A stretch of DNA of 64,000 bases, from contig NZ_ACJM01000005.1 in assembly GCF_000174415.1 (NCBI RefSeq), positions 62,001 to 126,000 of the forward strand. Reading direction: 5' to 3'. Below are positions 1-64,000 of this stretch, piece after piece. A program made the position numbers and the translations under genes. The notes beneath the pieces were generated by a model. It was given only the letters and a program-made list of their open reading frames with translations, was not told the origin of the DNA and ran no database searches. Source of the DNA: Dethiobacter alkaliphilus AHT 1 (GTDB taxonomy: Bacteria; Bacillota; Dethiobacteria; Dethiobacterales; Dethiobacteraceae). Each line of letters opens with the position of its first letter. Position 1 is the first letter of the stretch.

Positions 1-711
<711 letters not shown>

Positions 712-845
712 ACGTTTGTTGTCTTTTCCAAATCGGTGTGTTAAAATATCTTTATGACTTGACCCCTTGTGGGTCAGGAATAATTATTTCCTTAATATTT
801 TGACAATTTGTTTTGTAAAGCTCCATTAAAAGGAGGTGTCGTCGC

Positions 846-1076
846 ATGGAAGTAGTATTGAATCTGGTTTATTTAGTAGCCGCCATCGGTATGATTGCAT
901 CTGTACTTATGCAATCCGGCAAGTCTGCAGGAATGTCAGGTGCTTTTGGTGGTGGAGGAGCACAGTCCGCATTTGGCAAGAAAAAGGGCGTTGATGATTT
1001 TCTGTCCAAACTAACCATTGTTTTTGCGGTCCTGTTTATGGTACTGGCCATCGTGCTGACATCATTGAGTGCTTAG
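846..1076 (+). CDS. secG: Preprotein translocase subunit SecG
   Basis: Small auxiliary subunit of the SecYEG protein-export channel in the cytoplasmic membrane. The 76-residue protein has the SecG plan: a first membrane helix (about residues 3-21), a Gly/Ser/Ala-rich loop (SGAFGGGGAQSAFGKKKG) and a second helix (about 53-74). A strong AAAGGAGGTG ribosome site sits just ahead of the ATG. A TTGACA at 800-805 has no convincing -10 partner, so no promoter is claimed. Length is normal for the family. Confidence 0.95.
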   Translation: MEVVLNLVYLVAAIGMIASVLMQSGKSAGMSGAFGGGGAQSAFGKKKGVDDFLSKLTIVFAVLFMVLAIVLTSLSA

Positions 1077-1133
1077 CCCGGCTGCCGGGATAAGAGACAC
1101 ATATATTTTTAAACAGAAGGAGGAGTAAAAAGA

Positions 1134-3155
1134 ATGGACAATCTGTTGTACTTAGCCCCTGTCGCTGGGATAGTGGGCCTGCTGTTCGCCTTTTACCTGA
1201 CATCCAGAGTAAACAGTGCGGACCCCGGTAATGACCGGATGAAGGAAATCTCCGAAGCTATCCATGAAGGTGCCATGGCTTTCCTAAGCCGCGAATACCG
1301 CGCACTCTTCATCTTCGTCATTATCCTTTTCTTCGTTATCACATTTGCTATTGACCTTAGCACAGCCATCGCTTATGTGGTTGGTTCCGTAGCTTCAGGT
1401 CTGGCCGGCTTTATCGGCATGAGTATTGCCACCAGAGCCAACGTGCGCACAACTAATGCGGCGCAGACAGGTACCAACGAAGCACTGACCGTGGCTTTCT
1501 CCGGTGGTGCGGTTATGGGTCTTTCCGTAGTAGGCTTGGGTCTGCTGGGGTTAGGCGTTCTGTACATCATCTTTGGAGACGCTCAGGTTCTTACCGGTTA
1601 CGCTCTGGGCGCCAGCTCCATTGCGCTGTTCGCCCGTGTTGGCGGCGGTATCTACACCAAAGCTGCCGACGTAGGTGCCGACCTGGTTGGTAAGGTTGAA
1701 GCGGGTATCCCGGAAGATGATCCCCGTAACCCCGCCGTTATCGCCGACAACGTAGGCGACAACGTAGGTGACGTGGCCGGTATGGGTGCCGACCTGTTCG
1801 AATCTTATGTGGGTTCCATCATTGCTGCCATGACCATCGGTATCGTGGCCTTTGGTATTGACGGTGTACTGTTACCCATGTTGGTAGCATCCACCGGTAT
1901 TGTTGCCGCTATCATCGGTACGTTTTTTGTTAAGGCCAAGGAAGGCGCCAACCTTTCCGCAGCTCTGGAGCGCGGCACCTGGGTCGCAGGCGGCCTGGTT
2001 GTTATTGCAGCTTACTTCCTGACAGCCAGCTTGAGAGATTCCTTTGCCGGTCTTGAAGGTGTAATGTTTAACGGCATGGGGCCGTTTGCCGCTGTTATTT
2101 CCGGTCTGATTGCCGGCCTTTTGATCGCCCGTATTACCGAATACTATACTTCCGATCATTACGGACCAGTTAAAGGGATTGCCGAAGCTTCCAATACCGG
2201 CCCGGCCACCAACATCATCTCCGGCCTGGCTGTGGGTATGCGTTCTACCTTGCTGCCCATTCTGGTTATCGCCATAGCAATTCTCATTGCTTACACCACT
2301 TCCGGTCTGTACGGCATTGCCATCTCCGCTGTAGGTATGTTGGCCACCGCCGGTATGACCATTGCCGTTGACGCTTACGGTCCCATCGCCGATAACGCCG
2401 GTGGTATCGCGGAAATGGCTGAGTTGGACAAGTCCGTCCGTAAAATTACCGACGAACTGGATGCCATGGGTAACACCACTGCCGCCATCGGTAAAGGTTT
2501 TGCTATCGGCTCCGCCGCACTTACCGCGCTGGCCCTGTTCTCTGCCTACACTCAGGAAGCAGGTATTCCCAGCATCGACATCACCGACGCAACTGTTATC
2601 GCCGGTCTCTTGATCGGTGCTATGCTGCCCTTCTTCTTTGCCGCTTTGACCATGGAAGCGGTGGGTCGTGCAGCATTCGATATGATTGAAGAAGTACGCA
2701 GGCAGTTTAAAGAAATCCCCGGCCTGATGGAAGGTAAAGCCAAGCCTGACCATGCCCGCTGTGTAGACATTTCCACAGCAGCAGCACTGCGTCAGATGGT
2801 TCTCCCTGGTCTCCTGGCCGTAGTTGTCCCGCTGTTAACCGGCTTTATCCTCGGACCCGAAGCATTAGGCGGCCTGTTGGCCGGCGCTTTGGCAGCCGGT
2901 GTATTGATGGCTATTTTCATGGCCAACGCCGGCGGTGCATGGGATAACGCCAAAAAGTACATCGAAACCGGTGCACACGGCGGTAAAGGCTCCGAGCCTC
3001 ATAAGGCTGCTGTTGTAGGTGACACCGTAGGTGACCCCTTCAAAGACACCTCCGGTCCTTCCCTCAACATCCTCATCAAGCTGATGAGCATCGTGGCTCT
3101 GGTTTTCGCCCCGGTATTCACACAGATCGTACCCCTTATCGAACGTCTCTTCTAA
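1134..3155 (+). CDS. hppA: Membrane-bound K+-dependent ion-pumping pyrophosphatase
   Basis: Integral-membrane pyrophosphatase (673 aa, many hydrophobic helices) that couples pyrophosphate hydrolysis to H+ or Na+ export. The substrate-binding loop [19 protein letters not shown] lies near residues 195-215 and the C-terminal [21 protein letters not shown] near 618-638. The [10 protein letters not shown] stretch near residue 445 has Ala where K+-independent enzymes carry Lys, so this should be the K+-dependent class. Which ion is pumped cannot be told from the sequence. AAGGAGGAG precedes the ATG. The gene is followed by a strong terminator. Confidence 0.95.
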
Positions 3156-3177
3156 AACAAAACAATAACGCAACGTC

Positions 3178-3210
3178 AAAGAGCGGCCTTCACGGCCGCT
3201 CTTTTTTTCC
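3178..3210 (+). terminator. Intrinsic terminator of hppA
   Basis: Perfect stem GAGCGGCC/GGCCGCTC around a five-base loop, followed by seven T. It ends the hppA transcript. Confidence 0.9.
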
Positions 3211-3305
3211 TGCAAATCAGGGACGGACCTTTTTTCGCACAAAGTGTGCAAATTTGTGCAGACAACCTCATTTTCCTACACAAATCTTAAAAATCTCTAA
3301 CGATT

Positions 3306-3320
3306 TGACAATCATTATCA
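3306..3320. promoter_or_regulatory. Candidate Fur box
   Basis: TGACAATCATTATCA differs from the 7-1-7 Fur consensus TGATAATnATTATCA at one specified base. It lies about 105 bp upstream of the HD-domain gene. No Fur gene is in the window; the only Fur-family regulator here looks like PerR. Assignment is by consensus matching only. Confidence 0.35.
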
Positions 3321-3426
3321 TCTGGCAGGTAAATTGCACCATTGCCAAGAATAAGTAAAATAATGATGCTAAACTCATGCAAATGACTAAATTTGACCAT
3401 ACTACTTTAGCAGAGGTGATTTTACA

Positions 3427-3978
3427 GTGGAGAGAACAGAAGCACTTACCCTGGTTAAAAAACATGTAAAAAACAAAAACTTAATTAAGCACATGATTGC
3501 AACGGAAGCGGTAATGGGTGCACTGGCACGACATTTCGGTAAAGATGAAACAACCTGGCGTTTAGCAGGGCTGATTCACGATCTGGACTATGATAAAACC
3601 TGCGACAGCCCTGAGCAGCATGGTCTGCTCACAGTACAGATGTTGCAGGAAATGGATTTTCCCCAGGAGATAATCCAGGCTGTTCGTGCCCATAATGAGG
3701 CATTAGGTTTTCCCCGGGAAAGCGAAATGGACAAGGCTTTGTACGCCGCCGATCCGGTCACCGGCCTGATTGTGGCCGCAGCCCTCATCCACCCGGATAA
3801 AAAATTGGCGTCCATTGATGCACAGTTTGTTTTAAACCGCTTTGGTGAGAAGCAGTTTGCCCGGGGCGCAAACCGTGAGCAAATTCAGGCCTGCAGTGAA
3901 CTGGGAATGGACCTGGAGCAGTTTATCACGCTATCCCTGGAAGCTATGCAGCAAAATGCTAAGGAATTAGGACTTTAA
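3427..3978 (+). CDS. HD-domain phosphohydrolase-like protein
   Basis: 183-residue soluble protein with an HD metal-phosphohydrolase core. The paired His-Asp of LIHDLDYDK lies near residues 47-56, preceded by an upstream His-containing helix and followed by EQHGL and RAHNEA histidines. Substrate is unknown; relatives hydrolyse nucleotides or cyclic dinucleotides, but this short stand-alone form carries no informative partner domain. The GTG start is chosen because AGAGGTGA lies just upstream. It lies 17 bp ahead of rnr and is probably co-transcribed with it. A Fur-like box is upstream. Confidence 0.8.
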   Translation: MERTEALTLVKKHVKNKNLIKHMIATEAVMGALARHFGKDETTWRLAGLIHDLDYDKTCDSPEQHGLLTVQMLQEMDFPQEIIQAVRAHNEALGFPRESEMDKALYAADPVTGLIVAAALIHPDKKLASIDAQFVLNRFGEKQFARGANREQIQACSELGMDLEQFITLSLEAMQQNAKELGL

Positions 3979-3995
3979 AAGAAAAGAGGCCCGCT

Positions 3996-6125
3996 ATGAG
4001 TTTTGAAGAAAAAGTATTAAACTATATGCGCGAAGGAGCATATAAACCGTTAAAAATCGAAGAGTTGACACAACAGTTAGGTGTGGAGGACAAGCGGGAC
4101 ATTAAGCGTTTCCATAAGCTCCTGGAAGAGATGGAGCAGGAAGGAAAGATTATCAAAACCCGCTATGCCCGCTATGGTGTTCCGGAAAAAATGAATCTGA
4201 TGGTAGGCACCCTGCAGGGGAATCAGGCCGGTTTTGGCTTCATTATTCCCAACAACCGGGATTTTTCCGATGTCTTTGTCCCTGCCAACCAGATGAACGG
4301 TGCCATGCATGGTGACCATGTGGTAGCCCGTTTAATTAAAGGCGGCAGCGGCAGAAACACAGAGGGAGAAATTATCCGTATTCTCAAGCGGCGTTCCAAT
4401 CTGATAGTAGGCCGCTATGAATCCGGCCGGCAGTATGGATTTGTTATTCCTGACGATCAGCGGATTTCCCAGGATATCTTTATCCCCAAAAGTGAAGCTA
4501 AACAGTTAAAAAACGGCATGAAGGTGCAGGTGGAGATAACTCGCTGGCCGGAAAAACGCCGTAATCCCGAAGGAATTGTGGTAGATGTCCTTGGCTACCC
4601 CGGCGATAAAGGGGTGGACACACTATCCATTATTAAAAAATACGAACTGCCTGAAGACTTTCCTTCCCAGGTAATGAAAGAAATTAAAGCCTTTAGACGT
4701 GATTTAGCCCCCGAAGACCTGGAAGGTCGTATGGATTTGCGCGATTTGCCCATGGTGACCATTGACGGCGCCGACGCCAAAGACCTGGACGATGCCGTTT
4801 CTCTCCACCAAAAAGACAACGGCAACTGGGAACTGGGTGTGCACATCGCCGATGTGGGCCATTATGTCAAAGAAGGAACCGCGCTGGATAAGGAAGCTTT
4901 CCACCGCGGCACCAGCATCTATCTGGTGGACCGGGTAATTCCCATGCTCCCGCCGGAACTGTCCAATGACCTCTGCAGCCTAAACCCCCAGGTAGACCGT
5001 CTGGCCATGAGTGTCTTCATGGAGTTAAACCATCAGGGAAAAGTGGTCTCCCATGATTTTGGTCCCAGCGTCATCCGTACCCAGGAGCGCATGACCTATG
5101 ATGACGTACGCGATATCCTGGTAGATAAAGACGAAAACTTACGCAAGCGCTACCAGCCGCTGGTGCCTATGTTTGAAAAGATGGAAGAAATGGCCATGAT
5201 CCTGCGTAAAAACCGTTTTGACCGCGGCGCTTTGGATTTTGCCGTGCCGGAGGTAAAGGTCAAACTGGATGAACAGGGTAAACCAATAGACATTGTACCG
5301 CGACCCCGCTCAATTGCGGAAATGATCATCGAAGAATTTATGCTGATCTGCAATGAAACGGTGGCAGAACACTTCTCCCGCATGGAAGTGCCTTTTGTCT
5401 ATCGCGTCCATGAACAGCCCAGCGAAGCCAAGATGCAAAACTTCCGTGAATTTGTCCATAACCTGGGCCTGTCGCTAAAAGGTTCCCCGGATAAAATCCA
5501 TTCCCGTGCTCTGCAAGCGCTGCTGGACGAGGTGGAAGGTAAACCGGAAGAACGGGTAGTTAACACACTACTGCTCCGTACCATGCAGCAGGCCCGCTAC
5601 TCCGCACATCGCTCACCCCACTACGGTCTGGCTGCCGAATACTACTCTCACTTTACCTCACCCATCCGCCGCTATCCGGATCTGATGATTCACCGCCTGA
5701 TGCGAGAGTACCTACAGGGCATGCCGCCCCAAAAGCGTCTGGGCAAAATCACCAAAAACAACGAAGCCGGCGCAGACCGGGCTTCCATGAGGGAACGGCT
5801 GGCCATGGAAGCGGAGCGGGAAAGCGTTGATATGAAGAAAGTAGAATTCATGGAAGGTAAAGAAGGTCAGGAATTCGACGCCGTTATTTCCGGAGTCACC
5901 TCCTTTGGACTCTTTGCCGAGCTGGAAAACCTGGTGGAAGGTCTCGTCCATGTCTCCAGTATGGACGACGATTACTACCATTTCCACGAAGACAAGCTGG
6001 CCCTGGTAGGCGAGCGCACCGGTAAAACCTACCGCATCGGCAAACCGGTCCGTGTTATCCTCAAACGCGCCAGCAAAGAAGACCGGCAAATTGACTTCGT
6101 CCTCACCGAAATAGAAAACGACTAA
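3996..6125 (+). CDS. rnr: Ribonuclease R
   Basis: 709-residue processive 3'-5' exoribonuclease. Domain order: N-terminal winged helix (about 1-65), cold-shock-type OB folds (about 70-225), the RNB catalytic domain (TIDGADAKDLDDAVS near 252-266 carries the metal-binding Asp cluster; HYGLAAEYYSHFTSPIRRYPD near 543-563) and a C-terminal S1 domain (about 625-705). RNase R degrades structured RNA and works with SmpB-tmRNA in removing non-stop mRNAs, which fits its place just before smpB and ssrA. The ATG follows AAAAGAGG. Confidence 0.96.
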   Translation: MSFEEKVLNYMREGAYKPLKIEELTQQLGVEDKRDIKRFHKLLEEMEQEGKIIKTRYARYGVPEKMNLMVGTLQGNQAGFGFIIPNNRDFSDVFVPANQMNGAMHGDHVVARLIKGGSGRNTEGEIIRILKRRSNLIVGRYESGRQYGFVIPDDQRISQDIFIPKSEAKQLKNGMKVQVEITRWPEKRRNPEGIVVDVLGYPGDKGVDTLSIIKKYELPEDFPSQVMKEIKAFRRDLAPEDLEGRMDLRDLPMVTIDGADAKDLDDAVSLHQKDNGNWELGVHIADVGHYVKEGTALDKEAFHRGTSIYLVDRVIPMLPPELSNDLCSLNPQVDRLAMSVFMELNHQGKVVSHDFGPSVIRTQERMTYDDVRDILVDKDENLRKRYQPLVPMFEKMEEMAMILRKNRFDRGALDFAVPEVKVKLDEQGKPIDIVPRPRSIAEMIIEEFMLICNETVAEHFSRMEVPFVYRVHEQPSEAKMQNFREFVHNLGLSLKGSPDKIHSRALQALLDEVEGKPEERVVNTLLLRTMQQARYSAHRSPHYGLAAEYYSHFTSPIRRYPDLMIHRLMREYLQGMPPQKRLGKITKNNEAGADRASMRERLAMEAERESVDMKKVEFMEGKEGQEFDAVISGVTSFGLFAELENLVEGLVHVSSMDDDYYHFHEDKLALVGERTGKTYRIGKPVRVILKRASKEDRQIDFVLTEIEND

Positions 6126-6136
6126 ATCAAGTGCGG

Positions 6137-6165
6137 TTGACGAAAAATCCGACAAATGTTATAAT
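6137..6165 (+). promoter_or_regulatory. Promoter of smpB
   Basis: TTGACG at 6137-6142 and TATAAT at 6160-6165 with a 17-bp spacer, a near-consensus sigma-A promoter between rnr and smpB. smpB (and possibly ssrA) can therefore be transcribed independently of rnr. Confidence 0.85.
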
Positions 6166-6196
6166 GTGATAGACGGTGTAAAGAAAGAATGGTCGT

Positions 6197-6232
6197 AGCC
6201 CTATTTGTCTTTGGCAAATAGGGTTATTTATC
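6197..6232 (+). promoter_or_regulatory. Hairpin in the smpB leader
   Basis: CCCTATTTG and CAAATAGGG form a nine-pair stem around a seven-base loop, followed by TTATTTAT, between the smpB promoter and its ribosome site. It could attenuate or stabilise the transcript. No competing antiterminator pairing was found by eye. Confidence 0.5.
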
Positions 6233-6250
6233 GGAAGAGGTTGGTTATGG

Positions 6251-6706
6251 ATGGATAAGGTTTTTGCTAAAAACCGCAAAGCGTTTCATGATTATCACAT
6301 TGACGAGAAATACGAGGCAGGCATGGTCCTGACCGGTACCGAGGTTAAATCCATCCGGGCCGGCAAGGTAAACCTGAAAGACAGCTACGCCCGTATTGAA
6401 AACAATGAGATCTTCATCCATAATTTGCACATCAGCCCCTATGAACAGGGAAACCGCTTTAACCATGAACCTCTTCGCAAGCGAAAGCTTCTTATGCACC
6501 GCCGACAAATCAGCCGCCTTATCGGGCTGACCAAGGAAAAAGGTTACACCTTAATCCCACTCCAAATGTACGCAAGCAAAGGCTTCATTAAAATCGAGAT
6601 TGCCTTGGCCCGAGGGAAAAAGCAGTACGATAAACGTCAGGCCCTGGCAGCCAAAGAAGCCAAGCGTGAAGTTGAGAGAGCCTTCAAGGAAAAACAGCAA
6701 TACTAA
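6251..6706 (+). CDS. smpB: SsrA-binding protein SmpB
   Basis: 151-residue RNA-binding protein that brings tmRNA to stalled ribosomes for trans-translation. The N-terminal [15 protein letters not shown] and the [21 protein letters not shown] core identify the family, and the basic C-terminal tail (about 125-151) is the part that enters the ribosomal decoding site. An ATG four bases upstream is out of frame; the start at 6251 is preceded by GGAAGAGG. ssrA begins four bases after the stop, so the two partners are side by side. Confidence 0.96.
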
Positions 6707-6710
6707 ACCT

Positions 6711-7066
6711 GGGGGCGTTTTGGATTCGACGGGGGTTGGATAGGTGAGAGTTGCGAGTCCGGGCCCATGCACCCGGTCAACAACGTGGAACGGCTATAAA
6801 TGCCAACGATAATTACGCTCTCGCTGCTTAATTAAAGCAGCGTGTCCGCTGGATCCGAGCCTGTAGGAACCAGTCCGGGCATCAATTAATCAGGCTACCG
6901 ACCCCACGGTAGGCACTGCCAAAGGGGAAGGGAATAACAACAGTGCTAGTGCAGTAGCATCCTGTCTCAGGGAGGCCGCTGCATGAAATTAAATCTGAGG
7001 CTACACTCGTAGACGCTTTCGCTAGTCTGCCTGCGGACAGGGGTTCGACTCCCCTCGCCTCCACCA
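6711..7066 (+). ncRNA. ssrA: Transfer-messenger RNA (tmRNA)
   Basis: Complete 356-nt tmRNA. The 5' GGGGGCG pairs with the 3' CGCCTCC (one G-U) to form the acceptor stem, ending in an encoded CCA. The T-arm is GGGGTTCGACTCCCC. The tag reading frame at 6802-6831 starts on GCC and encodes ANDNYALAA then TAA, so the appended peptide is AANDNYALAA including the charged alanine. Its 3' end is the apparent attachment point of the accessory island that follows, and pieces of its pseudoknot region recur downstream. Confidence 0.97.
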
Positions 7067-7070
7067 AAAT
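7055..7070 (+). repeat. ssrA 3'-end direct repeat, proximal copy (att-like)
   Basis: TCGCCTCCACCAAAAT, the last bases of tmRNA plus four flanking bases. The same 16-mer occurs at 8446-8461 and 22511-22526 in the same orientation, as expected where elements integrate at the tmRNA 3' end. Confidence 0.75.
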
Positions 7071-7078
7071 GGAGACAA

Positions 7079-7106
7079 AGTCAAGTCTTAGGACTTGGCT
7101 TTTTGT
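7079..7106 (+). terminator. Terminator of ssrA
   Basis: GTCAAGTC/GACTTGGC stem around TTAG followed by TTTTT. The 26-base string beginning AAAGTCAAGTC at 7077 is repeated exactly behind carB (35805-35830) and nearly exactly behind the tmRNA copy at 8471. Confidence 0.85.
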
Positions 7107-7149
7107 ATTTTCCAGGTTCAGGTCCGATCTATAAAGAATGACAAATTAA

Positions 7150-7275
7150 GAAAAAAGAGTAAGGAATGGAGGTTACCCGTAGATGGGTCGATTATTTTAA
7201 AAACATATCCGAACCAGATATGATACTGAACGGTACGTCCGGTGGTGTGAGAGGACCTGGCATCACCGATAGCTT
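7150..7275 (+). mobile_element. Probable group II intron 3'-end remnant
   Basis: The segment around GAACGGTACGTCCGGTGG followed by TGTGAGAGG (about 7209-7256) resembles the domain V region and downstream joint of bacterial group II introns. No reverse transcriptase frame is present, so at most a short remnant survives. The rest of 7107-7440 shows no gene. Confidence 0.4.
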
Positions 7276-7439
7276 TGGATAAGCGCCTGTTTTTCATCAT
7301 TCCCTTAGGGCTTAGCGTTTCCATGCATATCAATTGCTTTCATGAATCAGCCTGGTTGAGAGCTTATGCAGCAGGAAGTCTTTGCGGATATTAGTTGCTT
7401 TTTCATGCTGAATAGCCAGCTTAATTTTGGCTTTGTTCC

Positions 7440-7481
7440 TAAAAAAGAATCCAGGTCGGCCTGTGGCTTCCTAGATTCTTT
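7440..7481 (-). terminator. Terminator downstream of the doc-like gene
   Basis: AAAGAATCC...GGATTCTTT-type hairpin (AAAAAAGAATCCAGG with CCTAGATTCTTTTT). The same hairpin family recurs at 20283-20330 and 48918-48965. Confidence 0.55.
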
Positions 7482-7874
7482 TTAAGTATCTTTTGTATTT
7501 TGTTTTAACCATTCAGTCAGTTCTTCCTTTGTAAGATTGCCGGATGCCAATTTAATAATAATTTCATAGGCTTCTTTTTCTGATGCGCAGATTTCGTAAC
7601 CATTTTTCTGCAGGAAGGTGTCCATGGCAACTAACGCAATTCGCTTATTTCCATCAATAAAAGGATGATTGTTGCACAGGTGAAAACCATACGCTGCAGC
7701 CATTTTGAATAATGAATCATGTAAATAAGAACCACCAAACATGGCCTTGGGTTGTTCAAGCGCGGAATCGAGCAATCCCTCATCGCGAATTCCAGAACTG
7801 CCCCCGTACAGATTAATTAATTGCTCATGAAAAAATATAATTATGTGTTTGGGAATAAAGATAATGGCTTTCAT
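7482..7874 (-). CDS. doc: Death-on-curing (Doc/Fic) family toxin
   Basis: 130-residue Fic-fold toxin. The catalytic loop HPFIDGNKR near residues 69-77 is intact, preceded by the GFHLCNN helix. Doc-type enzymes inactivate translation factor EF-Tu by phosphorylation, whereas classical Fic enzymes AMPylate; the exact chemistry here is inferred only from size and from pairing with a small antitoxin. It overlaps the upstream antitoxin gene by four bases (ATGA), which shows translational coupling. A diverged fragment of a second Doc C-terminus lies at 20329-20425. Confidence 0.88.
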   Translation of the reverse strand: MKAIIFIPKHIIIFFHEQLINLYGGSSGIRDEGLLDSALEQPKAMFGGSYLHDSLFKMAAAYGFHLCNNHPFIDGNKRIALVAMDTFLQKNGYEICASEKEAYEIIIKLASGNLTKEELTEWLKQNTKDT

Positions 7875-8095
7875 TTTGATAATTCCTTTAAAGCATTCTT
7901 ATACTTTTTATTGGTTTTATCAAATGAAGTCGCCCATTCTTCAAAGTCAGGATCGTAAGGGGTTATGGTAAATCCATGGTTATTTTCTACCACATAAAGT
8001 TCTTCACCTTCTTTAAGGTTATACTTTTCAAGTAACTCCTTAGGAAGAGTAAGCCCATAGCTGTTTCCCACTTTTCTTAATTTTAGTTTTTTCAA
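7871..8095 (-). CDS. AbrB/MazE-fold antitoxin partner of the Doc toxin
   Basis: About 74 residues. The N-terminal half (KKLKLRKVGNSYGLTLPKELL, split here by family convention into a swapped-hairpin DNA-binding domain) is an AbrB/SpoVT-type fold. The C-terminal acidic tail EEWATSFDKTNKK probably wraps the toxin. The TTG at 8095 is chosen because GAGGTG lies six bases upstream; a GTG at 8104 would lie inside that ribosome site. It probably represses its own promoter (8114-8143). Confidence 0.8.
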   Translation of the reverse strand: MKKLKLRKVGNSYGLTLPKELLEKYNLKEGEELYVVENNHGFTITPYDPDFEEWATSFDKTNKKYKNALKELSK

Positions 8096-8113
8096 AAATA
8101 TCACCTCATTAAT

Positions 8114-8143
8114 ATTATAACATTTGTATTACATGGTATGCAA
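8114..8143 (-). promoter_or_regulatory. Promoter of the AbrB-Doc operon
   Basis: On the minus strand TTGCAT (8138-8143) and TATAAT (8114-8119) are separated by 18 bp, directly upstream of the antitoxin ribosome site. Confidence 0.75.
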
Positions 8144-8165
8144 TATGTGGACAATTTTATAAGCA

Positions 8166-8457
8166 AGCCCGGTCAACAACGTGGAACGACTATGCCAACG
8201 ATAATTACGCTCTCGCTGCTTAATTAAAGCAGCGTGTCCGCTGGATCCGAGCCTGTAGGAACCAGTCCGGGCATCAACTAATCAGGCTACCGACCCCAAG
8301 GTAGGCACTGCCAAAGGGGAAGGGAATAACAACAGTACTAGTGCAGTAGCATCCTGTCTCAGGGAGGCCGCTGCATGAAACCAAATCTGAGGCTACACTC
8401 GTAGACGCTTTCGCTAGTCTGCCTGCTGACAGGGGTTCGACTCGCTCGCCTCCACCA
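8166..8457 (+). pseudogene. 5'-truncated tmRNA copy
   Basis: About 290 nt matching ssrA from its CCCGGTCAACAACG segment to CCA with few substitutions. It lacks the first ~60 nt, including the 5' acceptor strand. It has lost four bases just before the tag frame and one base in the 3' half of the T-stem, so it cannot fold into the tRNA-like domain. The tag frame (ANDNYALAA, stop) and downstream terminator are kept. It is most simply the displaced 3' part of an older ssrA left by integration. Confidence 0.9.
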
Positions 8458-8461
8458 AAAT
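8446..8461 (+). repeat. ssrA 3'-end direct repeat, second copy
   Basis: Exact TCGCCTCCACCAAAAT at the end of the truncated tmRNA copy. Together with 7055-7070 it brackets the Doc/AbrB module. Confidence 0.75.
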
Positions 8462-8470
8462 GGTGGCAAC

Positions 8471-8498
8471 AGTCAAGTCTTAGGACTTGGCTTTTTTT
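8471..8498 (+). terminator. Copy of the ssrA terminator
   Basis: AGTCAAGTC TTAG GACTTGGC followed by seven T, the same hairpin as behind ssrA. Confidence 0.7.
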
Positions 8499-8670
8499 AT
8501 TATGTGGGTCAGACCTCGCAATTTCGTAAACATTTGGAGTCCGCGGGCTCTCAGAAAGAGATATGTGGAAAAAGGATTCTCGAGGCGTCAGGGCAGGCAT
8601 AACTACCTAAATATAAAAGAGCAACCCGGTTAATATGCCAGGATTGCTCATAGGAGAGTTTATATAGTGA

Positions 8671-9096
8671 CTATTGTTCATTCATGCAATGCTGTACAAT
8701 TGCAGCGATAAACTTATCACAATCGGTTAGGTGATTCTGGATTATTTTATAAATCTCCTCTTCAGCAATTTCATCATATAAATGTACAGCTCTGTTACGG
8801 AATTTAACCATGTTAATAAATGTTGGTAGATGTTCTTTATCGATGATGCCATTCTGTTCCAGCAATTCTAATGTTTCACGATATGTTTTTGGCGTTCCCA
8901 AATGCTTTCTAGAGACTATATGATGGGAGATGTCTAACATGGCTTAGATAGATACTTGCAACATTCGTATAGAAGCGTCCGGCATTAAGGGGTTTTCAAG
9001 AAATTCATCTATATTATTTTCCCTGATTGCTTCGAGCTTACGGACATTATTCTTTATTATCTGGATTTTATCGCGAACTTTATCCCGATTGACCAC
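8671..9096 (-). pseudogene. hepT: HepT (HEPN-domain) toxin interrupted by one stop codon
   Basis: Starting from the GTG at 9096 (GGGAGGTG just upstream), one continuous frame of 142 codons runs to 8671 except for TAA at codon 51 (8944-8946). That codon reads as Glu if a single base is restored. The C-terminal part holds the HEPN RNase motif RNRAVHLY (R-x4-H-x-Y). The gene overlaps the end of mntA. HepT is a toxin neutralised by AMPylation from MntA, so a nonsense mutation in the toxin alone leaves a silenced module. A short product re-initiating at 8940 would keep the motif but lack the N-terminal helices. Confidence 0.85.
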
Positions 9097-9538
9097 TGAG
9101 GTACACCTCCCGCAGGGCTGAATCGTAATCTGCGTTAAATTGGTCCAAATCTATTTTGAAATCGGCATAACGTTTGCAGACATATTCATGGAAGTCTTCA
9201 AGATACAGCTCTTTTTTTACAAGAATCTTTCCTGTTTTCAACACTTCAAACTGAACCGTTAAGGGGGCTTTGTTCAGGACAACTACGTTAATATCTTCTT
9301 CCCCGGTGATGTCGGCCAAATCGCTCATTATTTCCAATTGGTTCTTTATATCTACTGGTGTGCCTGGAATATACAAAATAGCAATATCTACATCACTGAG
9401 TGGGGTTTGGTATTGAGTACCGTATGAACCAAACAGAAAAGCTGCAGCTATTTCAGCTCGGTTACTAAAATAGTTTTGAATGTCTTTAATGTGAGAATTT
9501 ATATTGATTTTTTCAGGTATTCTACTTAAACGTACCAT
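9080..9538 (-). CDS. mntA: MntA-type nucleotidyltransferase antitoxin
   Basis: About 152 residues with a minimal nucleotidyltransferase fold. FLFGSYGTQYQTPLSDVDIA holds the GS motif and the paired Asp of the SDVD metal site, near residues 34-53. In MntA-HepT systems this enzyme AMPylates the HEPN toxin and blocks it. The ATG at 9538 is chosen because upstream in-frame codons lack a ribosome site, while GGTGGTGG precedes this one. All catalytic residues are intact although its partner toxin is broken. Confidence 0.85.
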   Translation of the reverse strand: MVRLSRIPEKININSHIKDIQNYFSNRAEIAAAFLFGSYGTQYQTPLSDVDIAILYIPGTPVDIKNQLEIMSDLADITGEEDINVVVLNKAPLTVQFEVLKTGKILVKKELYLEDFHEYVCKRYADFKIDLDQFNADYDSALREVYLSGQSG

Positions 9539-9611
9539 CAATAACCACCACCTAAAACTATTGTATTTCAATTTAAAGCTTAAAGTCAACTTTTCCCAAT
9601 AGCGGAAGGTC

Positions 9612-9636
9612 GTGTGCCCAATTGGATCCGAGCCGG
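9612..9636 (+). repeat. Possible short tmRNA-derived fragment
   Basis: TGGATCCGAGCC, preceded by a partly matching CGTGT, equals the stretch after the tag frame in ssrA (around 6849). The exact match is only 12 bases, so chance is possible. The setting, between mntA and vapB in an island full of tmRNA debris, makes common origin plausible. Confidence 0.35.
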
Positions 9637-9654
9637 CTTTTCGTTTTGTATGTA

Positions 9655-9683
9655 TTGAGAAAAAAGGATATGTGTAATATAAT
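9655..9683 (+). promoter_or_regulatory. Promoter of vapBC
   Basis: TTGAGA at 9655-9660, 17-bp spacer, TATAAT at 9678-9683, just upstream of the vapB ribosome site AAGGAGGTG. Confidence 0.85.
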
Positions 9684-9705
9684 GTGTATAAGGAGGTGTA
9701 TTGAT

Positions 9706-9906
9706 GTGCGTACGAATATTGTAATCGATGACAAACTTTTGGAACAGGCGATGCATGTTTCTGGATTAACTACGAAAAAGGACGTAGTTAACAAAGCTTT
9801 GTCTGAGTTTGTGCAGCGTCATACACGTAAGGACTTGAGGGAACTGCAAGGTAAAATTCAATTCACGGATGATTATGATTACAAAATAATGAGAAAGAGG
9901 TGCTAA
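9706..9906 (+). CDS. vapB: VapB-type antitoxin
   Basis: Short DNA-binding antitoxin of about 66 residues. It begins RTNIVIDDKLLEQAM, the beta-strand and helix of a ribbon-helix-helix domain found in VapB antitoxins, and TTKKDVVNKALSEFV is the second helix pair. The acidic C-terminal segment should bind the VapC active site. The GTG at 9706 is chosen over earlier in-frame codons because AAGGAGGTG ends seven bases upstream and the promoter at 9655-9683 would place earlier starts outside the mRNA. vapC begins four bases after its stop. Confidence 0.85.
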   Translation: MRTNIVIDDKLLEQAMHVSGLTTKKDVVNKALSEFVQRHTRKDLRELQGKIQFTDDYDYKIMRKRC

Positions 9907-9909
9907 CTA

Positions 9910-10311
9910 ATGGTACTAGTTGACACCTCTGTGCTTATTAGTTTTTTAAAAGGACAAGCAGATGAAAAAGTAGAGCTTTTTAAAGATGTTCTTTCCCGAG
10001 ATATCCCTTTTGGAATATCGTCCTACACCTATCAAGAAGTTTTACAAGGGGCGAGAAATGAGGCAGAGTTTAATACTTTAAAAGAATATCTTGCAACTCA
10101 ACAAATCTATTATTTAAAGCCAGAAGTCTCTACTTATGAGAAGGCTGCCAGAATTTACTTTGATTTGAGACGTAAGGAAGTGACCACGCGAAGTACTATT
10201 GATATACTTATTGCCCTAACCGCTATTGAAAACAAGTTAGCACTGCTTCATAATGATAATGATTTTATGTCAGATTACATTCCGGACCTCATGGTGCTGA
10301 ATTCGTTATGA
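9910..10311 (+). CDS. vapC: VapC toxin, PIN-domain ribonuclease
   Basis: 133-residue PIN-domain endoribonuclease. The four acidic metal-binding positions are visible: Asp in VLVDTSVL (residue 5), Glu in YTYQEVLQG (about 43), Asp in STIDILIA (about 97) and Asp in HNDNDF (about 117). VapC toxins cleave tRNA or rRNA and arrest translation until VapB rebinds. The pair appears fully intact and is probably the only complete, unmodified RNase toxin module of the island. Confidence 0.9.
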   Translation: MVLVDTSVLISFLKGQADEKVELFKDVLSRDIPFGISSYTYQEVLQGARNEAEFNTLKEYLATQQIYYLKPEVSTYEKAARIYFDLRRKEVTTRSTIDILIALTAIENKLALLHNDNDFMSDYIPDLMVLNSL

Positions 10312-10360
10312 TTAATTGTGTTTGTTTTTCCTCACTTTACTCTAATAATCTCTGGAGAAT

Positions 10361-10399
10361 GAGGAGTTCCGAGGCCGGGGCCATGCACACCCGAACAAC
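10361..10399 (+). repeat. tmRNA-derived fragment, early part
   Basis: GAG TTCCGAGGCCGGGGCCATGCA continuing to CGAACAAC matches ssrA around 6745-6783 with scattered changes. It lies upstream of the MazF remnant and of the second fragment at 10532, in the same order as in ssrA. Confidence 0.6.
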
Positions 10400-10533
10400 A
10401 GGGGTTATCATGTGCGAGCAGGTTAAGGCGCTAGATGTTGTGGCCAGAGGTATTGCTTTTCGTGAAAAAGCACGATATTGTTGAAGAAGTAGTAGATATC
10501 ATTATTTCTTTTGTAGAGATTGAAAGTGTTTAA
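10398..10533 (+). pseudogene. MazF/PemK-like toxin C-terminal remnant
   Basis: In-frame VIMCEQVKALDVVAR from 10404 resembles the C-terminal strand and helix of PemK/MazF mRNA interferases. A one-base frameshift near 10480 is needed to continue into DIVEEVVDIIISFVEIESV and a TAA at 10531-10533. The N-terminal catalytic part is missing. A near-identical 31-base segment at 20206-20237 is a second remnant. Family assignment is moderate because only the C-terminus survives. Confidence 0.5.
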
Positions 10534-10614
10534 GCTACTGACCCCACGGTAGGTACTGCCAAAGGGGAAGGGAATAACAACAGTGCTAGTGCAGTAGCAT
10601 CCTGTCTCAGGGAG
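10532..10614 (+). repeat. tmRNA-derived fragment, pseudoknot region
   Basis: About 83 nt from AAGCTACTGACCCCACGG to CTGTCTCAGGGAG, matching ssrA 6891-6973 with about four differences. It lacks both ends of the gene and cannot be functional tmRNA. The remaining bases to 10750 show no gene. Confidence 0.85.
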
Positions 10615-10765
10615 TTTTGATGACGCCTATTTTATTTATAATTTATTACCGCTTAGCACTGAAAGAAGAAAAGGTTTTGTTGTAAAAGTTTGGTTCAGAG
10701 TATGAAGAGTATATGAAGAAAACAAGTAGATTTAGACCCTAAGTTTTTTAATGGAGAGTGATACT

Positions 10766-11401
10766 TTGAATGAAAATAAAAGAGCTAGAACAAAGAATTT
10801 TTATAATATAATTGCCCGTTTATACGATCCTTTTAAAAATCTATGGAACAAAGTATTTTCACAAAAAGCAGAACAAAAATTCAGTAATTTTTTATTATCT
10901 AACGTTGATAAAAATAAAACAATACTGGAGTTAGGATGTGGAACAGCTGTTAACTTGGAAAAAATTCATGAACTAAACCTGTCTTTTAAAAGTTATGTAG
11001 GAGTTGATCTTACACCAAATATGCTAGAGGCAGCTAAAAATAAATTCCCTTCTGATTCTGCTATTGAGTTTCTACAAGAAGATTTATATGATTTTGTAAA
11101 TAATGAAATTAAAAATAATAGAACTTATGATATTATTCTATGCACCTGGGTCTTATCTCATCTTGAACATCAAGGACAGTTAATTAATGAAATACAAAAA
11201 CTCCTTAACGATAACGGTAAATTGTTTTTAATATTTACCACCAAACCCAAGTGGTATGTAAGTTTTTGGATGACTCCTTTATTTAAATGGATTTTTTCAG
11301 GTAATTATGTCCCTGAAACCGAGATAAAACAATTTAATAATGTTTTAAATTTTCAGCAGTTTTCTGCTAATATGGTCTCAGTGGTAGAAATTGGGGAGTA
11401 G
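10766..11401 (+). CDS. Class I SAM-dependent methyltransferase
   Basis: About 211 residues with a Rossmann-fold methyltransferase core: motif I ILELGCGTAVN (near 52-62), the acidic motif II position in GVDLTPNML, and the motif IV region YDIILCTWVLSHLEH. Substrate cannot be inferred. The TTG at 10766 is preferred over the ATG at 10751 because GGAGAG lies seven bases before it. The gene is strikingly A+T-rich compared with its neighbours, with many AAT/AAA/ATA codons, suggesting foreign origin. The short region after IFTTKPKWYVS may indicate a truncated C-terminus. Confidence 0.8.
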   Translation: MNENKRARTKNFYNIIARLYDPFKNLWNKVFSQKAEQKFSNFLLSNVDKNKTILELGCGTAVNLEKIHELNLSFKSYVGVDLTPNMLEAAKNKFPSDSAIEFLQEDLYDFVNNEIKNNRTYDIILCTWVLSHLEHQGQLINEIQKLLNDNGKLFLIFTTKPKWYVSFWMTPLFKWIFSGNYVPETEIKQFNNVLNFQQFSANMVSVVEIGE

Positions 11402-11522
11402 GTGCTGCCACCAAGGGACAATTAACAGCCATGTGCCGGCAGCAATTTAAATATGGTATACTCGTTCTTAAGAGGAGTAGAGTTTCTCCTGTTTTCAGCG
11501 TCAAAAGGAGGAGGTGTAGTAA

Positions 11523-11633
11523 ATGAAAAAGATAAAGAGCACTTGGCTCAAAAGGATTTCACCCTGAATGCTAATGTACATCCTACTGGCAGTGGGATTT
11601 GGGTTATATGCTATAATTCAATATTTTGTATAA
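11523..11633 (+). pseudogene. Small membrane protein frame with in-frame TGA
   Basis: An excellent AGGAGGAGGTG precedes an ATG opening a 36-codon frame: a basic start MKKIKSTWLKRISP, a TGA at codon 15 (11565-11567), then MLMYILLAVGFGLYAIIQYFV, a single membrane helix. Either the gene is broken by the TGA, or two tiny peptides are made (the second ATG follows the TGA directly), or it is chance. A perfect terminator follows seven bases after the TAA, which favours a real transcript. No SECIS-like hairpin was recognised behind the TGA. Confidence 0.4.
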
Positions 11634-11639
11634 GGACAG

Positions 11640-11687
11640 AACACCTCCGACAGCCAGGTAATCCTGGCTGTCGGAGGTGTTCTATTT
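11640..11687 (+). terminator. Strong terminator with a 19-bp perfect stem
   Basis: The arms beginning AACACCTCCGAC and CCTGGCTGTC pair perfectly over 19 bp around TAAT, followed by CTATTTT. The rest of 11690-11884 contains no gene I can support. Confidence 0.75.
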
Positions 11688-11884
11688 TCAGACCCTACCC
11701 CCTAAAAATGGCTTGCCCCTTGCTTCTAAGGGATGGGTAGGAATAACAAGGATGATGAATAGTTCTGTTATATTAGATTTCTATTCCACTTATAAGCTGC
11801 AGAGATCTGAGCATTAAGGCCTTCCTGCCTCAAGTTGCTAAATCTGAGCATGCCGTTATCCGGACATCGCAAAGATGCTTGAAG

Positions 11885-12376
11885 TTAGTGGAAGATAAGA
11901 GGAGTTTTTTCTTCTACGGTTTTTATTTTATTGTCCGGAAACAGGGAGTCATCTCCCAATTTCCCCGCAATCATTCCAATGGTAGCCCCCGCTATTAGGT
12001 GGTCAGTGAAACCTAAGATAGAGGAGAGCGGCTTCTTGCTCTTTGGCAACAACCCCAGGCCTGTAGTCAGGCCATAAAGCGTAAACCAATACAGTGCCCC
12101 GACACCTGCTCCTTTTAGCGCTGCAAAATCACGTCCGGAAGCCGACAATGCATAGGCAATCATAACACCTATTGACGTATTTAGAGTTTCATTCGCTACA
12201 GGACCGAGAATAGTTCTTTCCTTAGGAGTGAAAAATCTTGCAGCCATATGGGCGTATTTTCTATCAGTAAGACCCATTCGATATTGAGCAGAGTTTAGTG
12301 CATCAACTGGTATGGTACCAAATAAGCCGGATATTACACCAAGAAGAAATCGGTCTTTTATTTTGATTTGTAACAC
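11885..12376 (-). CDS. Hypothetical membrane protein, paralogue of the 21917 gene
   Basis: 163 residues with several hydrophobic segments and no recognised domain. It aligns along its length with the product of 21917-22528: IKDRFLLGVISG versus IKDRLLLGAISG, ALSASGRD versus LLSATGKD, KSKKPL versus KSKKPI, KLGDDSLFPD versus QLGDESLFPS, and a shared TPLI-H end. The GTG at 12376 is uncertain: the paralogue would start at the codon that is ATC here, preceded by AGGGGGTG. The two paralogues point outward from the cysDNC-katG block. Function unknown. Confidence 0.65.
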   Translation of the reverse strand: MLQIKIKDRFLLGVISGLFGTIPVDALNSAQYRMGLTDRKYAHMAARFFTPKERTILGPVANETLNTSIGVMIAYALSASGRDFAALKGAGVGALYWFTLYGLTTGLGLLPKSKKPLSSILGFTDHLIAGATIGMIAGKLGDDSLFPDNKIKTVEEKTPLIFH

Positions 12377-12722
12377 CCCCTTTTCTATAGTTTATTATCA
12401 GTATCTTTTCTTTAAAAAATAGCTTTCATACTTGTATCATTGTAAATTCCAATGTTAAAAAGAGACAGTTTTTGCGGGCGCTTTTTGAATTGCGCACAGG
12501 CGCTCACTGCTAATTCTCCTACCCCAACACAGGGCAGATGCTGCCTGTAGCTTTTCTTAAGAAGAGCTATTTATAATGGGAGAAAACAAGGGTTTCGAGA
12601 GAAGCGGTATCGTTGAAAGATAGTCCAGGGAGTGTGCATTGTATCATTTTATAGTGATTTAACCAAGCCTAAAGCGAAAGAAGCTATCTTTGAGGAGGAG
12701 TACTCATTAAGTATGATTATAC

Positions 12723-12751
12723 TTGACAAATCTTGTAGCAAAGGCTAAAAT
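12723..12751 (+). promoter_or_regulatory. Promoter ahead of the cys genes
   Basis: TTGACA at 12723-12728, 17-bp spacer, TAAAAT at 12746-12751. It would give a leader of about 220 nt before cysD. 12377-12720 contains no gene I can support. Confidence 0.75.
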
Positions 12752-12822
12752 ATCTACAAGTCCTATAGGAATACTGGATTATGGGCGGCGTAGTTTTTTT
12801 ACATAGGAGGGTGGGAGCCCTG

Positions 12823-12909
12823 GTGACTAAAATATTGAAGTATGTTTATATTCCTGCCAATCTGGATTCTGTGGTTTCAGAAGAGATACAGGGTTGGGTT
12901 ATGTCGTGA
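12823..12909 (+). CDS. Small leader-type open frame upstream of cysD
   Basis: 28 codons starting with GTG, preceded by AGGAGGGTG eleven bases upstream, inside the cys leader. The sequence TKILKYVYIPANLDSVVSEE resembles no family I know. It could be a leader peptide, a decayed N-terminus of a lost gene, or chance. Confidence 0.3.
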   Translation: MTKILKYVYIPANLDSVVSEEIQGWVMS

Positions 12910-12980
12910 GTGCGTTAATAGCAGAGGAAATTTTGTTTGCTATTACATGGCTTGGAATCTAAATTAAGGAGGCAACAATA

Positions 12981-13895
12981 ATGGTTCAATCAGTGCCGTT
13001 TGAGTTAACACACTTAGATCAGTTGGAAGCTGAAGCTATCTATATAATAAGAGAAGTTGTAGCAGAATGCGAAAATCCCGTCATGCTTTATTCCATAGGC
13101 AAAGATAGCTCGGTTATGCTGCATTTGGCAATGAAGGCTTTTTACCCCGACAAGCCTCCTTTTCCTTTCATGCATATAGACACTACCTGGAAGTTTAAAG
13201 AAATGATAGAGTTTCGGGAGAGAAAAGCCAAAGAGTTGGGTATTGAAATGCTTGTATATACCAATGAAGAGGCTGCAAAACAAGGGATTAATCCCTTTGA
13301 CCATGGGGCGGCCTACACCGATATCATGAAAACCCAGGCTTTGAAGGATGCTCTTGACAAGTATGGGTTTACGGCAGCCTTTGGTGGTGGCAGACGGGAT
13401 GAAGAAAAATCCCGCGCCAAAGAGAGAATTTTTTCTTTCCGTAATTCTTCCCATGCCTGGGATCCCAAAAATCAGCGTCCGGAAATGTGGAAGCTGTACA
13501 ACACCAGGATAAATAAAGGTGAAAGCATCAGAGTTTTTCCTCTCTCAAACTGGACGGAAAAAGACATCTGGCAGTATATCAGCAGAGAAAGAATAGATAT
13601 TGTGCCTTTGTATTTAGCCAAAGAAAGGCCTGTTGTTTATCGGGATGGTAATATCATTATGGTGGATGATGACAGAATAAAGCTTTTGCCTGGAGAAGAA
13701 GTGGTCAACAAAAAAGTACGCTTCAGAACGCTGGGTTGCTATCCCCTTACCGGCGGCTACGAATCTGATGCTGATACTCTGGATAAGGTTATTGAAGAAA
13801 CGTTAGGTGCTATTTCCTCAGAGAGAACCAGCAGAGTTATAGACCACGAAGCTACCGGCAGCATGGAAAGGCGTAAGAGGGAGGGGTACTTTTAG
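12981..13895 (+). CDS. cysD: Sulfate adenylyltransferase subunit 2
   Basis: 304-residue ATP pyrophosphatase subunit of the CysDN ATP sulfurylase, which makes adenosine phosphosulfate (APS) from ATP and sulfate. The PP-loop [13 protein letters not shown] lies near residues 38-50, [21 protein letters not shown] near 132-152, and [12 protein letters not shown] near 189-200. Length matches the family. AAGGAGG precedes the ATG. The cysN-cysC fusion starts on the base after the stop codon, so they are one operon. No PAPS reductase or sulfite reductase is in the window. Confidence 0.95.
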
Positions 13896-15722
13896 ATGAA
13901 AAGCTTACTTAAGTTTATCACCTGTGGTTCTGTCGATGATGGCAAATCTACTCTGATAGGGCACATGCTCTATGATGCCAAACTGCTTTTTGCCGACCAG
14001 GAAAAAGCCCTGGAGTTGGATAGCAGAATTGGCTGCCGTGATGGAAAAATCGACTACTCCCTTTTATTAGACGGTTTGATGGCGGAAAGAGAACAGGGAA
14101 TCACTATAGATGTAGCTTATCGCTATTTTACCACCGAGAGTAGATCATTTATTGTGGCTGATTGTCCCGGACATGAGCAGTATACCAGAAATATGGCGGT
14201 GGGGGCATCTTTTGCCGACTTGGCAGTAATTCTGGTCGATGCTACCCAAGGTATCCTCGCTCAGACAAAAAGGCATACCAGGATTTGTGCTCTGATGGGG
14301 ATCAAGCATATTGTTTTGGCAGTCAACAAAATGGACTTAATCAATTTCGACAGAAACAGATTTTTAGAAATTAAAGATGATTTTATCACTCTTGCAGCTA
14401 ACTTGAATCTGGAAACAATCAAGGTTATCCCCGTTTCTGCAACAGAGGGGGACAATGTGACCAATGCTTCCAATCATACCCCCTGGTACGATGGCTTACC
14501 CCTGTTGTCATATTTAGAGGAAGTAGATGTGGCGACCGAAGCCGACAAAGATGGATTTATTATGCCTGTGCAAAGAGTTTCCAGACCAAACCACACCTTT
14601 AGAGGCTTTCAGGGGCAAATAGAATCCGGCAAAGTTAGTGTCGGTGATGAGATTGCCACCTTGCCCAGCAAAGAAAAAGCCAAAGTAAAAAGCATTCATA
14701 TCACAGACAAGGAAAGTGATGTTGCTTTTTTGGGGCAACCTGTAACTATTCAACTGGACAGAGAAGTAGATGTTTCCAGAGGTTGTGTCCTGGTTAAAGA
14801 CAAAACCCTGGAGCTTGCCGACATGTTTACGGCCAAAATCCTCTGGATGGACGATGAAGAATTGGTGCCCGGCAGGAATTATCTGCTCAAAAACGGGACA
14901 AAAACGCTGCCTGCCAATATAATGACCATTAAGTATAAAATTGATATTAATACAGGCGAGCAGATTGCTGCCGAAAGAATATTCAAAAATGAAATCGCGG
15001 TTTGTGATATTGCTTTATCGGAAAAAATGGTTTTTGACAAATTTGAAAACAATAATACCCTGGGAGAATTAATTCTGATAGATCGGGTAACCAACATGAC
15101 CTCCGCATGTGGTGTTATAGAACATTCTCTGAGCAGATCAACCAACGTTGTTTGGCAAAATACCGATGTCACCCGGGAAATTCGTGCAGAGCAAAAAGGT
15201 CAAAAACCTTTAACTCTTTGGTTTACCGGATTGTCAGGCTCCGGCAAATCAACTCTTGCTAACGAGTTAGAAAAGAGATTGGTGGCCATGGGCAAGCATA
15301 CCATGCTCCTTGACGGTGACAATGTGAGACATGGCCTAAATAAAGACTTGGGCTTTACAGAAGAGGGCAGAATTGAAAATATTCGCCGGATTGCCGAAGT
15401 GTCCAGGCTGATGAATGATGCCGGACTAATCACCATCACCTCATTTATCTCACCCTACAAAAAAGACAGGGAGAAGGCCAAAGAAATCATTGGTGAGGCC
15501 TTCATTGAGATATTTGTCAGCACATCACTTGAAGAATGTGAAAAAAGAGATGTAAAAGGTCTTTACAAAAAGGCCAGGGCGGGGGAAATCCCTGAGTTTA
15601 CCGGGATCTCAAGCCCTTATGAACAGCCGGATAATCCCGATATCCAAATTGACAGTGAAAAATATTCAATAGAAGAAGCTACAGATTTTCTGATGAAACA
15701 ATTGCAACAGCATATTGATTAA
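13896..15722 (+). CDS. cysNC: Bifunctional sulfate adenylyltransferase subunit 1 / APS kinase
   Basis: 608-residue fusion. Residues 1 to about 425 are CysN, an EF-Tu-like GTPase that drives APS synthesis: P-loop GSVDDGKST (11-19), AEREQGITID switch, DCPGHEQY (about 90-97) and NKMD (about 145-148). Residues about 430-608 are APS kinase CysC: P-loop GLSGSGKST near 445-453, DGDNVRHGLNKDLGF and ISPYKKDRE. Together with CysD this yields PAPS. It ends the operon and is followed by a terminator. Small enough to lack extra domains. Confidence 0.95.
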   Translation: MKSLLKFITCGSVDDGKSTLIGHMLYDAKLLFADQEKALELDSRIGCRDGKIDYSLLLDGLMAEREQGITIDVAYRYFTTESRSFIVADCPGHEQYTRNMAVGASFADLAVILVDATQGILAQTKRHTRICALMGIKHIVLAVNKMDLINFDRNRFLEIKDDFITLAANLNLETIKVIPVSATEGDNVTNASNHTPWYDGLPLLSYLEEVDVATEADKDGFIMPVQRVSRPNHTFRGFQGQIESGKVSVGDEIATLPSKEKAKVKSIHITDKESDVAFLGQPVTIQLDREVDVSRGCVLVKDKTLELADMFTAKILWMDDEELVPGRNYLLKNGTKTLPANIMTIKYKIDINTGEQIAAERIFKNEIAVCDIALSEKMVFDKFENNNTLGELILIDRVTNMTSACGVIEHSLSRSTNVVWQNTDVTREIRAEQKGQKPLTLWFTGLSGSGKSTLANELEKRLVAMGKHTMLLDGDNVRHGLNKDLGFTEEGRIENIRRIAEVSRLMNDAGLITITSFISPYKKDREKAKEIIGEAFIEIFVSTSLEECEKRDVKGLYKKARAGEIPEFTGISSPYEQPDNPDIQIDSEKYSIEEATDFLMKQLQQHID

Positions 15723-15784
15723 TAAAAGAAGCTCTTCTTATAGATGATTTCGCTCATCTAACAAAGGTCTTCTCCACAAATGAT

Positions 15785-15818
15785 AACACCTGGTCTAATT
15801 TGGCCAGGTGTTTTGTCT
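15785..15818 (+). terminator. Terminator of cysD-cysNC
   Basis: AACACCTGG/CCAGGTGTT around a ten-base loop, followed by TTGTCTTA. Confidence 0.75.
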
Positions 15819-15826
15819 TATAATTA

Positions 15827-15842
15827 TTGACCAGCCGGTCAT
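15827..15842. promoter_or_regulatory. TTGACC-N4-GGTCA palindrome, TetR-type operator candidate
   Basis: TTGACCAGCCGGTCAT matches the twin operators of the hydrolase-tetR operon (40753-40768, 40791-40806) in both half-sites and spacing. It is 290 bp upstream of the ketopantoate-reductase-like gene. No clear -10 follows it. Apart from this site, 15819-16116 holds nothing I can support. Confidence 0.45.
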
Positions 15843-16116
15843 TACATGCAACCCGACGATAAGAAGGGTTTGCTCTAGGAGAGTTTGGTTTTCCATAGGG
15901 GAAGACGTTCAACAAATTAAGAAAAACGGATGGTAGACATCGTAGAGGGAAAGAGTTTGAAAAAAACCGGTGTTTAGAAATTGTTCTATTATTGTACAGA
16001 AGGGTTAAATATACTAGAAATAGAATTGAAACAGTGTTGATTCACAGGCTAACAGGACGAGATGTCAATAGTAAGTTGCCTGGAAACTTTCAGGCTTGAA
16101 AAAGGAGGGAGAAGTT

Positions 16117-17076
16117 ATGGAAAGGATGAAGGTTTTATTCTTTGGAGCCGGAGTTTTAGGAAGTTTATATGCTGCGAAATTACATGAGGCAGGTATTGAC
16201 GTTACAATAGTAGCTCGGGGTTCAAGGCTTGCGGATATCAAAAAGCACGGTATCGTACTTGAAGAGTTTAAGTCCGGGAAGCGGACTTCAACACCAGTAA
16301 AAGTTCTTGACCATATGCCAAAAGAAGAGCATTTTGATGTCTGTATAGTATTGATTCAAAAGAATCAACTTGAATCTGCCTTGCCTACTTTAGCTACCAA
16401 CCTCCATATCCCTACCTTCCTATTTATGAACAATACTGCTCAAGGCCCTAAGGCAATGATAGATGCTCTAGGAGAGGATCGGGTTATTATGGGCCATGTT
16501 AATGCAGGGGGAGAGCGTAGTGGCCATGTGGTTCACTATATGGTTGCTGAAAAAATGACACTGGGGGAACTTGATGGTAGAATGAGCCCCCGATTGGCGA
16601 AAATAGCCGATACCTTTAAAAAAGCAGGCTTTCCAGTAGCTATAAGCAAAAACATTGACTCCTGGAAGCGCTACCACGTTGCTATAGCGGTAGCAATGGC
16701 TGGTGCCATATATATGGCCGGTTCCTGTAACTATCAGTTAGCTAAAAATAAAGTGATGGTAAAGACATGCTGGCACGGTATGAAAGAAGGCTTTAAGGCC
16801 CTAAATGATCTGGGTTTTCCTATGGACCCTCCTAAGCTGCGCTGGGCAATACTAATACCTGACTTTATTATAGTCCCTTTGCTTCAGAAGGTCTTAGGTT
16901 CAGATCTTTTTGACATCGGCGGTGCCCGGCACTGTAGAAATGCCAGGGAAGAGATGACGGAGCTTAGCGAGGAGCTTTTTGCCCTTATAGAAAAGTCAGC
17001 AGTTAGTACCCCTGCGCTAATGGAGCTAAAGCGTTACTTTGATCCTTCTGTCCCTCCAGCTATTAAAGGACCTTGA
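16117..17076 (+). CDS. Ketopantoate reductase (PanE/ApbA) family oxidoreductase
   Basis: 319 residues. The N-terminal Rossmann domain starts KVLFFGAGVLGSLYAAKL with the GxGxxG dinucleotide site at residues 9-14, then VTIVARG. Mid-protein FMNNTAQG and a Lys in the helical C-terminal domain (NIDSWKRYHVAIAVA) correspond to the usual NADPH and catalytic regions. True PanE reduces 2-dehydropantoate for CoA synthesis, but many family members act on other substrates and no pantothenate genes are nearby. The ATG at 16117 follows AAAGGAGGG; an in-frame TTG upstream overlaps that site. Confidence 0.8.
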   Translation: MERMKVLFFGAGVLGSLYAAKLHEAGIDVTIVARGSRLADIKKHGIVLEEFKSGKRTSTPVKVLDHMPKEEHFDVCIVLIQKNQLESALPTLATNLHIPTFLFMNNTAQGPKAMIDALGEDRVIMGHVNAGGERSGHVVHYMVAEKMTLGELDGRMSPRLAKIADTFKKAGFPVAISKNIDSWKRYHVAIAVAMAGAIYMAGSCNYQLAKNKVMVKTCWHGMKEGFKALNDLGFPMDPPKLRWAILIPDFIIVPLLQKVLGSDLFDIGGARHCRNAREEMTELSEELFALIEKSAVSTPALMELKRYFDPSVPPAIKGP

Positions 17077-17100
17077 TTTATTATGTTCTATGGTACTCGG

Positions 17101-17160
17101 CCAAAGGGAACAACAGTGTTAGTGCAGTAGCATCCTGTCTCAGGGAGGCGCTGCATGAAG
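17101..17160 (+). repeat. tmRNA-derived fragment, pseudoknot region
   Basis: CCAAAGGGAACAACAGTG and on to CGCTGCATGAAG matches ssrA 6919-6987 with a short deletion. The missing piece GGAAGGGAATAACA appears alone at 17246-17260, so the copy seems broken and rearranged. Outside these pieces 17077-17272 shows no gene. Confidence 0.8.
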
Positions 17161-17272
17161 CACTATTTTGGGGAAACGGAGTGCCGGGGCACTTATAAGG
17201 GAGGAGTAATTCATACAAAAGAAGGAAAAAAAATTGATGAGAAGGGGGAAGGGAATAACAGAGCCAAATAGT

Positions 17273-17300
17273 TTAAGGGGCGGCAATTGCCGCCCCTTAA
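17273..17300 (-). terminator. 28-bp palindrome downstream of katG
   Basis: TTAAGGGGCGGCAA followed by its exact reverse complement, a strong hairpin about 65 bp past the katG stop. The T-run is weak on both strands. Confidence 0.6.
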
Positions 17301-17365
17301 GGTTTCTATGGTTTGTGAATTTACATTAATTTACCTATTTATAGTGTTAGTGCCAAGGTCACCCT

Positions 17366-19576
<2,211 letters not shown>

Positions 19577-20005
19577 TTATGAATCATTTTTATTAAAAAG
19601 GCATTTTTGACAAATACCTTTAAAATACAGATTTCTGTCCCTAATCTTAAACCCTGACAATTCTTCTGACGTAAAGGATGTAAAGTCTACATCGAAATTA
19701 AATATTTTTCCACATACTTCACATTTGAAGTGCCCGTGATCTTCGGTAATAATGTCATAGCGGGTTTCATTGTCCTCTATATTTATGATTCTGACCAAAC
19801 CCAAATCAATCAGAGTGTGAAGGGTATTATAGATTGTGGTTTTCGAAAGAGTGGGAATGTCCTTATGAAGATTGTTATAAATCTGGTCAACTGTGGGATG
19901 GTTCAGGTTGTTGCACAGATATTCCAGGACTTTCAGCCTGCGATGCGAAAGCCGAATATTATGCTTTTTTAGCTGGCTGATAATGAAGTCATACCTTGGG
20001 TTCAT
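19577..20005 (-). CDS. perR: PerR-type peroxide-sensing repressor (Fur family)
   Basis: 142-residue Fur-family regulator. The N-terminal winged helix includes RLSHRRLKVLEYL and TLSKTTIYNTLHTL (recognition helix), and the C-terminal domain carries His residues of the metal site (EDHGHFKCEVCGK) and a structural zinc site of two CxxC pairs (CEVC and CQKC). Lying directly upstream of katG favours PerR over Fur or Zur. A matching palindrome lies upstream (20052-20066), so it probably represses itself and katG until peroxide oxidises it. Confidence 0.88.
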   Translation of the reverse strand: MNPRYDFIISQLKKHNIRLSHRRLKVLEYLCNNLNHPTVDQIYNNLHKDIPTLSKTTIYNTLHTLIDLGLVRIINIEDNETRYDIITEDHGHFKCEVCGKIFNFDVDFTSFTSEELSGFKIRDRNLYFKGICQKCLFNKNDS

Positions 20006-20051
20006 TGAATCACTGCCCGTCTAAAGAAATGAGAATTCATTTATGACTATA

Positions 20052-20066
20052 TTGTAATGGTTACAA
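20052..20066. promoter_or_regulatory. Candidate PerR box
   Basis: TTGTAATGGTTACAA is an inverted repeat (TTGTAA/TTACAA) close to the Per box TTATAATnATTATAA, located about 47 bp upstream of perR where it would overlap the promoter. Confidence 0.55.
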
Positions 20067-20205
20067 TTTTTATTGTATCTCCCCGGTTGAGGGGTGACAA
20101 TGAATGAATTATTAATACTTCTTCAATTCACTAAAATTGCTATTGTATGGTGTTTCTGTTCTGTATCTAAAGCCAGATGTAAAGGGAAACGTCTTGTGGT
20201 ATTGG

Positions 20206-20250
20206 TACAGGGGTTATTATGTGCGAGCAGGTTAAGGCACCAGATCTTGC
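20206..20250 (+). pseudogene. Second MazF/PemK-like C-terminal remnant
   Basis: ACAGGGGTTATTATGTGCG and the bases after it repeat 10399-10431 with one difference, and in frame give GTGVIMCEQVKAPDLAA. Nothing else of the gene remains. It sits next to a Doc remnant. Confidence 0.45.
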
Positions 20251-20328
20251 CGCGATAACGACTTCTAAAATATCTTCATTACCAAAAAAAAGAATCCAGG
20301 CGGCTTGAGGCTACCTAAATTCATTTTT

Positions 20329-20425
20329 AAATTTCTTTATGTTTTTGTTTTAACCATTCAGTCAGTTCTTCCCCTGCAAAATCGCCGGATACCAATTTAA
20401 TAACTTCATAGGCTCCGTTTCTGTG
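20329..20425 (-). pseudogene. Doc-like toxin C-terminal remnant
   Basis: The minus strand encodes GAYEVIKLVSGDFAGEELTEWLKQ ending in TAA, homologous to the end of the intact Doc protein (EAYEIIIKLASGNLTKEELTEWLKQ) but diverged, so it derives from a different module. The AAAGAATCC-type terminator hairpin behind it is also shared. The rest of 20067-20328 holds no gene. Confidence 0.65.
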
Positions 20426-20435
20426 CTCCACAGTT

Positions 20436-21497
20436 TTAAAACAATTTGTTTATGACATTGAACATCATATATCTGAGGCCTTTGCTTTGGTAGGACACAT
20501 CATTAAAGCATCCTATCAAGTAAGCATCCTTCTCGGGATGGTAAAACATAAAAGCTCCTGTTACGCCATATACTCCCCAGGAATTCAGTTTCTTTGGCAT
20601 CATTAAAGGTACTGTAGTAATCTGCCAAATCCCATAGCCATATTCTATCCCCATTTGAAACTTCGCACTGTCATTTTTCATTATTTCAAGGGTATCTTTT
20701 AATACCACCTGATATGAGGTCAAAGCTTTCATAAATTTCAGCAAATCCTCTGTTGGGGCTACTACCCCGCCACCGGCATAATCAAGGCCGGCGTAACCTA
20801 TATGGTCATTCATTCTGATTCCATTGAACGTAAAGTCTGCAATTGGGTAAGGACTTTTTTCCATGGGCTCAGAATAATGAAGCATATATGAGTGTTTCAT
20901 GCCCAAAGGCTTAAAGATATATTTACTTAAAGCAGCATGAAAGGGCTCTCCAGTAATATTTTCAACGATTAAGCCTAACAAATGATAGTTAGTGTCTGTA
21001 TATTTATAGCCTTTTCCAGGAGGAAAGTGAGGTTTTAAATTATTTTTCCCCCATATTACAGCTTCCCTTGGGCTTATAGTAAAGTTTGGATCTTCAAGGA
21101 CTTTTTCTAGTAAAGCCCAAAAGTAATCCGCTAATCCGGAGGTTTGGTTTAGAAGATGCCTGACTTTAATTTCTTTGGTATAATCCGTACCCTTATAAAC
21201 ATGAAGGTTATGCGATAGTTCTTTATCTAAATACTTAGTAATACTGTCATCAAAATCTATTTTCCCTTCTTCAAACAAAATGCCAACAATAGTTGCTGTA
21301 AATAATTTACCTACACTGGCCATATAAATAGGCTGCCTGGGGTTAGCAGGGGTATCCCCGGTTCTGCCCTCCGCAATATTTAAGTCAATACCCTCTTTTT
21401 CACTGTGAACTAGTAAGTAAGCGTTATTTACCTTTTTATCTTTTTGTACTTGCTTCCGAAATAAGCTTTCAATTTTTTTTGCCTTTTCGTTTTTCAT
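20436..21497 (-). CDS. Serine hydrolase of the class C beta-lactamase family
   Basis: 353 residues. The nucleophile motif SVGK (SxxK) is near residue 61 in PIYMASVGKLFTATI. The second motif, normally YxN, reads YTD in GYKYTDTNYHLLG, and the usual downstream region TPTEDLLKF and GYGIWQ are present. No signal peptide is evident (MKNEKAKKIESLF), so it is probably cytoplasmic. Such proteins range from esterases to D-aminopeptidases; calling it a beta-lactamase would go too far. It has its own upstream region with palindromes. Confidence 0.82.
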   Translation of the reverse strand: MKNEKAKKIESLFRKQVQKDKKVNNAYLLVHSEKEGIDLNIAEGRTGDTPANPRQPIYMASVGKLFTATIVGILFEEGKIDFDDSITKYLDKELSHNLHVYKGTDYTKEIKVRHLLNQTSGLADYFWALLEKVLEDPNFTISPREAVIWGKNNLKPHFPPGKGYKYTDTNYHLLGLIVENITGEPFHAALSKYIFKPLGMKHSYMLHYSEPMEKSPYPIADFTFNGIRMNDHIGYAGLDYAGGGVVAPTEDLLKFMKALTSYQVVLKDTLEIMKNDSAKFQMGIEYGYGIWQITTVPLMMPKKLNSWGVYGVTGAFMFYHPEKDAYLIGCFNDVSYQSKGLRYMMFNVINKLF

Positions 21498-21677
21498 TTT
21501 TCAACACTTCCTTTTATAAATTGTAATTAATTCTCATCCGGTTTCTTCGCTGACCTTAAATCATTCTTCCACCTCAAGTAACAGTACTTCTGTGCCTTTG
21601 TTGTCCAGCCAATCAGGCCACCATCACCGAGACTCCGGTTAAAAAAAACGCATCTTTTAGGGGACATCCTACCCTAT

Positions 21678-21766
21678 ATAACATATGTTATCTAACGTTA
21701 GTTATATAATATATAAAAAATAATTGCCTGTCAAGTCATTAGGCAAAAAAATATAACGCGTGTTAT
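21678..21766. promoter_or_regulatory. Palindromic operator-like sites between divergent genes
   Basis: ATAACATATGTTAT (21678-21691) and ATAACGCGTGTTAT (21753-21766) share the form ATAAC-N4-GTTAT, and CTAACGTTAG lies between them (21692-21701). The spacing and symmetry suggest a TetR-like repressor site controlling the serine hydrolase, the 21917 gene or both. No matching regulator is adjacent. Apart from these sites, 21498-21916 holds nothing I can support. Confidence 0.45.
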
Positions 21767-21916
21767 TTAAGCAACGGTTTGCATTCTGTGTCCCACTCAC
21801 CGAAACATAGTCTGTACAATTTCATTATGAATATGGATAATAATTACAGAATATAGGTGAGGAAAAGGCAGATATTATAGAAAGAAGCTCTTCTAATAAA
21901 AGGAGTATTTATTTAA

Positions 21917-22528
21917 ATGAAAATCAAGGATCGTCTATTATTAGGAGCGATAAGTGGCTCAGCAGCTTCATTTGCTGCGAGATTATTAAATAGATATAAT
22001 TATGCAAAGGGTTATACTGACATTCGTTACAATCCCCTGGCCGCTCGTTTATTCCTCAAGGAGGGTGAAATTAAGAGTACGCCGGGCATTATCCTTGGAG
22101 AAATTGTAAACAGTGCAAATACCTCTGCTACAGGTGTATTGCTGACCTATCTTTTGTCTGCAACAGGTAAGGACAAAGCAGTTTTTAAAGGGATGGCGGT
22201 AGGAACATTCTTTTGGATTATAGTTGATGGCGTTATGTCCGGTTATGTGTTTAATGTAAAGAGTAAAAAACCGATTGGACCCTTGGCCCACTTAGCTGAA
22301 CATCTGCTATATGGAGTATTGTGTTCAACATTTATTACACAGCTAGGTGATGAAAGCCTGTTCCCGTCAGATACCACAAAGCAAACTCCCTTGATTCATA
22401 CCGGGGTTCGTTCAAGAAGAAGGAATGCGGCACGTCCAGCCCCGACATCACAAAGACATAGGCCTCATTCGAAGAGCAATAAGCATAGCCGTGGTTTCCA
22501 AAACCACAGTTCGCCTCCACCAAAATAG
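21917..22528 (+). CDS. Hypothetical membrane protein with an att-derived C-terminal tail
   Basis: 203 residues; about 160 correspond to the paralogue at 11885-12376 with several membrane segments. After the shared TPLIH end, the paralogue stops, but this frame runs on for about 45 residues rich in Arg, Pro and Ser and terminates two bases past the ssrA 3'-end repeat, so the last residues (SSPPPK) are encoded by the att-like site. The tail is probably a consequence of integration. AAAAGGAG precedes the ATG. Function unknown. Confidence 0.65.
   Translation: MKIKDRLLLGAISGSAASFAARLLNRYNYAKGYTDIRYNPLAARLFLKEGEIKSTPGIILGEIVNSANTSATGVLLTYLLSATGKDKAVFKGMAVGTFFWIIVDGVMSGYVFNVKSKKPIGPLAHLAEHLLYGVLCSTFITQLGDESLFPSDTTKQTPLIHTGVRSRRRNAARPAPTSQRHRPHSKSNKHSRGFQNHSSPPPK
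22511..22526 (+). repeat. ssrA 3'-end direct repeat, distal copy (island boundary)
   Basis: Exact TCGCCTCCACCAAAAT, 15.4 kb from the copy in ssrA. Only this end segment of tmRNA is present, not the T-arm. It marks the likely distal end of the accessory island. Confidence 0.75.
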
Positions 22529-22534
22529 ATGTAA

Positions 22535-22562
22535 CACTCGGTCAATGGCCGGGTTTTTTTAT
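22535..22562 (+). terminator. Terminator at the distal island end
   Basis: CTCGG/CCGGG stem followed by seven T, just beyond the distal repeat, in the same relative position as the ssrA terminator. Confidence 0.6.
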
Positions 22563-22575
22563 TTTGATGCATAAA

Positions 22576-22603
22576 GGAAGCAGGTAGGCATGCCTCTGCT
22601 TCC
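22576..22603 (-). terminator. Terminator of the exopolysaccharide operon
   Basis: GGAAGCAG/CTGCTTCC arms with a central GGCATGCC; on the minus strand it is followed by TTTATG. It ends the three-gene minus-strand operon. Confidence 0.6.
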
Positions 22604-22649
22604 TAAAGAGCAAAATTATTGTAATATCGCGGATGCGTCTCACTGCATG

Positions 22650-24131
22650 TTACCTCTTTTTCCAAATGCGAACGTAGTCTATATCAAAATACTGTGGGAA
22701 GCGCGTTGTATTATCCGGACTACCGGGCCAATCCCCTCCAATAGCAGTGTTCATATAGAGATAAAGAGGTGTGTCGGGGACATCTTCTGTTATGGAAAAC
22801 CATTCCTCACCATCAACAAGCCAAACCAATTTGTCTTGATCCCATTCAATGCCAAATGTATGAAAATCCTCGGAAAAATCAGGCCCAACAAAATAACTAT
22901 TGGGGTTTCTTTGTCGACCATATTTGTCTATATAATGATAGACCATCCAGATCTTGTTAGGTTCATGGCCAAGCATTTCCATAATGTCTATTTCCGGCAG
23001 GCTGGTGCGGTTGTCTGCCAGGAGCCAAAGAGCGGGGAATACACCTTGGCCCTTGGGAAGCCGAGCCCGGATTTCAACTTTACCATAGTGAAGGGCGAAT
23101 TTATTTTTTGTTTCCACAGCACCGGAAGTATAATTGCGGTTCTTGTAGTTTTCTTTCTTGCTGACCAGTTGTAAATAGCCATCATTAACAATGACATTAT
23201 CATAGCTGTAATACTGCAGCTCATTGTTCTTATCTGATGCCCACTCTACAACATTCCACTTAGTTAGATCTATGCTATCTCCTGTAAATTCGTCATGCCA
23301 AACAATTTCCCAATCATCTGTACTAAGGCTGGTATCAAGTTCCGCGGTTACTGTTTTTGACTTTGCGTTCTCGTATTTACCAATTCGTAAAAGGCGGTCA
23401 AGTGTTACAATTTCATATCCTTTAGCGTGCAGTCCTTCAATAATTTCGGGAAGAGCCTCCGCAGTGGCTTCGTTACCCGCGATGGAGTGCATTAAGACAA
23501 TTCCTCCAGGTGTTATATTATCAAGGACGGTTCTGACTAGCGTATCTTTATCTTTTACGCGCCAATCCAAGGTATCAAGGGACCACGTAACAATTTTAAA
23601 ATCACGTTCTTTAATACTGGTTAGCAAATTATGTGTTATTATTTCTTCCGGCGGACGAAAAAGCACCGGTATTTCACCGATAACTTCCTTAAATGCATCA
23701 CTGGTTCGATCGATATCCCGGCCTATAAAGTCAGCACTTTTGCCGGTATAGTCATCATGGAAAAAACTGTGGTTTAAAACTAAATGACCGTCATAATAGG
23801 CATATCTCACCACATCAGGATTCATCAGGACATTTTCACCAATAAAGAAGAAGTTGCCTTTAACTCCGTAACTATTTAAAATGTTAATGATTTCTGGCGT
23901 AACAACTTTATCCGGGCCGTCATCAAAGGTAAGGCTTACCAAACGCTCTTGACCGCGACCCTTGTTGAAATAAATTGTATCAACATATTCAGCAGCTATT
24001 GATTCTACCCGTGCTGCACCCGGGTCTGCGAAATTCGGATTCTCAGCTGTTGTTATTAAGGAACCGGAGAAGATAACATAAGTGGTAACCAAGACACAAC
24101 AAAGTATAATGAGAACAATTGCTTTTCCCAT
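22650..24131 (-). CDS. Polysaccharide deacetylase-GH16 fusion, membrane-anchored or secreted
   Basis: 493 residues. An N-terminal hydrophobic segment (3-22) is followed by a NodB/CE4 deacetylase domain (about 60-250): LTFDDGP metal-binding Asp pair, NHSFFH histidines and FRPPEE. From about 270 a GH16 beta-glucanase-type domain follows, with WHDEFTGDSIDLTKW and the catalytic EIDIME (about 379-384), then FHTFGIEWDQ. It can plausibly both deacetylate and cleave a beta-linked polysaccharide outside the membrane, like PgaB does with a different hydrolase domain. It lies 14 bp behind the GT2 gene. Confidence 0.9.
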   Translation of the reverse strand: MGKAIVLIILCCVLVTTYVIFSGSLITTAENPNFADPGAARVESIAAEYVDTIYFNKGRGQERLVSLTFDDGPDKVVTPEIINILNSYGVKGNFFFIGENVLMNPDVVRYAYYDGHLVLNHSFFHDDYTGKSADFIGRDIDRTSDAFKEVIGEIPVLFRPPEEIITHNLLTSIKERDFKIVTWSLDTLDWRVKDKDTLVRTVLDNITPGGIVLMHSIAGNEATAEALPEIIEGLHAKGYEIVTLDRLLRIGKYENAKSKTVTAELDTSLSTDDWEIVWHDEFTGDSIDLTKWNVVEWASDKNNELQYYSYDNVIVNDGYLQLVSKKENYKNRNYTSGAVETKNKFALHYGKVEIRARLPKGQGVFPALWLLADNRTSLPEIDIMEMLGHEPNKIWMVYHYIDKYGRQRNPNSYFVGPDFSEDFHTFGIEWDQDKLVWLVDGEEWFSITEDVPDTPLYLYMNTAIGGDWPGSPDNTTRFPQYFDIDYVRIWKKR

Positions 24132-24145
24132 ACATTCACCCCTGA

Positions 24146-25513
24146 TTAAGCTAGTTTTGATTCATTTACTTCAACAGGCAACTCATTTAATGTATAAATT
24201 TTTCCGCATCTTTCAACTTTATCCCAATGTTGCTTTTTATAAAAGTACTGAATAGTACCTGCTGTGACCCAGAGCAACCCCAGCAGCCTATACGTTATTA
24301 TTTCCAAGGGGATAAAGGAAAGAATTCTGGCATAATTGGATTTTGAGTATGAGTGACCAAACCTCTTACTGACCAGGAAAGCGACCAGGCTTTGACAAAG
24401 AGCCAAAATAAAGTAGATTGTCAGGAGCGTTAATACCAAAGTGTGGCCTGTTTTACTCAAAATCAAAACTAATGGAACTAAAAGGGTGTTAAAGGCTATA
24501 AGAGTGCCCAACATAAATCCCTCAATCAGGAAGAATACTGACAAACCAAAGCTAAACTGGCTAAAAAGGCAATGTCCATAAGTTATTATGCAGTCCACAA
24601 ACGCTTTTTGCCATCGTATTCTTTGCTTAAAGAGATTTCGAAAATTTTCAGGACATTCGGTATAACAAACAGCCTCCGAGACAACCATCATCTTTTTGTC
24701 ACGCTCTTTTGTATATATCAATCGTTGAATTTTTAGTGTAATATCCATGTCTTCCCCCACAGTATTTCTAAAGCCGTTTAATTCCAGTAGGGTAGACCTT
24801 CTAAAGGCACCAAAGGCACCGGCAATGACTGTCATGGCTTTAAACTTAGCCTGCACAAATTTATGCAGATAGAAAGATGTCAGGTACTGCATAATCTGGT
24901 ATCTGATTATCCCTCTCACTGCAAAATTAGGGCTTGCCTTACCACCTTTAACTCCGGCTCCCTGTACGATGTGGACCATACCACCAGCGGCAATTACACT
25001 ATCATCGTGGAAGCAAGAATTCATAGCTTGCAATGAGTTGCTGTCGAGAATAGAGTCTGCATCCAGGGTAACAACAATATCGTTATTTGCATAATCAATC
25101 CCAGCATTTAAAGCATCTGCTTTACCACCATTTGATTTATCAATAACATAAACGTTTGGATATATTGTAGAGTAATAAAAACCTCTAACCGTCTTGTAGG
25201 TGAGTGTCCGGTTTATACTTTCTTCAACTGCTTCCAGCCGTAAAAAGGATTCCAGAATTCCTAAGGTATCATCTGTAGACCCGTCATTGATGATAATAAG
25301 CTCATGGTTTTGATAATTTGCTCTAAGGGCTCCCAGAATGCACTGTTTAATTACATGTTGTTCATTGAAAGCAGGAACCAAAATAGTTAAACCCAGTTCG
25401 GGCAATTTTTCAGGTAATTCAGTACCCCGCTTATGATTTAATAATGGAATAGTTATGTATAAGATTTGAAACATGACAAAGATTGAGAAGATTACCAATG
25501 TAAGTACTAACAT
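24146..25513 (-). CDS. Membrane glycosyltransferase family 2 (processive polysaccharide synthase type)
   Basis: 455 residues. One N-terminal membrane helix, a cytoplasmic GT2 domain (DGSTDDT near 81-87, DADS near 150-153, EDMDITLKI near 250 and QRIRW near 292-296, i.e. the D,D,D,QxxRW set of processive synthases), then several C-terminal helices. The plan matches PgaC/IcaA or hyaluronan-synthase-like enzymes that polymerise and export a beta-glycan. Neighbouring deacetylase and GH16 proteins support an exopolysaccharide role. The polymer cannot be named from sequence. Confidence 0.9.
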   Translation of the reverse strand: MLVLTLVIFSIFVMFQILYITIPLLNHKRGTELPEKLPELGLTILVPAFNEQHVIKQCILGALRANYQNHELIIINDGSTDDTLGILESFLRLEAVEESINRTLTYKTVRGFYYSTIYPNVYVIDKSNGGKADALNAGIDYANNDIVVTLDADSILDSNSLQAMNSCFHDDSVIAAGGMVHIVQGAGVKGGKASPNFAVRGIIRYQIMQYLTSFYLHKFVQAKFKAMTVIAGAFGAFRRSTLLELNGFRNTVGEDMDITLKIQRLIYTKERDKKMMVVSEAVCYTECPENFRNLFKQRIRWQKAFVDCIITYGHCLFSQFSFGLSVFFLIEGFMLGTLIAFNTLLVPLVLILSKTGHTLVLTLLTIYFILALCQSLVAFLVSKRFGHSYSKSNYARILSFIPLEIITYRLLGLLWVTAGTIQYFYKKQHWDKVERCGKIYTLNELPVEVNESKLA

Positions 25514-25536
25514 AAGGCACCCCCTGTGGCTTTAAA

Positions 25537-26109
25537 TTAAAAAGCTTTTTTAAACACACGCACATAATCTATGTTTGAATCGTGTGATGATAAATATAAG
25601 AACTGGCGTGTATCGGGGATGTCTCTTGTGGTAGAAAATGTCTCTTTCCCATCAAATAACCAGACAATTTTTTCCTGGTCCCATTCTATCCCAAAGGTAT
25701 GGTAGTCAGCTGATAGATTGGAGTGGTTCACACGATGAAAAATGTTAACTTTAGCCGAAATGTTTTCATTTTCTTCTATCAGCCAAGCACTGGGTAATGT
25801 TCCCGATTCCGAAAGGCGGGCCCGAATCTCAATCTTGCCATACAGTAAGCTAAAAACACTGCGAAAGCCATTGTCCTGGGGCTTCCATTTATATAAATCA
25901 AGCTCTCCTGCGCTAAGCTCATCATGCCAAATTACTGTCCAGTCATCGGTGTCAAGGCTTATATCAAAACCCGCATATACTCCTGCTGCAGTGGCACTGT
26001 TAGACGAAAGTGCCTGGTAGATGCTGTTTAGTTGGTTAAGGCCAATAATTAAACTGATTGTAAGTATAGCGACGAGTGGTATCCAACCAAAGCCCCTTTG
26101 CATTGCCAA
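25537..26109 (-). CDS. GH16-like protein lacking the catalytic acids
   Basis: 190 residues, first gene of the operon. An N-terminal membrane anchor (about 9-30) precedes a shortened GH16 fold: WHDELSAGELDLYKW, YGKIEIRARL, YHTFGIEWDQEKIVWLFDG and NIDYVRVFKK match the fusion protein downstream. The stretch that aligns with EIDIMEMLGHE reads KVNIFHRVNHS, so both catalytic glutamates are gone, as is much of the N-terminal half. It may bind rather than cut polysaccharide. TTG 26109 or ATG 26103 is the start; GGGGGAGG lies upstream. Confidence 0.8.
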   Translation of the reverse strand: MAMQRGFGWIPLVAILTISLIIGLNQLNSIYQALSSNSATAAGVYAGFDISLDTDDWTVIWHDELSAGELDLYKWKPQDNGFRSVFSLLYGKIEIRARLSESGTLPSAWLIEENENISAKVNIFHRVNHSNLSADYHTFGIEWDQEKIVWLFDGKETFSTTRDIPDTRQFLYLSSHDSNIDYVRVFKKAF

Positions 26110-26249
26110 TAATCAAACGCCTCCCCCTAACGTTTAGTTATTATATCTATGCGGGGGACAAAGCTATGTTGACATTTATTGTAGAAATAATGTAGATCTG
26201 CTAGAACTGAAAATCGACCTTGTTGTTCTTCCTTGATTTTTTGACTTAG

Positions 26250-26278
26250 GCATAATAAAAAGCCTTCGATGAAGGCTG
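26250..26278 (-). terminator. Terminator-like hairpin upstream of the exopolysaccharide operon
   Basis: On the minus strand AGCCTTC/GAAGGCT is followed by TTTTATTATG. Lying about 150 bp upstream of the first operon gene it could be a leader attenuator, or the end of an unrecognised transcript. No gene is supported in 26110-26430. Confidence 0.45.
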
Positions 26279-26436
26279 TACTTATTTATCATTAAAATTT
26301 TAGACAATGGCAGGAATGCTTTCTTTTGGCGGAGAATATATAAATACAAAGCCATATTTAGAAAATGCTGTATCGATCCGTGCTGAATTATGCAGCTTAC
26401 TTCTAGCAAGCCTTCATTAAGGATTACTTTAGTTCT

Positions 26437-26516
26437 TGGGGGCTGTGATTTCAGGGCTTATATGGACGCTTTGCCCTGGGGGAGCCAGTAGCGTAACCGA
26501 CCACTTATGGTCGGTT
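26437..26516 (+). ncRNA. c-di-GMP-II riboswitch with terminator, copy 1
   Basis: The order GTGATTTCAGGG, CTTATATGGACGCTTTGCCC, GAGCCAGTAGCGTAACCGACC matches the c-di-GMP-II class. The pseudoknot strands ACGCT (26466-26470) and AGCGT (26490-26494) replace GCACU/AGUGC of the studied clostridial aptamer with kept pairing. The P2 stem GGGC/GCCC is also covariant. ACCGACC (26496-26502) is shared with a terminator stem to GGTCGGT and a T-run, so ligand binding and termination should exclude each other. The outer P1 pairing is weak in this copy. Confidence 0.8.
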
Positions 26517-26589
26517 TTTGTGGTTTAAAGCCCCAGTAATTTAGGGATACCGATACTATAAAATGATAATAAATGAAAGGGTGAAAGGA

Positions 26590-27000
26590 TTGGCCGAGCA
26601 AAATGAAAGAGTTGTGAAACAGCACTTTGCGTTTTTTGGCCAGGGAAATCTTCCCGACGCTCTCGAGTTGTTTGCAGAGGATGTAGATTTTCAATCTCCT
26701 GTTACAAAAAACCCTCCCGAAGAAATATCTTGGGCTAAGCCGCGATATAGTAAAAAAGATGTTGCCTTATTTTTTAAGGAGCTATCTGAAAAAATACAAG
26801 TAAAAAAGATGGAAGCAATGTTTTTTACATGCCAAAACGATAGAGTAATTGTGGAAGGAAGAAATGGCGGAGTAGTAAAAGCTACCGGCCGTGGTTATGA
26901 GCATGATTGGGTTATGGTGTTTACATTGCAGGACGAAAAAATTTGCCGAGCAAGACACTATTACGATACAGCTGATATTGTAGCCGCTTTCCGTGATTAA
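26590..27000 (+). CDS. SnoaL-like (NTF2-fold) small protein under a c-di-GMP riboswitch
   Basis: About 136 residues. VVKQHFAFFGQGNLPDALELFAEDVDFQSP is the typical start of SnoaL-like polyketide-cyclase-fold proteins, and the C-terminal VMVFTLQDEKICRARHYYDTADIVAAF fits the family ending. Members can be isomerases, dehydratases or simple binders, so no reaction is assigned. The TTG at 26590 is preferred because GAAAGGG precedes it; an ATG at 26563 lacks a ribosome site. It follows riboswitch copy 1 by about 75 bp. Confidence 0.78.
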   Translation: MAEQNERVVKQHFAFFGQGNLPDALELFAEDVDFQSPVTKNPPEEISWAKPRYSKKDVALFFKELSEKIQVKKMEAMFFTCQNDRVIVEGRNGGVVKATGRGYEHDWVMVFTLQDEKICRARHYYDTADIVAAFRD

Positions 27001-27138
27001 GTTAAGTTACTTGAAATCTGACATAAAAGAATAAGAACTTTGCATACAGAATAGGATTAATTAATTAAATATGTAAAAATATATATGAACTGCATGTATA
27101 TTAATTCTGGCATACTACTCACTTTGCTTCCCACCCGT

Positions 27139-27236
27139 TTATGGGGGCTGTGATTTCAGGGCTTATATGGACGCTTTGCCCGGGAGGAGCCAGTAGCGTA
27201 ACCGACCATATATTAAGGTCGGTTATTTTAATTTTA
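27139..27236 (+). ncRNA. c-di-GMP-II riboswitch with terminator, copy 2
   Basis: Almost the same aptamer as copy 1. Here the outer P1 pairing is clear: TATGG (27140-27144) with CCATA (27206-27210). Pseudoknot ACGCT (27171-27175)/AGCGT (27195-27199) is identical. The terminator ACCGACC (27201-27207)/GGTCGGT (27217-27223) with TATTTTAATTTTAT overlaps the aptamer end, implying a transcription-level switch on the two small genes downstream. The remaining sequence from 27001 shows no gene. Confidence 0.83.
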
Positions 27237-27308
27237 TAAAAGGTTAGAACCTACTCATCAGTCATAGATTATTTCCGTGCACAGGAAATTAAAAAAGGAG
27301 GAAAAGAA

Positions 27309-27632
27309 ATGATTAAGGTAAGTGTTTTGTACCCAAATTCAGAGGGCAAGAAATTTGACATTGATTATTACTGCAATAATCATATGTCACTGGTAAAGGA
27401 AAAGTTGGGGACTGCGCTAAAAGGCGGGGCTGTAGAGGTGGGGTTAAGTGGGGGAGAGCCGGGTGCGCCGGCGCCATTTCTCGCCATGGGTCATATGTAT
27501 TTCGACTCGATGGAGGAATTTCAAGCAGCTTTTCTGCCTCATGTTGCAACGTTTATGGGTGATCTTCCCAATTACACTGATATCACACCCGTAATTCAGA
27601 TCAGCGAGGTAAAACTCCAGCAATTTCCTTAA
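27309..27632 (+). CDS. EthD-family small protein
   Basis: 107 residues of the dimeric alpha/beta-barrel (ferredoxin-like) EthD type: IKVSVLYPNSEGKKFDIDYYCNNHMSLVKEKLG is the typical beginning with a conserved His, and MYFDSMEEFQAAFLPHVATFMGDLPNYTD the typical end. EthD proteins accompany oxidative degradation systems but their reaction is generally unknown. AAAAAAGGAGG precedes the ATG. It is the first gene behind riboswitch copy 2, 44 bp before a structurally related gene. Confidence 0.82.
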   Translation: MIKVSVLYPNSEGKKFDIDYYCNNHMSLVKEKLGTALKGGAVEVGLSGGEPGAPAPFLAMGHMYFDSMEEFQAAFLPHVATFMGDLPNYTDITPVIQISEVKLQQFP

Positions 27633-27676
27633 TAGATTTGATTCATTGGGAATACACGATAAAAGGAGGAAAAACT

Positions 27677-27967
27677 ATGTATGCAACGTTAGTAATGTTT
27701 AATATTGGGCCGGGGATGCAGGAGCAAGCAACAGGGATGGCCGATCAGTTTGCACAGCTTCATGCCACCTTGAAAGGATTTAAAAGCTCAACATTCTTCA
27801 GTGATGAAGCCAAAGGCGATTACGGTGCATTTTCTCTCTGGGAAACAAATGAAGATGCCGAAGCGGCCTTGGGTACCGCAGGACCCAAGCTTCAGGAAGC
27901 TTTAAAAGACATTGTGCAAGAGCCGCCGACGGTTCGTATTTTTGAAGTGTACCTGCCTAACATGTAG
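27677..27967 (+). CDS. ABM-fold (antibiotic biosynthesis monooxygenase-like) small protein
   Basis: 96 residues, ferredoxin-like dimeric fold inferred from the pattern ATLVMFNIGPGMQEQATGMADQFAQLHATLKGFKSSTFF followed by GAFSLWETNEDAEAAL. Members include small monooxygenases and haem-degrading proteins; the residues that would decide this are not distinctive here. The ATG at 27677 has AAAAGGAGG seven bases upstream, whereas an in-frame ATG at 27638 has none. Co-transcribed with the EthD gene, ending at a terminator. Confidence 0.75.
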   Translation: MYATLVMFNIGPGMQEQATGMADQFAQLHATLKGFKSSTFFSDEAKGDYGAFSLWETNEDAEAALGTAGPKLQEALKDIVQEPPTVRIFEVYLPNM

Positions 27968-28069
27968 ATCAATGAGTCCACATGGAATGAAGGATACTAT
28001 ATCAACTTGTTCCGGCAATAAGTGCTGAAGACTGCATTGGGTTAAATAAGTATTGCTAAAACAGCTTAT

Positions 28070-28096
28070 GCCCCAAAACCTTGGGGCTTTTTCTTT
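28070..28096 (+). terminator. Terminator of the EthD/ABM pair
   Basis: GCCCCAA/TTGGGGC around AACC, followed by TTTTTCTTT. Confidence 0.85.
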
Positions 28097-28197
28097 GTCG
28101 TATTCAGGAACTTCTCAAGTCTAGGGGGACCGGGAAGTAACGTTTGCTCACTATACCTCATAGGATATATCAGTATTGATATAAAGGAGGTTATATC

Positions 28198-29265
28198 GTG
28201 AGTGCAGAACGTTTTATAAATCCAGGTGACTTGTTTTTGCCTTGGAGCACTCGTAATACGACTAATACTACCAGAGCGCTAGGTAGTGACTTTAGTCAAA
28301 CTCAATATCCAGTTGCTGAAATGGCGTTTGCCGGTATCAGCCCTGTAACAGTATATCTGGCGTCCTCGGAAAATTTCTCAGAAGCGATTATCGGTACTCC
28401 TCTTATGCACCATCCCATCGATGGGCCGTTATTTCTAACTGATCCTAACCGAATAGACCCATTTGTCTTAGCAGCTATCAGGCGATTGGCCCCAACCGGC
28501 ATGGGTGAAGCTCAAGTAGTATTAATCGGTGAGTTTTCGGATCTTGTGATGCGAGCAATCCAATTCATGGGATTCACTGTACGGAGAATTTTAGGACCGG
28601 ATGATGTGTTTCACACTGCTCACCGTATTCTAAACGAGTTATGTGTGCCTCAAGATGTGTTTCTCATTTCTACTGATCCCAATCATGGCGGGCATATTAC
28701 CGGTGCATATTCCGCCCACTCCGGAGTGCCAATATTATTGACTGAGGGGCCAACTTTACCGCGGCATACCCGCATGGCATTAGAGCAGATAAATAACCCA
28801 CGAGTTTATATTGTTGGTACTACTAATGCCATTCCTCAAAGCGTGATTAATGAGGTGCAAGGCTTGGCTGGTTTTGTAGACGTCATTAGTGCCGATGATA
28901 TTTTTACCTTGGCCGTAAGATTCAGTCGGTACAGAAGCCCCGTTGCTGAGGTGGGCTGGGATAGAAATGAGCCTGACGGGCATGCGTTTACGTTTGTCCT
29001 TCCTCAGCCTTGGCAGTACTTGGTTTCTTCCGCTTCCTTGGCGCATTTGGGAAAACACACGCCGTTTTTGTTTGTAAACAGAGACAGTGTGCCGGAAGCT
29101 ACTATGCAATATATCATGCAGGTTAACCCGCAAAGTGGTGACAGACCGCCGTTTATGCACGGATTTATTATAGGCAACAAAAATGTAATCAGTATACCCG
29201 TTCAAAACGAATTGCATCTGGGATTGTCTGTAGATTTAGAGCACCACATGCCCCATGATTTATAA
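28198..29265 (+). CDS. Cell-wall-binding repeat 2 (CWB2)-like protein without signal peptide
   Basis: 355 residues. Blocks such as VTVYLASSENFSEAIIGTPLMHHPIDGPLFLTDPNRI, VFLISTDPNHGGHITGAYSAHSGVPILLTEG and NPRVYIVGTTNAIPQSV follow the CWB2 pattern (asserted name/identity strand, then 'pILLt' strand and 'v.iiGg...is' turn) that normally anchors S-layer proteins. There is no N-terminal hydrophobic segment, so export by the Sec route is unlikely and the protein may work in the cytoplasm. The GTG start follows AAAGGAGG. It stands alone, with a terminator on each side. Confidence 0.72.
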   Translation: MSAERFINPGDLFLPWSTRNTTNTTRALGSDFSQTQYPVAEMAFAGISPVTVYLASSENFSEAIIGTPLMHHPIDGPLFLTDPNRIDPFVLAAIRRLAPTGMGEAQVVLIGEFSDLVMRAIQFMGFTVRRILGPDDVFHTAHRILNELCVPQDVFLISTDPNHGGHITGAYSAHSGVPILLTEGPTLPRHTRMALEQINNPRVYIVGTTNAIPQSVINEVQGLAGFVDVISADDIFTLAVRFSRYRSPVAEVGWDRNEPDGHAFTFVLPQPWQYLVSSASLAHLGKHTPFLFVNRDSVPEATMQYIMQVNPQSGDRPPFMHGFIIGNKNVISIPVQNELHLGLSVDLEHHMPHDL

Positions 29266-29278
29266 CCACTGACTTCAC

Positions 29279-29307
29279 AAAGACTGCCTGAGGGCAGTCT
29301 TTATTTT
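29279..29307 (+). terminator. Terminator of the CWB2-like gene
   Basis: AAAGACTGCC/GGCAGTCTTT around a short loop, followed by ATTTT. Confidence 0.85.
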
Positions 29308-29434
29308 ATCCATATTGTTTTTCGGGGCAGAGAATTTATGTCTCTGCTTAGTAGAATTTTTGGTGCTAATGGTCTGGCAATGGGTGTGGTGTGCGGTGCA
29401 TGCTTTGCTGCAGAGCAATGCTGGTTTTGCTTGC

Positions 29435-29464
29435 TTGACAGGATAAAGAGATATGTAATATAAT
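29435..29464 (+). promoter_or_regulatory. Promoter of asnB-carAB
   Basis: TTGACA at 29435-29440, 18-bp spacer, TATAAT at 29459-29464, giving a leader of about 250 nt. A tiny frame ATG-CGG-ATT-AGT-TAA behind AAAAGGAG at about 29482 is too short to judge. Confidence 0.8.
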
Positions 29465-29551
29465 GCGCAAAAAGGAGTTCGATGCGGATTAGTTAAGAAA
29501 ATCCCATTGCATCTCCATTTAATCAGCATAAATTTAAAATAATTTAATATT

Positions 29552-29619
29552 ATGGAAAGCGTATAATGTTTTTCAGGCAATGGTGCCTCTGAGACTGTTT
29601 TTGTCTTAGAGGCGTTTTT
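29552..29619 (+). promoter_or_regulatory. Attenuator leader of asnB-carAB, ANTAR-target-like
   Basis: A hairpin GGC-AATGGT-GCC (29576-29587) has a hexaloop with A at position 1 and G at position 4, the signature of RNA hairpins bound by ANTAR antiterminators. Its 3' arm GCCT is also the 5' arm of a terminator (GCCTCTGAGAC with GTCTTAGAGGC, then GTTTTT). A preceding stem GGAAAGC/GTTTTTC (29552-29572) could be the first hairpin but its loop has seven bases rather than six. No ANTAR protein lies in the window. Confidence 0.5.
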
Positions 29620-29724
29620 CTTTTGGCGGGGGACTAATATGGAAAATATCATCGCTTTGCAGCATGAATGTTGTGTATGCCAGTAGGAAAGCCATATTAA
29701 AAATTCAAGGAAGGTGACTATTTT

Positions 29725-31314
29725 ATGTGTGGTATTGCCGGGTGTTTGGGAGTCAATGATATTAGCACTGTGAACAGGATGCTGGATGCCATGCCCCATC
29801 GGGGTCCCGATGACCGTGATATCCATACTTTCAATAAGATTGTTTTTGGTCATACCAGGCTTTCCATAGTTGATGTTAAGAAAGGCCGCCAGCCCATCTT
29901 GGCTAACGACGGGCAGGCAGGTATAATCTGCAATGGTGAAATTTATAATTTTATGAAAATAAGAGAAAGATTGGGTAATAAATATCATTTTATGACGGAT
30001 TCCGATTCGGAGGTTATTCTGCATCTGTATCAGGAAAAGGGCCCTGATTGCGTAAAAGAGCTGGATGGGATGTTTGCATTTGCAATCTACAGCAACGATA
30101 GTTTTATGCTGGCCCGGGATCCCGTTGGCATTAAACCTCTGTATTACGGGTATGTTCGCGGCAATCTATATTTCGCCTCGGAACTGGGCGCCATGAGCCT
30201 GGCCGGCGTGGACGAGGTTCACGAATTTCCTGCCGGAACCTACTATACTCCGGAAAAAGGGTTTGTGCAGTATTATCAGGTGCCGGAGATTCAAGACCAT
30301 CTACTTACCGATGTGGAAGAAGTGTGCGAAAAGATCAGGGAAAATTTCATCGTCGCCGTCAAAAAAAGGCTGTTAGCCGATAAAGAAATCCACGTCGGTT
30401 CTTTCTGCAGCGGCGGCCTGGACAGCAGTCTGGTGGCTGCCATTGCCGCCGAGGAAATTCCGAATCTGCATACCTTTGTTGTAGGCATGAAGGACAAATT
30501 CGGTGTAGAAAGCGATGACCTTAAGGCATCTCGAATTGCCGCCAAACACATTGGCTCTACACACCACGAATTAATCTTTAAAGAAGACGATTACTATGAA
30601 GCCCTGCCTACGGTTATCAATAAACTGGAAACATATGACCCTTCACTGGTACGCTGTGCTGTTCCTTGTTACTTTACCTGCAAGCTTGCTGCCGATTACG
30701 TGACGGTGGTTTTAACCGGAGAGGGAGCCGACGAGCTGTTTAACGGGTATCATTACATGAAGAATTTTCCTGTGCAGGAGCAAAATAAGGAAGGCAGGCG
30801 TGGCATTGGGACTTTGCACAATATTAACCTGCAGCGTGCCGATCGCATGGGTATGTATTTTAGCCTGGAATTAAGAGTGCCATTCTTGGACGTGTCCATG
30901 ATTGACTTGGCCATGAAGATACCACCCGAGCTGAAAATCCGCCAATCCGAAGAAGACGGCAGTAAAATTGAAAAATGGATTTTAAGGAAGGCATTCCAAA
31001 GCACCAATTATTTGCCTGAAGACATTTTGTGGCGCTACAAGGTGCAGTACACACAGGGGGCAGGTTGTGAAAGCTTGGGCGAAAGATTGGCGGAGAGCGA
31101 GATAAGTGAAGGAGAATATGAACGTATTAAGGCCGAAAACCCCAAAGCAACAATTAACAGCCGTGAGGCGGCTTACTATTTTAAGATCTTCCGTAAGTAT
31201 CATCCCCAGGACTCTGTGCTGGGCTCCATAGGTATCTGGACGGGCTTTGATTTCGCCGAGGAAAGGGAAAACGTGAGCGGTACAATGGACGGCAACCTTA
31301 AACATGCCAGGTGA
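29725..31314 (+). CDS. asnB: Asparagine synthetase, glutamine-hydrolysing
   Basis: 529 residues. The N-terminal glutaminase domain begins MCGIAGC with the nucleophile Cys2, followed by the PHRGPDD and NGEIYN motifs. The synthetase domain carries the ATP pyrophosphatase loop SGGLDSS near residue 229 and GEGADELFNGY near 332-342. It converts Asp, glutamine and ATP to Asn. AAGGAAGGTGA precedes the ATG. It is followed 74 bp later by carA, another glutamine amidotransferase, and all share the attenuated leader upstream, suggesting nitrogen-status control. Confidence 0.95.
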   Translation: MCGIAGCLGVNDISTVNRMLDAMPHRGPDDRDIHTFNKIVFGHTRLSIVDVKKGRQPILANDGQAGIICNGEIYNFMKIRERLGNKYHFMTDSDSEVILHLYQEKGPDCVKELDGMFAFAIYSNDSFMLARDPVGIKPLYYGYVRGNLYFASELGAMSLAGVDEVHEFPAGTYYTPEKGFVQYYQVPEIQDHLLTDVEEVCEKIRENFIVAVKKRLLADKEIHVGSFCSGGLDSSLVAAIAAEEIPNLHTFVVGMKDKFGVESDDLKASRIAAKHIGSTHHELIFKEDDYYEALPTVINKLETYDPSLVRCAVPCYFTCKLAADYVTVVLTGEGADELFNGYHYMKNFPVQEQNKEGRRGIGTLHNINLQRADRMGMYFSLELRVPFLDVSMIDLAMKIPPELKIRQSEEDGSKIEKWILRKAFQSTNYLPEDILWRYKVQYTQGAGCESLGERLAESEISEGEYERIKAENPKATINSREAAYYFKIFRKYHPQDSVLGSIGIWTGFDFAEERENVSGTMDGNLKHAR

Positions 31315-31388
31315 AACACCGTCTCCGGGAACGAAGGTGTCTTTGCTTTGCATTTGCTTTGAAAAATATTTGAAAAAGGTGGCTGAAA

Positions 31389-32525
31389 ATGAACAAGGCA
31401 CTAATGGTTCTGGCCGACGGGACAGTTTTTGAGGGGACAGGTTTCGGGGCTGAAGGAGAAGTAATTGGAGAGGTTGTCTTTAACACCTCTATGACCGGTT
31501 ACCAGGAGATACTTACGGACCCTTCCTATAAAGGCCAGATTGTCACAATGACTTGCCCGCAGATAGGTAATTACGGTGTAAACGATGAAGATGCGGAATC
31601 ATCCGGCAGGCCTAAGGTGGAAGGTTTTGTCGTTAAAGAATACCTGGATTTCCCGAGCAACTGGCGTGCTGCTGATTCCTCAGGCAGGTGCAAATCGCTT
31701 GGTAACTACCTTAAGGAAAACAAGATTGTCGGCATAGAAGGGATAGATACCAGAGCACTTACCGCTCATCTGCGCAATAACGGCTCGCAGATGGGCATCA
31801 TCTCCACTTTTGATTTCAGTGTGGAAAGCCTGCTTCACAAAGTACGCTCGCATCCCGGGATTGCGGAGCTTGATCTGGTAGAGGAAGTGTCTGCAGCGCA
31901 AACTTTTTCCTGGAACAAGGGCTGCGCTCCCTGGTGCAGGTCTGTAGGGAAAGAAGACAAACCGCTTAATGTGGCGGTTTACGACTTTGGGGTCAAGCAT
32001 AATATCTTAAGGAATCTGGCGGAGGCAGGTTTTGCCGTCACAGTGGTGCCGGCGACAACGCCTGCGGAGCAATTGCTTGAGAAAAACTTTGACGGCGTAT
32101 TACTCTCCAATGGCCCCGGCAACCCTGAAACAGTGACCTATGCGATAGAAAATACCAAAAAACTGCTTGGTAAAATACCGATTTTCGGCATCTGCCTTGG
32201 TCACCAGATTCTTGGTTTGGCCATGGGAGGCAGGACATACAAACTGAAGTTTGGCCACCATGGTGGTAACCATCCCGTCATGGATCTGGAAACAGAAAGG
32301 GTGGAGATTACCGCACAAAACCATAATTACTGTGTGGATATCAAAAGCCTGGGAGGGCAGGTGCGGCTGACGCATCGCAACCTGTACGACGGGACGGAAG
32401 AGGGTATGCAGCATGTGGAACTGCCTGTTTTTTCCGTCCAGCACCACCCGGAGGCCGGTCCCGGCCCAAACGACTCCACCCATATCTTCAAAAAATTCAG
32501 GGCAATGATTGGGGGCAAAGCGTAA
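31389..32525 (+). CDS. carA: Carbamoyl-phosphate synthase small subunit
   Basis: 378 residues. N-terminal CPSase domain ([29 protein letters not shown]) and C-terminal class I glutaminase with GICLGHQ (nucleophile about Cys269) and the His/Glu of [13 protein letters not shown]. It supplies ammonia from glutamine to CarB for arginine and pyrimidine synthesis. The stop overlaps the carB start by one base (TAATG), ensuring coupled translation. No pyr or arg genes flank it, so the pairing with asnB is the notable context. Confidence 0.96.
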
Positions 32526-35500
32526 TGCCGAAACGGACGGATATCGAAAAAATACTGGTGATCGGCTCAGGCCCCATTGTAATCGGCCAAGCCTGCGAAT
32601 TTGACTACTCCGGCACACAGGCCTGCAAAGCTCTGCGTGAAGAAGGGTATAAAATTGTCCTGGTAAATTCCAATCCGGCCACCATCATGACAGATCCGGA
32701 GATGGCCGATGCTGTCTATATTGAACCATTGAACACCGATATTCTGGAGATGATTATCGATAAAGAAAAGCCCGACGCCATCCTGCCGACCATCGGCGGT
32801 CAGACGGCCTTAAACCTTACTGTGGAGCTGGCCGAAAAAGGCATCCTCGATAAATACAGAGTTGAACTGATTGGTGCCGGTATAGACGCCATTAAGAAAG
32901 CTGAAGACAGAGAACTGTTTCGGGCAGCTATCCAAAAAGTGGGTCTGGATGTTCCGCAGAGCTTTGCTGTGTCTTCACTTGCTGAAGGCCTTGATGTTAT
33001 CGGGGAAATCGGGTTCCCGGCTATTTTGCGTCCCGCATTCACACTGGGGGGTACCGGGGGCGGCATTGCTTATAACATTCAGGAATACCGGGAAATCCTT
33101 GAAAAAGGCTTGGATCTGAGCCCGACAAAACAGGTCCTGGTAGAAGAATCTGTCCTGGGATGGAAGGAATTCGAGCTGGAAGTCATGCGGGACAAAAAAG
33201 ACAATGTGGTCATTATCTGCTCCATTGAAAACTTTGATCCCATGGGAATCCACACAGGAGACAGCATCACCGTAGCTCCGGCGCAGACCCTCACAGACAA
33301 GGAATACCAGCGCATGAGAGATGCGGCAATAGCGATTATCAGGGAGATCGGTGTGGACACCGGCGGCTCCAACATCCAGTTTGGTATCAGCCCGCAGGAC
33401 GGCCGCCTGGTAGTAATTGAAATGAACCCCAGAGTGTCGAGAAGCTCGGCATTGGCATCCAAAGCCACCGGCTTCCCCATTGCCAAAATCGCCGCCAAAC
33501 TGGCTGTGGGCCTGACCTTGGATGAAATACCCAACGATATCACCAGGGAAACACCGGCCAGTTTCGAACCTGTTATCGACTATGTTGTCGTAAAGGCTCC
33601 CCGCTTCGCCTTTGAAAAATTTCCGGAAGCCGACGCCACCCTGACGACACAGATGAAGTCTGTGGGCGAGGCGATGGCTATCGGCAGAACATTTAAGGAA
33701 GCCTTAAATAAGGCAATCAGAAGCCTGGAACTGGATTGCTTCGGCTTTGAGCGCCAGGAGGCGGATATGATGAATATCCGCTCAAAACTGCATATTCCCA
33801 ACAGTGAAAGACTGCTCTATATTGGCGAAGCATTCAGGCGTGGGCTGACAATTGAAGAAATTCATGAAATCACTCAAATAGATCCCTGGTTTCTCTATAA
33901 TATCAGACAAATTGTGGCCCTGGAAGACAAAGTGGCCTGCTTTGCCGATGCCGGCAAGACGGAAGCCCTGCCCCCGGAATTGCTGCGCAAAGCGAAGGAA
34001 TACGGCCTCTCCGACAAAAGAATCGGCCACCTCCTTGGCGATAGTGAAAACGCAGTCCGCAGTCGGCGCAAAGAGCTAGGCGTTTTACCCGTTTATAAGA
34101 TGGTGGACACCTGCGCCGCCGAGTTTAGAGCGTACACGCCCTATTTCTACTCCACCTACGAAAAGCCATACCGGTCGGCTGGTGCACAGAAAGACGTTAC
34201 GGTCTGCGAAGCGGCACCCGGTGAGCGTGAAAAAATAATTATCCTGGGATCGGGGCCAAACCGCATCGGTCAGGGCATCGAATTTGACTATTGCTGTGTC
34301 CATGCCGTTATGGCCTGCCGTGATCTTGGTTATGAAGCGGTTATGGTCAACTGCAACCCCGAAACGGTAAGTACCGACTATGATACTGCCGATAGGCTTT
34401 ATTTTGAGCCGCTGACTGCTGAAGATGTGATGAACATTATTGAGCTGGAAAAACCCAGAGGCGTTATTCTCCAATTCGGTGGACAGACACCGCTTAAGCT
34501 GGCCATGACTCTTTGGCAGGCTGGAGTTAAGATTCTTGGCACATCACCGGACTCTGTTGACCGTGCTGAGGACAGGAAGCGTTTTAAGGAACTGTTGGAT
34601 AAACTAGAGCTGAAACAACCGGAAAGTGTAACCGCCGTTTCGGTGGAGGAGGCGCTGGCCGCGGTGCAAAACATCGGCTACCCTGTTATTGTCCGTCCTT
34701 CCTATGTCCTCGGCGGCAGGGCCATGGAAATCATCTACAGTGACGACAATCTGCTGGATTATATGAATCGGGCGATGGTCGCTTCCCCGGAACATCCGGT
34801 CCTGATTGACAAATACCTGGAAGGCGCCATTGAGGTGGATGTTGATGCCGTCTCCGACGGGACAAACACTCTAATCGCAGGTATTATGGAGCATATCGAG
34901 GAGGCGGGTATCCATTCCGGCGATTCGGCCTGCTCGCTGCCCCCTTATTCCATTAGCAGTGATATCATCGAAGAAATCAGGGTTCAAACAAAAGCATTGG
35001 CCACAGAACTAGGCGTTTGCGGTCTGATGAATATCCAGTATGCCGTAAAAAATGGGGACATCTACATCCTGGAGGTAAATCCGCGTGCTTCAAGGACCAT
35101 TCCTTTTGTCAGTAAAGTTACCGGGATACCTTTTGCCAAACTTGCGACACGAGTTATCAGCGGCCACAGTCTGGCAGGGCAGGGAATAACCGATGAAGTG
35201 CAAATTCCTCACGTCGCCGTCAAAGAAGCAGTCTTCCCTTTTAACAAGTTTTCCGGCGTCGATGTTCTCCTGGGACCGGAAATGAAGTCCACCGGTGAAG
35301 TAATGGGAATAGATGATGATTTCGGCCTTGCCTACGCCAAATCACAGGCTGCCAGTAACAACATCATCCCCATTTCCGGCAGGATCTTTATCAGTGTCAA
35401 AGATCAGGATAAGCAGCCCATCGCGGCAATAGCCGCCAGGCTGCAGGCACTGGGTATGAAAATTGTCTCCACCAGGGGGACTGCTAAATACCTGAATGAA

Positions 35501-35785
35501 CTCGGCATCACCACAGATGTAATCAACAAGGTAGCAGAAGGTAGGCCCCATGTTGTTGATATGATCAAAAACAGGGAAGTGGACTTTGTTATCAACACCG
35601 TTGCCGGCGCCCGAGCACGTAAAGACTCCTTATCCATAAGAAGGAGCGCGCTGCAGTACAGAGTTCCCTACACCACCACTGTAACCGGCGCCAGAGCCGC
35701 AGTTACAGCCATGGAAATGCTCAGTCAGAAAAATATTAATATCAAACCAATCCAGGAATATCACGCATCAATTAGAGAATCTTAA
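32525..35785 (+). CDS. carB: Carbamoyl-phosphate synthase large subunit
   Basis: 1086 residues, full length. Two tandem ATP-grasp halves: the first from [24 protein letters not shown], the second from [24 protein letters not shown] near residue 572, each with its [11 protein letters not shown]-type nucleotide loop, joined by the oligomerisation domain. The C-terminal methylglyoxal-synthase-like allosteric domain (about 945-1086) includes [20 protein letters not shown]. The last 176 bp shown at 35597-35772 recur almost unchanged at 40454-40629. Confidence 0.97.
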
Positions 35786-35804
35786 ATTCATTAGGGAAGG
35801 GGAT

Positions 35805-35834
35805 AAAGTCAAGTCTTAGGACTTGGCTTTATTA
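35805..35834 (+). terminator. Terminator of carB, identical to the ssrA terminator
   Basis: GTCAAGTC TTAG GACTTGGC then TTTATTATA. The 26 bases 35805-35830 equal those behind ssrA (7077-7102). Confidence 0.75.
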
Positions 35835-35837
35835 TAC

Positions 35838-35916
35838 TACTAGAGAAAATTATAACGCTTCGCAGATAGCGAAGCTGCTAAGATAAACAGTACAAAAGCG
35901 CGCGCCTTTCTAGTAT
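35838..35916 (+). repeat. Structured intergenic repeat, copy 1
   Basis: AAATTATAACGCTTCGC, a five-base loop, GCGAAGCTGCTAAG, then AACAGTA and CGCGCCTTTCT. It shares most of these bases with 47422-47520. An inner stem GCTTCGC/GCGAAGC (35857-35863/35869-35875) is enclosed by TACTAGA/TCTAGTA (35838-35844/35909-35915). No known RNA class was recognised. Confidence 0.6.
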
Positions 35917-35970
35917 TCTCAGGGAGCAGGTCCGGTATAACAACCCAACTGCAAGTAAAAGACTTGTTAA

Positions 35971-36003
35971 CCCGGTAGGCACTGCCGAAGGGTGAGGGAA
36001 TAT
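35971..36003 (+). repeat. tmRNA-derived fragment outside the ssrA island
   Basis: CCGGTAGGCACTGCCGAAGG followed by GTGAGGGAATA matches ssrA 6908-6940 with about four differences. It lies behind the copied ssrA terminator at 35805, so two tmRNA-derived pieces sit after carB. Confidence 0.6.
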
Positions 36004-36070
36004 AGAGGCATGACAGAAAAAAAACAAGCACTTCACACTGAAGTGCTTATTACACATGATAATTTTCTAA

Positions 36071-38659
36071 TCAAGTATTAATCAGCTCGTTGAGAACATT
36101 GGCCATTTCTTCTATCTGGTATGGTTTGGAAATAGCTTTCTTAAAACCATACCTGGAATGATGGGCCATGATTGGATCATCTGAATAACCGCTGGAGACA
36201 ATACCTTTAATCTCAGGATCTATTTTTATGAGCTCGTCGAAAGCTTCTTTGCCTCCCATACCGCCACGTACGGTTAAATCCATGATTACGACATCGTAGG
36301 GTTTTCCTGCGTTCAGGGCGCTTTGGTATTTTCTGATGGCTTCGGCTCCATCACTGGCAAAGCCCACGTCATAACCCAAATATTTTAACATTTCATCGGC
36401 AAAAGCACGAATCATTTGGTCGTCATCCATAACTAAAACTTTTCCTTTGCTCTTAATTGGAATGTTTGTAACAGGCAGCTCCTCGGGAAGGCACGCCTCC
36501 GATACCGGCAGGTGAATTGTAAACACAGTACCTGCGTCAATTTCTGATGTGACTTCAATCGTGCCATTATGGTGTTTTATTATAGAATACGCTGTAAAGA
36601 GACCCAAGCCGCTGCCCTCTGGTTTAGTTGTGAAGAATGGGTCGAAAACACGGTCTATGATAGTGGGCGGTATTCCCTTGCCCTGGTCCTGGAACGAAAT
36701 GCGGAGATATTTTCCTTCAGCTAACTTTTTACTGTGAATTCCTTCTCCGGAAAAAGTAACATTGCAAGCCTTTACGGATATAGAGCCGCCATTTGGCATG
36801 GCTTCTTTCGCATTGAGAAGCAAATTGTTAATTGCCTGGTTTAATTGCCCCTGGTCAATTTCAACGGGGTGTAGATCATGCGGCAGATCATAATCACAAG
36901 CTACGTTGGAACCGCTTAGTACAAACTCCGCCCATTCGCGAATTAATGGACCAAGGTTAGTAACTTTTTTTATGGGAGCGCCGCCTTTTGAGATAGTTAA
37001 TAATCGTTTGGTTAAACCTTGTGCATTTTTAGCCGCTTTTTCAATTTCACAGATTTTTGCCATAACCTTGTTGTTTTCGTCGGCATATAACTTAGCCAGT
37101 GATAAGTTGCCCAGTATAACAGTTAGAAGATTATTAAAATCATGGGCAATGCCCCCTGCCAAAGTGGAAACCGATTCAAGTTTATTCGACCTAAGCATTT
37201 CTTCTTGAATTCTTCTGTCTTCAGTCACATCGCGGAAGACGAGAACAATACCCAGAACATTATCGCTTTTATCAAGAATGGGTGCTGCGCTTTTTACAAT
37301 ATGCCTTTCTGTACCGGTCTTAGCTACAAGTACGGCCTTATCCCTGAGTTTGATGTGACGGCTTGTTTCTAAAACCTTAGTAACGGGGTTTTCACATTCA
37401 TCGCCTGAGATTTCATTTATTATCTGCAAAACATCTTCTAGGGATTTGCCATATGCCTCATTCTGTTTCCAACCAGTGAGCTCGGCAGCAACAGGATTGA
37501 TTAACTGAATAATTCCTGCCGCATCGGTTGTAATAACACCGTCTGCGATACTGTGCAAGGTAACTAGCAAGCGCTCCTTTTCTTCGGCAATGGCCTCTTC
37601 TGTTTGTTTAATCTTTTTATATTGCCGGGCATTTGAGATGGCCAATCCGCATACGCCAGTAATATTTAGCGCCACATTTAAATAACGGTTTTTATGCTCG
37701 CTGAAAGTAATGCCCGCAACGTCCAAAACGCCCCAGCAATCCTGGCCCTGTCCCAACCTAAGCAGAAATCCTTGACGGTTTGTATGCCAACGATACGGCG
37801 CCTTCATTAATAGGGCGATTTCACGGAGCTTATCCAAGCAGGGCTTTTTGTCTCCTCTGTAAACAGGGCTTGCGGTTTTACCATCGATTATAGGAATGTA
37901 GGAGAGCTGTTGAGGAGCAAAAAGCATGGTAAAAAGGTCTAAGATATTTGAAATGATTTCTTCTTCATTGGTGGCTTTGTATAACTTGCTCATTATATCT
38001 AAAATCATCGCATAGTCGGCGAGCTGACTATTGGCATAATCCCGGGTGTCCCGTACTTGTTCTTTTTCCTTGGATAGCTTCCATTCAAGAATCAGTGAAT
38101 TGATTATCAGAATTAAGTGGTCAAGCCCTACTGGTATTACCTCATAGGGTATTTGCAGATACTCTGATAAATCCTCAATGTTCTTTATCGGTTCAGTTTC
38201 ATTTAGCCTGCTATCCAGAAGAACTAATTTTTTTGCAAAATCGCGGAAAAACTCACTGGCATCGTCTCTTTTAAATCCCCACTGCTCTAAATAATCTTGC
38301 CAGTTTTTTAACCAACCGGGAGTTAAAAGGTAGGCACCTTCGTTAAGATATTTTTGTGTAAGAGACTTGGATACAAGTAAATGAAAGCACTGTTCCAAAT
38401 TGTATATACGAGGGTTGTTTGTCATAGCAAGTGCTTCTTTTTCAGGCAGGCAACTATCGGTGCCGATGAATATAGTTTGCTCACAGTCCGGAGGAATGAG
38501 GGAGAGTGCTTGGGTGACTGCATCCTTCCAGCCTTTGCGCTGGATACAAAGGGCAGGATAATGGATCACTTCGACAGATTCATTTCCTGAAGCGTTTAAT
38601 GCACTTTGTATTTCAGGGGCAATATTACTACAAGCCGCAATGCAGAGCTTATTTTTCAT
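36071..38659 (-). CDS. Hybrid sensor histidine kinase with DUF1638-like N-terminus
   Basis: 862 residues, no membrane segments. Residues about 1-200 resemble DUF1638 proteins found with corrinoid methyltransferases (IFIGTDSCLP, RIYNLEQCFHLLV, YLLTPGWLKNWQDYLEQWGF). A GAF-like region (about 225-340) and a PAS domain (about 365-480, ITTDAAGIIQLINPVAAELTGW) follow, then HisKA with phosphorylatable His in GGIAHDFNNLL (about 505), HATPase (KEAMPNGG; GSGLGLFTAYSI) and a receiver domain (about 735-860; Asp in DVVIMDLTVRGGMGG). No output domain is attached. It overlaps the methyltransferase-like gene by 11 bp. Confidence 0.85.
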   Translation of the reverse strand: MKNKLCIAACSNIAPEIQSALNASGNESVEVIHYPALCIQRKGWKDAVTQALSLIPPDCEQTIFIGTDSCLPEKEALAMTNNPRIYNLEQCFHLLVSKSLTQKYLNEGAYLLTPGWLKNWQDYLEQWGFKRDDASEFFRDFAKKLVLLDSRLNETEPIKNIEDLSEYLQIPYEVIPVGLDHLILIINSLILEWKLSKEKEQVRDTRDYANSQLADYAMILDIMSKLYKATNEEEIISNILDLFTMLFAPQQLSYIPIIDGKTASPVYRGDKKPCLDKLREIALLMKAPYRWHTNRQGFLLRLGQGQDCWGVLDVAGITFSEHKNRYLNVALNITGVCGLAISNARQYKKIKQTEEAIAEEKERLLVTLHSIADGVITTDAAGIIQLINPVAAELTGWKQNEAYGKSLEDVLQIINEISGDECENPVTKVLETSRHIKLRDKAVLVAKTGTERHIVKSAAPILDKSDNVLGIVLVFRDVTEDRRIQEEMLRSNKLESVSTLAGGIAHDFNNLLTVILGNLSLAKLYADENNKVMAKICEIEKAAKNAQGLTKRLLTISKGGAPIKKVTNLGPLIREWAEFVLSGSNVACDYDLPHDLHPVEIDQGQLNQAINNLLLNAKEAMPNGGSISVKACNVTFSGEGIHSKKLAEGKYLRISFQDQGKGIPPTIIDRVFDPFFTTKPEGSGLGLFTAYSIIKHHNGTIEVTSEIDAGTVFTIHLPVSEACLPEELPVTNIPIKSKGKVLVMDDDQMIRAFADEMLKYLGYDVGFASDGAEAIRKYQSALNAGKPYDVVIMDLTVRGGMGGKEAFDELIKIDPEIKGIVSSGYSDDPIMAHHSRYGFKKAISKPYQIEEMANVLNELINT

Positions 38660-39710
38660 AGCCGTTCACCCAATCCAGAGGATATTGACCCCATGTCCTG
38701 ACAGATTCTGATATTGCCATCAGCACCTGATCACTAACTTGGTAAGGAATTTCTCCATGGTTATCGGCTAAGATAAATCCGCCACCTTTGCCTGCTTTGC
38801 AAATAGCATTTTTGACAGCTTCTTCCGCCTGTTGGGTCGTCCATTTGGTCATTGCAATCCCATTTAGATTGCCCAATATGGAAAGCCGGTCCTTGCAGTG
38901 TTCCTTTACTTCAGATAGTTCATCTAATGCACTTATTCCTATGGCGGCTGTTCCAGTTTGGCTAACCAGATTAGAAATTGGCAAAGCTCTCCCTGATGCC
39001 AGGTGTGTTGCAGTAGGTCCTTTGATTTGGCTTAACGCTTGCTTAGCAACTTTGTAGCCGGTTTTGATATATAAGTCTCTTGGTATGATGTCAGATGAGG
39101 AGAGCGGGTCAAAATAACAGATTGCTGTTGCTCCGGCTGCTAACTGGGCATTAGCCCAGTCTACACAGTGCTGGCTATTTACTCGCATAAGCTGCCAGAA
39201 AAGATCTCCTTGTTCGTACAGCAGCTCAATATATTTGTCGAAGCCAAGCTGCATAGCGGGAAGAGAAAACGGCGACATCACTACCCCAATTATTGGCAGG
39301 TTATTGCCAACCCTTAACTTTAGCTGCGTTGTAGCTTCCAATACCTTTACCAGGCAGTTTACTTTGTCTGGCCTCGGCGGTTCAAGGGATTTAATTGCAT
39401 CCAGAGAGCGAATAAAAGGTCTGCCTGAGTTTGGTGACCCGTCTTCAGTGTATACAATTTCTCCACCCCAGGCTTCAACCTCTATTGCTGCATAAAAAAA
39501 AGTGTAGATACAGTCATGACCGTATTTTCTTTGCATTAAAAGTTGCCCATTGACAACATGCTCTGCTTTTGAAAAGTAATCTTCAATTGAGATGCTAAGC
39601 TCTTTGGCACCATGCATGGTTAGTAAGAGAAAAAAAGGCACTCGGTCTGGTTCCTGATGACTCAGAGCAGTCATTACACGTTGAAATGGTGTCATTTTTG
39701 GAATCAGCAT
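38649..39710 (-). CDS. Uroporphyrinogen decarboxylase/MtaA-family methyltransferase-like protein
   Basis: 353 residues with the UroD-type barrel: MTPFQRVMTALSHQEPDRVPFF start, LPIIGVVMSPFSLPAMQLGF and CYFDPLSSSDIIPRDLY. Methylcobamide:thiol methyltransferases of this family bind zinc through a His-x-Cys (HxCG) and a later Cys (SPGCG). Here these read THLASG and LADNHGEIP, so both cysteines are missing. It may bind a methylated corrinoid without transferring to a thiol, or use another acceptor. It overlaps the corrinoid protein gene by seven bases and the kinase gene by eleven. Confidence 0.85.
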   Translation of the reverse strand: MLIPKMTPFQRVMTALSHQEPDRVPFFLLLTMHGAKELSISIEDYFSKAEHVVNGQLLMQRKYGHDCIYTFFYAAIEVEAWGGEIVYTEDGSPNSGRPFIRSLDAIKSLEPPRPDKVNCLVKVLEATTQLKLRVGNNLPIIGVVMSPFSLPAMQLGFDKYIELLYEQGDLFWQLMRVNSQHCVDWANAQLAAGATAICYFDPLSSSDIIPRDLYIKTGYKVAKQALSQIKGPTATHLASGRALPISNLVSQTGTAAIGISALDELSEVKEHCKDRLSILGNLNGIAMTKWTTQQAEEAVKNAICKAGKGGGFILADNHGEIPYQVSDQVLMAISESVRTWGQYPLDWVNGYEK

Positions 39711-40342
39711 CGGTTTACACTCATCCCTTCGATAAGCTCCAACGCGTCATAGGGGTTTTTTCCCATTGCATAGGCATCAACCTCTTGCCACAACTGCTCA
39801 TCTAGTACAAATGGAGCGCCGCCTACGATGACCATTACATCTGTACCCTTGGCCCGGAGTTTTTCTATAAGGGGTTTAATTTTTAAAGCGGAAGGGAGCA
39901 TTAATGTAGAAATAAGCAAAATGTCTAAGCGATCCTTCAACACCAAATCAACCAGTTCATCTACACCCAGTCCATAACCGTAATCCAAGATTTTATATCC
40001 CCGGGCACGCAGAAAAGACAGGATAATTCGCTTACCCAAGGCATGGTGGTCAATTAACGTTGCAATAGCAATTTTAGCCTGGTTAGGTACTTGTGTTTCA
40101 TAATCCGCAAGCAGTAGGTCAGTCAGTTCTTCACAGATTTTACCACTCATATAGACCTGGGAAAGAGTAATAGAGCCTTCTTCCCAGCCCTCTCCGATTA
40201 TTTCCAGAGCGGGAGCAACCACTTCATCAAAAAAGTCATAAATACTTTTTCCAGTGCTGCGGAATTCAGCTAAAATCTCTTTAGCTTTTATACGGTCAAT
40301 GTGAAGCAGGGCTTCCATGAATCTGCCACAGAATTTTTCCAT
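39704..40342 (-). CDS. Corrinoid (B12-binding) methyltransferase-type protein
   Basis: About 212 residues. An N-terminal helical methionine-synthase-like cap domain (about 1-90, YDFFDEVVAPALEIIGEGWEEGSITLSQVYMSGK) precedes a B12-binding Rossmann domain: DHHALG is the DxHxxG cobalt-ligand motif, STLM the S-x-L turn and VGGAP the GG motif. It should carry a base-off/His-on corrinoid and shuttle methyl groups. The ATG at 40342 follows GGGGGAG; an earlier in-frame start has no ribosome site. First gene of a three-gene overlapping operon. Confidence 0.88.
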   Translation of the reverse strand: MEKFCGRFMEALLHIDRIKAKEILAEFRSTGKSIYDFFDEVVAPALEIIGEGWEEGSITLSQVYMSGKICEELTDLLLADYETQVPNQAKIAIATLIDHHALGKRIILSFLRARGYKILDYGYGLGVDELVDLVLKDRLDILLISTLMLPSALKIKPLIEKLRAKGTDVMVIVGGAPFVLDEQLWQEVDAYAMGKNPYDALELIEGMSVNRC

Positions 40343-40370
40343 AGTAAATGCTCCCCCGGGATAAATTAAC

Positions 40371-40399
40371 TGTATATTATCTTCAACAAAACTTGTCAA
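40371..40399 (-). promoter_or_regulatory. Promoter of the corrinoid-methyltransferase-kinase operon
   Basis: Minus strand TTGACA (40394-40399), 17-bp spacer, TATACA (40371-40376). Confidence 0.8.
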
Positions 40400-40453
40400 A
40401 TTCCTCTAAGTTTGCCATTTATTTGACGTTAGGAGCAGCGTTTATCCTTAGCT

Positions 40454-40629
40454 ACCGTTGCCGGCGCCAGAGCACGTAAAGACTCCTTATCCATAAGAAG
40501 GAGCGCGCTGCAGTACAGAGTTCCCTACACCACCACTGTAACCGGCGCCAGAGCCGCAGTTACAGCCATGGAAATGCTCAGAGAGAAAAATATTAATATC
40601 AAACCAATCCAGGAATATCACGCATCAAT
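40454..40629 (+). pseudogene. Duplicated 3' end of carB
   Basis: 176 bp matching 35597-35772 without gaps and with about three differences, in the same orientation. It encodes only the end of the CarB allosteric domain, with no start. Together with intact carB it brackets the 4.7-kb corrinoid block. 40630-40750 shows only a short GGCC-TTTT-GGCC hairpin. Confidence 0.93.
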
Positions 40630-40752
40630 AGAAAGGACGTCCTGAAAAATCTTAGGCCTTTTGGCCATATAAATCGGTTGCGTCGACACCTGATAAGCGC
40701 GTTTTTTCAACCGTCATGTGGAAATGTATAGAAGAAATTCTCAGAACAGTCA

Positions 40753-40806
40753 TTGACCGGGTGGTCAATATTAGTTATAATAATATTGAATTGACCATTA
40801 GGTCAA
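40753..40806 (+). promoter_or_regulatory. Promoter with twin TetR-type operators
   Basis: TTGACC (40753-40758), 17-bp spacer and TATAAT (40776-40781) form the promoter. The first operator TTGACCGGGTGGTCAA (40753-40768) covers the -35 and the second, TTGACCATTAGGTCAA (40791-40806), lies just past the start of transcription. Both are perfect TTGACC/GGTCAA palindromes with four-base centres. Repression by the TetR protein encoded in the operon is the natural reading. Confidence 0.8.
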
Positions 40807-40821
40807 AAGGGAGGGGTTATA

Positions 40822-41637
40822 ATGGAACGTTTTTTTGAACTTAGAACGCACAAACTAGCCTATCGGTTACAGGAAACACCAGGTAAGGATCGCGTCCTTT
40901 TCCTCCATGGCTTGGGAGCGAATCTTAGTCAGTTTGACCGGGAGTTTACTCGCCTGGCAAAGGATTACTCAGTAGCAGCACTTTCTTTACGTGGTCAGGG
41001 TAACTCCACTCGCCCTCCTGGCGATAACCCTGATGATATGAAGATTTCAGCTCTGGCGTTCGATGTGATTCAATGGATGCATGCCCATAAATGGGAGCAA
41101 CCTCACGTCATCGCCTGTTCTATGGGAGGAGTAGTTGCCTTAGAAATCTTACAGCAGCAAAGCCAATTGTTTAAGAGCCTCATTACCTTTGGCACCACCC
41201 CGAAGCTTAAGCTCCCCAAAATGGCTATTAAAGCCGGGGCTTGGCTATCTGATATTTTTTTGCCTGGACTTTTCCCCAATTGGATGGCTAAGACTCTGCC
41301 GAAGACTACCACCGATAAGCCAGAAGCTCAACAACGTTTCGCTGCAGACCTGAAAGTAGCCTATGGTCAGCGAAAAACCATCTACCAGCTTCGCTGTGAA
41401 TTAGCCAACTATGATTACACCCAAGTGCTATACGAATCTATCATTCCTGTACTACTTCTCCAGGGCGAAAAAGATACTGCTATAAATAAGGAAATTGAAA
41501 AACTATGGCCGAAGCTTAAGGAAAACCCTTTTGTGAAACGGGAATTTATAAAAGATGCAGGCCATATTGCCAATTACGATCAGCCCCAGGCTTTTTATAA
41601 TAGTGTAATCCATTTTTTTGAGGAGCTAGAGTCATGA
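40822..41637 (+). CDS. Alpha/beta-hydrolase
   Basis: 271 residues. The oxyanion strand FLHGLGANLSQFDREF begins the fold, the nucleophile elbow is ACSMGG (usual GxSxG with Ala in the first position, Ser near 98), an Asp lies in LQGEKDTAINKE and the His in DAGHIANYDQP near 252. Substrate unknown. GGGAGGGG precedes the ATG. It overlaps tetR by four bases and is probably self-induced through relief of TetR repression by a hydrophobic substrate or product. Confidence 0.88.
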   Translation: MERFFELRTHKLAYRLQETPGKDRVLFLHGLGANLSQFDREFTRLAKDYSVAALSLRGQGNSTRPPGDNPDDMKISALAFDVIQWMHAHKWEQPHVIACSMGGVVALEILQQQSQLFKSLITFGTTPKLKLPKMAIKAGAWLSDIFLPGLFPNWMAKTLPKTTTDKPEAQQRFAADLKVAYGQRKTIYQLRCELANYDYTQVLYESIIPVLLLQGEKDTAINKEIEKLWPKLKENPFVKREFIKDAGHIANYDQPQAFYNSVIHFFEELES

Positions 41638-42248
41638 GGGAAGAACTGAGCAAGGCAGAACAGACCAGAGAGAGAATTCTTAATGTTGCTATTCGGGAGT
41701 TTGCTCTGCAAGGGTACAATAAAGCCTCCACCAACCATATTATGGAGCAGGTAGGCATGGCCAAAGGACTGCTCTTTCACTACTATTCGAATAAACAAAA
41801 GCTATACCTGGCGTGCTTGCAGAAAGTACTGGCTGAAGTCCAGAAGGAACTAGATCAGTTTATGCAACAGATGCCTCAGGACCTTTTTGAACGCCTGGCC
41901 AGTTTTCTTAGATGGAAGAACCAACTGGCCATAGACCAGCCACTAACCTTTCGCTTTCTGTTGGGCATATCCAAACTGCCCTCCGGGGTGCGTTCAAATG
42001 CAGATGGAATGCTTGTTTCCTTGAGGAAAAAGAATAGCCAACTGTTAGCGGACTACGATCAAACCCTATGGGACCCTAAAGTTAACCAAAAGGATGCTTT
42101 GGAAGTGGTGGTGCTGCTCTTTGATTCCATGGACCACAAATGGGTGCAGCAAATGGACGCTGATACACCGCAAGACCAGAAAGAGCTGCTGTGTTATGCA
42201 CTACGACTATTAGACGTACTTAAGGTTGGTTTCTATCGGACCAATTAA
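41634..42248 (+). CDS. TetR-family transcriptional regulator
   Basis: 204 residues. The N-terminal helix-turn-helix is clear (RERILNVAIREFALQGYNKASTNHIMEQVGMAKGLLFHYYSNKQKLYLACL, here quoted in parts: residues about 10-60), and the remaining helices form the ligand domain. Translation is coupled to the hydrolase through an ATGA overlap. It probably binds the two palindromes at 40753 and 40791, and possibly the same motif at 15827. Confidence 0.9.
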   Translation: MREELSKAEQTRERILNVAIREFALQGYNKASTNHIMEQVGMAKGLLFHYYSNKQKLYLACLQKVLAEVQKELDQFMQQMPQDLFERLASFLRWKNQLAIDQPLTFRFLLGISKLPSGVRSNADGMLVSLRKKNSQLLADYDQTLWDPKVNQKDALEVVVLLFDSMDHKWVQQMDADTPQDQKELLCYALRLLDVLKVGFYRTN

Positions 42249-42370
42249 TCTCTACTTAGCAAGTGCCGTCTGTTTCCGTAAATCCCCACCAGCCACCGGA
42301 GAAGAGTAGCAGGAAATTTTTAACACATGCCGAATTATAGAATTAAAGCCAGTAAAGGGGATGATACCAG

Positions 42371-42814
42371 ATGAAAATTTTGGTGTGCGTAGATGGGTCG
42401 GAACAAAGCAAGCGGGCTTTAGAAGAAACGGTATATATTGCCGGGGGATATAATGTAGAAGAAGTCAGTGTAATACATGTTCTTAATTACAGGCCAGAGA
42501 GCCATGGAGAAGTGGCATTTCCGGCAAATGAGCATTTAGAGTATTACAATCAGTTAAAACATAAAGCAAAAAGCGATAGCCAGCATATTTTATCAGAAGC
42601 GGTGGAACTTTTGGAAAGCAAAAAATTAAAAGTAACCCCAATCTTTGAAGAAGGCCATCCGGCTACAATCATAAATAAATTGGCTGAAGCTGAAGGGTAC
42701 GATATTATCATATTAGGGAGTAAAGGTTTAAGTGGTTTGAAAAAAGTTCTCTTCGGCAGTGTAAGTAATGCAGTGCTGCAGGGAGCACAATGTAATGTCT
42801 ACATTGTAAAATAA
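42371..42814 (+). CDS. Universal stress protein (UspA family)
   Basis: 147 residues. Starts KILVCVDGSEQSKRALEE with the nucleotide-binding Asp, and has the C-terminal ATP loop LGSKGLSGLKKVLFGSVSNAV (G-2x-G-9x-GS type, near 113-133), so it should bind ATP. Role is general stress or energy-limitation survival; not more specific. AAAGGGGATG lies upstream. Monocistronic with its own terminator. Confidence 0.92.
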   Translation: MKILVCVDGSEQSKRALEETVYIAGGYNVEEVSVIHVLNYRPESHGEVAFPANEHLEYYNQLKHKAKSDSQHILSEAVELLESKKLKVTPIFEEGHPATIINKLAEAEGYDIIILGSKGLSGLKKVLFGSVSNAVLQGAQCNVYIVK

Positions 42815-42837
42815 TTCTTAACTCCACAAAAAATAGC

Positions 42838-42864
42838 AACCCGGCGACATGCCGGGTTATTTTT
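42838..42864 (+). terminator. Terminator of the usp gene
   Basis: AACCCGGC/GCCGGGTT around GACAT, followed by ATTTTTGTG. Confidence 0.88.
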
Positions 42865-42916
42865 GTGTTAGTAGTTTGGTCATTATAGAGGAAGTAAAAC
42901 TATTGGTATTCTTGCT

Positions 42917-43141
42917 TTACTTTCTTTTTTCTCTGGCTTTTGCCTCATCTTCAATCTCCAGGCGCATACCACCTAATGCATGCTCCCTGCGGTCGTTCTT
43001 TTCTTTGAGGGTTTTCTTCATGTTGGGGTCATCTGTTTTCTCGATCATTTCATCTGCACGGTGCATGTTTTCGATGGTCATGTCAATGTTTTTCTGAATA
43101 CGTTCTACATTATCGCTACGATCATCCGGATTGTGTTTCAT
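42917..43141 (-). CDS. tlp: Small acid-soluble spore protein Tlp
   Basis: 74 residues, highly charged and lacking hydrophobic segments. The start MKHNPDDRSDNVERIQ and the middle ADEMIEKTDDPNMKKTLKEKNDRREHAL are characteristic of Tlp, a minor SASP packed into the forespore. GGAGCTGA precedes the ATG. It is the clearest sign in the window that the organism forms endospores, in which case expression would depend on a forespore sigma factor; I did not resolve the promoter. Confidence 0.92.
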   Translation of the reverse strand: MKHNPDDRSDNVERIQKNIDMTIENMHRADEMIEKTDDPNMKKTLKEKNDRREHALGGMRLEIEDEAKAREKRK

Positions 43142-43342
43142 TTAGGTCAGCTCCTTTCATCTATATCTTCATTTTTTATCAAAACCTCACTTTTGATGAA
43201 TGGAAAATTAGACCGAATTTTAAAAATGGAAAACCTTCGGTCAGGAGGATTTTTTGAATAGCCTGCATTAAGCAGGCTAAACTATTACAAATTAACCATG
43301 ATATTAGCATAAAATCGGTTACCGGAAGGGTGGAGAGAGGCC

Positions 43343-44377
43343 TTGTTTAAGGTTAAAAAGGCCGGTAAACAGTCCCGGCCGAAGTCCCCACTCCTCTGGC
43401 TGGGTACCAATACTTGTGGCGGAGACGCTCTTTCGTTTATGAATTCACTGGACCCGGGTTACTGGGATGTGCTCACGGATCTGATTGACTTCCGGTATTT
43501 TTATTTAAATATGACGGCAGAAGGAGATATGGCCACCGGAATCCTGGATGATGCCATGGTTAGATGGCCCGGCAAATATATTTTAGTGGTTGAAGGAACC
43601 GTACCCGTCAAGTCTAACGGGCTTTATTCGGTAGTTGGCTGGCGCAACGGGGAACCTCTGACCGCCCTGCAGGCAGTACAGGAACTGGGGGCAAAGGCCC
43701 GGCATGTAATAGCGGTGGGCACCTGCGCCTCATTTGGCGGACCTTTTGCCGCCTCGCCCAACCCCACCGGTTCGCTGCCGGTGCAGTCCGTATTGGACAA
43801 CAGGGTGATAAACGTGCCGGGCTGTCCTGTCAATCCTGACTGGATGATGGGGACGCTGGTTCACCTGATACGTTTTGGCGAGCCCAAGCTGGATAGTTTT
43901 GGCCGGCCTCTGTTGTTCTACAAAGAGACCATCCACAACCAATGCCAACGGCGCCATTACTTTGACAACAGTATTTTTGCCAAACAGCCAGGAGAGCCTT
44001 GGTGCCTCTACAAGGTTGGATGCAAAGGGCCGGACACCTTTGCCGACTGCCCTAATCGTCAATGGAGTGGAGAACATTTAAGCTGGCCGGTGAAAGCTAA
44101 TGCCCCGTGTATTGGTTGTGTTAATCCTGAGTTTCCCGATGGCAACGCGCCGTTTTTTGAGCATCTCTCAGATGTGTACCTGCCGGGGACCCGGGTAACC
44201 GCTAACCGGGTAGGCGCCATAACTGCAGCGGCCACCGCCCTTGGTATTGGTGCGCACTTAACAGGTACTATCCTGACCGGCAGGCTTGCCAGTACATATA
44301 AAAAGGGATTTTCAGGCACAAAGAAAGGGTTAAAGACCATAGGCAAATTAATGCAAGGCCTGGGCAAAAAGCGGTAA
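43343..44377 (+). CDS. [NiFe] hydrogenase small subunit, without Tat signal
   Basis: 344 residues. Iron-sulfur ligands are all in place: proximal cluster GTNTCGG (about 24-30), GTCASFGG and PGCPVNP; distal cluster HNQCQRRHYF with GCKGPDTFADC; medial cluster NAPCIGC. The distribution is that of group 1 uptake enzymes, but the N-terminus (MFKVKKAGKQSRPKSPLLWLG) has no RRxFxK twin-arginine signal. A weakly hydrophobic C-terminal stretch ITAAATALGIGAHLTGTIL precedes a basic tail. The TTG start follows GGAGAGAGG. Followed by the large subunit 13 bp later. Confidence 0.9.
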   Translation: MFKVKKAGKQSRPKSPLLWLGTNTCGGDALSFMNSLDPGYWDVLTDLIDFRYFYLNMTAEGDMATGILDDAMVRWPGKYILVVEGTVPVKSNGLYSVVGWRNGEPLTALQAVQELGAKARHVIAVGTCASFGGPFAASPNPTGSLPVQSVLDNRVINVPGCPVNPDWMMGTLVHLIRFGEPKLDSFGRPLLFYKETIHNQCQRRHYFDNSIFAKQPGEPWCLYKVGCKGPDTFADCPNRQWSGEHLSWPVKANAPCIGCVNPEFPDGNAPFFEHLSDVYLPGTRVTANRVGAITAAATALGIGAHLTGTILTGRLASTYKKGFSGTKKGLKTIGKLMQGLGKKR

Positions 44378-44390
44378 GGACGGAGAAGCT

Positions 44391-45758
44391 ATGCCATCAA
44401 AAATCACACTGGGGCCAATTACCCGGGCCCAGAATTCCTGTTCTGTGGAAGTTTCCATCGAAAACGGCGCAGTGGTAGATGCCCGCTGCGGCGTAGATTT
44501 TTTCCGGGGATTTGAGCTAATCCTTAAAGGCAGAGACCCGCGGGATGCCGGTTATTTATCACAAAGGATCTGCGGTATTTGCTCTGCTGCGCACGGAACG
44601 GCGGCTGCAATGGCCCTGGAAGATGCTGCGCAAATACGGCCGCCCCGTAACGGTGCACTATTGCGCAATTTAATCCTGGGTGCGGACTTTATGCAGGACC
44701 ATTTCCGGCATTTCTACATCTATGGCTTGCCCGACTATGTAGAGGGACCCGACATGGGTCCGTTTGCCCCCGGATATACCAAGGGGTTTCGTTTATCAAA
44801 AAAGAAGAATGACCTGTTGATGAAGCACTATCAACAAGCTTTGGATATAGCCCGGTTAAACCATGAGATGGTAACGCTTCTGGCAGGCAAAGCTCCCCAC
44901 AATCAAGGATTGTTGGCAGGTGGGTGTACTGTGCCTCCGGCAGCGGATATTCTTGCTGATTTCCAATCAAAATTAAAAAAAGTAAGAGCCTTCATTAAAG
45001 ATGTGATGATGACCGATATGATGATTTTGGCTGAAACCTACTCCGACTATTATCATATCGGTACCAGAGCTGCCGATTTTCTGGAGTTTGGACTATTTAC
45101 CCACCCTGAGAATAACCAAAAACGATATTTTCCCTCCGGAGCGTTAATTCACGGACAGAACAAAGAAGTAAACAGCAACCTTATTGCAGAGCATCTGCGA
45201 AATTCCTGGTATGACGAAGAAGCGGGAGCACAACATCCCGCTCAGGGCAAAACCATACCAAACCGGGAGAAATCAGGCGCTTATTCCTGGGTAAAAGCAC
45301 CTCGCTATGACGGCAAATCCGTAGAAGGTGGGCCGCTGGCGCGACTGTGGATTAAAGGTGATTATCAAAGAGGGGTCTCTGTTATGGACAGGAATATGGC
45401 CCGTGTGCTGGAAACGGAGAAGATAGCCGATTTAATGGTGCAATGGTTGGCTGAGCTTGAACCGGGCAAGCCGGTTTTTAAAAGCTTTAAGATGCCGTCA
45501 AAAGCAGAGGGTATTGGCCTTACCGGCGCGATGCGCGGACCTTTGGGTCACTGGTTGAAAATAGAAAAGGGAAGAATTGCTCATTACCAGATTATCACGC
45601 CAACGGCCTGGAATTTCTCACCACGGGATGCTTCCGGGCAATTAGGCCCGGTGGAGGAAGCCCTTATCGGGACAACCATCGAAGATGAAAAGGAACCTGT
45701 GGAAATAGGCAGAGTGATTCGTTCTTTTGATATATGTTCAGCATGTGCCAGCCATTAA
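44391..45758 (+). CDS. [NiFe] hydrogenase large subunit, lacking the C-terminal extension
   Basis: 455 residues. The nickel site is formed by RICGICSAAH (about 59-68) and the C-terminal CSAC in FDICSACASH. The protein stops directly after that His, whereas most large subunits carry a further peptide removed by an endopeptidase after nickel insertion. Thus no maturation cleavage should be needed, and no protease gene is nearby. The usual DPC of the last motif reads DIC. Expected function: H2 oxidation with electrons passed to the b-type cytochrome next door. Confidence 0.92.
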   Translation: MPSKITLGPITRAQNSCSVEVSIENGAVVDARCGVDFFRGFELILKGRDPRDAGYLSQRICGICSAAHGTAAAMALEDAAQIRPPRNGALLRNLILGADFMQDHFRHFYIYGLPDYVEGPDMGPFAPGYTKGFRLSKKKNDLLMKHYQQALDIARLNHEMVTLLAGKAPHNQGLLAGGCTVPPAADILADFQSKLKKVRAFIKDVMMTDMMILAETYSDYYHIGTRAADFLEFGLFTHPENNQKRYFPSGALIHGQNKEVNSNLIAEHLRNSWYDEEAGAQHPAQGKTIPNREKSGAYSWVKAPRYDGKSVEGGPLARLWIKGDYQRGVSVMDRNMARVLETEKIADLMVQWLAELEPGKPVFKSFKMPSKAEGIGLTGAMRGPLGHWLKIEKGRIAHYQIITPTAWNFSPRDASGQLGPVEEALIGTTIEDEKEPVEIGRVIRSFDICSACASH

Positions 45759-45807
45759 ACTGTAAACTTCAGGTGGGAACATAACATTAATTAACGGAGG
45801 TAACAGA

Positions 45808-46404
45808 GTGAAGGCATTGTTGTCGTTTCTTACTGGAAAAAAGCGCAGACATTCCTTGGCCGCCAGGGTTTTGCACTGGATATATGCCCCGTCCATCTTG
45901 GCCAGCATCCTAAGCGGGTTTTATCTGAGCTTTCCTTCTCCTCGCCGTGGTTTTCGCAATGTGGCGTCTGCCCAGAAAACCCATTTTATAGCTCAGTTTT
46001 TGCTGATAGGCTCCTACATATCCCGGATTTACAAAAGCTATGCCGTTAAGGATTATAAAGAATTAGTACCCGACGCAAAAGATATTGCCGGGTTGCCGGC
46101 ATTTTTGCAGCATGAGTTCTTTCTAACCTCTAAAGAGCGGAAATACAAAAAATATAATCCTGGACAAAAGCTCCTCTTTACCGCTTTTGGATTACTGGTA
46201 CCTTTGCAAATTTTTACAGGTCTGCATCTATATTCACCCCGGGTTTTACAGAAAGCTTCCGTTCCCCAAAAAGGGCTAGGCCCAATGCGCAAATGGCACT
46301 ACCTGTCCGCCTTAAGCATTTTCACACTTACTGCAGGACACCTTTACTTTGTCTTTACACATGATCCAAAGAAGCTAAAATCAATATTTACAGGTTCTGA
46401 ATAA
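45808..46404 (+). CDS. b-type cytochrome of the hydrogenase
   Basis: 198 residues with four hydrophobic segments. Histidines placed within or near helices (VLHWIYAP, KTHFIAQF, GLHLY, RKWHYLSALSIF, GHLYFVF) fit the di-haem HyaC/cytochrome b561 fold that transfers electrons from a [NiFe] hydrogenase to quinone. GGAGGTAAC precedes the GTG. It follows the large subunit by 49 bp and completes a three-gene operon without hyp maturation genes. Confidence 0.85.
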   Translation: MKALLSFLTGKKRRHSLAARVLHWIYAPSILASILSGFYLSFPSPRRGFRNVASAQKTHFIAQFLLIGSYISRIYKSYAVKDYKELVPDAKDIAGLPAFLQHEFFLTSKERKYKKYNPGQKLLFTAFGLLVPLQIFTGLHLYSPRVLQKASVPQKGLGPMRKWHYLSALSIFTLTAGHLYFVFTHDPKKLKSIFTGSE

Positions 46405-46548
46405 GCCAGTGTGATCTACAAGTAGCCTGAGGGTGTATTGACTATATAATTAATTATCAGTATAATTTTTTTAAATAATTGATTTCAAAATGGGAGTCTC
46501 TTGGCAAAGGCTAAGGGGCTTTTGGTTTTTCTTTACGAAAGGATGGGA

Positions 46549-46878
46549 ATGATGATAAAAAAAAAACAACAGGCATCACAGGGAAACGAATACTGGCGAG
46601 GAACAGAATACGCCTTTATTAATCACAAGAAATGCGAATCTTTCCCCTGTCATGCTACAGATGATCCGGACAACTTTAACTGCCTGTTTTGCTATTGCCC
46701 GCTTTACGCTCTGGGCGATGCTTGTGGCGGTTGTTTTCAGTACACAGAAGGTGGCATCAAAGACTGCAGCGGCTGCACCATTCCGCACGATAAAGATAAT
46801 TACGGTTATATAACAGAGCGTTTTAACGAAATCGTTGAATTAACCAAATGGGTAAAAGCTAACAAACCTTCAAAATAG
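46549..46878 (+). CDS. Cysteine-rich small domain protein
   Basis: About 109 residues with eight or more Cys in metal-binding style: HKKCESFPCHATDDPDNFNCLFCYCPLY (in part), GDACGGCF and DCSGCTIPH. This is the 'cysteine-rich small domain' family, often near cobamide or methyltransferase genes, function unknown. Several starts are possible (46543, 46549, 46552); GAAAGGATGG is just upstream, and a TTG at 46501 is less likely. It lies behind the hydrogenase operon but after a 145-bp gap. Confidence 0.75.
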   Translation: MMIKKKQQASQGNEYWRGTEYAFINHKKCESFPCHATDDPDNFNCLFCYCPLYALGDACGGCFQYTEGGIKDCSGCTIPHDKDNYGYITERFNEIVELTKWVKANKPSK

Positions 46879-46938
46879 CTTGCCTCCCCGTAGCAACGCG
46901 AGGTCCCCGTAGCAACGGAAAAATTATGGTAAAAACAG

Positions 46939-46967
46939 TTGACGGCTTTCAGTTATTCTGCTATAGT
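46939..46967 (+). promoter_or_regulatory. Promoter of the aro T-box operon
   Basis: TTGACG at 46939-46944, 17-bp spacer, TATAGT at 46962-46967, about 30 bp before the T-box Stem I. A short tandem repeat of CCCCGTAGCAACG lies at 46886-46917. Confidence 0.8.
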
Positions 46968-46989
46968 ACTTAATAATCAAATAAATAAA

Positions 46990-47276
46990 AGCAATGAAAG
47001 AGAAAAGTAAGCTGGCTTTAAGCTTTTCAGGGAGGAAGTGTCATCGACTGAAAGCACTTCCAAAGCTATGTTGGCCGAAGTTCGCTCTTGAGCTGTAGGT
47101 TGAACCCAGTTGTCTGGATAGTAGGCCGTACCGGAGACTTCTACCGTTAAAAGGAAGAGGGTATCGGATGAATTCCTGTACCTTTGTCAAGATGGCCTTT
47201 ATTGAGGCCAACTAGGGTGGTACCGCGAAAGTATATACTTCTCGCCCCTAAGAGGGTGGAGAAGTATTTTTATTTG
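46990..47276 (+). ncRNA. T-box leader 1, phenylalanine specifier
   Basis: Stem I starts with AAAGAG (paired with CTCTT) and contains an AGTA motif at about 47007. The specifier loop on the 3' side presents TTC (47081-47083), the Phe codon. The T-box AGGGTGGTACCGCG (47213-47226) offers TGGT for tRNA ACCA. The terminator pairs ATACTTCTC with GAGAAGTAT before TTTTTATTT. Uncharged tRNA-Phe should prevent termination and switch on chorismate mutase and DAHP synthase. Specifier assignment was by eye. Confidence 0.85.
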
Positions 47277-47284
47277 GTGGTATA

Positions 47285-47420
47285 TATGACAAAGGATGGT
47301 TGGAATAAGTAAATCCCGTACCTTGTTGAGAGGAATAAACTTGTTGTTTATTCAATTAGGGTGGTATCGCGGAAGTCTGTAGCTTTCGTCCCTTTAGGGG
47401 ATGGCTATAGGCTTTTTTCT
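47285..47420 (+). ncRNA. T-box leader 2, lacking Stem I
   Basis: A second T-box sequence TAGGGTGGTATCGCGG (47352-47367) is preceded by a small stem GAATAAAC/GTTTATTC and followed by a terminator (GTCTGTAGC with GCTATAGGC, then TTTTTTC). Only about 75 nt separate it from terminator 1, too little for Stem I, so it cannot read a codon. It looks like a tandem duplication of the Stem III-antiterminator part. Confidence 0.75.
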
Positions 47421-47421
47421 T

Positions 47422-47520
47422 ATACTGGTAGAAATTATAACGCTTCGCAGTTTGCGAAGCTGCTAAGGTAACCAGTATTGAAAAGCACGCGTTAAGGGAG
47501 CTGAATAAGCGTGCCTTTCT
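47422..47520 (+). repeat. Structured intergenic repeat, copy 2
   Basis: ATACTGGT/ACCAGTAT (47422-47429/47471-47478) encloses GCTTCGCA/TGCGAAGC (47442-47449/47453-47460); a third stem GCACGC/GCGTGC follows. The internal AAATTATAAC and TGCTAAGGTA are shared with copy 1 at 35838. Stem bases differ between copies while pairing is kept, as in a structured RNA. Confidence 0.6.
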
Positions 47521-47543
47521 TATTCCGGTTTGGGGGTGAAGTA

Positions 47544-47813
47544 GTGACGATTAATGATGCAAGAAGAAAAATAGACGAAATAGATCAAGACATTATTAGC
47601 TTGTTAGGGAAAAGAAGGCGTTGTGTAACAGAGATAGGTGAATTAAAGGCCAATAAAGTAAAGGTCAGGGATATTGGCCGGGAGCAGCTAATTCTTAAGA
47701 ATTTGAAGCAACAAGCAATAAAAGATGGGTTGGACCCTGAATTCATAGAGAAAGTTTATAAGGAAATTTTTGCTTACTTTATACAGTGCCAAAATGATAT
47801 GCTTGAAACCTAA
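47544..47813 (+). CDS. aroQ: Chorismate mutase (AroQ type)
   Basis: About 89 residues, all-helical. INDARRKIDEIDQDIISLLGKRRRCVTEIGELK is the first AroQ helix, with Arg, Lys and Asp active-site positions, then KVRDIGREQLILKNL and a C-terminal helix with Gln. It converts chorismate to prephenate for Phe and Tyr. The GTG at 47544 follows GGGGGTGAAG; longer starts lie inside the preceding repeat. First gene behind the double T-box, 70 bp ahead of DAHP synthase. Confidence 0.88.
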   Translation: MTINDARRKIDEIDQDIISLLGKRRRCVTEIGELKANKVKVRDIGREQLILKNLKQQAIKDGLDPEFIEKVYKEIFAYFIQCQNDMLET

Positions 47814-47883
47814 GCTGTGAGCGAATCTGGATCATTGATTCCGGGCAAAAAAGTAACCTGCGAAAAAAAAGGAGAGACATATT

Positions 47884-48912
47884 ATGACAATGAAGTTCAT
47901 TAAGCGAATTCCCACAGCGGATGAAATTATGGAAATGATACCCGTACCGAGCCACATTAAAGATATCAAAGAAAAAAGGGATGGGGAGATAAGAAATATC
48001 CTGGAGAATAAGGATGAAAGATTTCTTTTAATAATAGGCCCCTGTTCAGCGGATAATGAAGATTCTGTTTGCGAATATATTGGAAGGCTTGCACAGGTTC
48101 AGGAAAAGGTTAAAGATAAAGTTTTAATTATCCCCAGGATCTACACCAATAAGCCTCGTACAAATGGTGTGGGCTATAAGGGGATGGCGCATCAACCGGA
48201 TCCCCGCAAAAAGCCAAATTTATGTGAGGGTATAAAAGCCATCAGGAAAATGCATTTAAGGGCAATAAGCGAATCTTACATGCCTGCAGCAGATGAAATG
48301 CTTTACCCGGAAAACTATATCTACCTTTCAGACGTCTTAGGCTATGTTGCCATTGGTGCCCGTTCAGTGGAAAATCAGCAGCACAGACTAACTGTAAGTG
48401 GAGTTGAAGCACCGGTTGGCATGAAAAATCCCACAAGCGGCGACCGGTCTGTAATGTTTAATTCCATTATTGCAGCACAACAGAGCCATTCTTTTGCCTT
48501 TGCCGGATGGGAGGTGGAAACTACCGGCAATCCCCTCACTCATGCAATTTTAAGAGGTGCTGTGGACTGTACCGGTAGAAATATCCCTAATTATCACTAT
48601 GAGGATCTAATTCTGGTTGCTGAGGACTATGAAAAGCTGGGACTTCTAAATCCGGCCATCATTGTTGATACTAACCACTCAAATTCAATGAAATGCTTCT
48701 CTGAACAGCCCAGGATTGCAAAAGAGGTCTTAATGAGTAGAAAATATGATATTTTGCTGAACAAAATGATTAAAGGTCTGATGATTGAAAGCTACATGGT
48801 GGAAGGAAAACAGGGCGTCGGTGAAAATATATATGGTAAATCAATTACAGACGCATGCCTGGGATGGGATGGTACTGAAAAGTTAATTTATGATATTGCT
48901 GAAAGTATCTAA
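47884..48912 (+). CDS. aroF: 3-deoxy-7-phosphoheptulonate synthase
   Basis: 342 residues, class I DAHP synthase catalysing the first step of aromatic amino acid synthesis. LLIIGPCSADN (about 48-58) holds the metal-binding Cys, PRIYTNKPRTNGVGYKG the PEP-binding region, GARSVENQQHR the phosphate loop, and IVDTNHSNS the metal His. GGAGAGAC precedes the ATG. Paired with aroQ under a Phe-type T-box, so supply is set by phenylalanyl-tRNA charging. The symbol is generic; isoenzyme type cannot be told. Confidence 0.93.
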   Translation: MTMKFIKRIPTADEIMEMIPVPSHIKDIKEKRDGEIRNILENKDERFLLIIGPCSADNEDSVCEYIGRLAQVQEKVKDKVLIIPRIYTNKPRTNGVGYKGMAHQPDPRKKPNLCEGIKAIRKMHLRAISESYMPAADEMLYPENYIYLSDVLGYVAIGARSVENQQHRLTVSGVEAPVGMKNPTSGDRSVMFNSIIAAQQSHSFAFAGWEVETTGNPLTHAILRGAVDCTGRNIPNYHYEDLILVAEDYEKLGLLNPAIIVDTNHSNSMKCFSEQPRIAKEVLMSRKYDILLNKMIKGLMIESYMVEGKQGVGENIYGKSITDACLGWDGTEKLIYDIAESI

Positions 48913-48917
48913 ACAAT

Positions 48918-48965
48918 CAAAAGAATCCGGGTGGCCATTTTTGTGGCTGCCTGGATTCTTTTTGA
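48918..48965. terminator. Terminator between aroF and the MalT-like gene
   Basis: AAAAGAATCC and GGATTCTTTTT arms with an inner GGCC/GGCT; usable from both sides. Same family as hairpins at 7440 and 20283. Confidence 0.8.
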
Positions 48966-48998
48966 TTAAGCGATGATGATAGGTAGGTGGGGATAAAT

Positions 48999-50135
48999 TT
49001 AGCTTGGGAGCATGTTTAGTTTGCGGGCCATGGCTATTGCCTGAGTTCTTCCCTTTACCCCCAACTTGCCGTATATATTGCTGGTATGCCATTTTACCGT
49101 TCCCACCGACAGAAATAGTTTTTCAGATATCTCCTGGTTGGAGAGGCCGCGGTTGATTAAATCAAGAATCTCCAGTTCCCGGGTACTGAGCTCTTCCACC
49201 AGACCCGGAATAGGGCTTGAAGCAAGTTTAAGTGGCTCTTCTTTAAAGCTTTCCTGACCTGCATCAGGTGATATTGCCTGATAGACCCGCCGGGCATATT
49301 GTAACAGTTCTCCGGACAGGGTAATTTCTGTGCTTTTGTCTTTCTGGTCTAACAGACGATAAAAAACGGGAGCCGTATCTTTGCCTTCATCTAAAAACAC
49401 CTGAAAATATCCACATTCAAACCCTGTTTCAAGGGCAGTACACAGGCATTGTTCGGCAGCCGCGGAGTTGCCGGTCTTTTCTTCTAAACAGGCTTTGAGT
49501 AGAAGTAGCTCAATATGTGTTTTTTGATCCTGACCATTTAAGGCCAGTTCGGCTGCCCGGTTTAATAATTTACGCGCTTTGTCATCCTTGTTTTCTTTCA
49601 TTAAAATGCCGGTATATGTCAAAACGCCTTTTCCCTGTACGATTTGCACAAGGTTATCTTCATTTAATTGGGCGCAAGAGAACAGTTCCCGTGCCTTTTC
49701 CCATTCTTCCAAAACCACAAGAATGCGAGCCTGCCAGGTAGTGGCGGCAAGCATTATAATATACGGCAGATTAGTTTCCCGATTTATGGTTTCGATTTCT
49801 CGTATGCAAATAAGGGCGTCGTCGAATTTTTGCTGTGAAAATAACAGAGCAATCTTATATAGATTATTCCATCCCAACATGGGCTTATGAACCTTACCCA
49901 CGGCCAGGCCGCGTTCCAGGCAGCGTTCAGCCTCACCTAAACTGCCCCGCTCTCTCATCAGTTCTCCAAGCAATACCCAAAGGCCGCCTATCTGGGGTGC
50001 CCACAAAAAATCTTTTTCCTTTGCCGTTTTCAGAGTAGCATGGATCAGTTCTTCCGCCTCAGTAAGTCTACCCATGTTATGTAGGCATACAGCCAACTTA
50101 AATGAGGTGGAGCTTGCGTAGTAATATCTGTTCAT
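48999..50135 (-). CDS. MalT-like LuxR regulator, C-terminal half (frameshifted gene)
   Basis: 378 residues: tetratricopeptide-type helical repeats (YKIALLFSQQKFDDALICIREI and similar) followed by a LuxR helix-turn-helix ELSTRELEILDLINRGLSNQEISEKLF at the C-terminus (about 313-370). Alone it lacks the ATPase sensor domain. Read in its frame upstream of the ATG, the DNA continues to encode PFYLEAHQTSSKMNRYYYAS, the expected continuation of the gene at 50132-51736, so one protein of about 912 residues has been split by a frameshift near 50170-50180. Confidence 0.8.
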   Translation of the reverse strand: MNRYYYASSTSFKLAVCLHNMGRLTEAEELIHATLKTAKEKDFLWAPQIGGLWVLLGELMRERGSLGEAERCLERGLAVGKVHKPMLGWNNLYKIALLFSQQKFDDALICIREIETINRETNLPYIIMLAATTWQARILVVLEEWEKARELFSCAQLNEDNLVQIVQGKGVLTYTGILMKENKDDKARKLLNRAAELALNGQDQKTHIELLLLKACLEEKTGNSAAAEQCLCTALETGFECGYFQVFLDEGKDTAPVFYRLLDQKDKSTEITLSGELLQYARRVYQAISPDAGQESFKEEPLKLASSPIPGLVEELSTRELEILDLINRGLSNQEISEKLFLSVGTVKWHTSNIYGKLGVKGRTQAIAMARKLNMLPS

Positions 50136-51736
50136 CTTGCTGCTGGTTTGGTGGGCTTCAAGATAAAAGGGGTAGGCAATTTAGGATCGCCCAAAAACAG
50201 CTGAGTGTCACCGGAAATTATGGCTATATTGATTCTTAAAAAATAGTTGTCGGCAGGTAACAGCCGCAATGCTTCTTGTGCATGCTCCAGTGCCTGGGGA
50301 ATTTTATGGGAGAAAAGGTTATGATAAGCCTTTACCAAAGCTACGATACTGCTGTATTCCCGGTGATTTTTTAGCTTTTCATCCGCATTTTCTTCAGCCA
50401 ATGCCAGTAAGGCGCCCACTTCCTCCCTGCCTTTCCTCATAAGGTGATAAAGTGCCTTATATACGGCTAAAAGGGGATACTTTCGTAATATCTCATCCGG
50501 GAAGCTATCCAGGCAGCGGACAATAAGGTTCGGGCCTTCCGACTCAACTATTTCTTTACTGTTAGCATGAAGTATTTCAGCTACTTTATCTAAGTTTTTA
50601 ACAGTTAAAAAATGATAAACCGCTTCGCTGAGTTCGTTTGCCTCAAAAAACCATTTTCCTGCCTTATTATGTAATTCAGTTATCATTTCCGGCTGCCTGC
50701 TTGATAGCTGGTGGCGTAGCAGGTCGGAAAAGAGGTGATGATACCGGTACCATATTCCCTGGTTATCCAGGGGAATTACAAACAGGTTTGCAGCCTCCAG
50801 GGCAGAAAGGACTTCCGCACTGTCGTTGCTGCCGGTAATCGCATCGCATAATGGTGCGCAAAAGCGGTTTAGAATTGATGTCTGCATCAAAAATTCACGC
50901 ACAGCCTCCGGTTGTCTGGTAAAAACCTCCTCGCTGAGAAAGTTAAATACGTTGCGTTGGTTGCCGGCAAACTCGTGAATAAATCTATCCTTATTGTTAT
51001 TTGATGTAAGCGAGTAGGCGGCCAACTGTAAACCTGCAATCCAGCCTTCTGTTTTTTCATGCAGGGTATTAAGCTGCGCTTCACTTAGCGCCAGGCCTTT
51101 TGTTTCTGTAAGTAATCTGCCGGTTTCCTCTTCATTGAACCTGAGTTGATCAAGACGCAATTCGGCCATTTTCCTCTTGGCGCGCCAGCGGGATAAAGGC
51201 CAGGGAGGGTCGGAACGGGTAGTGATGGCCAGATGTAATGTGGGAGGGAGGTTTTCTATGAAAAAGGCCATATTCTTATGAATCCGGACATTCTCAATCA
51301 GGTGGTAATCATCGAGAACCAGAATGTATGGTTTATCCAGCGCAAATAACTCGTTTAACAGAGTAACCAGGAACGATTCAATATCTTCAGATTCTGCGGA
51401 CAAAGCATTGGAGCGCAGCATCTCCATTGGCCCTTCTCCCAAATCCGCTTTTAACGTTTGCAGTGAGGATATCAGATACAGCCAGAACCGATCTTCCTTA
51501 TTGTCAGCTTCATCCAAGGCATACCAGGCGGCCCGGTCTTCACGGCCGGTCAGCCAGCTTCGGATAAGGGTGGTTTTGCCAAACCCTGCCGGGGCAGAAA
51601 CCAGCGTCAATGGGTAGGTAAAGCCTTCCGCCGCCCAAAGACCATGATCCAGTGATTCCAGTATGCAGGGGCGGGGCAAAATATTGGCCCCCTGCGGAGG
51701 AACGCTGGTTTTTATTTTTAAAATGTTTCCAACCAT
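50132..51736 (-). CDS. MalT-like LuxR regulator, N-terminal half (frameshifted gene)
   Basis: 534 residues: LVSAPAGFGKTTLIRSWL is the P-loop (about 43-60), FLWYALDEADN-type and ILVLDDYHLI Walker B (about 140-149), and TTRSDPPW the sensor region of the STAND/MalT ATPase, then winged-helix and superhelical parts. The last 20 residues (KLPTPFILKPTKPAAR) are out of the original frame. MalT-type activators bind ATP and an inducer. The gene is divergent from the ABC exporter at 51906 and may regulate it. Confidence 0.82.
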   Translation of the reverse strand: MVGNILKIKTSVPPQGANILPRPCILESLDHGLWAAEGFTYPLTLVSAPAGFGKTTLIRSWLTGREDRAAWYALDEADNKEDRFWLYLISSLQTLKADLGEGPMEMLRSNALSAESEDIESFLVTLLNELFALDKPYILVLDDYHLIENVRIHKNMAFFIENLPPTLHLAITTRSDPPWPLSRWRAKRKMAELRLDQLRFNEEETGRLLTETKGLALSEAQLNTLHEKTEGWIAGLQLAAYSLTSNNNKDRFIHEFAGNQRNVFNFLSEEVFTRQPEAVREFLMQTSILNRFCAPLCDAITGSNDSAEVLSALEAANLFVIPLDNQGIWYRYHHLFSDLLRHQLSSRQPEMITELHNKAGKWFFEANELSEAVYHFLTVKNLDKVAEILHANSKEIVESEGPNLIVRCLDSFPDEILRKYPLLAVYKALYHLMRKGREEVGALLALAEENADEKLKNHREYSSIVALVKAYHNLFSHKIPQALEHAQEALRLLPADNYFLRINIAIISGDTQLFLGDPKLPTPFILKPTKPAAR

Positions 51737-51905
51737 AAAGACACCTCCCGTTGTCTATATTTTCCTTGTGGGCTGCGAGGAATCCTCTTTTTACCTTAAG
51801 CAGAAGTTGGGGGGTTGGTATTGACCCAACCTAACTTTGGTCAGGTCTCACCTCTGAGAGTTTGCGTTATGATTGAGGTAACAAAAATAAACGGAGGTGC
51901 CTTAA

Positions 51906-52823
51906 ATGACTGTACTGGAAACAAGAGAACTAACCAAGTATTACGGAAAGTTTTTGGCTCTAAATAAAGTAAACCTTAATTTAGAGCGCGGTGAAGTGTT
52001 GGGGTTTATCGGTCCTAACGGAGCCGGTAAGACCACGGCGATTCGTATCTTACTGGGACTTTTGCGCAAAAGTAGCGGGGAGGCAAAATTATTTGGTCAG
52101 GATGCCTGGAAGGATGCGGTGGAAATTCATCGAAGACTGGCGTATGTGCCCGGGGATGTGCACCTGTGGCCCAATCTTACCGGTGGAGAGGTTATTGACC
52201 TCTACAGTAAACTGCGTGGCGACATCAATCAGCAGCGCCGCGCTGAAATGTTAAAGCGTTTTGATTTGGATCCCACCAAAAAATGCAGCACTTACTCCAA
52301 AGGAAATAGGCAAAAGGTGGCACTGGTGGCGGCGTTTGCATCAGATGCGGAACTCTTTATTCTGGATGAACCCACTTCCGGCCTGGATCCGTTGATGGCC
52401 AGCGTTTTTCAGGACTGTGTTGCCGAAAAGAAGCAAGAAGGCAGAACAGTACTGATGTCCAGCCATATCCTGGCCGATGTGGAGAAGCTGTGTGACCGGG
52501 TAAGCATTATCAGGCATGGTGAAATAGTGGAGACAGGAACACTGACGGAACTTCGTCACCTGACCCGCACAATGATTGCTGTGGAAACGGCTCACCCCCT
52601 TGCCAACCTGGAAAAAATGGGCGGCGTTTATAACGTCAATAAAGACGGAAACCGTGCCAACTTCCATGTGGAAAGTAATCGGTTAGATGAGATTATGCAG
52701 TATCTTGTACAGTTTGGCATTCGCTCTCTTACCAGTACCCCTCCCACCTTGGAGGAACTGTTCATGCGCCATTACAGTGAAGAGCTGGATAGCCTGAATG
52801 GTAAAGCAGAAAGGAGTGCATAA
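51906..52823 (+). CDS. ABC exporter ATP-binding protein
   Basis: 305 residues. Walker A GPNGAGKTT (about 37-45), Q-loop region, signature YSKGNRQKVALVAAF (a variant of LSGGQ), Walker B LFILDEPTSGLDPL (about 155-168) and the H-loop SSHI. The extra C-terminal domain fits drug or antibiotic exporters of the CcmA/DrrA type. GGAGGTG precedes the ATG. The permease starts four bases after its stop. An imperfect TTGACC...GGTCA pair at about 51818-51840 in the divergent spacer could be an activator site. Confidence 0.92.
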   Translation: MTVLETRELTKYYGKFLALNKVNLNLERGEVLGFIGPNGAGKTTAIRILLGLLRKSSGEAKLFGQDAWKDAVEIHRRLAYVPGDVHLWPNLTGGEVIDLYSKLRGDINQQRRAEMLKRFDLDPTKKCSTYSKGNRQKVALVAAFASDAELFILDEPTSGLDPLMASVFQDCVAEKKQEGRTVLMSSHILADVEKLCDRVSIIRHGEIVETGTLTELRHLTRTMIAVETAHPLANLEKMGGVYNVNKDGNRANFHVESNRLDEIMQYLVQFGIRSLTSTPPTLEELFMRHYSEELDSLNGKAERSA

Positions 52824-52826
52824 TGA

Positions 52827-54419
52827 ATGAACAATTTCATCGGAACCAAAACTCTTGTTCAACTGGCCCTGCGGCGTGACAGGGTAAGGCTGCCTGCCTG
52901 GCTCTTGGGTATAGCCATCATGGTGGGAGCATTAACCCTTGGCAACGCGGAATTTTCCGCCCAGGAAATGAAGGAAATGATAATCATGGCCTCGTCAAGT
53001 CCGGGAATGCGTTTATTTATTGCGCCCATCATGGAAGGAAACATCGGTGAGTTAGGTCCCTTTATCCTGTTGCGCACGTCTTTTATTATCGCTATCCTGG
53101 TGGCTATGATGAATATTCAGGCAGTGGTGCGGCATACCCGTGAAAATGAAGAAACGGGCTGCGCAGAAATGTTGGGGTCTATGGTGGTGGGACGCTATGC
53201 CAGCCTTGCCTCGGCCCTAATCGTAGCTATCGGCGCAAATGTTTTGATGGCCCTTCTGATTGCTTTGGCTCTAATGGCAAACGACCAGCCGGCGGTTGGC
53301 TCCTTTGCAGCCGGCGCTTCTTTCGCTGCCTTTGGGTTAGTCTTTGCCGGCGTGGCAGCAGTTACAACCCAGCTTTCGGAAAGTACCCGGGGATCCAGCG
53401 GGTTGGCCTCAGTGACCCTGGCCTTCGCCTTTTTGCTTAATGCTCTGGGGAATGTATTAGGAGAAGTAAGAGAAGGGGGGCTGGGTTTTGAAAGTGCCTG
53501 GGTAGTCTGGCTGTCACCCTTGGGCTGGGTTCAGCAAGTCTATGCCTACGGTGAAAACAACTGGTGGATTCTGATTCTGTTTGCTATCCTGTTTGCTTTC
53601 CTGACTTATGGTTCTTTTATCCTGGTTAACCGCAGGGATGTGGGCAGAGGCATCCTGCCCGCCCGTCCCGGACCCGCTGCTGCATCACCCTGGCTCCTTT
53701 CCCCGCTGGGCCTGGCCTGGCGGCTGCAGCGCGGCACGCTTTTGGGCTGGGTTATCCCCATCGCAGTTTTTGGGATCATATTTGGCGCTGCCAGTCAGGA
53801 ATATGCCTCCACCATTGAGGGGATAGAGCTTTTCCAGAACATTGCCCTTTCAGCGGAGTATTTCCTCTTCTCACTTATAAGCATTATAGCTGCCATTATC
53901 GCCTTCTATACCATGCAGGCAATAATGCGGTTGCGGGCAGAGGAAGCGGGTGGCCCGCTGGAATCGGTTCTGGCCACTGCAGTTAGCCGCTTTCATGTCT
54001 TCTCCAGCCATATTGCGGTCAGCGTTTTTGGCACCGTCGCCCTCTTGTCATTATTTGCGCTAAGCTCTGCCCTGGCGGCAGGATTATCTGCCGGGGAAAC
54101 TCTAGACCTGTTAAAAGCAGCCTTGTTCCAAGGCGCGGCGGTTATGACGCTGGCAGGTTTTGTAATTGCAGCATACGGACTGCTGCCCCGCGTGGCAGGT
54201 ACCTTGTCAATGTTAGTTGTCCTGGTTAGCCTTTTGGCAGGAGCGTTTGGCGACCTGCTCAACTTACCGGAAGTGCTGCAGGAGATGTCCCCGTTTAGCC
54301 ATGTGGCTCCTTTTCCCGCCGATGTAACAACAGGCTCCATAGCCGCTTTACTTGGCATAGGGTTGGTGTTGGCCTCAATTGGTCTGGTGGCTTTCAGGCG
54401 CCGTGATCTTAGCCTGTAG
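52827..54419 (+). CDS. ABC exporter permease
   Basis: 530 residues with about twelve hydrophobic segments in two similar halves, as in COG3559-like permeases annotated for polyketide antibiotic export. The halves begin LVQLALRRDRVRLPAWLLGIAIM and GLAWRLQRGTLLGWVIPIAVFG, pointing to an internal duplication. Partner of the preceding ATPase. Substrate unknown. Confidence 0.88.
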   Translation: MNNFIGTKTLVQLALRRDRVRLPAWLLGIAIMVGALTLGNAEFSAQEMKEMIIMASSSPGMRLFIAPIMEGNIGELGPFILLRTSFIIAILVAMMNIQAVVRHTRENEETGCAEMLGSMVVGRYASLASALIVAIGANVLMALLIALALMANDQPAVGSFAAGASFAAFGLVFAGVAAVTTQLSESTRGSSGLASVTLAFAFLLNALGNVLGEVREGGLGFESAWVVWLSPLGWVQQVYAYGENNWWILILFAILFAFLTYGSFILVNRRDVGRGILPARPGPAAASPWLLSPLGLAWRLQRGTLLGWVIPIAVFGIIFGAASQEYASTIEGIELFQNIALSAEYFLFSLISIIAAIIAFYTMQAIMRLRAEEAGGPLESVLATAVSRFHVFSSHIAVSVFGTVALLSLFALSSALAAGLSAGETLDLLKAALFQGAAVMTLAGFVIAAYGLLPRVAGTLSMLVVLVSLLAGAFGDLLNLPEVLQEMSPFSHVAPFPADVTTGSIAALLGIGLVLASIGLVAFRRRDLSL

Positions 54420-54448
54420 TTTTGAAGCCGGTAGGAGGAGGAAAGAAA

Positions 54449-54700
54449 ATGGTAAACAAAAGGGAGTCTGAGCAAAAGCGCATCTGGCGAATCCGGGCAA
54501 AAACACTATCCCACCTGGATTGCTGGCTGGTGGATTGCTTCGAAGGGTTGGAGATTAGCCATGAACCCGGCGCCACTTCCACCATCGCAGGAGAATTGCC
54601 TGACATGTCAGCGGTATACGGCTTGATTTTACTGCTTCGCGATTCGGCAATCTCTTTAATCTCTCTGCATGTGGAACAAATAGAAAGGGATGTTGGTTAA
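54449..54700 (+). CDS. Hypothetical small protein of the ABC exporter operon
   Basis: 83 residues, no recognised domain. The first third is basic (KRESEQKRIWRIRAKTLS), the rest contains HEPGATSTIAGELPDMSAVYGLILLLRDSAISLISLHVEQI with a helical, partly hydrophobic pattern. An excellent GTAGGAGGAGG precedes the ATG 30 bp behind the permease stop, and a terminator follows, so it is a real third gene of the operon. Function unknown. Confidence 0.7.
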   Translation: MVNKRESEQKRIWRIRAKTLSHLDCWLVDCFEGLEISHEPGATSTIAGELPDMSAVYGLILLLRDSAISLISLHVEQIERDVG

Positions 54701-54751
54701 TACCATGCTGACCAGATAAATAAACAGGAGCTATTAGCCCCAGATTCAAAG

Positions 54752-54787
54752 GACCCAGCCTTTAATGTCAGGCTGGGTCTGAATTTA
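54752..54787 (+). terminator. Terminator of the ABC exporter operon
   Basis: GACCCAGCC/GGCTGGGTC around a ten-base loop, followed by TGAATTTAT. From 54790 to 55022 I see no gene. Confidence 0.7.
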
Positions 54788-55022
54788 TGGCCGCGCCACA
54801 GCCTGGAGGCTGCCATAGTAGCTCATGCTTTTGCCCATGTTGGTTTCTTTATCTTCAGGCTATTAGCATTGGCTTTCAACCTGGCTTAGCTCATACTTTG
54901 GATTGGCGCTGAAAAAATGATATATCTTCGCTACAGATGATAATCCTCTTTTCTTTGAAAAGGGGAGTTCTTCTTTCTGGCAAGCGAAATAAAGCCTTAG
55001 ACTGAGTTCTTGCAATTTTACT

Positions 55023-55051
55023 TTGAAAATATGCGAAAAAAATTATATAAT
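55023..55051 (+). promoter_or_regulatory. Promoter of leuCD
   Basis: TTGAAA at 55023-55028, 17-bp spacer, TATAAT at 55046-55051. No T-box or leader peptide is visible in the short leader. Confidence 0.8.
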
Positions 55052-55122
55052 ATAAGGCATATATATTTAAAACCAGTGCAAATTATATAATTTGTGACAA
55101 AACGAAACAAGGGAGAAGAGTA

Positions 55123-56409
55123 ATGGGTAGAACAATAGCTGAAAAGATATTTGATGCACACAGGGTGGATATGCCGTTTTCTGATACACATGTTCTGAAG
55201 CTGGACAGGGTGTTCTGTCATGAAATCACCACACCTATTGCCATTACCGACCTGATGGCAAGGGGTATGGACAGAGTTTTTGATCCCACAAAAATTAAAG
55301 CTGTTATAGACCATGTAACCCCTGCAAAAGATTCTAAAACAGCCGAACAGGGAAAGATCCTGCGTGATTGGGCTAAAAGGCATGGTATCAAAGACTTTTT
55401 TGATATCGGAAGAAATGGGGTCTGCCATGCGCTGTTTCCTGAGAAAGGATTTGTAAGGCCCGGATACACAGTAATCATGGGGGACTCCCACACCTGTACA
55501 CACGGGGCTTTTGGCGCTTTTGCCGCCGGGGTCGGCACCACCGACCTTGAGGTGGGTATCCTAAAGGGCGTGTGTGCCTTCCATGCTCCCAAAACAATAA
55601 AATTTGTGTTAAACGGCGCTTTAAAACCAGGCGTATATGCCAAAGATTTGATCCTCTTTATTATTAAAGAACTGACTGTAAACGGTGCCACCAATAAAGT
55701 TATCGAGTTTAGTGGCCCGGTTGTTGATGAAATGTCAATGGAATCACGCATGACGCTGTGCAACATGGCCATTGAAGCCGGTGGTACATGCGGAGTTTGC
55801 TATCCTGATATGACAACCGTTGAGTACCTTTGGGAATTTATCAAAGATGAGTTTAACTCAAAGGAAGAGGCTCTAAAGGAATACTCAAAATGGATGTCCG
55901 ATGATGATGCCACGTACGAAAAGGTATATGAATATGATGTTTCCGAATTAGAACCCATGGTAACCTTCGGGTTTAAGCCGGATCAGGTAAAGCCGGTTAG
56001 AGAAATGGCCGGAACAAAGATTGACCAGATTTATATCGGCAGCTGCACCAACGGCCGGATAGAGGATCTGAGAATTGCCGCCAGCATCCTCAAAGATAAA
56101 AAAATAAGCGATGACGTGCGTGGAATTGTAAGCCCTGCAACTCCGGCAGTTTATTCCATGGCTTTAAAAGAAGGCATCATCGAGATTTTCCAGGATTCCG
56201 GCTTTTGTGTTACAAACCCCACATGCGGAGCCTGTCTTGGTATGAGTAACGGTGTACTGGCCGAGGGTGAATCCTGCGCTGCCACCACAAACCGGAACTT
56301 TAACGGCAGGATGGGTAAAGGCGGAACAGTTCATCTGATGAGCCCTGCAACTGCTGCAGCTTCTGCCATTGAAGGAAAAATTACAAATTCACCACTATAT
56401 AAAGGTTAA
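55123..56409 (+). CDS. leuC: 3-isopropylmalate dehydratase large subunit (aconitase family)
   Basis: 428 residues, the compact bacterial/archaeal LeuC-like type. Ligands of the [4Fe-4S] cluster are the Cys of SCTNGR (about 307) and the two of PTCGACLG (about 367-370), and GDSHTCTHGAFGAF is the substrate loop. The usual reaction isomerises 2- and 3-isopropylmalate in leucine synthesis. leuA and leuB are not next to it, so a related hydro-lyase (for example dimethylmalate dehydratase) cannot be excluded. leuD follows 15 bp later. Confidence 0.88.
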   Translation: MGRTIAEKIFDAHRVDMPFSDTHVLKLDRVFCHEITTPIAITDLMARGMDRVFDPTKIKAVIDHVTPAKDSKTAEQGKILRDWAKRHGIKDFFDIGRNGVCHALFPEKGFVRPGYTVIMGDSHTCTHGAFGAFAAGVGTTDLEVGILKGVCAFHAPKTIKFVLNGALKPGVYAKDLILFIIKELTVNGATNKVIEFSGPVVDEMSMESRMTLCNMAIEAGGTCGVCYPDMTTVEYLWEFIKDEFNSKEEALKEYSKWMSDDDATYEKVYEYDVSELEPMVTFGFKPDQVKPVREMAGTKIDQIYIGSCTNGRIEDLRIAASILKDKKISDDVRGIVSPATPAVYSMALKEGIIEIFQDSGFCVTNPTCGACLGMSNGVLAEGESCAATTNRNFNGRMGKGGTVHLMSPATAAASAIEGKITNSPLYKG

Positions 56410-56424
56410 GTTGTGGAGGAAAAA

Positions 56425-56949
56425 ATGAAAACATTCAGCGGAAAAGTTTTGTTTTTAGACCGAAGTGATATCAATACCGATGAAATTATCCCGGCCAAGT
56501 ACCTCACCGAAATCACCAAAGAGGCTCTGAAGCCTTATTTGCTGGAGGATTTGACCCTTCCCGGTTTTAACAACACAGAAGATATCAACGATAAAGCAGT
56601 GATTGTCACCAGAGCCAACTTTGGTTGCGGCTCTTCCAGAGAACATGCTCCGTGGGCCCTGGAAGTAAACGGCATTAATGTGGTTATCGCAGAAAGTTTC
56701 GCACGAATCTTCAGGCAGAATATGTATAATTGCGGAATGCTGGCCATTGAGCTGCCAGAGGATAAGATTGATTATCTTTTTGAGAATTACTCAGGTAAAG
56801 ATACTTCAATAACCATCGACATCGAAAACGATAAGATCATTGTAACTTCAGCAGACAAATCAGAAGAAATTCCTTTCAAAGTCGGCGAATTTGCCAAGAC
56901 CCTTGTCAAAGAAGGCGGTTGGGTAGGGTACGCTGATAAAAACTATTAA
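56425..56949 (+). CDS. leuD: 3-isopropylmalate dehydratase small subunit
   Basis: 174 residues, swivelling domain of the aconitase family: LDRSDINTDEIIPAKYL, the active-site loop ANFGCGSSREHAPWAL (about 54-69) and ESFARIFRQNMYNCGMLAIEL. It completes the active site of the large subunit. The ATG at 56425 follows GTGGAGG; that GTG is part of the ribosome site rather than the start. Ends at a strong bidirectional terminator shared with the opposite-strand hydrolase gene. Confidence 0.9.
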   Translation: MKTFSGKVLFLDRSDINTDEIIPAKYLTEITKEALKPYLLEDLTLPGFNNTEDINDKAVIVTRANFGCGSSREHAPWALEVNGINVVIAESFARIFRQNMYNCGMLAIELPEDKIDYLFENYSGKDTSITIDIENDKIIVTSADKSEEIPFKVGEFAKTLVKEGGWVGYADKNY

Positions 56950-56955
56950 TTTAAT

Positions 56956-56994
56956 AAAAAAATCCTGCAGAATTGGTTCTGCAGGATTTTTTTT
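56956..56994. terminator. Bidirectional terminator between leuD and hydrolase gene
   Basis: AAAAAATCCTGCAGAA and TTCTGCAGGATTTTTT around TTGG; T-runs on both strands. Confidence 0.9.
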
Positions 56995-57000
56995 GACCTG

Positions 57001-57942
57001 TTAAATATATTGCTGTAACCACTGGGAGATTATTCTTTGAAGTTCCGGGTGCAGTGGCTTGTTCTCGTTCTTTTTATAATCTTTGATGACATTAAGAACA
57101 GATGCCGCCACCGAAACCTCTTTAAGAATATGATCCATATTTTCAATAACATAACTTTCTGTGGGACCTTGGACATAGTTTGGCAAATCATATACTTTTT
57201 CCGGAGTAACCTGGATATCTTTTGATCCGGTAATAGCTAAAGAAGGGCAGGTCACTTTTTTTAGATCTTCAAAGACATTATAGGTGAAATGCTCCCTGAA
57301 CCATTTAGCATTCATCTTTTGCAGCTGAAACCTCACCACCGTTTCACTGGAGTTCATTATTTTATCATTAAACTTTTGGGCCTGTTTTTCTATCTTTTGC
57401 TCTGCCTTTAAAAGACGGACCAGCTTCCCCTTGAAGCCTTTCATATTTAAGAGTTCTTCTGCTGCCAGTTTCCTTTGTCTTTTCAGTGCGTCGTTTGTAG
57501 GCTCCGCTGCTCCGGACAAAAAGATCAGACCGTCCACAGGGCGTCGGGCATTGGCGGCTGTAATGAGGGTGCATCCTTCGCTATGTCCCAGTAAAACTAT
57601 TTTGCTAACTTGGGGGTGTTTCTCCAGAAACGCAATGTTACTTTCAATGTCATCTACTAAGTCCATCATCCCTGTCTCTAAAAAGTTTCCGCCGCTTTCT
57701 CCAGCCCCCCGTTTGTCAACGCGAAGGGTTATAAAGCCTAAGCCGCTGATTAGCTCCGCCAAGTCTTTATACATGTTGGGGAAAAATTTACCTGCCTTAA
57801 CGTTTCCATCCCGATCTCCAGTTCCGGAACCTGCAACCAATAGCACTGCGGGGAAGGGCCCCGGGCCTTCGGGGATTGCAAGTGTTCCGGCCAGCGGATA
57901 TTTACCCTCAACAGTTACCTTTTCTTCCTGAAATTTTTTCAT
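57001..57942 (-). CDS. Alpha/beta-hydrolase (dienelactone/acyl-peptide hydrolase-like)
   Basis: 313 residues. The start KVTVEGKYPLAGTLAIPEGPGPFPAVLLVAGSGTGDRDGN (in part) is typical of the family; RVDKRGAGESGG precedes the nucleophile elbow LLGHSEGCTL (Ser near 121), and the acid and His lie in ITGSKDIQVTPEK and NMDHILK. No signal peptide, so cytoplasmic. Substrate unknown. It follows the HTH regulator gene by 46 bp on the same strand, likely co-transcribed with it. Confidence 0.88.
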   Translation of the reverse strand: MKKFQEEKVTVEGKYPLAGTLAIPEGPGPFPAVLLVAGSGTGDRDGNVKAGKFFPNMYKDLAELISGLGFITLRVDKRGAGESGGNFLETGMMDLVDDIESNIAFLEKHPQVSKIVLLGHSEGCTLITAANARRPVDGLIFLSGAAEPTNDALKRQRKLAAEELLNMKGFKGKLVRLLKAEQKIEKQAQKFNDKIMNSSETVVRFQLQKMNAKWFREHFTYNVFEDLKKVTCPSLAITGSKDIQVTPEKVYDLPNYVQGPTESYVIENMDHILKEVSVAASVLNVIKDYKKNENKPLHPELQRIISQWLQQYI

Positions 57943-57988
57943 CTATATCGTTCCTTTCTCTAATAAACTATAACTTCATCATCAAGTT

Positions 57989-58525
57989 CTACTTATCTGT
58001 ACTCTGGGGTAAAACTATGGTGGAAATGGTCCTTAACTTTCTTTCAGGAGTAGGATCATTATCCAGTGCTTTTGCCACAACTTTTCGCATCTCCGTCAGT
58101 AATTCTGTTAATTCTTCATTACTTAAGTATAGGCTGGCCTGCCTGTAGCTTACTCCGTCCTTTTCCAGGTCAATGTTTTCTTGCTGCAGGTACTTTTCAT
58201 AGTCTCCCAATAAGTTAGTGAGGAAGCTAAAAAAGAAGTTTAGATGGTCCTGGCGGGAAGCCTTTTTTATTTCCTCAGCTGTGACACTCTGCAGTTGATC
58301 AGACAAAGCGTAAACCTTTTCCACAGTACCTCTGACCCTGTTTTCTTTAACTACTTCCAGAATTTCCGCTTCCACCAATTTGTTTAAGTGTCTGTAGAGG
58401 GTGGCCTGAGGAACGTCACTGACCTTTTGTGAGATTTCCTGGGCCGTATGTTCTTTCCCTCCCAGCAGGCTTTGCATTATTCTCATGCGAATGGGGTGCA
58501 GTAGAAAATTCACCTTAGACTGCAT
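57989..58525 (-). CDS. ArsR-like winged-helix regulator
   Basis: 178 residues. HPIRMRIMQSLLGGKEHTAQEISQKVSDVPQATLYRHLNKL (in part, about 11-51) is a winged helix-turn-helix of the ArsR/HTH_20 type; the C-terminal helices probably bind an effector or dimerise. The ATG at 58525 follows GGGAGTG; longer starts would begin upstream of the promoter -10. A perfect palindrome covers its -10, so self-repression is likely, together with the hydrolase gene. Confidence 0.85.
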   Translation of the reverse strand: MQSKVNFLLHPIRMRIMQSLLGGKEHTAQEISQKVSDVPQATLYRHLNKLVEAEILEVVKENRVRGTVEKVYALSDQLQSVTAEEIKKASRQDHLNFFFSFLTNLLGDYEKYLQQENIDLEKDGVSYRQASLYLSNEELTELLTEMRKVVAKALDNDPTPERKLRTISTIVLPQSTDK

Positions 58526-58540
58526 ATCATCACTCCCGTT

Positions 58541-58588
58541 ATTATCATTCTCAATAATGATAATAATATATAAGATGATAAAAGTCAA
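58541..58588 (-). promoter_or_regulatory. Promoter and palindromic operator of the ArsR-like gene
   Basis: Minus strand TTGACT (58583-58588), 17-bp spacer, TATTAT (58560-58565). ATTATCATT-N6-AATGATAAT (58541-58564) is a perfect inverted repeat overlapping the -10. The half-site also resembles Fur repeats, so Fur is an alternative binder. Confidence 0.75.
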
Positions 58589-58694
58589 GCCAGTTTTTTA
58601 GTTTTTTTTCGTTTGTTTAGAAATTGTCCAGTTTTTGTTTAGTGTACAACCTTATAATACAATCAAGCACAATAGTTAAACGGAGGTGCACAAG

Positions 58695-58793
58695 ATGCAA
58701 AAGAACTATAACCGGCTTACAGAGGGTCAGAAAAATAATCTCGAGCTTCTCCTCTTAAAGCTGGAATTCAAACGGCTTAAAAAAGCAAAATAG
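58695..58793 (+). CDS. Small basic hypothetical protein
   Basis: 32 codons: MQKNYNRLTEGQKNNLELL then LLKLEFKRLKKAK, a charged amphipathic helix with no membrane segment. AAACGGAGGTG stands directly ahead of the ATG, and the frame lies in a spacer between divergent operons, upstream of the ABC genes. It is likely translated but unrecognised; it could be a leader for the exporter. Confidence 0.45.
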   Translation: MQKNYNRLTEGQKNNLELLLLKLEFKRLKKAK

Positions 58794-58903
58794 CCGGTTT
58801 GCTTGTTAAGTTATAAAAATAAGCAGGTTATATGCGCAGGTGGTAGAAGTATATGCGGTGGTAAAGTTAAACTAAGGACAGATTTTAGAGGAGGCCTGTT
58901 TAT

Positions 58904-59830
58904 ATGCAGCAAGAAGCCTTGGTTATAAACAACTTAAGTAAAAGTTACGGAAATTTTAAGGCCGTAAATAATATATCTTTCACCGTAAATAAAGGGGAAA
59001 TAATGGGATTGCTTGGTCCAAATGGGGCGGGAAAAAGCACTGCCATCCGCATCATAATGGGCATTCTGTCCGCAAGCAGCGGTGAAGTGAAGTTTTTGTT
59101 CAACGGGGATTCCTCCGTACTGGATAAGAGTAAGATAGGTTATTTGCCTGAAGAGAGAGGCCTGTACGATGATGTTAAAGTTTTGGATAACCTTCTTTAT
59201 CTGGCCTCTCTAAAGGGTGTGCCCCAAAATGAAGCTAAGGAAGAAGCCATGAACTGGTTGGAGAGGCTGAATCTTGCTAATTATGCCAACAGTAAGCTGG
59301 AAAAACTGTCCAAGGGAATGCAGCAGAAGGTCCAGTTTATTGGGGCGATACTGCATAAACCGGCCTTGGTTGTATTGGATGAGCCTTTCTCAGGACTGGA
59401 TCCTGTAAACCAGGATGTTTTTAAGGAAATCATCCTGGAGTTGGGGCGGCAGGGCACCACAGTTTTACTCTCTGCTCATCAAATGAATGTGGTTGAAGAG
59501 TTGTGTGACAGAATCTTTATGATTAATAAAGGTAAGCAGGTTCTCTTTGGCAGTTTAAAAGAGATTAAGCAAGGCTTTAAAGAGTATATGGTAAAGATTA
59601 CTTATCAAGGCGATGGCGATGTTTCTTTCTTGCAGCATAAATCCGGAGTTAGCAGGTTACATCAAGGGCGGCACAGTGTAACGTTTAGTTACGAGGCGGA
59701 TTTGGGAATAAGTGAGTTGCTGCAGGAGATTACTGAAAAGGTAGCGGTGGAGGAGATCCGCGCCGAAAAGCCGCCACTGCATGATATATTTATCCAGACT
59801 GTTCAGCAGAGGGGCGAAGAAATTGAATAA
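58904..59830 (+). CDS. ABC exporter ATP-binding protein, NatA-like
   Basis: 308 residues. Walker A GPNGAGKST (about 36-44), signature LSKGMQQKVQFIGAI, Walker B LVVLDEPFSGLDPV (about 158-171) and SAHQ H-loop. The C-terminal domain after about 215 is like that of NatA/YhaQ-type exporters. AGAGGAGG precedes the ATG. Its end overlaps the permease start by eight bases. Substrate could be Na+, a peptide or a drug; sequence does not decide. Confidence 0.92.
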   Translation: MQQEALVINNLSKSYGNFKAVNNISFTVNKGEIMGLLGPNGAGKSTAIRIIMGILSASSGEVKFLFNGDSSVLDKSKIGYLPEERGLYDDVKVLDNLLYLASLKGVPQNEAKEEAMNWLERLNLANYANSKLEKLSKGMQQKVQFIGAILHKPALVVLDEPFSGLDPVNQDVFKEIILELGRQGTTVLLSAHQMNVVEELCDRIFMINKGKQVLFGSLKEIKQGFKEYMVKITYQGDGDVSFLQHKSGVSRLHQGRHSVTFSYEADLGISELLQEITEKVAVEEIRAEKPPLHDIFIQTVQQRGEEIE

Positions 59831-61037
59831 TACCAGATGGTCTAATATAAAAAGAGTTGCGCGCTGGGAGTTTATTAAAGCGCTGAAAAGCCCTACTTTC
59901 TTAGTGCTGACATTTGTTGTTCCTCTGCTGATGGTTGCCGTAGGTGGGATTAGTTACCTTACCCAAACAATTGGCAGTGATCAGACGGTAACCGTTGCGC
60001 TGGTTGACGAAACGGAGGACTTTTATACTTTTTGGCAAGATCAGCAGCACCAAAGCAATCTTAACCTGACACTATATCCAACCAGTGAACAACACCTGCT
60101 GGAAGACTTGGTTCTGGAGGGTGAGTATGAAGGCTATATGATATTTTCCGAAGAAACCCTCAGTACTGGACATCTTCCTTTTTATGCTGAAGATATTCGC
60201 TCCGTAAATCATGACGTGATTTACAGGGAGCTTGAGTCTGTTATATCGCTTCACAGAATGCAGAGAATGGGCCTGGCGCCGGAACAGATTGCCGCGGTAG
60301 GCACACCGCTAAGGATTGATGTCCGGGAGCTTTCCGGCGAAGAAATTAATATTGCCGGCTTAATTTTACCCATTATCTCCGGCGTGGCGTTGATTATTGC
60401 CACAGTTTTCTCAGGGCAGGTCTTAATGTACGGTGTTATTAAGGAAAAGCAGAACAGAATTGTGGAGATCCTGTTATCATCCATATCTTCATTTGAACTG
60501 ATGGTAGGTAAAATATTGGGCTTTGGTTTGTTAAGTCTGACCCAGATGGCTATCTGGGCCACAGTTGGCATAATTGTTGCCGGTAGTTTCTTTGATGTGG
60601 ATATTTTGCAGTTTGAAGCGCACCAATTTGTCTTGCCCCTGCTCTTCTTCATCTTTGGTTATTTCATGCTGGCATCGCTTTTTGCCGCAGTGGGAGCAAC
60701 CATGAAGGAGGCGGAAGGGAGCAGCCAAATTCATGGCCTGGTGATTATGATTCCCATGCTACCCATGTTTATCTCCGGTCAGCTTTTTATGTCACCAAAT
60801 GCTTTGTGGGTTAGAATCCTCAGCCATATACCTCCGTTTATTCCGGCTACGGTATTGCTTCGCATGGGTGCTACCAATCTTCCCGTCTGGGAGGTGGCAT
60901 CAACCCTTGTTGCTTTAACAATTTCCACAATAGTTATCACAATTTTCGGTGCCCGCGTGTTCAAGGGGGGAATTATGCAGTATGACCGGGCTGTAAACTT
61001 AAGGGACCTAAAGGCCATTTTGGCAAAAGATAAATAA
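59823..61037 (+). CDS. ABC exporter permease, NatB-like
   Basis: 404 residues of the ABC2_membrane_3 type: N-terminal helix (ALKSPTFLVLTFVVPLLMVAVGG), a large extracytoplasmic domain (about 55-180), then five or six helices (LILPIISGVALIIATVFSG; KEKQNRIVEILLSSISSFELMVGKILGFG is the conserved cytoplasmic coupling segment). The TTG at 59823 is chosen because AGAGGGG lies just ahead and the frame to its left lies inside the ATPase gene. Works with the preceding ATPase and probably the lipoprotein behind it. Confidence 0.88.
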   Translation: MNNTRWSNIKRVARWEFIKALKSPTFLVLTFVVPLLMVAVGGISYLTQTIGSDQTVTVALVDETEDFYTFWQDQQHQSNLNLTLYPTSEQHLLEDLVLEGEYEGYMIFSEETLSTGHLPFYAEDIRSVNHDVIYRELESVISLHRMQRMGLAPEQIAAVGTPLRIDVRELSGEEINIAGLILPIISGVALIIATVFSGQVLMYGVIKEKQNRIVEILLSSISSFELMVGKILGFGLLSLTQMAIWATVGIIVAGSFFDVDILQFEAHQFVLPLLFFIFGYFMLASLFAAVGATMKEAEGSSQIHGLVIMIPMLPMFISGQLFMSPNALWVRILSHIPPFIPATVLLRMGATNLPVWEVASTLVALTISTIVITIFGARVFKGGIMQYDRAVNLRDLKAILAKDK

Positions 61038-61051
61038 AAAAGGGTGACATT

Positions 61052-61486
61052 ATGAAACAATTTAGCGGCATCTTGATAATGTTGATATTGGCCATAACAC
61101 TGGTTGGTTGTGTTTCAGGTCAGGCAGGCGATATTTCCATAATTAATAGCTGGGAAATGGAATTTGCCACAGATGCAGTTGGGAATCTGTTGGCGGCAAG
61201 TACAAATAATGAAGATTTTACAGGCGAAAAGATGGATGTGGTAGTTCGGTTTAGCGAAGACGGCACATTTATTTTAACGAACCTGTCCAGCAATGAAAGC
61301 TGGGATGGTACCTTTGAGAAAAAGACATCTGCTGATAATGCAACATTATTTGAGGTGACTTTTGCAGACGGCGCTGTGGCGGATGCAGTCGTTGGAAAAC
61401 GCGAGTATGAAAGTGGTAACCAGGTTGGATCTTTAACCCTGAGCTTAGAAGACCGCATCGTTTCGTTTATAGAGAAAGAAGACTAA
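61052..61486 (+). CDS. Lipoprotein of the NatAB-like operon
   Basis: 144 residues. Signal peptide with lipobox LVGC (modified Cys20) followed by a short beta-rich domain without a recognised family (FTGEKMDVVVRFSEDGTFILTN). It should be anchored on the outer face of the membrane. Position 14 bp after the permease suggests a role with that exporter. An imperfect hairpin at 61499-61540 could end the operon. Confidence 0.78.
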   Translation: MKQFSGILIMLILAITLVGCVSGQAGDISIINSWEMEFATDAVGNLLAASTNNEDFTGEKMDVVVRFSEDGTFILTNLSSNESWDGTFEKKTSADNATLFEVTFADGAVADAVVGKREYESGNQVGSLTLSLEDRIVSFIEKED

Positions 61487-61653
61487 TAACCGTTATAGAA
61501 TGCCCGGCGCTGGGATTGGAGAAATCCGCTCTGGGCATTCCTACTTTAAGAGAGGTTTGCGGAATATAAGTAGTAATTTAATAATATTAATTAAATCAGC
61601 TTTGCCCCAATTTACGGCAGGGTAGTTATTAAAGCTTTTGTGGAGGGACTTGG

Positions 61654-62577
61654 ATGGATTTTATAAACAAAGTAAAAGAATTTATAGAGCTAAATTTAGT
61701 TGACACCATGTACTTTCCCGATGAAGATATGAAAAAGCATACCACCTTTAAAACAGGCGGAACAGCGGATCTGCTGGTGGAACCACAAAGTATAGATGAG
61801 CTGCACAAACTAATGAAGTTTGTCCTGAATGAAGAAGTGCCCTATATCATTATTGGTCGCGGCAGTAATTTACTGGTCAGTGATCAGGGTGTGAGGGAAC
61901 TGGTTATAAGAATTGACAAAAACCTTAGCAAGTATGAGACAAAAAACGAAACACTTGAGGTTGAAGCGGGAGCGGCAATAATAGATGTGGCACACTTTGC
62001 CCAGCGAAATTCTTTATCAGGTTTGGAATTTGCCAGTGGAATCCCCGGCACAGTGGGCGGGGCAGTTTTTATGAATGCCGGCGCATACGGCGGAGAGGTT
62101 AAGGATGTGCTGGAAGAAGTACTGGTTTTAACTACGGATGGCCATTTGGTAGTTAAAAGTGTAGATGAGCTGGGACTGGGTTACAGGACCAGTGTTATGC
62201 AAAGGAACGGAGATATTGTTTTAAAAGCGAAATTTAAGCTGCAAAAAGGAAATCAAGAAGTTATACAAAATGAGATTAACGAGCTGAAGCGTAAAAGGGA
62301 GGAGAGCCAACCTCTGGAACTGCCCAGCGCAGGGAGCACATTTAAAAGGCCAACGGGCTATTTTGCCGGGAAGTTAATTCAGGATGCAGGTTTGAAGGGA
62401 TATCGGATTGGCGGAGCGCAGGTTTCTTTGAAACACGCAGGTTTTGTTGTTAACAGTGGCAACGCTTCCAGCAGTGATATCTATAACCTGATAAGGCATA
62501 TCCAAGCTGAGGTCAAGAAGCAGTTTGGTGTCACATTGGAAACAGAGGTAAAATTGATTGGAGAATTTAATCATTGA
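61654..62577 (+). CDS. murB: UDP-N-acetylenolpyruvoylglucosamine reductase
   Basis: 307 residues, FAD enzyme of peptidoglycan precursor synthesis. KHTTFKTGGTADLLVEP begins the FAD domain, GRGSNLLVSD and SGIPGTVGGAVFMNAGAYGGE bind FAD, and the C-terminal SAGSTFKRP with FAGKLIQDAGLKG contains the proton-donating Ser. The short type II form common in Firmicutes. GGAGGGACTTGG precedes the ATG. Monocistronic, followed by a terminator. Confidence 0.96.
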   Translation: MDFINKVKEFIELNLVDTMYFPDEDMKKHTTFKTGGTADLLVEPQSIDELHKLMKFVLNEEVPYIIIGRGSNLLVSDQGVRELVIRIDKNLSKYETKNETLEVEAGAAIIDVAHFAQRNSLSGLEFASGIPGTVGGAVFMNAGAYGGEVKDVLEEVLVLTTDGHLVVKSVDELGLGYRTSVMQRNGDIVLKAKFKLQKGNQEVIQNEINELKRKREESQPLELPSAGSTFKRPTGYFAGKLIQDAGLKGYRIGGAQVSLKHAGFVVNSGNASSSDIYNLIRHIQAEVKKQFGVTLETEVKLIGEFNH

Positions 62578-62580
62578 GAT

Positions 62581-62611
62581 AATAAAGCCAAGTCTGTGAC
62601 TTGGCTTTATT
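62581..62611 (+). terminator. Terminator of murB
   Basis: AATAAAGCCAAGTC/GACTTGGCTTTATT around TGT. Its stem shares CAAGTC...GACTTGGCTTT with the ssrA terminator. Confidence 0.85.
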
Positions 62612-62727
62612 AAAATATATGGATTTATCCTCAATGCCCAGGAGGCAGGGATTATCGGGCTAACTATAATAAATTGGCGTCTAACAGCATAGGGGTTAAC
62701 AATGCTTATATGAAAGGAACAGGTAGT

Positions 62728-63111
62728 ATGAGACGGAGATCTGTTATCTTATATAACATTGTGATTTTATTTTTCCTGTACTTTTTAATTGCCTGTCTTT
62801 TCTCCGTTGTTTATATCATGCTGGAAATCCTGCAATGGGGATATGTGATTGATCATTATTCCACTTCTTTTCACCAGGCACAGCCCCTGGATCTCATCAC
62901 CCGCTCCTTATATTTCAGCGTTATTACTATGTTGGCCGTTGGGTACGGGGATGTGACGCCCTTTGGGCTTTCAAAAGGTGTGGCAATGATTCAGGCGTTT
63001 GTTGGTTATATTCTGCCATACGCCATGATTTTAAATTATCTCATCTTTAATCCTGGCAACATCAAGGCTTCTAAAAGAAAGTATCGCCGGGAAAACCGTC
63101 CTTTTAAGTGA
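62728..63111 (+). CDS. Two-helix potassium channel
   Basis: About 127 residues with an outer helix (about 7-31), a pore loop with the K+ filter TMLAVGYGDVTPFG (about 72-85) and an inner helix (about 90-112). It is a minimal KcsA-type subunit with only a short basic tail and no regulatory RCK domain. The ATG at 62728 is chosen because AAAGGA lies nine bases upstream; the ATG at 62710 has none. Forms a tetramer in the cytoplasmic membrane. Confidence 0.85.
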   Translation: MRRRSVILYNIVILFFLYFLIACLFSVVYIMLEILQWGYVIDHYSTSFHQAQPLDLITRSLYFSVITMLAVGYGDVTPFGLSKGVAMIQAFVGYILPYAMILNYLIFNPGNIKASKRKYRRENRPFK

Positions 63112-63167
63112 AGTTACAGCATACAATTAATGAAATGATTTTCAATTTTGAAAAAAGGTGCTGTTAA

Positions 63168-64000
63168 ATGATAATCAGTACGTTTTTTTCAACGAAAAAA
63201 ATAGTGTTAATTAGGAAAAGTACATTTAAATTGCTGTGTACTGCCCTTCTTCTAACAGCGCTATTTTGGCTGTTTAACTTTTATAAAACAACCGCAGCTA
63301 CATATGTGAGAATGGAAGGACTTAGGGAAATTCGGGTTTTTTCCACCGAATTTCCTTATTTCTCGTATTCTGTGGACGATTCGGCTTTTTCTGTTTTAAC
63401 TGAAAAGAAGCTGTTATACAAAACCACTTCACCCTTAACCGGGATGTCTGATTATGACCAGTATTCATTTGCATTCTTATATGATGAAGAGGAGCAGATT
63501 GTTTTTTATTACAGTCCTACCCTAAATAAGGTATATAACAAGGAGCATCTGCTTGAGCCTTCCCATGACTTAAAAGAAGTACTGCTGGACCTGGCAGCGT
63601 TATATGAGCAGGAAGTAAAAATAAAGTACGGTGCCCTGCTGGTGTGGGAGGAAGTGGACAAAGTATTTCCCATGTTTGCCGTTGCCAAAATAACCGACAT
63701 CTATACCGGTGCCACTTTTTACGTTCAGCGCAGGGAAGGTTGCAGCCATGTGGATGCCCAGCCGCTGACCGCAGAAGATACGGCCATCATGAAACAAATA
63801 TTTGACGGACGGTGGACTTGGGATCGTAAAGGAATTGTTGTTGAAGTTGGCGGTCACCGGATTGCCGCATCAATGAACGGCATGCCGCACGGGGCCGGTA
63901 AGATAGATGATAATAACTTCCCCGGCCACTTCTGTATTCATTTCTTAGGTAGTTCAATCCACTCCGGGAACATGGATATCCGCCATCACCGGGAAATCCT
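63168..64000 (+). CDS. Membrane-anchored hypothetical protein, partial (runs off the window)
   Basis: At least 277 codons without a stop to the window end. After a basic start there is one hydrophobic segment (about 22-40, LLCTALLLTALFWLFNFY), so the rest is outside the membrane. The visible C-terminal region RIAASMNGMPHGAG and GHFCIHFLGSSIHSG, with conserved His and Cys, resembles a domain seen in Clostridial secreted proteins of unknown function. AAAAAAGGTG precedes the ATG at 63168. Confidence 0.65.
   Translation, partial: MIISTFFSTKKIVLIRKSTFKLLCTALLLTALFWLFNFYKTTAATYVRMEGLREIRVFSTEFPYFSYSVDDSAFSVLTEKKLLYKTTSPLTGMSDYDQYSFAFLYDEEEQIVFYYSPTLNKVYNKEHLLEPSHDLKEVLLDLAALYEQEVKIKYGALLVWEEVDKVFPMFAVAKITDIYTGATFYVQRREGCSHVDAQPLTAEDTAIMKQIFDGRWTWDRKGIVVEVGGHRIAASMNGMPHGAGKIDDNNFPGHFCIHFLGSSIHSGNMDIRHHREI

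Follow-up and report, generated by a model that had tools for sequence, protein, structure and literature searches.

The window, a 64,000-nucleotide stretch of the Dethiobacter alkaliphilus AHT 1 genome, contains two closely similar RNA leaders on the plus strand, the first preceding the gene of a SnoaL-like protein and the second those of an EthD-family protein and a small protein of predicted ABM fold (Table 1). Genes of GH16, family-2 glycosyltransferase and polysaccharide deacetylase-GH16 type lie on the minus strand at 22650-26109. The first-pass annotation had placed an exopolysaccharide operon next door; these genes are indeed adjacent, but they are on the opposite strand, diverge from the riboswitch locus and have no Rfam aptamer match. 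A common regulon finds no support on these grounds, and the link between them and the locus is one of proximity only. Membership of the cell-wall-binding protein at 28198 is likewise unsupported, since it sits after the terminator. A T-box leader (46985-47252) and a tmRNA (6711-7066), both ordinary, were also found in the window.

Table 1. Features of the two-leader locus, in positions of the window.
Feature	Position	Strand	Evidence or remark
Upstream element ATGCAGCTTACTTCTAGCAAG	26390-26410	+	17-20 nt before aptamer 1
c-di-GMP-II aptamer, copy 1	26429-26511	+	RF01786, 56.1 bits, E 9.7e-10
Intrinsic terminator of copy 1	26495-26521	+	5' arm within aptamer; -12.8 kcal/mol
SnoaL-like (NTF2 fold) protein	26563-27000	+	Pfam SnoaL_2, E 1.9e-12
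Upstream element, second copy	27094-27114	+	17-20 nt before aptamer 2
c-di-GMP-II aptamer, copy 2	27134-27216	+	RF01786, 59.5 bits, E 1.1e-10
Terminator-like hairpin of copy 2	27200-27235	+	5' arm within aptamer; -11.5 kcal/mol
EthD-family protein (dimeric alpha/beta-barrel fold)	27309-27632	+	Pfam EthD and TIGR02118
ABM-fold small protein, 96 residues	27677-27967	+	predicted fold; own SD aaaaggagg; EthD operon
Intrinsic terminator closing the EthD-ABM operon	28070-28092	+	simple terminator scan (28070-28087)

The assignment of both leaders to the c-di-GMP-II class, made in the first-pass annotation, was confirmed by a covariance-model search (cmscan, Rfam 15), in which both copies exceeded the curated RF01786 gathering cut-off of 53.5 bits. 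The pseudoknot ACGCT/AGCGT is formed by 26466-26470 with 26490-26494 in copy 1 and by 27171-27175 with 27195-27199 in copy 2. It had been described as compensated; it is present in both copies, but it is identical between them and compensation is seen only across relatives. In an alignment of 47 relatives from the bacterial class, 99.5% of the cells of the pseudoknot helix were paired and two-sided changes were observed in three of four pairs. Over the aptamer helices of these 47 class-wide sequences, 80.3% of cells were paired, compared with 33-41% when the helices were slid by 1-3 columns. The covariation score in this same-class alignment was 0.551 against 0.200 in shuffles, the helices being taken from the Rfam model and not derived from the alignment itself. 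P1 of copy 1 has just three contiguous canonical pairs adjoining the core, and its shortness may change the sensitivity of this copy. Five class-II and ten class-I aptamers were counted genome-wide, and the GGDEF proteins encoded in the genome are themselves behind c-di-GMP-I aptamers. The two leaders resemble other RF01786 members in their core, in the four helices including the pseudoknot, in the terminator on the aptamer 3' strand, and in the occurrence of several copies per genome alongside class-I switches. Judged by sequence, both aptamers are ordinary members of c-di-GMP-II and the regulon is the unusual part.

An overlap between terminator and aptamer end had also been reported, and in each leader the 5' arm does lie inside the aptamer. 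In copy 1, the terminator (26495-26516) has the sequence AACCGACCACTTATGGTCGGTT with a T run after it. In copy 2, AACCGACC and GGTCGGTT form a hairpin with a 9-nt loop and a weaker U tail interrupted by A, which was missed by the simple terminator scan with its 8-nt loop limit; this terminator is predicted to be weaker than that of copy 1. In both copies this 5' arm coincides with the strand on which the bound aptamer depends after the pseudoknot and for P1. Because the bound aptamer needs this strand, it and the terminator should exclude each other, which makes an ON switch, with c-di-GMP blocking termination, the likely logic. At low c-di-GMP, the aptamer 3' end AACCGACC would pair with GGTCGGTT, the terminator would form and the gene would not be read; at high c-di-GMP, the pseudoknot and P1 would close, the aptamer would keep the strand and transcription would proceed. 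Copy 1 would thus control SnoaL, and copy 2 EthD and ABM. We consider it very probable that both leaders act as transcriptional ON riboswitches of class c-di-GMP-II and were copied to positions before small enzyme genes which look acquired.

The aptamer cores are identical at 64 of 66 positions and start 705 bp apart. The first-pass annotation had proposed a duplicated cassette, of which the leader half stands; a duplicated gene cassette was ruled out, as the genes that follow copy 1 have no homology to those that follow copy 2. By this comparison the duplicated unit is the leader only, that is upstream element, aptamer and terminator, and a recent date for its duplication holds up. The 21-nt upstream element, of ATGYAGYTTRYTTMTRGCAAR type, is shared by five class-II leaders at a fixed distance, as it also precedes, in similar form, the C7 aptamer of the same genome (L062, where it is 1 nt longer) and aptamers in G018 (L074) and G002 C32 (L073). 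The element pattern, derived from these same sites, has its only match within the window here, where 0.10 was expected. No convincing sigma-70 consensus promoter was seen before either leader. The element at 26390-26410 is probably part of the leader promoter or an operator, and the element common to the five leaders is possibly an alternative-sigma promoter or operator. The third leader of this genome with a similar element precedes a gene for a BspA-type repeat protein, and the aptamers nearest to the window pair are this BspA-type gene leader and two leaders of family members (82-91% identity). As these related, element-bearing leaders are the nearest, a leader unit used elsewhere for surface proteins appears to have been copied before the acquired-looking small enzyme genes. 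At L074 (G018:C488), a transposase-looking ORF follows soon after the gene start, and the target behind that leader may be interrupted.

Both leaders lie on one strand, and in the interval of about 134 bp from the SnoaL stop to aptamer 2 no strong terminator was detected; this raises the alternative of a single transcript with a serial gate. Read-through of copy 1 across SnoaL would be gated again by copy 2, and two ON decisions would give a steeper response. Nevertheless, copy 2 has its own upstream element at the usual distance, which suggests a promoter of its own, and we find the serial gate somewhat unlikely.

The SnoaL-like protein, which may start at ATG 26563 or TTG 26590, passes PF12680 (48.1 bits, cut-off 27), and its nearest solved structure by sequence is 3fgy (E 8e-14). 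The EthD protein passes both PF07110 (E 5.3e-7; 31.2 bits, cut-off 22) and TIGR02118 (E 3.5e-23; 82.2 bits, cut-off 30.5) and matches the structure 3bf4 with E 8.9e-29. The third protein falls below the PF03992 (ABM) cut-off (14.4 versus 23.1 bits). A single-sequence model predicts a beta-alpha-beta-beta-alpha-beta fold for it (mean pLDDT 78), with SnoaB and further ABM monooxygenases as the top-ranking PDB structures (E 2.6e-6, TM about 0.68-0.77), and it is related in sequence (E about 1e-5) to a protein of the genome G034 that passes the ABM cut-off. The model is that of an ABM-like protein with a ferredoxin-like monomer fold of the dimeric alpha/beta-barrel type. The earlier naming of the targets as SnoaL, EthD and ABM-like is supported for the first two and, for the third, agrees with the predicted fold though not with the Pfam threshold.

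An N-terminal hydrophobic segment was found in none of the three proteins, and they are for this reason probably cytosolic. The first-pass annotation had called such targets unusual, and they do stand where surface, pilus or adhesion genes would be customary, although this is a habit of the riboswitch class and not a defining feature. Among known members of the SnoaL, ABM and EthD families are cyclases, isomerases and oxygenases that work without a cofactor. The products here are probably cofactor-independent enzymes of isomerase or oxygenase type, and our best guess for the substrate, made at low confidence from the same family members, is a small aromatic, quinone or polyketide-like molecule. 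No biosynthetic cluster was recognised near the SnoaL, EthD and ABM genes.

Neither SnoaL nor EthD had a match in 38 relatives, so that no orthologue stands behind a riboswitch there, and a search for SnoaL in 398 genomes of the phylum gave one weak match (23%). The closest EthD proteins found in a pattern-limited search are 65-69% identical and mostly proteobacterial or acidobacterial. The absence from relatives, together with this distribution of the nearest EthD proteins, suggests that the SnoaL and EthD genes were acquired by horizontal transfer. The EthD neighbourhoods in Neptuniibacter, NaphS2 and an Acidobacteria MAG revealed no consistent pathway.

The DNA downstream of each of the 49 class-II sites listed for 97 genomes of the bacterial class was surveyed. 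At 45 of them the downstream region was good enough to assess; a simple hydrophobicity test gave the first gene a signal-like or membrane-like N-terminus at 29 of these, and most class-II sites in this bacterial class appear to precede secreted or surface proteins. Other kinds of target behind class-II aptamers were noticed by eye. Three aptamers (L136, L140 and L141, in G213, G449 and G179) are followed by a pair of 114-aa and 133-aa proteins resembling an MNT/HEPN toxin-antitoxin, and one (L131, G059:C98) leads to genes like those of radical-SAM/PqqD-type peptide modification. Two more (L083 and L128, in G034 and G085) stand before a 188-aa protein that looks PilZ-like; if it is, an RNA switch would control another c-di-GMP receptor.

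Small enzymes like those of the window recur at two of the surveyed sites, which belong to two other families of the bacterial class. In G034 (C59:6128) the order is aptamer, terminator, SnoaL (PF07366, E 6e-29) and ABM (PF03992, E 1e-7), and in G019 (C198:2547) aptamer, terminator and DUF3303 (PF11746, E 1.6e-11). We take DUF3303 to be a small protein probably of the same fold type as the dimeric alpha/beta-barrel/ABM proteins. The two aptamers lie under the Rfam cut-off at 44.7 and 41.4 bits (E about 1e-8 and 1e-7), with the core intact and a terminator present in each. Their scores with our class model R1 are 70.8 (G034) and 60.2 bits (G019), which are not independent as both were in its training set. 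The four gene families are rare: in 96 genomes of the bacterial class, 18 SnoaL, 27 ABM (28 with that of the window), 5 EthD and 7 DUF3303 genes were counted. By an approximate and partly post hoc estimate, with ~189,000 background genes derived from genome size, about 0.014 first-gene cases would be expected at the 44 non-own sites, against the two observed (Poisson P about 9e-5). Without DUF3303, which was added after being seen, the equally approximate P for at least one case is about 0.012, leaving the SnoaL-ABM co-occurrence uncounted.

The aptamers of G034 and G019 each cluster with those of their own lineage and are closest to aptamers other than those of the window, which suggests that the pairing of class-II aptamer and small enzyme arose repeatedly by independent recruitment. 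With our SnoaL and ABM HMMs, G034 was the sole direct case beyond the window among the class-II sites retrieved, some 110 of which came from elsewhere in the phylum. An R1 scan near EthD relatives and near the SnoaL, ABM, EthD and DUF3303 genes of the bacterial class returned the window, G034 and G019 only. Three other candidates were not counted: the ABM gene of G086, which lies 1.5 kb behind an aptamer and is too far; a second SnoaL gene of G034, 5 kb off on the other strand; and a SnoaL gene of G067 beside a class-I aptamer, which looks oppositely oriented. Separately, SnoaL-like and DUF3303 genes adjoin without a riboswitch at G032:C31:2824-3303, suggesting that the small proteins form a module of their own.

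These results bear on whether real aptamers might have been placed incidentally, a leader being copied beside acquired genes so that c-di-GMP control came without a selected function. The recent date of the duplication, with its near-identical cores, and the failure to find the SnoaL and EthD genes in relatives would fit such an accident. The two further lineages with SnoaL plus ABM and with DUF3303, where chance would give about 0.014 first-gene cases at the non-own sites, speak against it, as do the pseudoknot and terminator kept intact in both window copies, and we judge incidental placement improbable. Since it is found separately in two related bacteria, the pairing of riboswitch and small enzyme is probably not an accident. 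More tentatively, and with some doubt on our part, class-II riboswitches in this bacterial class may have been recruited on several occasions to a cytosolic enzyme module of SnoaL and dimeric alpha/beta-barrel proteins.

As for the direction of the switch, in most class-I c-di-GMP switches the ligand favours termination. An OFF switch of that kind is highly improbable at this locus, as the terminator takes up the 3' strand of P1 together with the nucleotides that follow the pseudoknot, so excluding the bound aptamer, and class II in C. difficile is uniformly ON (PMC6200980). The C. difficile switches Cdi-2-1 to Cdi-2-4 are likewise class-II elements before genes that c-di-GMP raises, chiefly those of adhesins and surface proteins and pilA1 (PMC6200980, PMC3649979). 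The well-known C. difficile example uses a group I ribozyme, whereas the window copies use a terminator. More than one class-II aptamer per locus is also known from tandem c-di-GMP-II doublets and triplets; the aptamers of the published doublets adjoin each other and in most cases precede the gene of a surface anchor protein, unlike the window copies, which are separated by a coding gene (PMC9481103).

Compared with RF01786 members at large, the locus differs in having predicted cytosolic enzymes as targets, not pili, adhesins or surface proteins, and in its two leaders with a gene between them. Its proteins share domain families and predicted fold with SnoaB/ABM, EthD and SnoaL, and differ from them in that their genes stand behind a c-di-GMP riboswitch. 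What is new is the unusual regulon, which is seen again in two further families of the bacterial class and is absent from the open-access literature searched, where no relevant paper joining a c-di-GMP riboswitch to SnoaL, EthD or ABM/monooxygenase was found.

In the ON reading, the GGDEF proteins of the genome would make c-di-GMP, both terminators would be passed, and SnoaL, EthD and ABM would be produced in the sessile state. The locus appears to show that a ready-made leader can be copied before newly acquired genes, and it offers a clear, testable lead of moderate interest, not a new kind of system. The riboswitch is also a direct way to learn when these enzymes are needed. c-di-GMP riboswitches are usually understood to control pili, adhesins and matrix; the repeated link with SnoaL/ABM-type proteins suggests that the sessile programme also has a metabolic or small-molecule arm. 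If the enzyme module has indeed been recruited, c-di-GMP would directly turn on a chemical step inside the cell, so far undescribed, that belongs to the sessile state.

Follow-up and report, generated by a model that had tools for sequence, protein, structure and literature searches.

The window analysed here is a stretch of 64,000 nucleotides from Dethiobacter alkaliphilus AHT 1 (contig NZ_ACJM01000005.1, positions 62,001 to 126,000 of the forward strand), and it carries a three-gene cassette encoding a corrinoid protein, a URO-D-like protein and a signal transducer that begins with DUF1638 and GAF domains. A sensory role for this set is well supported by comparison of the loci, because the set recurs, its output is exchanged, and no metabolic gene is conserved nearby. 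An initial annotation, made from the letters of this locus, had suggested that catabolic corrinoid-methyltransferase parts had turned into a sensor, and the relatives agree: a signalling gene comes next in 77 of the best 80 loci, and the zinc cysteines of the methyltransferase are lost throughout. We regard it as likely that the cassette is one dedicated signal-input unit derived from corrinoid methyltransferases, for which the methyl and cobalt signalling steps proposed below are a plausible mechanism, and it probably represents a widespread, undescribed microbial sensing of something via vitamin B12.

Gene organization and predicted functions

The three genes overlap at their ends, by 7 nt (corrinoid/URO-D-like) and 11 nt (URO-D-like/kinase), and are listed with their domains in Table 1. 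The open reading frames, coordinates and residues given in the initial annotation were all correct on re-reading. The corrinoid gene is read from an ATG with a GGGGGAG ribosome-binding site upstream, and an alternative TTG at 40399 is possible; residue numbers of the corrinoid protein (P0003) count from this TTG, so that the ATG is codon 20. Neighbouring genes in the window include carB, an alpha/beta hydrolase, a TetR regulator, a universal stress protein and a NiFe hydrogenase. As had been noted earlier, neither an MtxB-type methyltransferase nor a reductive activator is found among the genes adjoining the cassette in the window, and the neighbouring window genes include no response regulator with an output domain. 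Elsewhere the genome contains clustered genes of the MttB family, another corrinoid protein and two activators of the RACo type; the MttB-type cluster with a corrinoid protein lies on the same contig, about 67 kb past the window end.

Table 1. Cassette genes, kinase domains and flanking repeats, in window coordinates
Feature	Position	Strand	Basis
Corrinoid (B12-binding) protein, MtbC/MtaC-like	39704..40342	minus	Pfam, B12 motif
URO-D/MtaA-fold protein without both zinc cysteines	38649..39710	minus	Pfam, alignment
Hybrid histidine kinase DUF1638-GAF-PAS-HisKA-HATPase-REC, 862 aa	36071..38659	minus	Pfam, fold
DUF1638 domain of kinase, about codons 1-195; Cys10, Cys38, Cys70, Cys91	38075..38659	minus	Pfam
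GAF domain of kinase, about codons 205-350	37610..38047	minus	fold, no Pfam match
PAS domain of kinase	37226..37564	minus	Pfam
HisKA and HATPase_c of kinase	36500..37168	minus	Pfam
Receiver domain of kinase	36092..36439	minus	Pfam
176-nt direct repeat, copy 1, 3' end of carB	35597..35772		
176-nt direct repeat, copy 2, 98% identical, upstream of cassette	40454..40629		

The 231-residue corrinoid protein matches B12-binding_2 (4.9e-12) and B12-binding (1.8e-14), and Pfam finds no domain in it beyond this B12-binding cap and domain. The nearest NCBIfam models are methyltransferase corrinoid proteins (77 bits, below the cut-off of 215.3), and the nearest solved relatives by sequence are methylamine corrinoid proteins. 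The intact DxHxxG site described in the initial annotation belongs to a complete base-off/His-on motif, DxHxxG-(41)-SxL-(26)-GG, in which D117, H119, G122, S164, L166, G193 and G194 are each invariant (90/90 relatives).

Part of the signature of the light sensor CarH (PMC11796333) is also present, namely its GxxW (G69 and W72, each in 89/89 relatives), and photocobilins are among the fold matches of the corrinoid part. Both would suit a B12 light sensor, in which the signal would arise when light splits an alkyl-cobalamin bound to the corrinoid protein and the URO-D-like protein would act as a lid. However, the EH pair of CarH is replaced by V/I-Y (Y83 in 88/89 relatives), the closest solved sequences are the methylamine proteins named above, many carriers are sediment organisms, and the URO-D-like protein gets no clear role, and we judge light sensing very unlikely. 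A CarH-like photoreceptor in the strict sense was rejected, since only half of the signature, GxxW and not EH, is present.

The second protein matches Pfam URO-D (1.1e-50), and its nearest NCBIfam models are the MtaA/CmuA methyltransferases, at 111 bits and so below the TIGR01463 cut-off of 235.4. In MtaA the zinc ligands are His-x-Cys...Cys, and the zinc cysteines of MtaA-type enzymes activate the acceptor thiol. Alignment to PDB 4ay7, a solved MtaA that served as the reference for the zinc site, shows that the URO-D-like protein keeps His236, has Ala238 at the first cysteine, and places the second cysteine position within Asn317-His318-Gly319-Glu320. The earlier description of the protein as zinc-less thus stands for the two cysteines, both of which are replaced (THLASG, LADNHGE), but not for the first ligand, His236. 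Among 93 relatives, H236 is found in 91, A238 in 92, N317 in 91, H318 in 92 and E320 in all 93, whereas more distant URO-D relatives from the class of the window mostly retain HxC and C. Because the replacements are conserved and the distant relatives mostly keep HxC...C, the thiolate zinc site is, on these alignments, lost and a new conserved His/Glu set fixed in its place. Conservation and secondary-structure position suggest that this His/His/Glu set may be a metal site. The barrel has conserved putative pocket residues (E77, N178, D201, S205, H236 and E320), and the MtaA fold is intact: a model of the relative at locus L121, a corrinoid/URO-D fusion, aligns to 4ay7 with a TM of 0.89 (model built from 20 alignment rows, pTM 0.64, the domain orientation being no evidence of a complex).

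In the third protein, the hybrid kinase with an N-terminal DUF1638 that had been read from the sequence is borne out by Pfam. DUF1638 (PF07796; 1.6e-11, 44.8 bits against a cut-off of 27), PAS, HATPase_c and Response_reg all score above cut-off, HisKA falls slightly below (23.8 vs 26.9), and the phospho-acceptor motifs (H506, N and G boxes, D794) are intact. The region between DUF1638 and PAS, which went unnamed in the initial annotation, has a GAF fold with long helices on both sides (AlphaFold mean pLDDT 93), and Foldseek matches it to the GAF domain of E. coli KdpD (4qpr; TM 0.75 normalised by target). In its HK-REC half the window kinase shares 44-48% identity with four further hybrid kinases encoded in the same genome but only 25-34% with the kinases of other cassettes, and its input half shares 33-38% with cassette proteins from Chloroflexota and Proteobacteria. 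Since the C-terminal half has its nearest matches within the genome, the input half alone is part of the cassette and is, by these identities, a module joined to a resident kinase. The idea that the window kinase is special in itself was rejected, as its C-terminal half falls into a kinase group of its own genome.

The four cysteines of the sensor DUF1638 are conserved (Cys10 in 70/72, Cys38 in 68/71, Cys70 in 61/72 and Cys91 in 67/72 proteins), and a confident AlphaFold model puts one of them at, or immediately behind, the end of each of strands 1-4; from conservation and model together, they likely form a shared metal site. While the cassette version mostly has four cysteines, the stand-alone DUF1638 proteins sampled, from the phylum of the window, have Cys, His, Cys and Cys at these positions (28/28). 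Of 30 stand-alone DUF1638 genes, 17 are fused to a corrinoid gene or have one within 1.5 kb, and a natural fusion of DUF1638 to a B12 domain was confirmed at locus L157. A DUF1638 gene is required for methionine synthesis by the split MetH of Phaeobacter (PMC5764234), and a Ruegeria DUF1638 protein has been named a predicted cobalamin-recharging protein (PMC12478193).

The placement of the four cysteines would also fit a redox or oxygen sensor, in which the signal would be whether the corrinoid cobalt is Co(I) or Co(II), perhaps in concert with an iron-sulfur cluster bound by the cysteines of DUF1638, and no methyl donor would be involved. DUF1638 also co-occurs with a RamA-like activator in alphaproteobacteria (PMC5764234), and most of the carriers live where conditions are anoxic or form a redox gradient. 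This reading nevertheless leaves the constant presence of a highly conserved methyltransferase-fold barrel unexplained, and we consider it unlikely.

Distribution of the cassette

A profile of 13 URO-D-like proteins was searched against 84,980 species genomes and found 292 relatives, and gene neighbourhoods were inspected for the best 80 of these (57-66% identical). In 79 of the best 80 loci a corrinoid gene is upstream of or fused to the URO-D gene (directly upstream in 78, fused in the one from a Brocadia genome, L121), and the remaining locus meets a contig end. A signalling gene with DUF1638 and/or GAF follows directly downstream in 77; in the other three the third gene is cut by a contig end (two loci) or no third gene is recognisable (one locus, L075). 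The carriers among the best 80 belong to at least 15 named phyla, including Thermodesulfobacteriota, Pseudomonadota, Bacteroidota, Chloroflexota and Nitrospirota, together with two methanogens, although single assignments may be wrong because most relatives are metagenome-assembled genomes. The conserved co-occurrence of the three domains, proposed as a check of the sensor idea, is therefore found, and because the set is recurrent across phyla it is not a product of chance. Its distribution is patchy, with carriers in 14/98 genomes of the window's class and high-scoring relatives in 3/198 genomes of the Desulfocicer phylum, and each of five genomes examined has one high-scoring copy. One URO-D protein of this type, from a Desulfocicer-phylum genome (L208), has no adjoining corrinoid or DUF1638 gene.

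GAF occurs without DUF1638 in 15/77 third genes of the best 80 loci, several of which have kinases directly upstream. DUF1638 therefore cannot be the only reader, and GAF is, across these loci, the most constant predicted link between cassette and output.

Most of the direct same-strand neighbours of the cassettes are receivers (30/72), kinases or PAS proteins. Across the best 80 loci no enzyme family is conserved beside the cassette, be it an activator, an acceptor enzyme, MtxB or a transporter. Homologous operons are thus not always equipped with MtxB and a zinc-bearing MtxA, and the families that flank them are signalling ones. This bears on the possibility that the corrinoid and URO-D-like proteins form a working methyltransferase, the kinase or cyclase merely regulating, or being regulated by, a small metabolic operon. 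The barrel, the corrinoid motif and the putative pocket residues are strongly conserved, as would be expected of a catalyst, and the intact MtaA fold points the same way. Yet no metabolic gene is conserved nearby, the five genomes examined have a single high-scoring copy each, and the third gene is a signal transducer with a cassette-specific input half; a working methyltransferase is accordingly rated as quite improbable. A catabolic operon as the main reading was rejected on the neighbourhoods of the best 80 loci.

The output of the cassette is variable. Readable relatives from the window's class all have a diguanylate cyclase output (12/12) with an intact GGEEF or GGDEF motif, while among 73 third-gene proteins of all phyla HATPase_c is found in 46, HisKA in 37, a receiver in 13 and GGDEF in 9, and none of the 20 families in these 73 proteins is a metabolic domain. 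At least seven changes between kinase and cyclase are needed on the URO-D tree, many branches of which are weakly supported. Comparison of the loci thus shows an input set that travels together and a predicted output that alone varies, being either a histidine kinase with or without a receiver or a diguanylate cyclase; both kinds of output belong to conventional two-component and c-di-GMP signalling. The initial annotation had taken the kinase as the output of the system, which is true of the window, but across the relatives several outputs replace one another, the kinase being just one of them.

A second, divergent type of locus has the order (corrinoid -) URO-D-like - DUF1638 - kinase, with a divergent URO-D-like protein from which the zinc cysteine pair is absent. 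It was found in Methylobacter oryzae, Desulfocicer vacuolatum and four further genomes of the Desulfocicer phylum, and the two named species carry the first type as well. DUF1638 is a separate gene in 5/6 of these loci and is fused to a longer C-terminal part in the other (L207); in one of the six, a contig end cuts off the corrinoid gene. With the gene order unchanged, DUF1638 is fused in one type and mostly separate in the other, and this is good evidence, at the level of gene arrangement, for a single functional unit.

A parallel operon of corrinoid, URO-D and PAS-GGDEF genes is present in one genome of the collection (G080, locus L069), and no close relative of it was found in the 98 class genomes.

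Proposed mechanism

With its thiolate zinc site gone, the URO-D-like protein would stop passing methyl groups to a thiol and may act as a ligand-binding or substrate-side methylation component, binding a small ligand that would most simply be a methyl donor. URO-D-fold enzymes can serve as the substrate-side enzyme, as CmuA does. The URO-D-like protein would set the state of the corrinoid cobalt, both its methylation and its oxidation, and the corrinoid protein, loaded or unloaded, would dock on DUF1638. Contact between the N-terminus of the kinase and the other two proteins is favoured indirectly by the order of the genes, by the stand-alone DUF1638 genes found beside corrinoid genes and by the natural DUF1638-corrinoid fusion. 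The cobalt state would be read by DUF1638, where present, and by GAF, and the change would pass via the GAF/PAS helices to the kinase, which would phosphorylate itself, its own receiver and then a separate partner.

It is plausible that the signal is the methylation or cobalt state of the corrinoid as read by DUF1638, and the candidate signals are rated in the order methylation, oxidation state, light. The complete chain, in which the URO-D-like protein binds a methyl donor, the corrinoid changes its methyl or cobalt state, a Cys4 metal site of DUF1638 responds and exchangeable outputs follow, might constitute a new class of signal transduction found in both bacteria and archaea, a proposal we make tentatively and to which we give slightly less than an even chance.

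Relation to known systems

The cassette resembles the MtaA/MtbA methylcobamide:coenzyme M methyltransferases and MtaC/MtbC in its URO-D fold, its corrinoid pairing and its full B12-binding motif. It differs from them in that His-x-Cys...Cys has become His-x-Ala...Asn-His-Gly-Glu, in a score below the family cut-off, and in continuing into a kinase or diguanylate cyclase and not into MtxB. The mec cassette of dichloromethane degraders likewise groups a corrinoid protein with a sensor kinase and a protein of the MtaA/CmuA family, but the mec kinase has a PocR domain and is part of two-component transcriptional control over a catabolic operon that encodes several methyltransferases (PMC9768040), whereas no further enzyme is found here and the kinase carries DUF1638-GAF. 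CarH and the photocobilins (PMC11796333, PMC10979010) share with the cassette a B12 cap and Rossmann domain used in signalling and a Trp in the matching position of the cap; in contrast to them, the cassette protein has no EH pair, DNA-binding domain or bilin domain, and two further proteins, URO-D-like and DUF1638-GAF-output, are added. In the split methionine synthase of Phaeobacter (PMC5764234) DUF1638 also works with a separate corrinoid protein, although it is metabolic and stand-alone there.

A search of the open-access literature, with subscription journals largely outside its scope, found no published account of a corrinoid/URO-D-like/DUF1638-GAF cassette. To our knowledge, the input unit has no described counterpart. 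Light sensing aside, B12 is known mainly as an enzyme cofactor, and a cassette conserved across phyla and tied to two-component or c-di-GMP output would give it a role in chemical sensing. Such a cassette would also offer a testable role for DUF1638, which some methionine synthases require, and would suggest a chemical cue common to sediments and other habitats low in oxygen. For annotators, the cassette genes score as a methyltransferase and a corrinoid protein, yet they are no evidence of methylotrophy.

Flanking repeats

In the window, the cassette is flanked by two 98% identical 176-nt copies of the end of carB, and its G+C content is 42-46% vs 51% for carB. Because of the two flanking copies and the lower G+C content, the locus is consistent with a recent acquisition of the cassette.

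The cassette of corrinoid protein, URO-D-like protein and DUF1638 hybrid kinase genes is bracketed in the window by both copies of the carB-end repeat, and its G+C content is 42-46% vs 51% for carB. Based on these repeats and the lower G+C, the cassette looks like a recent insertion adjoining carB. A CWB2 (cell-wall-binding-repeat) gene at window 28198 lies downstream of both c-di-GMP-II aptamers, which are spaced ~0.7 kb apart.

L188, on the contig that also carries the window, is likely a catabolic corrinoid system lacking DUF1638; it includes three MttB-family genes and a corrinoid protein gene, and one of its genes appears to encode a pterin-binding methyltransferase. The L071 and L072 fusions both adjoin a conserved 439-441-aa gene (MEKRITF...) and together with it form a distinct, probably metabolic system. 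The N-terminal 175 residues of the L157 fusion fall outside assigned domains.

The L069 operon, whose URO-D carries an HTT / SGC motif, lacks DUF1638 and is perhaps an independent instance of corrinoid-based signalling, separate from the cassette. Neither a corrinoid nor a DUF1638 gene lies beside the L208 URO-D-like gene, and a GGDEF gene is located 1.3 kb downstream of it.

Coordinates of features in the window and compared loci
Feature	Location	Details
Direct repeat, carB 3' end (two copies)	window 35597-35772; 40454-40629	176 nt, 98% identical
c-di-GMP-II riboswitch aptamers (two)	window 26429-26511; 27134-27216	plus strand
MttB-family cluster	L188 (G000:C5:188000-202000)	contig shared with window
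Corrinoid-URO-D fusion proteins	L071 7908-9617; L072 4689-6401	about 570 aa
DUF1638 fused to B12-binding domains	L157 670-2520	natural fusion, 617 aa
Corrinoid + URO-D + PAS-GGDEF operon	L069 (G080:C159) 790-3986	
URO-D-like protein, sensor clade (MtaA zinc cysteines absent)	L208 5712-6791	HLASG, DNNGE
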